Of a DNA stretch of 28,344 nucleotides, positions 1-28,344 are shown piece after piece (the stretch's first letter is position 1; every line of letters starts with the position of its first letter). The notes beneath the pieces were generated by a model. The model was given only the letters and a program-made list of their open reading frames with translations, had not been told where the DNA came from and did not search any database. Source of the stretch: a virus. The translations under genes were made by a program, and so were the position numbers. The stretch spans positions 1 through 28,344 of the IMG/VR virus record IMGVR_UViG_3300033148_007897, one strand, 5' to 3'.

Positions 1-136
1 ATAACACACCTGCAAGTACCTTGTCGACCAGCATCGAACCGGCAAGATCGCCGTTTGCGGATAGCTCACCGGCAAGGGCTTTGTCGACTAACATCACTCC
101 AGCGAGATCGCCGTCACCGGATAACGCACCAGCAAG
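1..136 (-). repeat. 60-bp in-frame tandem repeats in the tail-fibre gene
   Basis: Two and a fraction diverged copies of a 60-bp unit encode LAGxLSxxGDLAGxMLVDKx. The GTCGAC hexamer recurs exactly 60 bp apart, at 23-28 and 83-88. The repeat runs off the left edge, so the total copy number is unknown. The copies differ at scattered codon positions, so they are not a recent exact duplication. Confidence 0.8.
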
Positions 137-877
137 CTCTTGGAAGCCTGGCACTTGCGCCCCGTAGAGCCACCCGTAATCCGGCCGCGCGAGCAGGCAG
201 TTCCCGCGCGTCTCGTGTAGCGTGCGGATTTCGGTAGCGGAGAGGGCACGCGACCAAACATATAGGTCGCCAATGTCTGCCCCGTATTCAAATGCTCCAT
301 CCCTTGCGCCTATTTGGAATGGGGCACCCGCCTGTGAGACCAGCGAGATTGGAGCCTTAGCCTCGAAATAGTCGTCTCGCCAAAAGGTTACTGCGGAGGC
401 ATCCACGGTCACTGCATATAGATGCCATGCACCGTCAGTATTTATACCAGTTGTTGTCCCGGTATTGTGATTAGCTCCGTAATACAGAGATAGTTGTTGG
501 TAGTCGTTGTACAAGCCATACTGATAAGCTGAGCCATTCGCACGAGCTACCATAAAAAGGTCGTTAGATGACGGGTTAGAGAAGAGAGCTATCGTCAACT
601 CCTCCGTTATATCCAGAGACTCATGTGAGCCGCAGTCAACGTACTCTCCACTACCTTGACCGCCAAACTTCAGCGCCCACCCATCCTCCCCCAATCCCCA
701 GTCCGTCGCCGGGTCCATGCCGGTGAGGACGCCATCATTCCCGTTCCCGCTCGCGTCATAGACGATAGGCGAGTATCGGCCCTCGTTCATAAACCACGCG
801 CCGACGAGGCCATCAGCCCAGTATGGGTCGAGCGCAATGGCCTCGCCGAATGATGGTCGCTCAATCAGTCCGGGCAT
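1..877 (-). CDS. LamG lectin-like tail fibre / distal tail protein (3' end off the window)
   Basis: This is the first 292 residues of a protein that continues past the left edge. It starts at ATG 877, 3 nt after the preceding stop. Residues ~20-225 look like a LamG/concanavalin-type jelly roll: GAWFMNEG, then DASGNGNDGV, a central WHLYAVTVD strand and the closing DLYVWSRALSATEI strand. These are the usual landmarks of that fold. From residue ~247 a repeat of 20 residues begins (LAGxLSxxGDLAGxMLVDKx), two full copies plus the start of a third before the edge. LamG domains bind carbohydrate or protein ligands, and such repeats are common in phage tail proteins. At the end of the tail module, a receptor-binding or fibre role is likely (inference). 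Domain call confident; role moderate. Confidence 0.8.
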   Translation of the reverse strand, partial: MPGLIERPSFGEAIALDPYWADGLVGAWFMNEGRYSPIVYDASGNGNDGVLTGMDPATDWGLGEDGWALKFGGQGSGEYVDCGSHESLDITEELTIALFSNPSSNDLFMVARANGSAYQYGLYNDYQQLSLYYGANHNTGTTTGINTDGAWHLYAVTVDASAVTFWRDDYFEAKAPISLVSQAGAPFQIGARDGAFEYGADIGDLYVWSRALSATEIRTLHETRGNCLLARPDYGWLYGAQVPGFQELAGALSGDGDLAGVMLVDKALAGELSANGDLAGSMLVDKVLAGVL

Positions 878-880
878 GGG

Positions 881-1483
881 CTATACCCCTGTGGCCTTGG
901 TCGCGTCAAGTTGGTAGGCGACAGTGCTGCCATCGTCATCATAGGTATTGTCTACGATGACGCGAAAGCGGTCGTGACCGAGTGGTAGATCGTATTCGAA
1001 ATCCTCGGCGACATTGTAGAAGATAGAGTTGACCGCATGTTCGATGGCGCTACCATCGAGTACCGTCAAGCTAGTATTGCTAACAGCAGAAACCAATTCA
1101 AACCACTCAGAATTCGCGAATGCGCTTACATCCTCCAGGAAAACCTTGCGAACTCCGTTGTCCTCGTATCCCGTCGTATCAGCGACAGTGAAGACCGTCG
1201 TTCCCACTGTCGCTGGGTCATTAGTGATGACCTGGGAATTGGCAGTACCTACGAGCCGGACAAACTCGAAGGTTGTCCAATTCCTATTCCCAGTCTCCAC
1301 TCCACTCGACTGAATCATGATCTTCGTGCCTGTATGCGCCGTCTCTGTCGTGAGCGCAAGCAGGAAATGCAGCGTTGTTACATAGTTGGGATCGACCGGC
1401 GTTGTGGCGCCCTCATAGACGGCGTTCTGCGCAACCTCTACACAGGCATCAATCGCTTCGCAGGAAATGGTTGGTGAGCCCAT
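881..1483 (-). CDS. Uncharacterised virion-type protein (distal tail module)
   Basis: This encodes 200 residues starting at ATG 1483, with an AAGGGGGTGA ribosome site overlapping the end of the upstream gene. The stop is 3 nt before the LamG fibre gene. The composition is rich in T, V, D and N with little lysine, and looks beta-rich. Residues ~80-165 include a strand-turn pattern (VFTVADTTGYEDN, then SEWFELVSAVSNTSLTVL) typical of structural proteins. I recognise no named family. Its position between tail genes suggests a minor tail or baseplate component, which is inference only. Confidence 0.75.
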   Translation of the reverse strand: MGSPTISCEAIDACVEVAQNAVYEGATTPVDPNYVTTLHFLLALTTETAHTGTKIMIQSSGVETGNRNWTTFEFVRLVGTANSQVITNDPATVGTTVFTVADTTGYEDNGVRKVFLEDVSAFANSEWFELVSAVSNTSLTVLDGSAIEHAVNSIFYNVAEDFEYDLPLGHDRFRVIVDNTYDDDGSTVAYQLDATKATGV

Positions 1484-1485
1484 GC

Positions 1486-2061
1486 TTACTCACCCCCTTC
1501 TTCAATCTTACGGGCCGCGAGAGCAGTTGCTTCGTCGACTTTCCGCTTAGCATCGAGTTGCGCTTGCGCCTCTTCCACCGTGCAATCTGTGCGCACAGAG
1601 ATGACTTCCGCAATGCGGACGTTGCTGACGCCGTTCTCCTGCCACCAAGACTGCATGATCGGCGTGCGCACCGTGCCGATTTCCACAAGCCTATCAAGTT
1701 CGTCGGTAGTTAAAAACCCCTTCTCCGCTGCCGCTACAAGGTCTTCGTATCCCTGCGTCCCCGGCTCAACGATCACATGCCCATGCACGGTTAGGCTTTC
1801 TTTGACTGCGACGCCGGGCGCGGCGTCCAACTCGGCAGTCGGTAGTGTCGCTGCCCGAAAGTCGTCCTTTGCCACCGCCAAACGCGCACGAGAAAGTACG
1901 CCCGTGGCAGCATCGAACTCCTCATAAGTGACAGGCCGATAGGAGACTTCCGTCCCCGTCTTTCTCGGGTGATTCAGCCGGTCGACCGCTTCATCGTGCG
2001 GCAGCTTCGCGAGCTCTTTATCCGCGAGTGCCACCGCGAGTAGCTCGAGTTTTGTCGGCAT
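1486..2061 (-). CDS. Hypothetical protein of the distal tail module
   Basis: This encodes 191 residues starting at ATG 2061 behind a GGGAGG ribosome site, with only 2 nt between its stop and the next start. The N-terminus is helical and charged. A middle stretch (~90-130) resembles a short beta-hairpin plus a helix-turn-helix-like EKGFLTTDELDRL. Residues ~133-155 read TPIMQSWWQENGVSNVRIAEV, and the C-terminal ~35 residues are an Ala/Glu/Lys helix. I do not recognise the family. The tight packing and shared direction make it a real gene of the tail operon. Confidence 0.7.
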   Translation of the reverse strand: MPTKLELLAVALADKELAKLPHDEAVDRLNHPRKTGTEVSYRPVTYEEFDAATGVLSRARLAVAKDDFRAATLPTAELDAAPGVAVKESLTVHGHVIVEPGTQGYEDLVAAAEKGFLTTDELDRLVEIGTVRTPIMQSWWQENGVSNVRIAEVISVRTDCTVEEAQAQLDAKRKVDEATALAARKIEEGGE

Positions 2062-2091
2062 GTTACCAACCTCCCGTGCGGCGTTTGCAAT

Positions 2092-2421
2092 CTACCTGAA
2101 TGCGAGATCCAATGCATCGATTGCGAAGTCACCAGTCTCCCCGTTTGCAACCGTTTTCGGTACTGTCAATGTGTCGTGCATCAACATGTTCCCGCCCACG
2201 GCTGCATCCATGAGCGCAACATGCGTCACTTCAGTCCAATCTTCCGTTGCGGGCCCGAATGAGATTGCGACGCTATTTCCTCCATCACCATCAACTGGTG
2301 CTGCAGCAGTAAGCTCTTCCCGAGCATATCCGGTCTCGGTAACCTCTGCACCACCACCGGCATCATCTGTCGCGGTTGTGAACAATGCTACCCAAACCAG
2401 GTACGTAGTCATGTCTGCCAC
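2092..2421 (-). CDS. Small phage tail-fibre-like protein
   Basis: The proposed start is GTG 2421, placed 9 nt after an AAGGAG site. ATG 2412 (MTTYLVW) is the alternative but lies too far from that site, and a TTG at 2442 is less likely. The ~109-residue product matches the pattern of a small tail-fibre family known from many phages: a short MTTxLVWVALFTxAT N-terminus, GYAREELTA, then SFGPATEDWTEVTHVALMDA, GGNMLMHDTLTVPKTV and a closing hydrophobic strand. The assignment rests on remembered family patterns. It lies between the hub-like protein and two further small tail genes, consistent with a fibre or tail-tip accessory. Confidence 0.7.
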   Translation of the reverse strand: MADMTTYLVWVALFTTATDDAGGGAEVTETGYAREELTAAAPVDGDGGNSVAISFGPATEDWTEVTHVALMDAAVGGNMLMHDTLTVPKTVANGETGDFAIDALDLAFR

Positions 2422-2454
2422 ATCTTCACGCTCCTTCAACAAAAGTGCTTGAAA

Positions 2455-4764
2455 TCATTCTACTTGAGCGGCCTCAAGTGTCTGATAAAAACGTCCTGTG
2501 TTCATGTCGACTTCCCAGCTCTTGTGGATGATGCGATAGAAACTATTCATCGGTATCCCTGCGTCTGCAGCAGTGACTTGCGCCAAGACAGTCATGTTCG
2601 GAATCAGCTGAGGCCAATCATGAAGAGACCATCGAATCGTACGTCGCCAGTGGTGCAGCTCCTCCCACATGGCCAGGGCAACTGCCTCAACGTCGGCCCC
2701 CTCGGGGAAGGCCTCATATCGTTGCCAAACGTCAGAGATGAAGTAGTCCGAGGCCTCGTTACTCCAGCTACCGAAGTCCCAGTACGTCTTCGAAACAGCC
2801 TGCGGACCACGACCAGCCATAACCTGCACAAGATTGCAGAAGTCTCCGACGGACCAGTGAGACGTAATCTCGTGGGCAAAGGATTCTGTTACTGGTGTGT
2901 CATCTGATAGTACCCAGTTGTAGAAGCCTGGTTGATGTTCGTATGCTTCTTCGAGGACAATCTTCCAGTCCGCAAGGTTTGGGACAGTCCCGACAGGTCC
3001 AGGACCCCAGATGGGTCTAACACCCCAAACCACCTTCACACGCTCTCCTGGATGAGTACGCGCCGCAACCCCCAGCGATCCAACAAGTCGATCGATAGCA
3101 CGCACCAAGCTGTCATTCGGAGAAAACTTCCACTTAGCGCTTTCACCCCAGTTGCGATGCTGCATGTAGTAGCTGTCGCCCATATTCACCTCTGTCAGGT
3201 GAGGACTGATCGAAATCTCGTCTGGGGCGACTCCAGCAAGATTGAGGAGATACTCAAAGACTTCTATCGCAGTCCAACCACCAGGACCTCCAACACCCTC
3301 AAAGGAACAGCAATCCCCCATCTGGTGTTTTGACAAACTCGCCTCAATCACATCCTGCCCCAAGATGTCAAGCTCCGTTGGACGCTTGCCTGCCGGCAAC
3401 GTATATCGTGGGGCACACACATGTCCCTCGAAGAGCGGTTGGTAGATCCAAGCACCGCCGCCGGTCTTCATTGTTGCGATATTCGCTTGAAGGCGACCGT
3501 GCGGCAACACTGGACGAACATCGAGCGGAGGTTTCGCCTGAATGAGAGCTCGAAGGCTGCTGTTGCGTAGGTCTGCACCCATCTCACCAGCAAGCTTCAC
3601 GACCTTGAATCTGTCATTACCTTGGGTCTGGTCCGGTGTGCTGTGTCCGGCGAGTATTTCAGTCGGTCGGTACTCTTGGAGATTTACGAACAAGGCTCGC
3701 TGAGCTGCGTCCGTGCTGTGGAAGGTCAGCCTGGGCCTAGTCCAACCTCCTCCAAGATCATCAACCGTACTGCTAATGCTGGTGGCGGGAGATGCAGAAG
3801 CGATTATATGATGAGACTGTGTTGGGTTCATCACCGCAGCGTTGCTGTAGTGTGCTGTACGTGGGATGAGCTCGAGACCGTCAGGATAAACAAACGGTGC
3901 GAAGATGAATTTCGCTGTGTGTCCAACTACGTGAATAGTAATCTTACCTGCTTGGAGGCCGAAGGACACCGAGGTGCCGTCAGGAGTCTCCCAGTTGCCA
4001 TGGAAGATCCAAGGCTCCCGAGAGCCCTCTCGCCGAAGCATGAGGATGCCTGCTTGGTACTCAACAGCCAGCACCCCAAGAGAAACCTCTCGATCTGTGT
4101 TGGCGTGTCGTGGAGTCGCACCTCCCTCCCAGGTATCAATGACAGTGTAGTTTTCGCCCGGACGCTTGCCCATGAGAAATGGGTGCGTGTACTGTCCAGC
4201 TACAAGGCCGGTCTGATCTGTGAACTCTTGTCCTATAGGCCCTTGAGCAGGGAATACCAGAGCATAGCTAGTACCATCAACACCATCAAGATATATCGTG
4301 AATGTGGCAGGATCTGTATCATCCGTGTTACCTGCCGCTCGGTACAACCAGAGCTTGAATGAGGGCCAGAGAACATCACAACTACGAACGATACCATATT
4401 CACTGGCAGCATACAGCTCCTTCCTGCCATCGTAGAAGTGTAAAAAGCGGTACCGTAGTTGAGCACTCTTCTCCGTCACTCTCCAAAGCCCTTGCAACAC
4501 ATCCCAAGCATGTACAGCGGGTCCGATCTTCATGTCCTCTGGTGTTGCAATTCCGATAGGACCAATAGCCTTCAGACGCTGAATGTATTCAAAGCGATTG
4601 TCATATCGCCAACCATACTCACCACCTACATCAGGCGTGAAGCCGTGAAGCTCCTCCTTCGGTTCTGCAGCAGGCCAGTCACGTCCTGATCCGAGACGCC
4701 CGATGTTGCGCTTGGAGTTAGGACGATCAAAGATCAGATTTACCGCAGTGCGGACGTACGACAT
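2455..4764 (-). CDS. Large tail-tip / baseplate hub-like protein
   Basis: This encodes 769 residues. ATG 4764 directly follows the TAG of the upstream gene, so translation is probably coupled. The protein is rich in aromatic residues, with no signal peptide or membrane segment. The last ~270 residues resemble a tail-hub region: repeated beta segments with a late RIIHKSWEVDMNTGRFYQT strand pair, similar to the ends of gp27/Tal-type hub proteins. Residues ~460-540 contain a small cysteine-containing stretch (GDCCSFEGVGGPGG). It follows the tape measure, fibre-like and 1125-residue genes, the usual place for tail-tip proteins. Hub assignment is inference; virion protein is likely. Confidence 0.7.
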   Translation of the reverse strand: MSYVRTAVNLIFDRPNSKRNIGRLGSGRDWPAAEPKEELHGFTPDVGGEYGWRYDNRFEYIQRLKAIGPIGIATPEDMKIGPAVHAWDVLQGLWRVTEKSAQLRYRFLHFYDGRKELYAASEYGIVRSCDVLWPSFKLWLYRAAGNTDDTDPATFTIYLDGVDGTSYALVFPAQGPIGQEFTDQTGLVAGQYTHPFLMGKRPGENYTVIDTWEGGATPRHANTDREVSLGVLAVEYQAGILMLRREGSREPWIFHGNWETPDGTSVSFGLQAGKITIHVVGHTAKFIFAPFVYPDGLELIPRTAHYSNAAVMNPTQSHHIIASASPATSISSTVDDLGGGWTRPRLTFHSTDAAQRALFVNLQEYRPTEILAGHSTPDQTQGNDRFKVVKLAGEMGADLRNSSLRALIQAKPPLDVRPVLPHGRLQANIATMKTGGGAWIYQPLFEGHVCAPRYTLPAGKRPTELDILGQDVIEASLSKHQMGDCCSFEGVGGPGGWTAIEVFEYLLNLAGVAPDEISISPHLTEVNMGDSYYMQHRNWGESAKWKFSPNDSLVRAIDRLVGSLGVAARTHPGERVKVVWGVRPIWGPGPVGTVPNLADWKIVLEEAYEHQPGFYNWVLSDDTPVTESFAHEITSHWSVGDFCNLVQVMAGRGPQAVSKTYWDFGSWSNEASDYFISDVWQRYEAFPEGADVEAVALAMWEELHHWRRTIRWSLHDWPQLIPNMTVLAQVTAADAGIPMNSFYRIIHKSWEVDMNTGRFYQTLEAAQVE

Positions 4765-7700
4765 CTAGACCACCACCGGAATTGGTGCGCTCCAGGTTCC
4801 GGCCAGACCACGCTGTTCAGAAACGAAAGCGAACATTTTCTCATCACTCGCGCGTCGAGCTACCACCCAGATTGAATTGCCATCTGTTTCGGCATCCACT
4901 GAGTCATAGTCACCACTACTATCTACCACAACAGGCGGAGTCCAAGTCGTATTTTGATCAAGCCAACGGAAATTGATATCGTCTCCTTCAATGGAAACAA
5001 CTGCAGGTACGTTGCCTGCGGGAAAGCGGAACATATCAACGGCGCCTCCTGTAGAAAGCCCTGCAATTGTGCATCGACCAAAACTCGTGTATTCTCGATT
5101 AGCTCCCTCAAAGGTTGTGGATGTACCACGTACCCGATACTCCATATCTTTCTCCAGGAGAGGAGTGCTCCTGAAGCGGCCATGCTCGTCGGTTCCAACG
5201 ACACAGGCCCGCACCCAAGAATCGCCGGAGCCCAAAGCTCTCTGATCGATACGAACAGCAGCAGCTCGATTTCTTGCTCGTGCGCCACCGCCTGTACGAT
5301 AGGCGAGGCCATGACCTCGTATCCGAGGCAGCTTTTGGAAGCGCCACTCCTGATGGACGCCGGCAAGAAGATTTGTTTGCCCAACCTGCACAGCTCCATC
5401 TAAGGTTTGTGAACCCGAAGCCCATTTCCATTCATGCGCATTCTGTAAGTCGAACCAGTAGAGCATCGCAGCTAGTCGGTTGTCATCGGCGTCCTTGTTG
5501 TATGGACTCTCTTGTGGATTGTTCCACGTAGCGGACCAACCATCACGCCAAAGGAGTTCCTGCGCGAGTCGAGACAGATCCTTCAGGTGGTGGAGCTCGG
5601 TGGTACTGGCGCTGCCAGGACAGTGCTCTACCTTCTGAATGTAGAGCAGTTTCTGCTCATACCGATAGTTGTCATAGCCGTAGTCCGTCTCGAGTGCGTC
5701 CTTCCCATCAACAATTGCCCCGAACCCAAACCAATCCCTTGCAGGCCAATCCCACGAGCGCACAGCCCGAGCCTCGAAGTGTATGCTTGGCTCCGCCCGC
5801 GTACTCGTACCAGGATCAGCTACGAGGTTCAGTCCGTTAAGCCACCACTTCTGAACGACCCCAGTGTTGTTGGCAGGAAGTCGGAAGGTCAGTTTGTCCA
5901 CGTGGAAGAGGCGCGTCGCCTTCTCTGGGATGACACCTTCATCCGGCTTGAGTAGATCGATCAGGACAGTGTTCCTACCCGATGCTACTTGCACTGTGTA
6001 TGTGACCACTCGACGGGTACGGGTATAGGTCCAATCTGCCCATCTCGAGGTAGCACATGTGTAGCACGGGTCGGCGATGATGTTTATGGAGTAGTCTACC
6101 TGCAAGCTGATCTGGCCATCAATCGGTGCCGCCAATTCCAAGAGTAGGTATCCCCACTCATGCCAGTACCAGCTGTCCTCTCCATCAACACCTCCAGTCG
6201 CAGAACTCCACCAATCGGGATCATCATGCGTGTCAGTAATGGGAGCATTCGGCTTGAGCATGATCGGCCAGTCAGGGTGATACTGTAGTTCAGGTACCCA
6301 AACACCGCCGGCCAGCCTGTTGAGTCTCAAATAGTGGCGCGATGCGAAAGTCCGTGTTATTGTGGGAGAGGTTGTTCGCGCTCCAACAGCCCAACAATCA
6401 TTGTTCCAAGGCGGAATGAATACGCCTGTACTGCCCTCCCAGAACGTCGGACGAGAAGCGAGGGCCGGAGGAACGTTGACATTCAAACTGGAGTCGTGCG
6501 AGATCGTAAGAAGGTCCCAGATCGGTGAGCCGGTATAGTCCTTATTGATGGGATGACATAGCAGAGCGCACTGTTGGTCGTTCTTCGCAGCTGTGGCTCC
6601 ACCAACATTTTCTCCTCGCAGAGTCCTCCACGCCGATGTCTCTTGAATCTTTACAGCCGCCTTGGTGGAGAGAGTCTTCCATTCCCAATCGAATTCCCAA
6701 GACTTGTCTTGTTCGTAGTAGGGTTTCGAGCCTGTCCATGTGTCGACAGTGTAGACCGCAGGCGCGGTGTAGGTGATACAAGGTCCCTCATATTCGATGT
6801 TGCCTTCCGGATATGATGTCGAATCCTCGTGTCCACCATCTTCTGCAATGAAGACACCTTCATAGGGGCCTAGAATATCACAGCTCCATGTGCGGGCATC
6901 GTTCCCTGCTCCAGTCCACCACGTAGCTATACCACCGTTGTTCCCAATTCTTGCGCAATCACTATCTACACTCCGCTTCCAGTTTGGTTCATCCGCATCA
7001 GGTGCATCTCCAGTTCCAGGATTGCTCAAGTCAAGTCTTGAGAGGTCGACCGGAATACCGTTGAACTGCAACGCACTCAGACGACAGTAAATAACATCAT
7101 CCGCATCGTATCGATGCATATCAAAGGTGTACGTACAGCCCCAAGGGTTCGCACCGAGATCAATCTCTCCAGCCATACCTAGAGAACCTGAGATTGACAA
7201 CACAGATAAGTCTGGAAGCGTTAGCGATATAGTAACCTCTGAGTTCGCATCCGCATACCACGTCGATTCATTTTTGAAGTCAGTAGGATCCTTAGGTTGT
7301 CGATCTTCGGTGACGGGCGTGTCAGTTACTACACGCTGATCCTTGGGGTACAGGTTGGACACAGCCATTTCAAAGGGCGTCTTGATGGACTCGTAGCAGT
7401 CTATACCGCCTGTGGGTAGCGGAGAATTCAGCCCATATCCATCTTTCACCCAAAGATACAACTGCTGTGCGTTGGATGCCATCCCCACGTTAACCTGCGC
7501 CACAAACGGGATATACAACCCAAACCACACAGATCCTACAGGGCCCCCGGCAGGTGGTGGTGGATCGGTTATTGCATGTAAGTGCGGCGGACCAGATTTC
7601 CATTGTTTGGTTGCACGTACAGTATCCCAATTTCGAAGTTGTGCAGTTGCCCCAAGGGCGCTGAAGGACACCAAATTCGTTGGAGCCGAGAGAAGACCTG

Positions 7701-8142
7701 ACTCTTGATTCATGATCTCAAATGTCCCCGACCAAGCCCCATCCAACATCATCTCGCGACGCGCTTTACCTCCAGCAGCAGCGATGCTCGGCGAAAGTCC
7801 ATTCAGTTCAGCCGCGTTCAGCATCGCCGAATTGAACATCGCTTCAAGGGCCTCCTTGGGCGGCTCAAACGTATGTGACCAAGTGACGGGACCGGGTTCG
7901 TCCTTGGCAGTCGCTAATGCCCGTGCTCTTGCAACCGCCGCCTTCTGTCCGGCGAGCATCTGCTCGCGCGTCTTCTCCTCATAACTTGCGACCTCGTCGG
8001 CTGCTTCTCCCTGCCAGAAAGCCCAGAACTGGACCTGCCAGCAGAGCGCCGCAAACAGCGCCCCGCCGGTGAATATCGCCAAGAATATCACGAACAACCT
8101 AAACGGCTGGACGCTGATTGTGGTGGGTTTCACTGAGACCAT
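4765..8142 (-). CDS. 1125-residue tail-module protein with N-terminal membrane segment
   Basis: The largest gene of the window starts at ATG 8142 after a weak AAAGG; an in-frame GTG nine bases further in is possible. Residues ~13-43 are a hydrophobic, aromatic membrane helix (RLFVIFLAIFTGGALFAALC) with basic residues before it, predicting an N-in anchor. A charged helical stretch follows (~45-80), then about 1000 residues of Trp/Tyr/Asp-rich beta sequence with a few cysteine pairs (CYTC near residue 700). The C-terminal ~80 residues (FRWLDQNTTWTPP, then SIWVVARR and GTWSAPIPVV) resemble a beta-propeller or sialidase-like blade. An N-terminal anchor is unusual for a tail protein. The gene appears to have its own promoter and a structured leader RNA upstream. 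Family unknown; role in tail tip or membrane contact is inferred. Confidence 0.75.
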   Translation of the reverse strand: MVSVKPTTISVQPFRLFVIFLAIFTGGALFAALCWQVQFWAFWQGEAADEVASYEEKTREQMLAGQKAAVARARALATAKDEPGPVTWSHTFEPPKEALEAMFNSAMLNAAELNGLSPSIAAAGGKARREMMLDGAWSGTFEIMNQESGLLSAPTNLVSFSALGATAQLRNWDTVRATKQWKSGPPHLHAITDPPPPAGGPVGSVWFGLYIPFVAQVNVGMASNAQQLYLWVKDGYGLNSPLPTGGIDCYESIKTPFEMAVSNLYPKDQRVVTDTPVTEDRQPKDPTDFKNESTWYADANSEVTISLTLPDLSVLSISGSLGMAGEIDLGANPWGCTYTFDMHRYDADDVIYCRLSALQFNGIPVDLSRLDLSNPGTGDAPDADEPNWKRSVDSDCARIGNNGGIATWWTGAGNDARTWSCDILGPYEGVFIAEDGGHEDSTSYPEGNIEYEGPCITYTAPAVYTVDTWTGSKPYYEQDKSWEFDWEWKTLSTKAAVKIQETSAWRTLRGENVGGATAAKNDQQCALLCHPINKDYTGSPIWDLLTISHDSSLNVNVPPALASRPTFWEGSTGVFIPPWNNDCWAVGARTTSPTITRTFASRHYLRLNRLAGGVWVPELQYHPDWPIMLKPNAPITDTHDDPDWWSSATGGVDGEDSWYWHEWGYLLLELAAPIDGQISLQVDYSINIIADPCYTCATSRWADWTYTRTRRVVTYTVQVASGRNTVLIDLLKPDEGVIPEKATRLFHVDKLTFRLPANNTGVVQKWWLNGLNLVADPGTSTRAEPSIHFEARAVRSWDWPARDWFGFGAIVDGKDALETDYGYDNYRYEQKLLYIQKVEHCPGSASTTELHHLKDLSRLAQELLWRDGWSATWNNPQESPYNKDADDNRLAAMLYWFDLQNAHEWKWASGSQTLDGAVQVGQTNLLAGVHQEWRFQKLPRIRGHGLAYRTGGGARARNRAAAVRIDQRALGSGDSWVRACVVGTDEHGRFRSTPLLEKDMEYRVRGTSTTFEGANREYTSFGRCTIAGLSTGGAVDMFRFPAGNVPAVVSIEGDDINFRWLDQNTTWTPPVVVDSSGDYDSVDAETDGNSIWVVARRASDEKMFAFVSEQRGLAGTWSAPIPVVV

Positions 8143-8165
8143 GCCTTTCTTAGCTGTCCCGAATC

Positions 8166-8285
8166 AAAAGGCCCCAGTGACGGTCCGGACGTTCCCGCTA
8201 AGAAGCGCCGAGCCGCTGTCACTGAGGCCAAAGATTTGGTCTGCCAAGAACTGCAAACGACCCGGCAACCGTCCTTAGCGGGAAC
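8166..8285 (-). ncRNA. Candidate structured RNA: interleaved 12-bp stems (pseudoknot) with own promoter
   Basis: The predicted transcript begins at 8285, 7 nt after a TATAAT box, with GUUCCCGCUAAG (8285-8274). This pairs perfectly with CUUAGCGGGAAC (8202-8191). Inside the loop, GGCCUCAGUGAC (8229-8218) pairs over 12 positions, one of them G-U, with GUCACUGGGGCC (8181-8170), which lies beyond the first stem. The order A-B-A'-B' is a pseudoknot. The first loop can also form GGUUGCC with GGCAGACC (one bulge), and the second loop AGCG with CGCU. UUUU (8169-8166) follows the GC-rich second stem, like an intrinsic terminator. It could be a free small RNA or a cis leader, since the 1125-residue gene starts 24 nt downstream. 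I recognise no known RNA family. Structure seen by eye; function unknown. Confidence 0.6.
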
Positions 8286-8291
8286 ATCCTC

Positions 8292-8319
8292 ATTATACCC
8301 ACCGCGCCGCGAAAGTCAA
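8292..8319 (-). promoter_or_regulatory. Sigma-70/A-type promoter, TTGACT-16-TATAAT
   Basis: On the minus strand TTGACT (8319-8314) is followed after 16 nt by a perfect TATAAT (8297-8292). It lies in the 186-nt gap after the fibre-like gene, just past that gene's TAG. A start 7 nt downstream falls on 8285, the first base of the long RNA stem. It probably transcribes the structured RNA and possibly the 1125- and 769-residue genes. Confidence 0.65.
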
Positions 8320-8328
8320 AACTGCCTA

Positions 8329-9273
8329 CTACACAGTCGGCTCGCCAAGTTTGTCCAGCGTGAATACGAAGTGGACCCCAAAGAGTCGCGCGTCCCCCAC
8401 ATAGTCATCGTTCGGCGCATCCCGATAAAGGCGGATACCGACCTGATCATGCGTCGCAAGGTTTGCGCCTAGTATCCCAGTAGTGAAGGCCGTGTCGATG
8501 CGCAGCCCTTGATTTGCGTCGAGAGCGGCTTGATCCTGGGTGATAGTCGTGACAGCTCCAGCAACGGCTTCACCCACAGCAACGGCGCGATAGTCAAGTC
8601 CCCAGCGCACAAACTTAGCTGCATCCGGAGCATTTGCATCATGCATCCATATGATTGTTATCGCGATGTCTGTACCTACAGCCCAGCGATACGGAATATT
8701 GAGGGTGTAGTAGATTTGTTCTAAGGAGCTATCATCGAAGTCGACAGTCGCAAAGTACCCCTCTAAGGTGTCCTCTGGCGGCGAGCCGCCGGTGACTTTC
8801 TTGAAAGTGTCTGCCCTGACATAGATGTGGCGTAAGACCCGCGCTGTTCCATGCAGCGTGATCTCTCCATCAGCAGCGAACTGGGTATAGTTTATCCCAT
8901 CACCGATCTTGTCGCCCGCAGCAAGAACTCGAAGATCGATTTCGTCATGGATCTGTTGTAAGTTACCCGCAACAAGGAGCAGCTGCACTTTCTCCAAAGC
9001 GTCGTGCGCAACTCCAGCCGTGCCCTCTTGTCCACGAACGATGGTAAATACATCTCCAACCCGGTTAGTCACCTTCACAATCTCCATTCCAGGATCGTCG
9101 CCAGGCTGGCTTGCTACATTGCTATCCCATATTGTCACGAAGTACGGAAAGACAGCAGGAAAATCCGCACCGTTCAGAAGCGTCATGGTAACTGCTGCGC
9201 CGTCTGCAATGTCCAGCAGCAGAGTAGACTTGGCGTTGTTCGCGACCTTATACCAATCAACGGGTGCAGGCAT
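8329..9273 (-). CDS. Tail fibre-like / receptor-binding candidate
   Basis: This encodes 314 residues from ATG 9273 behind GGAGGT. The N-terminal ~110 residues match a motif common at the base of phage fibres and baseplate proteins. It comprises a beta stretch (FPYFVTIWDS), then MEIVKVTNRVGDVFTIVRGQEGTAGVAH, and a helix ending QQIHDEIDLRV. The C-terminal half is a beta-rich domain with TDIAITIIWMHDANA and FVRWGLDYRAVAVGEA, resembling jelly-roll segments in virion proteins. It directly follows the tape measure gene, where a distal-tail protein is usual, so a tail-tip or receptor-binding role is likely. Exact family not identified. Confidence 0.7.
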   Translation of the reverse strand: MPAPVDWYKVANNAKSTLLLDIADGAAVTMTLLNGADFPAVFPYFVTIWDSNVASQPGDDPGMEIVKVTNRVGDVFTIVRGQEGTAGVAHDALEKVQLLLVAGNLQQIHDEIDLRVLAAGDKIGDGINYTQFAADGEITLHGTARVLRHIYVRADTFKKVTGGSPPEDTLEGYFATVDFDDSSLEQIYYTLNIPYRWAVGTDIAITIIWMHDANAPDAAKFVRWGLDYRAVAVGEAVAGAVTTITQDQAALDANQGLRIDTAFTTGILGANLATHDQVGIRLYRDAPNDDYVGDARLFGVHFVFTLDKLGEPTV

Positions 9274-9289
9274 TCAACAAACCTCCACA

Positions 9290-11317
9290 TCAAAGGATCT
9301 GTGTGGGCGGTCTTGCAGTACGATATGCGTCTCCCTGGGTGGTCTGCTCGATGAGTTCTTTTACGTGCCTCTCAAAGGCTGCGTCCCCATAGATGTTTCC
9401 TTCCACATTCAGGTTGTAGTTGTAGTTGTTCACAACCCCACCAAGAGTTTCAGTTCTCGGATGTCTTGATGTTGTAGGGTAGATGTATCCAGAGGTCTCA
9501 GGGACGAACAACTCCTGACCGGCCTCTCCTACCACATAGGCCTCGCCCCTCCGAACAGGACCACCACCAGCACGAGTACGACCGAGTGCACGATAATACT
9601 CTTGCACAACTGCAATATTCTCACCAAGGTCTCTTCCGAACTTGGTCTGGAAACCAAACTCACGCGTGCTGTCGACAATACCGCGAATTGCTGCACGTCG
9701 ATGTTTCCTCTCTTCTGGCGAAAGGACTCCAACAACACCAGTCGCCTGGAAACGTTGCAAATCACCATATAGTGCTTGATAGTTCTCGGCTGCTCGTCGA
9801 TGTGCATGTTTTGCATACGTCCCTGCAGCCATGACACCAACGACGGCAGCACCAACAGTCGCACCCGCCGGCGTGGCAAGCGCTGCACCAGCACGCCCGA
9901 GCAAACCACGCCCAGCTACACCAGCACGCCCGAGCAAACCACGCCCAGCCGCACGTCCGGCCGCACCACCCATTCCTGGAAGTGTGAGTTGCCCGCCTGT
10001 AGCCGCGCTCGCGGCCCGATTGGCAGCCGCTGCTGATGTTGCAGCAGCGGCGTTCCGAGTCAGCGCCGCAGTCAGGATATTCCAAGAAATGACGGACTTT
10101 GCGAGGAATGCCAACAGGCCGCCGGCTACCAACAATATACCGCCGATAGCAACACCGATGCCGGTAAGGATCTTCCCAACAGGAGAAGCCGCGATTTTCG
10201 AGAAGAAACCAATCACAGAGACGAGTGGAGGGCCCAACGCCTGAATCATAGGCAACAACGCATCCCCAATGGCGATACCCAGATTCTTGAGAGCAGCCGC
10301 GCCGGATCTCGCAGCACCGCCAGCATTTGACATCTTCTCCATTGCGGCGTCGTGGGCTGCACCGCTTTCGTGCAGCTTAGGAATCAAGCTCGAGATGCTA
10401 TCGCTCTCGCCAACAAGTGCCTCCGCCGCCGTCAAGGCACGAACGCTAAACATGTTAGCGAAGTTCGCACCTCTATCATGGGCTTTTGTCAAGAGGTCTA
10501 CCAGCGCAATAGGGTCTTCTGTCGCTTTGGCAAGATCCTCTAGGCTGATTCCAACCCCAGCCAACTCATCTTGCATCTCTTTCGTCGGGTCCCTGATGGC
10601 AGCAACGACCCCACGAAAGTAGGTCCCCGCCATGCTCGCTTCGCCGGTCACCTTGATGACTCTGTCGGTGACTGCAATCGTTTCTTCGAGCGACCATCCA
10701 AGGGAGCTTCCTGCCATCCCGGCGTACTTCATGACTTCGGCAAGCTCGCTCCCTTGATAACTTGTGTTCGCAAGCGCCGAGGTCATTGCATCCGCGATCC
10801 GAGGCATCTCCGACGCGGACATCTTGTACTGCTCCATCAGATTGAGCATCAACTTCGTCGTGTCTGCCTCGTCCGTCCCAAGGGCAACTGTCGCCTCCGT
10901 TATCGGCATAAGCATCTGCTTCATGGTGGCGAGGTCGTAACCCTCAGAGGCCAACCGACGATACATATTAGCTACATCGGAGCCGCTCTTGCCTAGTCTC
11001 ACGAACTCAGCCGACAAGGCGCTCTTCGCGATTGCGTCCATCTGCTCAGCGGTCGCTCCGGACTGGATCTCAACATCCTTCAGAATGTCCCTGAAGCCCA
11101 TCGCCGCATGCGTTGATACTCCGTAGGCAGCCAGAATTCCAGCACCCATCGTAGCTGCCTGGGTGCCAATCTGCTTCATCGCCTCAGGCTGCGCGAGCAA
11201 AGAACTAGTCGTCTTTTGTGATTGCGTTCCCAAGCGCCTTAGGCTTTGACTGGCACTCCGAAACGCAGGCGACGCTTGATCTCTTGCCGTGATGATATAT
11301 TCAATCGCGTTCGGCAT
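9290..11317 (-). CDS. Tail tape measure protein
   Basis: This encodes 675 residues from ATG 11317, inside the end of the frameshifted chaperone frame as in lambda-like tails. The N-terminus (EYIITARDQASPAFRSASQSL) and residues ~60-340 match the TP901-type tape measure core, including EFVRLGKSGSDVANMYRRLASEGYD and the GMAGSSLGWSLEETI segment. A hydrophobic stretch lies at ~381-411. A low-complexity Ala/Gly/Arg region with an 11-residue duplication follows at ~458-479. Near the C-terminus is the familiar RRGEAYVVGEAGQELFVP motif. By the usual ~0.15 nm per residue, it would give a tail of about 100 nm. The protein spans the tail lumen and sets tail length. Very confident. Confidence 0.93.
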   Translation of the reverse strand: MPNAIEYIITARDQASPAFRSASQSLRRLGTQSQKTTSSLLAQPEAMKQIGTQAATMGAGILAAYGVSTHAAMGFRDILKDVEIQSGATAEQMDAIAKSALSAEFVRLGKSGSDVANMYRRLASEGYDLATMKQMLMPITEATVALGTDEADTTKLMLNLMEQYKMSASEMPRIADAMTSALANTSYQGSELAEVMKYAGMAGSSLGWSLEETIAVTDRVIKVTGEASMAGTYFRGVVAAIRDPTKEMQDELAGVGISLEDLAKATEDPIALVDLLTKAHDRGANFANMFSVRALTAAEALVGESDSISSLIPKLHESGAAHDAAMEKMSNAGGAARSGAAALKNLGIAIGDALLPMIQALGPPLVSVIGFFSKIAASPVGKILTGIGVAIGGILLVAGGLLAFLAKSVISWNILTAALTRNAAAATSAAAANRAASAATGGQLTLPGMGGAAGRAAGRGLLGRAGVAGRGLLGRAGAALATPAGATVGAAVVGVMAAGTYAKHAHRRAAENYQALYGDLQRFQATGVVGVLSPEERKHRRAAIRGIVDSTREFGFQTKFGRDLGENIAVVQEYYRALGRTRAGGGPVRRGEAYVVGEAGQELFVPETSGYIYPTTSRHPRTETLGGVVNNYNYNLNVEGNIYGDAAFERHVKELIEQTTQGDAYRTARPPTQIL
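9886..9949 (-). repeat. 33-bp tandem duplication inside the tape measure gene
   Basis: A 31-bp block at 9886-9916 recurs identically at 9919-9949, a period of 33 bp. It encodes GRGLLGRAGVA followed by GRGLLGRAGAA. The near-perfect DNA identity indicates a recent duplication in the Ala/Gly/Arg-rich linker. Confidence 0.85.
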
Positions 11318-11537
11318 GTCCCCAGAGATCCTCCATCAGCATTCTGACTGCGGCAGGCATTGCGTGGGCGTCCTTGATGGAAGCAAGCTTATTGTCGATC
11401 TGTAGATTACGTTCGAGCTCCCGAACTTGCCAGAGGTCCAACTGACCGACTTCCTGAAACGTCCATCCGGTCTTCTGAACAACTAACCAGAGGAATCTTG
11501 ACCAGGATCCGGGCCTATATCCGGCACTTCCCCCACG
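11301..11537 (-). CDS. Tail assembly chaperone GT extension (reached by -1 frameshift)
   Basis: In the -1 frame relative to the upstream chaperone, an open stretch runs from just after two stops (11543-11538) to TGA 11301. It contains no ATG, GTG or TTG before residues FLWLVVQKTGWTF. It then encodes QEVGQLDLWQVRELERNLQ and ends MEDLWGHAERD, a typical T-like domain. Its end overlaps the tape measure start by 17 nt, as gpT overlaps the next gene in lambda-type tails. With no start codon of its own, it is best read as the C-terminal part of a G-T fusion of roughly 190 residues. The fusion would chaperone the tape measure during tail assembly. Confidence 0.8.
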   Translation of the reverse strand, partial: RGGSAGYRPGSWSRFLWLVVQKTGWTFQEVGQLDLWQVRELERNLQIDNKLASIKDAHAMPAAVRMLMEDLWGHAERD

Positions 11538-11881
11538 TCATCACTCACCGGATAAAGCGCGCGCAGCGCGAGTTGAATGCGAGGTATTTCATGTGCAAGG
11601 ATCAGCCCACCGACCTCTTCGAGAGACAAGTTACTGTCGCCCGCGCGTCGCAAGGCCAAGTACAGCTCGTATCGTAGGACCTCGGGATCGAACTGGTCCA
11701 GGGCTACGTGCGCCGGGACATTCGCTCGCAACTCACATAGATCGTTGAGATTGAGAGGTTTGATCGTGTACATTTTTCCGCCTAGCTCGATGCGGCCGCA
11801 CTTTTGACCCAACACGGTTGCCATCTCTTCAGAACCCTTCTCGGGTCCGGCCGTCTGCGTCTCAGGATTGTTCTCAGGCAT
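11483..11881 (-). CDS. Tail assembly chaperone G-like protein
   Basis: The chosen start is ATG 11881 (MPENNPETQ), with TAGGAG upstream; an earlier in-frame start at 11914 would overlap the tail tube gene. The 132-residue product has an acidic N-terminus. A compact domain follows (RIELGGKMYTIKPLNLNDLCEL, then VLRYELYLALRRAG and LSLEEVGGLI) like lambda gpG-type chaperones. The C-terminal tail is acidic and Gly/Pro-rich. It sits between tail tube and tape measure. A minority of ribosomes would shift -1 near 11528-11536 to make the longer GT form; the shorter form is released at TAG 11483. Confidence 0.8.
   Translation of the reverse strand: MPENNPETQTAGPEKGSEEMATVLGQKCGRIELGGKMYTIKPLNLNDLCELRANVPAHVALDQFDPEVLRYELYLALRRAGDSNLSLEEVGGLILAHEIPRIQLALRALYPVSDDVGEVPDIGPDPGQDSSG
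11528..11536 (-). other. Candidate -1 slippery site GUGGGGGAA
   Basis: The zero-frame codons are GUG GGG GAA. Five consecutive G residues (11534-11530) let the GGG codon re-pair as GGG after a -1 slip. This is the best candidate between the last -1-frame stop (11538) and the zero-frame TAG (11483). It is not a perfect X-XXY-YYZ heptamer, because the GAA codon would have to re-pair on GGA. The exact slip point is therefore uncertain. Confidence 0.45.
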
Positions 11882-11892
11882 ACATTCCACTC

Positions 11893-12765
11893 CTATGCAA
11901 TATGAACGTTCCAAACATCAAAGTCCTCCGGCTCTGAGGTTGCAGAGATAGACCACAAAACCTCGTCGGCACCCTTGGCGATCATAACGCCGTCCCCGTT
12001 GGGGTTCAGACCATTACCGCCAGTTAGATCCACAGTGAGTGTTTTCGGCACGCCATCACGATTTGTGGCTGTCGCGATGAAGTCCATCGTAGCGATTACG
12101 TCCGCAGTCATATCGATGCCTGGCGGCGTCCGAACGGTCGCTTCTAGCGTCACTTGGAATGGTGCAGGATCAAACCATTCAGGCAAGCGCTCGACTCCGG
12201 GGGCCTTGGCATCGCCGGATGTCCTTGCCTCGATAGGACAGGTGGCAGTAGCTGTCCAGGTCTGTACCTTGAGTGGATTGCCATCAAAGAGCACGTTTCC
12301 GGCGTGCCAAGGGAATCCTGTATTGGTCTGCTTTGCTGCGGGAGCAGCAATGGTTGTCTGTGTCGCTCGAAGAGCAACCCAATCGAAAGAGGCCATGATC
12401 AGCGCGTCAAGCGCGCCAGAGATGGCTACATTCCTGATGTAACAGCTCGACTGTTCGCGTGCGTGTAGAGCGCCAACCAGAGGGCCCCCATGGATCAAGG
12501 CAATTACAGGAGGTAGCTCTCCCAAGGCAGCAGGTTTGACCCGCCGCAACATCGTGTCTGTTTGTACCTGTGTGTTCAAGGAGCCGACCGGAACTGTCAT
12601 TCCTCGGAACTTATCCACCTGGCCGCCGGTTCCCTCGTTGTACTGGATTTCACCTCCCTCCAGATTCATTTCCCCCGACTCGACCTTGTCGAAGGATACG
12701 TATGGAGCAACGCCGACTTCAACGTACTCGGCACACTCATTGAGTCCTACGTAATGATCCGCCAT
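11893..12765 (-). CDS. Major tail tube protein (probable)
   Basis: This encodes 290 residues from ATG 12765 behind AAGGAG. It lies immediately upstream of the G/GT chaperones, the standard place for the tail tube gene. The sequence is beta-rich, with VGVAPYVSFDKVESGEMNLEGG, TVPVGSLNTQVQTDTMLRRV near the N-terminus and a long central insertion (~100-180). It ends with a strand series VTLEATVRTPPG, DFIATATNRDGVPKTLTVDL and DFDVWNVHIA. I do not recognise a specific named family, so the assignment rests mainly on gene order and size. The stop precedes the next gene by 11 nt. Confidence 0.65.
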   Translation of the reverse strand: MADHYVGLNECAEYVEVGVAPYVSFDKVESGEMNLEGGEIQYNEGTGGQVDKFRGMTVPVGSLNTQVQTDTMLRRVKPAALGELPPVIALIHGGPLVGALHAREQSSCYIRNVAISGALDALIMASFDWVALRATQTTIAAPAAKQTNTGFPWHAGNVLFDGNPLKVQTWTATATCPIEARTSGDAKAPGVERLPEWFDPAPFQVTLEATVRTPPGIDMTADVIATMDFIATATNRDGVPKTLTVDLTGGNGLNPNGDGVMIAKGADEVLWSISATSEPEDFDVWNVHIA

Positions 12766-12777
12766 GAGGTCATCTCC

Positions 12778-14094
12778 TTACTTCGCAGCGATTGCTCTTG
12801 CGTAGTCAGCCAGTTCGATCACGAACACACCCTCCGTCGCAGTTGTAGTGATATCACACGTGGAGGGATCGATTGCTTGTAACCCAGTGTCGGCTCCATC
12901 AAGTGTGAGTGCAACCGTATCACCTGCAGCAATGGGCGCAACCCATGCGGCTTGCGCATCAGTCTTGTCCGCGCCGTCCTGGTTGGTGTAACCTAGCGTG
13001 AAGGTGATGTTGTCTGCGAAGGAGGTTATGGCGCGCATCTGGAGGGCATTGTTAGCAATCCCCGGACACTCGAACTTGTTGATCTGCGGTGTTCCTACGA
13101 GGTGCACAGTACAGGTGTCCGCGGCTGTGATTTCTACAATCGCCAACGGCGGTTGATCGACGCCAAGATACTTGCCATCAGCTCCGAGAATCTCTTCTGG
13201 ACACAGCTGCAACCATGTGATAATTGGATCGGTGATAGCTGGACTGACGGACGCTTGGAGGATGAAAGAATAGTAATCTCCTTCCTCTGCTGCATCGAAG
13301 AGCGCAGGAACAACCTGATTGTCATAAGGATACGGTACCCAATCTGCCGGCATCGGCCAGGAGACGATACCGCTGTTGACCTGACACCCGTTCGTGGTGT
13401 CGGTAAGAACTACCGCCGTCCACGCGGCCCCATTCCAATAGTACCCATCCCAGGCCACATCCTCACTGGCAAGCTGACTGAATTCCAGAAGTACCTTATC
13501 GAATCGGTGACGGCTGCAGAGAACGACCACATCATCCGCGACGGTGAAGACGGGTACGTCACCGGCAGCAACACTCGCCGCATTGGCGGTTTCATCAGCC
13601 AGGGCTCCTAGTGTGCCGGTGTAAACGCGGTCGAATGGAATGGTTTGCATGAGCGGATGCATGGGCCCATGGATGATCCCGCCAAGCGAAAAGAGATTGG
13701 AGCCTGCGGCGCCGGTAGCTATCTCGGCGGCCAGCGGGTGAAGCGTGGAGCCGGTGGCAGCAATCCAAGTGGCAAGATTTGCCCAGCTACCGCCCTCCAC
13801 ACTTGTTACATAGGCCACGATTCCGGTGAATAATGCCCGCCCTGCGGCGTTCCCGAAGAGCGGAGCAAGGTATGCACCGAGGTCTGGAGCTAGGACTTGC
13901 CTGTCAACATTCGCACAATATCCCAGCAGCGCGTCCTGCAGGTCAGGATCGCCGCTATTCTCGTCGAGATACCGGGCCAAAGTCATCTCGGTGTTACCGA
14001 AACTAAAGACTTCCGTCTCGGCAAGAACTGCGGGCTCGAAACGCACAACCATCTTGTCTGTGAGCACTTGAAACAGATCTTGTGTCAACGCCAC
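12778..14094 (-). CDS. Large tail/virion protein with inserted beta-sandwich domain
   Basis: The preferred start is GTG 14094 (VALTQDLF), 8 nt after an AAGGAG that lies in the end of the glycosyltransferase gene; an ATG at 14124 lacks such a site. The ~438-residue product has a helical N-terminal half (TEMTLARYLDENSGDPDLQDALL, then ALFTGIVAYVTSVEGGSW). A middle domain (~180-310) reads like a small beta-sandwich seen in virion proteins: FDKVLLEFSQLA, DGYYWNGAAWTAV and YYSFILQASV. A further beta domain follows. It lies between the tail terminator/glycosyltransferase pair and the tail tube. It is probably a structural tail protein, and possibly a glycosylation target (inference). Confidence 0.65.
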   Translation of the reverse strand: MALTQDLFQVLTDKMVVRFEPAVLAETEVFSFGNTEMTLARYLDENSGDPDLQDALLGYCANVDRQVLAPDLGAYLAPLFGNAAGRALFTGIVAYVTSVEGGSWANLATWIAATGSTLHPLAAEIATGAAGSNLFSLGGIIHGPMHPLMQTIPFDRVYTGTLGALADETANAASVAAGDVPVFTVADDVVVLCSRHRFDKVLLEFSQLASEDVAWDGYYWNGAAWTAVVLTDTTNGCQVNSGIVSWPMPADWVPYPYDNQVVPALFDAAEEGDYYSFILQASVSPAITDPIITWLQLCPEEILGADGKYLGVDQPPLAIVEITAADTCTVHLVGTPQINKFECPGIANNALQMRAITSFADNITFTLGYTNQDGADKTDAQAAWVAPIAAGDTVALTLDGADTGLQAIDPSTCDITTTATEGVFVIELADYARAIAAK

Positions 14095-14099
14095 GTGTC

Positions 14100-15086
14100 T
14101 CACTCCTTCTCGAATAGATTGCACTCCGGAACATCAGGCTCAAGCAATCTCAACCAAAAAGGTCCCGGTGCGCTCTGTGCACGATGTAATCGAACATGTG
14201 CCCCACCCCTCTCCTCATAGATACCCGCAAGACGAACTCTTTCACCAGGGAACACTATCTCAGTCTGAGTCAAGTCATACGGCAGGTCTAGTGTTGGTAT
14301 TGGCTTTCGAGGTCGCCAAAACCCTGGAGTGTCATAGCTATTGTAGACAAGACGCTCTCCCTGTATGCGTCCATCCCTATACCGGGGCCAATTGACCCGA
14401 ACACTGTCCAGCTCCTGAGGAGACTCATTGCAGTGGGGGACCAGGACACCTCCATCCAACAATGCGGGTTGTCCGAATTCTCTTGCAAAGCTCTCGCCCA
14501 ATTGCTTGTCCGGCGCCGCCTCTCCGGGCTGCCAGACACAACAATCTATGACGTCCCTCCGGGTCAGAAGACAACCCAGACCGGACCACGGGACCTCTTG
14601 GAGTTCTCCGGGCTGCACATCCGACAACATCATACCCTTGTGTCCGTCTCTGGAAGGTACATTGAGGCGAGAGAATACCACACGGCTGGGTGACGTGACC
14701 GCCACGTAGGGCTCTCCGTGGGATACCAGACGCCGTAGAGCTCCTGGCGGCGGAACCTGATCACATTCCAACCACCAACACCATGGTTTACCGCTATCCA
14801 GGAAACGTCGCTGCGCTATTTGGTACAGGGCAGTTACGTTCGCCCCACGATTATCGAACCTCTCTGGGATCTCCGCGTGCTCGGTCAGAACAACGAACCG
14901 CACCTCCGCACACAAAGCATCTAAGAAGATCTCCGCGACATCGCAAGAGCCGTCAAACAGGACGAGCAGCGTCAGCTTCTCATGTGGGTAGTCTAGTTTG
15001 CGCAGGGCATCCATCAACCAAGGCCATACGTATTCCTTGCCCGCACAGACCAACACGCTCATCCACACTTCTGGAAGATTCGTCAT
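14100..15086 (-). CDS. Glycosyltransferase, family-2-like (GT-A), inside the tail module
   Basis: This encodes 328 residues. ATG 15086 overlaps the upstream stop as TGATG, and the gene ends 5 nt before the next start. The N-terminal ~225 residues match a GT-A nucleotide-sugar transferase: SVLVCAGKEYVWPWLMDALRKL (1st strand/helix), LLVLFDGSCD (~40-49), and CWWLECDQVPPPGAL with the acidic Asp109 in the DxD position. An acceptor-side motif VPWSGLGCLLTRRDVI (~166-180), a DKQLGESFAREFG catalytic-helix region and LVPHC (His218) complete the pattern. The last ~50 residues form a small beta domain. It probably transfers a sugar onto a virion protein in the cytoplasm. Known cases exist in mycobacteriophages; the substrate here is unknown. 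Confidence 0.8.
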   Translation of the reverse strand: MTNLPEVWMSVLVCAGKEYVWPWLMDALRKLDYPHEKLTLLVLFDGSCDVAEIFLDALCAEVRFVVLTEHAEIPERFDNRGANVTALYQIAQRRFLDSGKPWCWWLECDQVPPPGALRRLVSHGEPYVAVTSPSRVVFSRLNVPSRDGHKGMMLSDVQPGELQEVPWSGLGCLLTRRDVIDCCVWQPGEAAPDKQLGESFAREFGQPALLDGGVLVPHCNESPQELDSVRVNWPRYRDGRIQGERLVYNSYDTPGFWRPRKPIPTLDLPYDLTQTEIVFPGERVRLAGIYEERGGAHVRLHRAQSAPGPFWLRLLEPDVPECNLFEKE

Positions 15087-15538
15087 CAGGCATCAGGCTC
15101 CTGCCACTTAATCGTAACTGGGATAACTTCAATTTCCCAACACTGATTCGCTTCGTCTCTCATGGTTACAGCATCGGATGGCTGCGGCACCAACGAATCC
15201 CAGAGCGGGTCCTGACGAGCTTCTGACAGGCAGCGAATTACATTCGCAGCTAGCGTGCTCACATCGTGTTCAAGAGCAGCGGGATTTGCGAGATGTTTCG
15301 TGATACACGCAAGTGCCCACATAGCCGCAAAGTCTGTTCCCTGCTGCCCCATCCAGTACCCGTAACCCGTAACACGGGCGCGATAAACAAATACCGCATA
15401 CTGGAACAGCTGCGGTTGTTCAACTCCAGCAATGATATGCACCTTACCGCCAGGCAAGTTTTCGCCTAGATGCTCAAAATCATTGAGCAGTTCGACTATC
15501 CTTGCAGTTCGTTTGGTGAAGAGATTGGATTCGATCAT
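15086..15538 (-). CDS. Tail terminator-like protein
   Basis: This encodes 150 residues from ATG 15538, with GAGG ~10 nt upstream. The N-terminus is helical (TARIVELLNDFEHL). A strand series follows (GKVHIIAG, FQYAVFVYRARVTGYGYW), then a helical stretch (DFAAMWALACITKHLANPAAL) and a C-terminal strand (CWEIEVIPVTIKWQEP). The size, the alpha/beta pattern, and the position directly after the tail-completion gene and before the tail proteins match tail terminator proteins. Assignment is by order and pattern, not by a diagnostic motif. The stop overlaps the glycosyltransferase start. Confidence 0.6.
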   Translation of the reverse strand: MIESNLFTKRTARIVELLNDFEHLGENLPGGKVHIIAGVEQPQLFQYAVFVYRARVTGYGYWMGQQGTDFAAMWALACITKHLANPAALEHDVSTLAANVIRCLSEARQDPLWDSLVPQPSDAVTMRDEANQCWEIEVIPVTIKWQEPDA

Positions 15539-15610
15539 ATCTTGCTCGCCTCTCTGAAGGTCCTGCGATACCTCCCACGAACAACCAGGTATTTCGATTT
15601 TCGCGCAAAT

Positions 15611-16126
15611 CTACTTGCCTGCGCTCCTTGCGGCTCGAATGTGGGCCAATATCAAGTCTACGATTGTCTGATTGTCTGCCTCATCGAAGCCGAGGAACGG
15701 GCGCGCTGGTATGAATTTAGTGCCTAGTTGGTGAAAGATCCCGTAGAAAACTCCTACCCCAACAAATAGCTGGGCTCGTAAAATGCGAGAGGAGAGACTT
15801 CCTGCCATGATACCTCGGTCTTGAAGTAACTTGGCCGAGGCCATGTCTCCGTATTTTCTCTTCGTTCCAGGTGCGAAAGGCGCCCATTTCTTTCCAGCCG
15901 CTGCAGTACTACTCCCGGAAGCAAACACAGGCAATATCTCTGGCGCCCTTTCCTGTTCAAATGCCCTACGAGTCGCCCTTTTCGCAACTCTGCCGATGTC
16001 CTCCAGCACAGGCGCCATCTCGGTAGCGTTGAGGCAACCGGCCAACCGATCAAGCGCGTATTGCGCTTCATTCAATCCCCTGATCTCAAGAGTCATGTGA
16101 TACTTCGTAGTATCAGCGCCTGGCAT
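15611..16126 (-). CDS. Phage virion morphogenesis / tail completion protein (gpS-like)
   Basis: This encodes 171 residues from ATG 16126, overlapping the upstream gene by 14 nt. It carries the hallmark order of the Phage_tail_S family: helical N-terminus (LEIRGLNEAQYALDRLAG), then KKWAPFAPGTKRKYG (~85-95), KLLQDRGIMAGSLSSR, VGVGVFYGIFHQLGT and the closing IPARPFLGF motif. These proteins act at the head-tail junction or in tail completion. It sits between the DUF1320-like connector and the tail terminator-like gene. Confident. Confidence 0.88.
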   Translation of the reverse strand: MPGADTTKYHMTLEIRGLNEAQYALDRLAGCLNATEMAPVLEDIGRVAKRATRRAFEQERAPEILPVFASGSSTAAAGKKWAPFAPGTKRKYGDMASAKLLQDRGIMAGSLSSRILRAQLFVGVGVFYGIFHQLGTKFIPARPFLGFDEADNQTIVDLILAHIRAARSAGK

Positions 16127-16562
16127 GAAAACCCAGCTCCCCGGTAGGCGCTGCAGCGACAGCCACTACACCTTTGGCGCTTGCCGTGATTCCAGTCATG
16201 TCAAGCTCTACCTCGCCTTTCGCCAAAGCATACAACCACTTCCGAGCTTGATTCGCATCTGCCGCCAATCTGTCCAAGATTTCAGTAGCCCCTGCAGGTG
16301 ATACTTGCCTGACAGCCCGGTACACGGCAAGAATGGCAACCACATCTCGCAATACTGCTGGTGGTGTAGCGAACGGCCAAGCGTCCGGCCATCGATTCCG
16401 TAGAATACTCTTCGCCTCTCCTGTAGCAGAAGCAATAGCGGCTTCGAGTACGGACACTCTGGATTGAAGTGCCTCTTGCAATTGCGAAATGACGTTCTCG
16501 CAGTCCGTCGCAGATGCCCAGAAGTCTCCTACAAGACCGGCTTGACCAAAGTTAAAGGCCAC
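16113..16562 (-). CDS. Head-tail connector, DUF1320 / Mu gp36-like
   Basis: The likely start is GTG 16562 (VAFNFGQAG), 8 nt after GAGG; a GTG at 16571 sits against that site and is less likely. The ~149-residue protein is helical. The segment PPAVLRDVVAILAVYRAVRQVSPAGATEI followed by ANQARKWLYALAKGEVELDM matches the C-terminal half of Mu gp36/DUF1320 proteins, which occur between capsid and tail-completion genes. It is the first gene after the capsid and its 3' hairpin. It overlaps the next gene by 14 nt. Confidence 0.75.
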   Translation of the reverse strand: MAFNFGQAGLVGDFWASATDCENVISQLQEALQSRVSVLEAAIASATGEAKSILRNRWPDAWPFATPPAVLRDVVAILAVYRAVRQVSPAGATEILDRLAADANQARKWLYALAKGEVELDMTGITASAKGVVAVAAAPTGELGFHARR

Positions 16563-16590
16563 TTGGTACACCTCGGTTACACAAGTTAGA

Positions 16591-16625
16591 TGCTACTGGG
16601 GTAGCAAAGTACTACCCCAGCAGCA
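16591..16625 (-). terminator. Stable hairpin after the capsid gene
   Basis: CTGGGGTAG (16596-16604) and CTACCCCAG (16612-16620) form a perfect 9-bp stem with a 7-nt loop. It extends, after one mismatch, by TGCT/AGCA to 16591-16625. It lies 32 nt beyond the capsid stop and ~30 nt before the next start. No U-tract follows on either strand. It may therefore be a leaky terminator or an RNA-stability/processing element that raises capsid mRNA over downstream genes. Confidence 0.6.
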
Positions 16626-16657
16626 TGGCCGTTGCCATTGCAGTATGTAACCAGCCG

Positions 16658-17704
16658 CTACGCTTGTTCCGCACCTGCGGTCACATCGGTCATCACGTAC
16701 TGGCTACAGTTTACAGCGACCTCCGGACCTCCAGTCCACTCGCCGCTGATCCGTATCTCACCCGGAGCCTCTTGGATGTTGTAACTGTGGAAATACAGAC
16801 CCATCGTTCCTGGCGGAGCCTCAACATGAAGCGCCTCGCACTCAACCATCGCACGTCCTGCTCGAACGTTGTTGCTGTCAAGGAAGATAACAACATCATC
16901 GGGAATGTAGTTCGTGACTGCTCCAGAAATCGGATGGATATACGTACCATCCACAATGTCCAGTTTCAGTCCATAAAGCTCGGTGATCCCACCAGCGTAG
17001 ATTTGCCGCTCGAGTTCTCGGATGCCTGCAGTCTGCGCGTTGACATCGATGTACCCGCGAGTCGTGGTGTTCATGATAACCGTATCACAAACGCAGCCCG
17101 CGTTTCCGATGGCCGTCTTCGCTGCAGCGAAGTCCTGGTAGATCGCCTGCATGTTGACAAGGGCCTCTGCAGCAGTAGGCCCGTCGTCGAAGCCATCATC
17201 CCAGGCTCCGGTTACGTTGTAGTCCGTGATGCAATCGTCTGAGCAAAGCAGCAGCTCAGAGAATTCAGTATCGGAACCCCGAGGCTTGTACGTCTTGACG
17301 CCTTGGAGGGCTTCGGCGCGTAGCCACTCCAAGAAGCGCTCATAGCGGAGTCGTAGAGCCCTAGTCCGCCTAGCGATCTCCGCACGCCCACGATTCTGCG
17401 TCGCAGAGCCGGGCTCCCGAATATCCTTCAAGGTCTGAGGACTGATTCGTGCGCCGTCACGCCATGTCTCACCCTCAAAGTCTACCACCTTTACGACCGG
17501 CGGTGTGGTGTAGATGGGTTCGCCATCACGTGTGTTGACTTCTGGTCGTTCTTGCGAGAACTGGACAACTTCATACGTAACGTGAGTCCCCGGATTGGGG
17601 CTCGGAGTCATGGGAAAGTACTTCGCCAAGGATGTCTCGACGCTCGTGAACATCTCGAACGCCTTTTGGATCGCCCTGGGTTGTAGTTCAATTGGTACCG
17701 GCAT
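16658..17704 (-). CDS. Major capsid protein, lambda gpE family
   Basis: This encodes 348 residues from ATG 17704, behind the strongest-looking ribosome site of the window (GGGAGGTGA). The pattern is that of the gpE-type capsid family: an N-terminal stretch with AKYFPMTPSPNPGTHVTYEVV, a central WRDGARISPQTLKDI region and helical ARRTRALRLRYERFLEW. ERQIYAGGITELYGLKLDIVDGTYI follows, then the diagnostic C-terminal run PPGTMGLYFHSYNIQEAPGE and VAVNCSQYVMTDVTA. It forms the HK97-fold shell. It follows scaffold and decoration candidates and is trailed by a stable hairpin that may boost its message. Confidence 0.9.
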   Translation of the reverse strand: MPVPIELQPRAIQKAFEMFTSVETSLAKYFPMTPSPNPGTHVTYEVVQFSQERPEVNTRDGEPIYTTPPVVKVVDFEGETWRDGARISPQTLKDIREPGSATQNRGRAEIARRTRALRLRYERFLEWLRAEALQGVKTYKPRGSDTEFSELLLCSDDCITDYNVTGAWDDGFDDGPTAAEALVNMQAIYQDFAAAKTAIGNAGCVCDTVIMNTTTRGYIDVNAQTAGIRELERQIYAGGITELYGLKLDIVDGTYIHPISGAVTNYIPDDVVIFLDSNNVRAGRAMVECEALHVEAPPGTMGLYFHSYNIQEAPGEIRISGEWTGGPEVAVNCSQYVMTDVTAGAEQA

Positions 17705-17729
17705 GTCTTCGTCACCTCCCGAACTGCGA

Positions 17730-18455
17730 TTATGGAGCGTCAGGTAGAGCTACGATCTCTTCGCCGTGCGACCGTGATGTGATGACCTGAATACCGCCGC
17801 CTGGCTGCCATTGCGAAAGCTGCCAAACGAGGATCTGATCATTTGTGGCAAGCGCGTTGAAGTTGATGTCCTTCTCGCGGATTGCTCCGTGCTGCACAAC
17901 TGCGGCAGGAGTCAACATCCCGACTGCATCATTCGGAACGATCTTCATGTCGTAGCTGTTACGCAAGAGACCAACATTCAGACCTCGATGCCAATCTGCA
18001 GCAGCAGCACTCCCATTCTCCGTGACCTCGATCCAGTCGTCGACAGTCAGACCGGATGCGTCATTCGTCACAGTGAGCAGATCGTTGTCGTAGTCGATCC
18101 CTGTGATCGCGCCCAGGTCAGTCACTTCACCAGTCACCGGACCCGTAACATCGATGCACTGTACTGTGTCGCCGACTACGAACGGCTCAGCATCATCAAC
18201 CTCGAACGTATTGACATCTACCGAGGTCGCAACTACAGCGATACGCGTCCGTCGAATGGGCAACCATAGCCCAAGGGTGTGATCGGACCCCGAATGAATC
18301 GGCGCCATAGGCGTCGCCATGGGAATAATCATGTCCAGATGATTCAACGGATTTCGTCCATCCGCATGAATGTTTATTCCCAGGATGCGATCAATGTCCT
18401 GGAAGACCGCATCTGGCGTTACATCTACGCAACTGCGTTCCAGATCGTATGGCAT
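17730..18455 (-). CDS. Capsid accessory / decoration protein candidate
   Basis: This encodes 241 residues from ATG 18455 behind GGAGGTGA. It sits between scaffold and capsid genes, the position of lambda gpD-type decoration proteins. The middle (~70-150) is a beta-domain with repeated short strands (FEVDDAEPFVVGDTV, then DNDLLTVTNDASGLTVDDWIEV), resembling a small insertion domain of head or tail proteins. The flanking parts (HSGSDHTLGLWLPIRRTRI, and NVGLLRNSYDMKIVPNDAVG) could be the decoration core. At 241 residues it is larger than a simple gpD. The role is inferred from order; virion protein is likely. Confidence 0.6.
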   Translation of the reverse strand: MPYDLERSCVDVTPDAVFQDIDRILGINIHADGRNPLNHLDMIIPMATPMAPIHSGSDHTLGLWLPIRRTRIAVVATSVDVNTFEVDDAEPFVVGDTVQCIDVTGPVTGEVTDLGAITGIDYDNDLLTVTNDASGLTVDDWIEVTENGSAAAADWHRGLNVGLLRNSYDMKIVPNDAVGMLTPAAVVQHGAIREKDINFNALATNDQILVWQLSQWQPGGGIQVITSRSHGEEIVALPDAP

Positions 18456-18482
18456 TTTGCTTCACCTCCAACTCAGATTTGG

Positions 18483-19385
18483 CTACTTCGTCTTCGACTC
18501 GTCTTCAGAGACCAATGCAGCAATCTCAGTCCCGGCCTTGTCACAGGCCGCATCGGAGAACTCGTCCGGATTTTCTTCGCCTTTATATGCCAAGGCCCTC
18601 CGGCCTGTCGGAAGCAGTTCTCCCTGGGCCTTCAACAACGTGGCCAGGAGATCAACCAAGCTCGTCTTTTCCTCAACCTCCTTGCCTTCGGCGTCAGTGC
18701 TCTTAATCGCCAACGTTTTGTCGTTGGCGAAGAGCTCATCCAAAAGGACCTCCGCGTTGGAGCGTTGCGCGGGAGTCAAAACGCCTTGGACTGACAGGTC
18801 GTCACACATTTCCTTGACAGCAGCCTCTCGCTTGGCAAGGTCCAACTCGGCCTGCACTTTCGCAGCTCGGTCGTTGGCCTCCTTGATAGCAGTCTCCTGG
18901 GCTGCCAACGATTTTCGCAACTCAGCAATCGCCGGATCGGGAACGGGCTCTCCCGCAGCCTTCGGTTCCGGTACGGACGAACCATCAACGACCGGCGACG
19001 CTTCGTCACCTTTGATCCCAACCAATGTACCCAGAAACTGGACCACAGCTAGGATATGAGACTTCATCGATTCGCTGACGGTCTGTTTCTTCGCGTCTTC
19101 GCCACCGGCGTCATCGGGAGTTTCCGCAGCTTTCAACTGCGTGATGAGTCCTTCGAGATCCTGCGGCGCATCGGACGCTGCTTGCTTGAACTTGCTCAGA
19201 TCCAACTTGATTCCCACCTTGTCCAACTCTTCTTGAAGCTGTTTCGCATTCATCGGTGCCTTACCTCCTTCGGCTTTGACCGCCAGAAATCTGTGGCGGT
19301 TTTTGGGTTTCACGGCCAACGACACTTCGAAGATATCTGGATCAAAGAACTCGACTAAATGCTTGACCACCTCACTCTTCAACAA
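18483..19385 (-). CDS. Capsid scaffolding protein with two possible starts
   Basis: The long form (300 residues) starts at TTG 19385, 7 nt after GAGGAGG. A second in-frame start, ATG 19253 (MNAKQLQEEL), has its own AAGGAGGT and would give 256 residues. Residues ~13-40 (FFDPDIFEVSLAVKPKNRHRFLAVKAE) look like the strand that usually closes XkdF-type proteases. From residue ~155 there is a long coiled helix (AIAELRKSLAAQETAIKEANDRAAKVQAELDLAKREA). An acidic, Lys-ending C-terminus follows, as in scaffolds that bind the capsid shell. Position between protease and capsid supports the call. Confidence 0.75.
   Translation of the reverse strand: MLKSEVVKHLVEFFDPDIFEVSLAVKPKNRHRFLAVKAEGGKAPMNAKQLQEELDKVGIKLDLSKFKQAASDAPQDLEGLITQLKAAETPDDAGGEDAKKQTVSESMKSHILAVVQFLGTLVGIKGDEASPVVDGSSVPEPKAAGEPVPDPAIAELRKSLAAQETAIKEANDRAAKVQAELDLAKREAAVKEMCDDLSVQGVLTPAQRSNAEVLLDELFANDKTLAIKSTDAEGKEVEEKTSLVDLLATLLKAQGELLPTGRRALAYKGEENPDEFSDAACDKAGTEIAALVSEDESKTK
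19251..19270 (-). promoter_or_regulatory. Internal ribosome binding site for a short scaffold form
   Basis: AAGGAGGT (19270-19263) lies 9 nt upstream of the in-frame ATG 19253-19251, inside the scaffold gene. The match to the anti-Shine-Dalgarno is as good as at the outer TTG start. Internal starts yielding a nested scaffold are known from lambda-type head operons. Here the internal product lacks the 44-residue protease-like N-terminal segment. Confidence 0.55.
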
Positions 19386-19401
19386 GGTAATACCTCCTCA
19401 C

Positions 19402-20316
19402 TTATGCAGGTTTTCTGCTCACAAGTCCTCTAGCGCTGAATCCAGTCAACTCCCCGGACTTCACAGCTGCCCAAAGAGCATCGTCTAGAATGTGGAGGGT
19501 CATAACCCAACTGCCTTTCGGAACGTTCTGCTTCCCCATACGCTCATCCTGTACGAGGAAGTCTACGGGTGCCAGATAACTCTCAACGAGCTCTACCTGA
19601 TCTGTTATGTCTACCCCATGGTTGAGAAAGTGTCGTCTGTGACTAGCGAAGGTGCCGATAGCATCTTCAATGCCCTCCGCTAGGATGAATTCGTTGTCAG
19701 TGTCTGGTTCACCCGGAACCATCACCAGCCCCGTTACCCATCGCTTCTCTTCGTCGGCCTGTACCAACTCAACCCTCTCTTCTGTTTGATCAACCAACTC
19801 TTGGGAGCTGAATACAGGCTGTAAAGCCAAGTCGAACAAGGGGATGTAATTCTCTGTCGGCAACTCTTCATCCCATGAGAACTTAAGGAGGTCCCTTAGC
19901 GACTCAGGGAACCGTAGGCGGATCATCTCCTCAAGGGCCTCGTCCCGCTCGGCGAGCTTGATGACTATGTTGATGCCCTCAATGTCATCGTCATCTCCTG
20001 ATACATCAAGGGACTCAACTGAGACGAAGCCATGCACCAAAATCGTCTCGGCAGCGCTCTTCTCGGCTTGTTGCTGCTCAAAAGTTCCAGGATGTTCGGA
20101 GCACCATTCCCTGGCATATGCCGTTGCGGCTTCCGTGTCCCAGCCATTCCGCGTAGGGAATCGGACTGCTTGAAGTACCCAAGTTCCGTCTTCCTTTTGC
20201 ATGAAGACATGATCCACTTTACGGCCATCAATCTCTGCTGCGTCATTCTCACGTCGAAATGACTTCCCGCTTTCAGGCGATTGAAGGCGACACGAATGCT
20301 CATTTGGATATGGCAT
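19402..20316 (-). CDS. Prohead protease, XkdF-like
   Basis: This encodes 304 residues from ATG 20316 behind TAGGAG. Residues 1-80 form the N-terminal module often fused in this family (MPYPNEHSCRLQSPESGKSFRR, then VLQAVRFPTRNGWDTEAATAYARE). The C-terminal ~120 residues match XkdF serine-protease-like proteins: KRWVTGLVMVPGEPDTDNEFI, a DAIGTFASHRRHFLNHG helix, and ITDQVELVESYLAPVDFLV. VPKGSWVMTLHILDDALWAAV and LTGFSARG follow. The protein ends early, without the usual closing FEVSLV-PANR strand, and a similar segment opens the next gene. It would mature the capsid or scaffold inside the prohead. Confident on family. Confidence 0.85.
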   Translation of the reverse strand: MPYPNEHSCRLQSPESGKSFRRENDAAEIDGRKVDHVFMQKEDGTWVLQAVRFPTRNGWDTEAATAYAREWCSEHPGTFEQQQAEKSAAETILVHGFVSVESLDVSGDDDDIEGINIVIKLAERDEALEEMIRLRFPESLRDLLKFSWDEELPTENYIPLFDLALQPVFSSQELVDQTEERVELVQADEEKRWVTGLVMVPGEPDTDNEFILAEGIEDAIGTFASHRRHFLNHGVDITDQVELVESYLAPVDFLVQDERMGKQNVPKGSWVMTLHILDDALWAAVKSGELTGFSARGLVSRKPA

Positions 20317-20343
20317 ACAAATGCTCCTAACCTGGTAATGCCT

Positions 20344-20517
20344 TTACCTCTTGCGCCCTGTGCCTCCGCCAGCACCTCCACCTGTGCTATTGCCCTTGCC
20401 GCCTTTGGTGCAACCGCCAGTATTCGCGGCCCTACGTCCCCCATTAGGCTGACCCTTGCCACCGCCTCTGCCATCTCGCGGTGCGTTGCCTGTCCTGCTT
20501 CCAGTCTTTGTTGCCAT
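20344..20517 (-). CDS. Small basic glycine-rich protein
   Basis: This 57-residue gene starts at ATG 20517, 6 nt after GGAGAGG. It sits between the MuF-type gene and the protease with no overlap. The product begins MATKTGSRTGNAPRDGRGGG and ends GGGAGGGTGRKR. It is about one-third glycine, strongly basic, with one cysteine (GGCTKGG), and is probably disordered. It could bind DNA or RNA, or the prohead interior, but no family is recognised. The ribosome site and placement make it credible. Confidence 0.6.
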   Translation of the reverse strand: MATKTGSRTGNAPRDGRGGGKGQPNGGRRAANTGGCTKGGKGNSTGGGAGGGTGRKR

Positions 20518-20558
20518 GATGATGCCTCTCCTTGCCGAATGTAATGCTAAAACCCCAT

Positions 20559-21590
20559 TTATTCAACATCGGGAAGTTCGGGCTCCGTTGGAATGCCTGC
20601 ACGCCAAGCTTCACCGAACCTCTTCGCCCCTCGCTCAACGATGTCGTCATAGGCCAGCCTCAGCTTGGTGTCAGCGCTTCGAGAAAGAGGTGTGTAGAGG
20701 TCAATCAGTTTCCCTGGAGGCGGCATGTTCGCCCAATCAATTACACCAAACCCCGGCTTAGGTCGGTACTTCTCATCGAGACCCCCGATGATCGATTCGA
20801 AGTCATCCCACTTGACAGGAGACCGGTCGAATAGGATCTCAACCAAGCGACTTCGACAGGCAAAGTGCATCGGAGGTACGTAGTCGCTGGCCGCAGTCTT
20901 ATCAAATTTGCGACCGTCCAGTGACGCACACAACGAGGTCGTCCTGTCGTCCATGACAGCAACAAACTCAAACCCTGTACAGATTGGGCTAGCCATGCCG
21001 GCTGATACTGTGCCGTGGTTGTAGAGAGTCGAAGCCTCTGTCCGAGCGATCACTTCTCGGTGCCAGGCAGTATTGCCGAAACCCTCTTTCTCAAGAGCTG
21101 CAATCCCCTCACGGATCCCTCTTCCGCGACGGGCATTGTCTGCGATGATGCGACGGCAGACCCTTCTTCGGGCATCTGTTTGACCTACCAGCGGTGCAAC
21201 GCGGTTTCGAGCATACCGAGCAATCGTCTCCTCGGGAATGACCGGCATGCCCGCCTCAATGATGAATCTACGTGCATCCTCATCAGCACCCACAGCCATG
21301 AACAACAGTCTGTCTCCCATTTCTTCCATAGCGCGAACGTATCGCGCATTCGCCTTCTGCCATGCATCAGTCAGAATCTCCCGGAAGGCGGCCTCGAGAA
21401 ATATCAGCGATGGGTAGGGAACAAAGAGTGCGGCAGAGGGGTCACCCGCATCACGCACAGCCCGAGCGACCTCCCGAAAGTAGGTATAATCCATGTCTTC
21501 CAGGATCATGCGCACCCTGGTGATGTAGGAGGTAAGTAGGGCCCCCGTTTCATGGATCGACTGTTGTTGTGCGAACGTTGATATAGCCAT
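20559..21590 (-). CDS. MuF-type head morphogenesis protein (SPP1 gp7-like)
   Basis: This encodes 343 residues from ATG 21590 behind GAGGAA. The N-terminal ~180 residues are helical. The Mu F / SPP1 gp7 domain follows at ~180-255: AWHREVIARTEASTLYNHG, GFEFVAVMDDRTTSLCASLDGRKF, then YVPPMHFACRSRLVEI. It keeps the conserved Cys221 and the His242/Cys245 pair. Such minor head proteins associate with the portal and are packed into the prohead. It directly follows the portal gene, as expected. Confident. Confidence 0.92.
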   Translation of the reverse strand: MAISTFAQQQSIHETGALLTSYITRVRMILEDMDYTYFREVARAVRDAGDPSAALFVPYPSLIFLEAAFREILTDAWQKANARYVRAMEEMGDRLLFMAVGADEDARRFIIEAGMPVIPEETIARYARNRVAPLVGQTDARRRVCRRIIADNARRGRGIREGIAALEKEGFGNTAWHREVIARTEASTLYNHGTVSAGMASPICTGFEFVAVMDDRTTSLCASLDGRKFDKTAASDYVPPMHFACRSRLVEILFDRSPVKWDDFESIIGGLDEKYRPKPGFGVIDWANMPPPGKLIDLYTPLSRSADTKLRLAYDDIVERGAKRFGEAWRAGIPTEPELPDVE

Positions 21591-21609
21591 TGGGTTCCTC
21601 GAGTACGTA

Positions 21610-22872
21610 CTAGCCTACCGGCAAGACTTCATTAGACTCCGCAGGTGGATAGATCGCCTCAAACGTTTCTCGGAGCTTTCTGTCGTCCTTTTCGGTGATG
21701 GGGTTCCCCGACATCGCAGCCGAGGACTTGCCGCGCTCCACCGACTCGAAGACTTGCGCCAGGAGCTGAAGGTCTTTCTGAGACAACTCATCCCAAGACC
21801 ATTCCCCATAACTGGCCATTGGGCCCACGTTCGCAATAATCAATGGTCGACTGAGCTGATCAACGAGAACGCCTCCGATTTCTCGACGCATCCCATCCAC
21901 TAACATGAAGAACAGCTCCAACATGCTACCAGCCTGCGCGCGAGAACCGTGCTCCGGCTCCTCCAAAATCATGCGAGGCGTCAGAAGACTGGCGAACAGC
22001 TCCTCCCGCCAGTAATCCAAGATCGCTAGGAACGGCTTGCCATCACCTTGCATGGTCAGCGCATCAATATCCGAAGGGCTCTCCACATCACTCGCAAAGA
22101 CCAATGCTTGTCCTGGAGATAGTTGCTCGTAGAAATCCGCAATGAATTGTACAAGTGATATCTCTTGACCTGGATTCTTGGGATCCTCGACCATCTCATG
22201 GCCGCAACGAATCACAGGCGTAGGCATGGCCAGTTTCTCGGAGAACGTATTCCAGAAGTTCTCGTTCATGGTCTTCGCGTACCATGCGCGGCGAGCGGAA
22301 GCCAGCAAGCTATTCCCCAAAACTTCCTCACGTAACTCCTGGAACAAGGGCCAGTAGATAACTTGCTGCTCTGACAGCGTTACCCCTTCGGCTCCAATCT
22401 CTTCCGGGTATTGAATGAACTCCTTGACGCGCTTTTCTCTTTCGTCGAGTCGGATGCCAATATCGTCATTTTGCGGGGAAAAGAACGTTAGAGGATGGAG
22501 GAGATTCGTTCTCTCAACTGACCAGATAGTCGGATCCCTTTTCCATTCGAGCTCAACCACGGCAAACCCAGCCCACATTGCAGAACAAAGCTGCGCGACA
22601 ACTGTCGGAACGCCTCCTCGAATTCTGGACATCAGTCCGCCGACTGCTTCTTCAATACGCGGGTCGGGATGACTGTAATGGCCCAGTTTTCGAAGGACCA
22701 GGTTTCGTAAGAGCACCAAGACTCTTCGAGTAGTCGCCTCGTACTTCCGCATGAGGAGATAATCCATGAGGCGATCTCTTGGAGCCGGAAACGCCTTATA
22801 CGGACCGCTATGATAATTTTCAACATTGAAGCTCTTGGATTGCAGTCCAGACTTGACAAGTCCCTCGGCCAC
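21610..22872 (-). CDS. Portal protein (DUF935-like)
   Basis: This encodes 420 residues from GTG 22872, behind GAGGTG in the last codons of the terminase gene. It matches the DUF935 / Mu gp29-like portal pattern: RKYEATTRRVLVLLRNLVLRKLG helices, AVVAQLCSAMWAGFAVVELEW, the stem-region EVLGNSLLASARRAWYAKTMNENFWNTFSEKLAMPTPV and LVFASDVESPSDIDAL. A C-terminal helix region LASLLTPRMILEEPEHGSRAQAG follows. The portal is the dodecameric ring through which DNA enters and leaves. Flanked by terminase and MuF genes as usual. Confident. Confidence 0.88.
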   Translation of the reverse strand: MAEGLVKSGLQSKSFNVENYHSGPYKAFPAPRDRLMDYLLMRKYEATTRRVLVLLRNLVLRKLGHYSHPDPRIEEAVGGLMSRIRGGVPTVVAQLCSAMWAGFAVVELEWKRDPTIWSVERTNLLHPLTFFSPQNDDIGIRLDEREKRVKEFIQYPEEIGAEGVTLSEQQVIYWPLFQELREEVLGNSLLASARRAWYAKTMNENFWNTFSEKLAMPTPVIRCGHEMVEDPKNPGQEISLVQFIADFYEQLSPGQALVFASDVESPSDIDALTMQGDGKPFLAILDYWREELFASLLTPRMILEEPEHGSRAQAGSMLELFFMLVDGMRREIGGVLVDQLSRPLIIANVGPMASYGEWSWDELSQKDLQLLAQVFESVERGKSSAAMSGNPITEKDDRKLRETFEAIYPPAESNEVLPVG

Positions 22873-22875
22873 AAT

Positions 22876-24522
22876 TTACACCTCAATCAAGCGGCGCGTG
22901 CGGGTCGATGCTGCAGCGCCCTTGCTGTGCGCTCTCGCATGGCGACTCCAATTAAGCACTGCTCCCGCCGCAGCATCTGCTACGTCCTTGCTTCCCCGTG
23001 GAGGATGGTCGACTTTCTTACCTGCTACCAATTCCAGTCTCTTCGCCTCTGCCGTAAATCGCCGCGACCGCCCGGTATCTGGTACTTGTACTCGATGTTC
23101 ATAGACAAAGGTCTTGAGAGTGTCATACGCTTCTGTGGTGCGGTCCACCGATAAAAGATCCGTGGGAATACCTCGCTTCTTCAACAGTTGACGGCTATCT
23201 ACCGATTGCCAACCATCAAAAGTCACTTCTGCAAACCGCATCCCTGCGTCACGTAGCCCAAGTAGCAAGTTACGGACATGCTCAAGATCTATCTCCTCAC
23301 CGAAATCGGCAGCTTCCAAATACGTTAGGGCATCGAAGATTATGGTATCACGCTCGCCGTGCGCAATGGCAATTCCGCAAGCATCACGTTTGAGAGCAAG
23401 ATCAATATGAGCGTATCGCGGTAGAGTGCTTGCAATAGTAAGATCTGCCCTTACAACCGGCACGCGCCCTGTCTCGTCAAAGACACTCTCAAGGCCCAGG
23501 TCGTAGACTGCTTCCAGCGCTTCATGATCGGCGAAAAACCCTTCGATGGCTTCTGACGGCTGCGCTCCAAAGTCCCGCCGTGACAGTTCAGGATTGCGTC
23601 GAAACTCCTTTGCGTACTCAATAGGCACCTGCCCCAGCACAGCATCCTCAAACGTTTTTCCGGATAGCCGCGCCTTTTGGATGCCTTCCCACGCTGGAAG
23701 CCGCGAAACATAGGTGTTCTCCTTTGCCTCGCCGGCCATACGTTCCATGAAGTCACCAACGTAGCGCGGAGAACTTATCATCAACAAGAAACTGTCACGC
23801 CGCCAGCGGTAATTCCCTCGACTGGCTATCCGAGACACGATGGTATTGTATAGCGCTTCCGCTGCTTCGAAATGGCCTCCGCTTGTTCGGCCTGCGATGC
23901 GCACGCTGCGCTCCACGTCCGGCAGCCACGAAGCCTCGTCTATCGCCGCACCGAACAGGTTCTGCCCCAGCGCGCTCGTATCTTGCGAATTCCCCGGTTG
24001 AAGCAAAATGGACTTGTTCGACCACTTGAGCTGCCAGTCGAGTTTCGGGTCAGGCACAAATCCTTTACGCGTAAAACATTTTGAGTTCTGAACGCGCGCT
24101 CTGATTTCGGAGAAAACCACTTGCCGGGCCTGCGTTGCATTGACGCTGAAATTGCACAGGCTGATGGTGCTGCCCGGTGCAAGACCGTAGTAGTCCTGCG
24201 GGTCCTTCAAGCAGAGAAGGCAGTAGGCTTGGTAGCATAGCGCCAACGAGACGAGAAACGACTTGCCCGCGCCGATGCCCCAGATGAGCACGGCCTCCCG
24301 GTAATCTTTACTCGGATCGAAAAGTTCCGTGAGTGTATTCAACACCGCATCGCAGACCTGTTCACCAAGATTCAGGTATTCCGGGTCGCAGATGAACTCT
24401 TCAATCGTCGCCGGTGGTTCCTCCTCCCAATGCTGCAGCTGCCTGTTCAGCTTCCTTTTCTTCTCTGGCGAGTAGCCCATCAAGACGCTGTCGAAGCTGT
24501 TCGGGGAAAGTGAGATTGACAT
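22876..24522 (-). CDS. terL: Terminase large subunit
   Basis: This encodes 548 residues from ATG 24522; ATG 24480 (residue 15) is equally possible, and both overlap the small subunit gene. The ATPase half carries Walker A GIGAGKS (82-88) and Walker B AAIDEAS (~192-198). The nuclease half has three acidic residues in RuvC-like spacing: Asp374 (HIDLAL), Asp436 (TFDGWQS) and Asp516 (DVADAAAG). The enzyme packages DNA into the prohead and cuts it. The C-terminal ~25 residues are basic. The neighbours are small terminase upstream and portal downstream. Very confident. Confidence 0.95.
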   Translation of the reverse strand: MSISLSPNSFDSVLMGYSPEKKRKLNRQLQHWEEEPPATIEEFICDPEYLNLGEQVCDAVLNTLTELFDPSKDYREAVLIWGIGAGKSFLVSLALCYQAYCLLCLKDPQDYYGLAPGSTISLCNFSVNATQARQVVFSEIRARVQNSKCFTRKGFVPDPKLDWQLKWSNKSILLQPGNSQDTSALGQNLFGAAIDEASWLPDVERSVRIAGRTSGGHFEAAEALYNTIVSRIASRGNYRWRRDSFLLMISSPRYVGDFMERMAGEAKENTYVSRLPAWEGIQKARLSGKTFEDAVLGQVPIEYAKEFRRNPELSRRDFGAQPSEAIEGFFADHEALEAVYDLGLESVFDETGRVPVVRADLTIASTLPRYAHIDLALKRDACGIAIAHGERDTIIFDALTYLEAADFGEEIDLEHVRNLLLGLRDAGMRFAEVTFDGWQSVDSRQLLKKRGIPTDLLSVDRTTEAYDTLKTFVYEHRVQVPDTGRSRRFTAEAKRLELVAGKKVDHPPRGSKDVADAAAGAVLNWSRHARAHSKGAAASTRTRRLIEV

Positions 24523-24958
24523 TTAGCGCCCCATCGTTTCCTGTGCCCTCATGCTTTACCGACTGGTTGACCGTCGCCACGCCGCGCGCCGCCGCGATCT
24601 TCTCGCGGATAGCCGTCATCTCTCTACGCGCACGGCTCCGGATATCGGATCTTGTCTCTCTATCCGCTGCAATCGCTGCCTGAGCAGCAAGGTCCTGCCT
24701 CAGTCCCTGCAAGTATTCGGCCCGCGCATTAATCGCCCCATTGTCGACGATCTCCGCGACAACGTCGGAGTAGGCCTCCAATGCTCTCTTGGCCCAATGA
24801 TGATCGTGCCGGGAACCGAACTTAGCATTGACGCCGTTTGCGATGCTCCGATATGTATACACGCCCTCGCAGAACAGCCGCCACGCCTCCGCGCGATGCG
24901 CTTCCGGCGAGTTTCGCCCATTGTTTCGGGGTGTGGTTCGCCCCGTCTTGACTGCCAT
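24401..24958 (-). CDS. terS: Terminase small subunit
   Basis: This encodes 185 residues from ATG 24958, 7 nt after GGTGA. The N-terminal ~60 residues contain a helix-turn-helix-like segment (EGVYTYRSIANGVNAKFGSRHDHHWAKRALEAY). A long helical oligomerisation region follows (AEYLQGLRQDLAAQAAIAADRETRSDIRSRARREM) and a Glu/Ala-rich tail. Size and layout match small terminases that recognise the packaging site. It overlaps the large subunit gene by up to 122 nt, so the two are probably translated together. Confidence 0.82.
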   Translation of the reverse strand: MAVKTGRTTPRNNGRNSPEAHRAEAWRLFCEGVYTYRSIANGVNAKFGSRHDHHWAKRALEAYSDVVAEIVDNGAINARAEYLQGLRQDLAAQAAIAADRETRSDIRSRARREMTAIREKIAAARGVATVNQSVKHEGTGNDGALNVNLTFPEQLRQRLDGLLAREEKEAEQAAAALGGGTTGDD

Positions 24959-24960
24959 CG

Positions 24961-25269
24961 TTATTCACCGCCACTCAAACCTACAAGGAGCCCTGGTAGG
25001 GCGTCACCGTTGCCCGGCTCCCTATCCGCATCATCCCCCTCGGGGGCGACCATTCCCATCGTCTTCTCTTCGAGCGCTATCTGCAGCTTCTGAATATCTC
25101 GGATGATAATCGTCGTCTCCGGGAAGACGATGTCTCGCTCCTGCTCAATACGCACCGCTGTTTGCAGCCGCTCAAACTCGATCTTCAGGAGATACCGCAG
25201 CAGCGCCTCCGGCGCGTCTAAGTCCGGCGGCTCAGCATTGCACCGCGCCGCTTTCTCGCTCCCTGCCAT
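24961..25269 (-). CDS. Small hypothetical protein before the terminase genes
   Basis: The chosen start is ATG 25269 (MAGSEKAARC), with GAGGAA ~11 nt upstream. An earlier in-frame start at 25311 would extend the overlap with the HNH gene. The ~102-residue product is a helical pair: APEALLRYLLKIEFERLQTAVRIEQ and TTIIIRDIQKLQIALEEK, with an acidic Gly/Pro tail. It looks like a small oligomer-forming accessory of the packaging operon. Family not recognised. The stop is 2 nt before the small terminase start. Confidence 0.6.
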   Translation of the reverse strand: MAGSEKAARCNAEPPDLDAPEALLRYLLKIEFERLQTAVRIEQERDIVFPETTIIIRDIQKLQIALEEKTMGMVAPEGDDADREPGNGDALPGLLVGLSGGE

Positions 25270-25496
25270 TCGGACACATTCCTCAGTAACGGGTGCATGA
25301 GCGCATGGCACTCATCACAGAGTATGAGCATGTTTGCGGGCTCGTAGACGAGTTCTGAGTGTATGCGCGTCTCACTTACCCGGATGATATGATGCACATG
25401 TGTCGCCGGTGCCCCACAAGCCTCGCAGAAGTCGCCACGCTCGGCGCGGACCTCGCGGACGATGCGCTGATAGCGTTGGACCGCGTTTTCAGGCAT
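25218..25496 (-). CDS. HNH endonuclease
   Basis: This encodes 92 residues from ATG 25496. It has the complete HNH zinc-nuclease layout: CEAC (24-27), HVHHI with the catalytic His pair 35-36, the ANMLILC segment with Asn55, then CDECH (60-64) and His68. The enzyme nicks or cuts DNA. HNH proteins placed directly before terminase are common and in several phages are needed for packaging cleavage, so a role with this terminase is plausible (inference). It overlaps the next gene by 52 nt. Confidence 0.9.
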   Translation of the reverse strand: MPENAVQRYQRIVREVRAERGDFCEACGAPATHVHHIIRVSETRIHSELVYEPANMLILCDECHALMHPLLRNVSEWQGARKRRGAMLSRRT

Positions 25497-25499
25497 TGT

Positions 25500-25556
25500 T
25501 CACTCATCCGGAAACGCGGCCCCGGTGGCCTCTGCATCATCGTCTCGGAAGTCCAT
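25500..25556 (-). CDS. Possible 18-residue acidic peptide
   Basis: ATG 25556 overlaps the zinc-ribbon stop as TAATG, and a TGA ends the frame 3 nt before the HNH start. The product is MDFRDDDAEATGAAFPDE, strongly acidic. No clear ribosome site is seen, so it may only serve to carry terminating ribosomes to the HNH gene. Low confidence. Confidence 0.25.
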   Translation of the reverse strand: MDFRDDDAEATGAAFPDE

Positions 25557-25747
25557 TACACTTGCGCCCCTTGCCCCGGTAACGGTACATCCACAAACCG
25601 GAACCCACGGGCCAATGGCTTCCCGCAGATCGCGCAATGCCGCCCCTTTGGAACCACCGAAAACTGCTTGCAGTGCGAACAGTAGGCGCGGCGCAATATG
25701 TTCGCGACCCCATTCGTCTTCCCTGAATGATTGCGATGGGGGGTCAT
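25556..25747 (-). CDS. Small zinc-ribbon protein
   Basis: This encodes 63 residues from ATG 25747, which overlaps the upstream stop as ATGA. Two cysteine pairs, C23xxC26 (YCSHC) and C38xxC41 (HCAIC), form a treble-clef or zinc-ribbon unit with a GKPL turn after the second pair. The rest is short, basic and hydrophobic. A longer reading in another frame covers the same bases but lacks this signature and was set aside. Function unknown. Such proteins often bind nucleic acid or act as small adaptors. Confidence 0.75.
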   Translation of the reverse strand: MTPHRNHSGKTNGVANILRRAYCSHCKQFSVVPKGRHCAICGKPLARGFRFVDVPLPGQGAQV

Positions 25748-26064
25748 ACCGCTGCCCGCTCCCTCTGCGGGGTCCGATTGTCACACATCAGTCTCTCGAG
25801 AATCCGACGCCGCTCTTCAGCCTGCAATTCATCAGCCCTTATCGGCATTAGGGTCTCGGGAGCTAATCCGGCTAATGCCGCCTCATACGCTGCCCTCTGC
25901 TTCGCTCGTAAACGCAAGAGCCGGGTGGTCCTGCGGAATGCATCAGGCCCGAAGAGGCGCGAGAGCTCCTCCCGCTCCTCTGCGCAACATAGCTCATATA
26001 CGAGTGGCATCGCGAGCCCCAGAATCAAAACGCCCCCAGTATAGTAGCTGAGGGCGTAGCTCAA
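25744..26064 (-). CDS. Small helical protein, first gene after the 26.1-kb promoter
   Basis: The frame opens at TTG 26064, about 30 nt after the predicted transcription start; an internal ATG at 26010 (MPLVYEL) is the other candidate. Neither has a good ribosome site. The product (106 or 88 residues) begins with a hydrophobic stretch if the TTG is used, YYTGGVLILGLAMPLVYEL. It continues as charged helices (AEEREELSRLFG, RTTRLLRLRAKQRAAYEAALAG, LQAEERRRILERLM). No family recognised. Its stop overlaps the zinc-ribbon start. Confidence 0.5.
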   Translation of the reverse strand: MSYALSYYTGGVLILGLAMPLVYELCCAEEREELSRLFGPDAFRRTTRLLRLRAKQRAAYEAALAGLAPETLMPIRADELQAEERRRILERLMCDNRTPQRERAAV

Positions 26065-26071
26065 ACATGTA

Positions 26072-26088
26072 GACGCAGTTATCGCGTC
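26072..26088 (-). promoter_or_regulatory. Small hairpin in the leader after the 26.1-kb promoter
   Basis: GACGC (26088-26084) and GCGTC (26076-26072) form a 5-bp stem with a 7-nt loop GATAACT, starting ~6 nt after the predicted transcription start. It may protect the 5' end or affect the first gene's translation. Short, so only weak support. Confidence 0.35.
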
Positions 26089-26100
26089 CAGCTTACGGCT

Positions 26101-26130
26101 ATTCTAGACGATACAAGTTCTACTTGTCAA
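26101..26130 (-). promoter_or_regulatory. Sigma-70/A-type promoter, TTGACA-18-TAGAAT
   Basis: On the minus strand a perfect TTGACA (26130-26125) is followed after 18 nt by TAGAAT (26106-26101), five of six bases of the -10 consensus. The -35 box overlaps the TGA of the upstream gene. The first downstream frame opens at 26064. It probably drives the small genes, HNH and the packaging/head operon. Confidence 0.65.
26113..26127. promoter_or_regulatory. 15-bp palindrome, candidate operator
   Basis: ACAAGT-TCT-ACTTGT is a perfect 6-bp inverted repeat with a 3-bp centre. It overlaps the end of the -35 box and the spacer of the 26.1-kb promoter. A dimeric repressor bound here would block RNA polymerase. 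No second copy was noticed in the window. Confidence 0.5.
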
Positions 26131-26540
26131 GTGCGCGGGATACTCTGCATTACATCGAGTTCCACGATAAGCTCTCCTAGACGGCTACTTGCATCATCAT
26201 ATTGGCCGGCGGCAACCAGCCCAAGGCATGAGCCTGCCACCGCATCGATTGAGCACAGACGCCCTTGGCGTTCGTCAAGCATATCGTCGCCGAACTGCGC
26301 ACGAGGCAGGGGCCCCGGCTCCGCATTGGCCCGCTCAGGACTGATCCCCGGCGGTACTATCGGCATCCCTGCCGATAATGACCGCGCATATTTCGCGAGA
26401 AGCAAACAGGCATTAAGTAATGCCTGTTCTGACGGTCGAAGGCTATTGGCCAATTCCAGCAACTGCCATAGATTAGGGACTTCCGCGAGATCAACCCATG
26501 TGATGCCCTGTGTGCGGCGTCTGAACTCATAGTCTGTCAC
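26127..26540 (-). CDS. Hypothetical protein
   Basis: The chosen start is GTG 26540, which overlaps the upstream stop as GTGA and has GGAGGAGG 8 nt before it. An ATG at 26642 would overlap the upstream gene by over 100 nt and lacks this site. The 137-residue product is helical: TDYEFRRRTQGITWVDLAEVPNLWQLLELANSLRPSEQALLNACLL is followed by a Pro-rich turn (IVPPGISPERANAEPGPLP), with further helices ending LGELIVELDVMQ. No family recognised. Its TGA lies inside the -35 box of the next promoter. Confidence 0.65.
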   Translation of the reverse strand: MTDYEFRRRTQGITWVDLAEVPNLWQLLELANSLRPSEQALLNACLLLAKYARSLSAGMPIVPPGISPERANAEPGPLPRAQFGDDMLDERQGRLCSIDAVAGSCLGLVAAGQYDDASSRLGELIVELDVMQSIPRT

Positions 26541-26935
26541 GCCGTCATCCTCCTCCGCGCAATCGGCCAGCCGACCGGCTGCGTGATATACCAGTCCCAC
26601 CAGCGTACCGCCTCGGCGACGGCATCCTCTGTAATCTCCCATTCGAACGCAACAGCGCCAATGGGCAACCCTGCCGATATATCTCTTTGCACGCAGCCAA
26701 CTAATGCCCTACCCTGAGCGCAATATACGTAGGGCTCCAAATGTTGCCAGATAATACGCCGTCTTAATCGGATAGCCGGGAACAGCTTTCTCCATCGCCC
26801 TTCCCAGGCCATCCGGGCGGCTTTCGTGCGTGCATCATTTGCCAGGATGCGCTGTGTGCAAAGCGGGCAGTAAACATCCCCGAGGTATGCCGCACGCCCA
26901 CACAGAGGGCAGGGCAGATGCTCAAGGGCTTTCAT
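26537..26935 (-). CDS. Zinc ribbon fused to a DUF433-like helix domain
   Basis: This encodes 132 residues from ATG 26935. The N-terminus has two cysteine pairs, C9xxC12 (CPLC) and C23xxC26 (CPLC). Residues ~72-113 (CAQGRALVGCVQRDISAGLPI, then GAVAFEWEITEDAVAEAVRWW) resemble the DUF433 antitoxin-like helix-turn-helix, where a GTRIPV-type strand precedes a helical EDY-LTEEDI pair. The match is by pattern and partial. The combination could bind DNA as a regulator (inference). The stop overlaps the next start as GTGA. Confidence 0.55.
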   Translation of the reverse strand: MKALEHLPCPLCGRAAYLGDVYCPLCTQRILANDARTKAARMAWEGRWRKLFPAIRLRRRIIWQHLEPYVYCAQGRALVGCVQRDISAGLPIGAVAFEWEITEDAVAEAVRWWDWYITQPVGWPIARRRMTA

Positions 26936-27074
26936 CCTCGCTTACCTCATTCTCCGCCGCGCGATAGTGATGCGGATACTTCCGACTACCATCTGCACAG
27001 CCCCGGTTGTCTCGGCCCCCCCCGGAAGGGGCTGCCGTTACGTAATTAGTAGTGAGTCCGTAGTTCCCTGCGGC
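26936..27074 (-). other. 139-nt gap with a C/G-run hairpin
   Basis: No convincing gene is present. An 8-base C run at 27016-27023 (plus strand) next to GGAAGGGG lets CCCC-UUCC-GGGG fold on the minus transcript. No U-tract follows. A GTG-started 18-residue frame just before the zinc-ribbon/DUF433-like gene has no good ribosome site. Confidence 0.4.
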
Positions 27075-27539
27075 CTACTCTGAGTCTCCTAGTTCACACA
27101 CTGTTGGTGCCGGAGCTATGCCCGCAGCCACAGTCCAGCAACCCTCAATGGCAACTGCTCGATACAACGGACTCAGAGGTATAGGATCAACCTGCTGTGC
27201 AAGATACCACCTATTGATTTTGTGTGAGACGTAAAACAGGTAGTGACCTTCTCCGTCTGTATAGATCGGCTGCCCATCATGGTCAGACGAGAAGTCAGCA
27301 ATGGCCGTCGTGTAGAGGCCGTTGTACTCCTCCATCCCTGCTCCCTCAACCAACCAATTCGTCGCAGTCTCTCGCATCGTCAGTGCTGGATTCCTCTCCC
27401 ACTCTAGTAGTGCCTGAACATCCTTAGGCACGTCCTCCGTCTCCCGCGAATGGATACAGGTACTGAACAGGATGGCCCACAGAAATATCAAACCGACGAT
27501 CCCCCAGACTGCCACCTGGTCCCAGTTGTTCTTAGTCAT
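27075..27539 (-). CDS. Membrane-anchored protein with NG-Y...W...PAPT domain
   Basis: This encodes 154 residues. ATG 27539 overlaps, as ATGA, the TGA that ends the continuation of the upstream gene, with GAGGAGG before it. Residues ~9-27 form a membrane helix (VAVWGIVGLIFLWAILFST). Residues ~64-147 carry a spaced motif: VEGAGMEEYNGLYT, DGQPIYTDGEGHYLFY, RWYLAQQV, then LYRAVAIEGCWTV and AAGIAPAPTV. This resembles, from memory, a small NG-Y-G-P-Y-W-P-x-GW domain common in protists and algae. The domain would face outside the cytoplasm if the anchor is N-in. Function unknown; lysis- or envelope-related is only a guess. Confidence 0.65.
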   Translation of the reverse strand: MTKNNWDQVAVWGIVGLIFLWAILFSTCIHSRETEDVPKDVQALLEWERNPALTMRETATNWLVEGAGMEEYNGLYTTAIADFSSDHDGQPIYTDGEGHYLFYVSHKINRWYLAQQVDPIPLSPLYRAVAIEGCWTVAAGIAPAPTVCELGDSE

Positions 27540-27787
27540 CTTACAGCCTCCTCTGCGGGCCTGTGCGGTACTAACGGCTTCCCACAGTTTGGACAGAAGC
27601 GTGTGACAGGTAGGGTCTCCTCTTCACCGCATGGGTTGGGCCACCACCAGCCCATGACCTTGCTCCAGTACTGTTCGTTACGTAGCCGCATCAGTGCAGG
27701 ATCCATGACAACGAAGAATGTCAGCGCGCTGATCTTGGCAAGCCCTATACCTGATGGGCATGGATCGTGGACGATCTCTCCATCAAG
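27536..27787 (-). other. In-frame continuation of the peptidase-like gene after an internal TGA
   Basis: The frame of the gene above (27788-28069) stays open after its TGA for 83 residues to a TGA at 27536. It begins LDGEIVHDPCPSGIGLAK, the conserved end of this phage family (xDGxxVHDPHPSxxGL in remembered homologs). It finishes with a zinc-ribbon-like RFCPNCGKPLVPHRP. Its stop overlaps the start of the next gene as ATGA, the usual coupling in this window. There is no plausible independent start at its beginning. It is therefore the second half of one gene, read through or broken. Confidence 0.7.
27750..27787 (-). promoter_or_regulatory. Stem-loop directly after the in-frame TGA
   Basis: CUUGAUGG (27787-27780), starting at the base after UGA, pairs with CCAUCAGG (27757-27750) over 8 bp with one G-U. 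Inside, GAUCG (27776-27772) pairs with CGAUC (27767-27763) around a UCCA loop. Position and size suit a stop-codon recoding element. The loop lacks the GGUCU-type features of an E. coli SECIS. The UGA is followed by C, a leaky context. Confidence 0.45.
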
Positions 27788-28069
27788 TCATACACACGCA
27801 TGACGAAAACCATTCTTTGTGGTCCCGAGTGCTATTGCGTAGCAGCCACCCAGAAGCGGTAGGATTGAGCCCTCAGCTCCAGAGTCGTCGATGATGGTGA
27901 GTAGTCGATAACCATACCGCCCAACCAGCTCTGTGTACCGAGCTTGCCAGTCGGGCTTCTCCATCCAGTTCGGTATGTCCTTCACAGGCAACTCAAGGAT
28001 CGACGCGACGCAAGTTCGGTAGCAGTCACCTTCAGTACGGCTGGTGTTTTGTTGCGTGTGTGGAATCAT
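27788..28069 (-). CDS. Phage papain/C39-like protein, first half (ends at in-frame TGA)
   Basis: The start is ATG 28069 behind GAAGGAGG; the earlier in-frame ATG at 28090 has no such site. The 93 residues before the TGA carry GDCYRTCVASILELP (Cys16), DIPNWMEKPDW, GYRLLTIIDDSG and GGCYAIALGTTKNGFRHACV (His90). This matches a widespread phage family with a GDCxRxCVASLLELP start and an HxVVxxDGxxVHDPHPS end, which I infer to be cysteine-peptidase-like. Termination here would remove the Asp of VHDP (position 102) that would complete a Cys-His-Asp set. A selective nonsense mutation, readthrough or sequencing error are all possible. Confidence 0.75.
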   Translation of the reverse strand: MIPHTQQNTSRTEGDCYRTCVASILELPVKDIPNWMEKPDWQARYTELVGRYGYRLLTIIDDSGAEGSILPLLGGCYAIALGTTKNGFRHACV

Positions 28070-28098
28070 GTGTCCAACCTCCTTCGACATTTAGTCGC

Positions 28099-28215
28099 TT
28101 AGGTTGTCCGGGTGATTGTGTTGTGATGGACTAGTCGTCCGCAGACAATGTCCACTGATTCGGTATGAGGGTGGATGTCAAACCACCCGTTCAGACGGCC
28201 AAGTAAACCACTCAT
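28099..28215 (-). CDS. 38-residue small protein
   Basis: ATG 28215 overlaps the upstream stop as TGATG and has a strong GGGAGGTGA 6 nt before it. The product begins MSGLLGRLNGWFDIHPHTE and ends in TAA 28099. It contains one cysteine and a central histidine pair, with no membrane segment or known motif. The ribosome site and coupling support translation. Function unknown. Confidence 0.5.
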   Translation of the reverse strand: MSGLLGRLNGWFDIHPHTESVDIVCGRLVHHNTITRTT

Positions 28216-28344
28216 CACTGCTCACCTCCCGCCGTCACGTCCACCCGCCCGGGCTGCCAGTCGACGCGAGCGCCAAGCGCCTCTGCCAACGCACGCACGG
28301 GAGCGTAAGCCGTCCCCTCTATATTCCGCATCTCGCCTACGCGC
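28215..28344 (-). CDS. Copper-amine-oxidase-N-like (stalk) domain protein, 3' end only
   Basis: The C-terminal ~42 residues of a protein whose start lies beyond the right edge. The segment RVGEMRNIEGTAYAPVRALAEALGARVDWQPGRVDVTAG follows the copper-amine-oxidase N-terminal-like repeat: a short strand, YxPVRxLAEALGxxVxW, then a closing strand. This domain is common in extracellular or cell-wall proteins of Bacillota and in their phages, often near amidases. It ends at TGA 28217-28215, overlapping the next start. Whether an enzymatic domain precedes it cannot be seen. Confidence 0.7.
   Translation of the reverse strand, partial: RVGEMRNIEGTAYAPVRALAEALGARVDWQPGRVDVTAGGEQ

Follow-up and report, generated by a model that had tools for sequence, protein, structure and literature searches.

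A promoter and structured leader with a putative conditional terminator upstream of a large tail gene in an uncultured phage

Gene content of the contig and searches for relatives

The window, meaning the whole stretch of DNA that was analysed (28,344 nucleotides), corresponds to a linear IMG/VR phage contig of 28.3 kb, itself a fragment. Its minus strand carries the structural genes, encoding terminase, portal, head protease, capsid and tape measure (PhageMin_Tail) proteins; after the tape measure gene come genes for a 314-aa tail-fibre-like protein and then for proteins of 1125 aa and 769 aa, both of them without a family match. The 1125-aa gene (4765..8142, minus strand) encodes a protein with an N-terminal transmembrane-like segment (PFRLFVIFLAIFTGGALFAALCWQVQFWAFW; 8030-8142, minus strand), a feature that is odd in tail proteins; this protein matched no family and no phage sequence. 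Other genes of the minus strand include one for a 328-aa protein that resembles a glycosyltransferase (14100-15086), located amid neck and tail genes and without a PHROG match, and an HNH endonuclease gene (25218-25496) upstream of the terminase genes. Two further features of the minus strand are structural. A very strong hairpin (16590-16626) occupies the gap (16572-16657) between the capsid gene and a head-tail adaptor gene; it consists of a perfect 15-bp stem, GCTGCTGGGGTAGTAC-TTT-GCTACCCCAGTAGC, inside an outer GGTTACA/TGTAACC helix (z -4.4), is the second-strongest stem of the contig, has no T tail, and is perhaps a processing or attenuation site. Inside the portal gene (22093-22368) there is a cluster of interleaved stems (scores 10.5-12), weaker than the A/B pair described below and probably due to chance.

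No Rfam covariance model reached its gathering score in the window, which gave only local, chance-level matches on the plus strand, in keeping with the original prediction, in which no known family was recognised. The region has no copy in phages or plasmids by megablast or blastn, and the 1125-, 314-, 769-, 290- and 348-aa proteins had no tblastn match in phage records. Phage records, viral contigs and species genomes yielded no relative with these tail genes, the contig scans consisting of exact short peptide patterns, which reach close relatives only unless an alignment is given. Good relatives were found for the terminase alone, the best being 52% identical (in L008, which has no other gene of the window), and none of the terminase relatives carries the tail genes. 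To judge from these comparisons, the phage appears to have no close relatives in the collections searched.

Promoter and paired elements in the intergenic region

A gap of 186 nt separates the 314-aa gene (end at 8329) from the 1125-aa gene (start at 8142), and all of the elements originally predicted for it were located there on the minus strand. Extension of the 314-aa gene by read-through or frameshifting was considered and rejected, because stops recur at once in its own frame.

The promoter (8292..8319, minus strand) has the sequence TTGACT-16-TATAAT, with 11 of 12 consensus matches, and predicts a start at 8285 (+/-2). Sites with at least 11 of 12 matches to the sigma-70 consensus are found twice in the window, at 8319 and 26130, compared to an average of 0.075 in shuffles of the whole window; both are intergenic and on the gene strand, the -35 element of the 26130 promoter touching the final bases of the upstream ORF. 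Judging by the genes downstream of it, the 8319 promoter would be a late promoter. The leader also contains an open but unremarkable ORF of about 35 codons (UUG start at 8268).

The first paired element, A-A', is a 16-nt inverted repeat with one G-U pair, formed by a 5' arm, A (8274..8289, minus strand), and a 3' arm, A' (8187..8202, minus strand). The perfect 12-bp stem reported at first, 8285-8274 (GTTCCCGCTAAG) with 8202-8191, is present within it. Because A-A' extends outward to 8289/8187, the accompanying claim that the transcription start coincides with the stem's first base is true only within about 4 nt. With its 16-18 bp, A-A' outranks every other stem that spans up to 190 nt in a whole-contig scan. 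In the minimum-free-energy fold, positions 8206..8266 (minus strand) form an inner helix (~8266-8256 with 8216-8206) and an apical loop containing the arm B described below. Small extra helices had been predicted in the loops; the inner helix exists but was underrated, as it joins A in a single hairpin of 103 nt with a predicted energy of -55 kcal/mol (z about -6), which is far beyond chance and very unlikely to be random. The plus strand folds worse (-42.5 versus -55.0 kcal/mol on the minus strand) because the non-Watson-Crick pairs are G-U on the minus strand only, a difference that speaks for RNA of the minus strand. A transposon-like inverted repeat was rejected for want of a visible flanking duplication and because folding is weaker on the plus strand.

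The second paired element consists of a 5' arm, B (8218..8229, minus strand; GGCCTCAGTGAC), and a 3' arm, B' (8170..8181, minus strand; GTCACTGGGGCC), which pair over 12 bp with one G-U, as predicted, and are followed by TTTTGATT; the T-rich tail is TTTTGATTC (8161..8169, minus strand). The resulting rod (8229-8170) has 60 nt and a predicted energy of -33.2 kcal/mol, and tops all T-tailed stems on either strand of the contig. It has the G+C-rich stem and U-rich tract of an intrinsic terminator, as does the second unit described below, but not the short loop and uninterrupted 7-8 U residues: the B-B' stem encloses 36 nt, and the tail of both units is UUUUGAUU, in which 6 of 8 residues are U, broken by GA. 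The A-B-A'-B' interleaving of the two stems is real, and an interleaved pair of such length was found in none of 5000 dinucleotide shuffles of the gap, while 23 of 5000 contained even one stem of at least 12. Thus, the view that the arrangement is hard to explain by chance can be kept for the pair and for the A hairpin, but B-B' alone is just moderately beyond chance. Since it is only about the 8th-9th strongest stem on its strand in the whole-contig scan, it needs other support, which is given by the second promoter unit.

A second putative promoter-terminator unit in the contig

The second promoter, TTGACA-18-TAGAAT (26101..26130, minus strand; 11 of 12 matches), has a predicted start at about 26094 and precedes the head-gene part of the operon. 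It is followed by a terminator hairpin, ACGCCCTCAG-CTACTATA-CTGGGGGCGT, and then by the same 9-nt tail, the whole occupying 26022..26057 on the minus strand, with a 10-bp stem and an 8-nt loop of normal size. The predicted energy of this unit is -29.0 kcal/mol with the terminator and -13.2 kcal/mol with the 3' arm of the terminator blocked, and there is no competitor fold.

The resemblance between the two units lies in their endings. The tail is present in two identical copies only in the window (8161-8169 and 26022-26030), against 0.09 expected, and two copies occurred in none of 100 shuffles. Stem and tail are located 122 nt downstream of the 8319 promoter and 70 nt downstream of the 26130 promoter, and B-B' (GGCCTCAG...CTGGGGCC) and the 26057 stem have CCTCAG/CTGGGG in common, with the same U-G wobble. 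Both units adjoin start codons on the same strand at a distance of 11-18 nt, with an ATG at 26010 after the tail of the second unit and an ATG 18 nt beyond the tail of the first. Of 28 promoters with at least 11 of 12 matches in other phage loci totalling 1.0 Mb, none was followed at 40-200 nt by a terminator-like stem, compared to 2 of 2 in the window; the margin is large, and the control was devised after the pattern had been seen. Outside the terminator end, the two leaders are scarcely alike (66 of 2000 shuffles align equally well), indicating a shared ending and not a duplicated RNA. The presence in one contig of a second promoter-terminator unit with the same tail strengthens the promoter/terminator reading, and the suggestions in the original prediction of a terminator/antiterminator leader or free RNA, and of a terminator-like tail, gain support from it.

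Alternative folds of the leader

For a transcript with its 3' end at 8162, when the T tail has been made, the best predicted fold is the A hairpin at -53.0 kcal/mol and the best fold with B-B' is at -49.4 kcal/mol. Since the rod takes up bases of A', nested folding allows the A hairpin or the B rod but not both, and by these predicted energies the leader would contain, in the manner of an attenuator, both a terminator and a mutually exclusive fold of similar stability. The probability of B-B' is almost zero in nested equilibrium folding, so that kinetic effects, a pseudoknot or a factor would have to bring about termination.

The compact pseudoknotted RNA that had been proposed was not supported. 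The linker from A' to B' is 5-9 nt, which is too short to bridge the A hairpin with the inner helix formed, and because it cannot pass along the full A hairpin, a pseudoknot must lose the inner helix. A rough sum of helix and loop terms for a pseudoknot with both stems is about -35 to -55 kcal/mol before any pseudoknot penalty, an approximate estimate that the nested folds (-53 and -49 kcal/mol) beat or match. On account of the short linker and the nested energies, A-A' and B-B' are regarded as alternatives and not as a stable pseudoknot, a transient form of which is possible. A self-cleaving ribozyme of the HDV type, which has the same A-B-A'-B' order, was rejected because the stems are too long, the 44-nt junction from A to B does not fit, and there is no Rfam match.

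Proposed function and rival explanations

The sequences of the elements, the recurrence of the unit and the computed energies of the folds are established. About an even chance is given to the explanation that the region comprises a promoter and, before the 1125-aa tail gene, a structured leader whose intrinsic terminator is conditional and close to the promoter. The region probably serves to switch late genes on or off and is not a new kind of RNA; B-B' is best read as the promoter-proximal terminator and A-A' as its competitor. RNA polymerase would start near 8285, and the B-B' rod with UUUUGAUU could stop it at about 8162, leaving a short transcript of about 124 nt. Formation of the A-A' hairpin would come first, and this hairpin is slightly more stable by prediction; as long as it lasted, B would be trapped in its loop and the polymerase would continue into the tail genes, regulated read-through yielding the tail mRNA. 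The A hairpin would in this way counteract termination, and the choice may be governed by a factor that acts at both units; given the same layout at 26130-26022 before the head genes, a single antitermination factor of the phage or its host could relieve the block at both. None of the proteins scanned in the contig fragment was recognised as an antitermination factor. If this explanation is right, two promoter-proximal terminators with a common end govern the structural genes of the phage, and one of them sits among the tail genes and has a competing hairpin to hold it in check.

A rival possibility is that a small phage RNA (about 124 nt), together with a second of about 72 nt (26094-26023), acts as a free molecule in trans, with read-through as an incidental event; this would suit the possession of a separate promoter, the dense structure, the terminator-like end and the occurrence of two copies. 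It is considered rather unlikely, because both units lie like leaders just before a same-strand start codon, the bodies of the two RNAs are dissimilar, and neither Rfam nor the phage and plasmid sequences yielded a match.

The leader could instead control translation, with B' pairing either with B, so that the start is free, or with a third element, B'' (8130..8140, minus strand), so that the start of the 1125-aa gene is masked and the amount of tail protein limited. B'' lies in the start region of the gene, is a 12-nt direct repeat of B, and is complementary to B' over 11 bp with two G-U pairs; the predicted probability of the B'-B'' pair is 1.0 in the read-through transcript, and of 18 genes tested no other has an upstream complement to its start of such length. 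In addition, A' is complementary over 8 nt to the Shine-Dalgarno region (8154-8147). By prediction, B' covers the start of the 1125-aa gene in read-through transcripts, but this pairing is suggestive only, because the contiguous match is equalled by 40 of 1500 shuffled leaders. Energy-based duplexes are unexceptional (274 of 2000 shuffles), masking would begin at codon 1 and not at the Shine-Dalgarno sequence, and translational control as the main explanation is judged unlikely. Anti-Shine-Dalgarno pairing by the leader as the main function was rejected, since by energy it is not beyond shuffles.

Similarly unlikely, and placed after translational control, is a role of the A hairpin as a stem-loop at the 5' terminus, or as an RNase III-type site, that would determine how stable the tail-gene mRNA is, the pairings of B being secondary. 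The hairpin is very stable and the predicted start lies at its base, so that the 5' end would be paired, and 5' stem-loops are known to block RppH and RNase E (PMC3997798); a further intercistronic hairpin of great strength is present after the capsid gene (16626-16590). Such a role, however, leaves the repeated stem and TTTTGATTC after both promoters unexplained.

Very doubtful is the further proposal that the terminated RNA of about 124 nt displays B in its apical loop and pairs in trans with B' of the read-through mRNA; if true, the tail-gene start would be freed and production of the tail protein would hinge on how much short RNA had accumulated, in effect a small-RNA timer for tail assembly. 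Chance or decayed sequence, with a genuine hairpin beside which B stem, tail and promoter lie by accident only, would be compatible with the modest rank of B-B', the interleaved stems within a coding gene and the failure to find homologues, but is highly improbable in view of the shuffling result for the stem pair and the recurrence of the promoter-stem-tail unit at 26130-26022.

Comparison with known systems

The leader of gene 32 in phages T4 and T2 forms a small coaxial pseudoknot that is bound by gp32 (PMC3014915). In both cases a phage leader has interleaved pairing ahead of a start codon, but the stems here are 12-18 bp long and their coexistence is disfavoured. Attenuators and the expression platforms of riboswitches are also leaders with two mutually exclusive folds, one of which is a terminator, whereas the competitor here encloses an arm of the terminator rather than sharing a strand with it, and no leader peptide, ligand domain or Rfam match was recognised in the leader.

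The nearest anatomical parallel is the IsrK locus of prophage Gifsy-1, a dual small RNA and mRNA with its own promoter, a Rho-independent terminator, near-isoenergetic alternative folds and a translationally silent read-through isoform (PMC4825925). Here too there are a promoter, a putative terminator and predicted alternative folds, and a silent read-through mRNA is a prediction only. The sequences are unrelated, and the genes downstream differ, being orf45-anrP for IsrK and a large tail protein here.

The preferred reading, a promoter followed by a conditional terminator, is nearest in logic to pR'-tR' of phage lambda. In lambda, the structural-gene promoter pR' is followed shortly by an intrinsic terminator, tR', and the late genes need read-through. 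The mechanism of antitermination by lambda Q has been described (PMC7171158). A promoter of the structural-gene region with a putative terminator close behind it, between promoter and genes, is found here also, the lateness of the promoter being deduced from those genes. No Q-like gene or Q-binding element was recognised when the proteins of the window, itself a fragment, were scanned, and membership of the lambda pR'-tR' class or of the IsrK class is not claimed. The contig differs from lambda in having two units, one of them within the tail genes, and in that the 8319 unit has its own competing hairpin. If the preferred reading is right, antitermination of late genes in the style of lambda, usually a single switch, would be extended to control at two points, and the region would offer a candidate mechanism, open to testing, by which an uncultured phage adjusts how much of a very large tail protein it makes.
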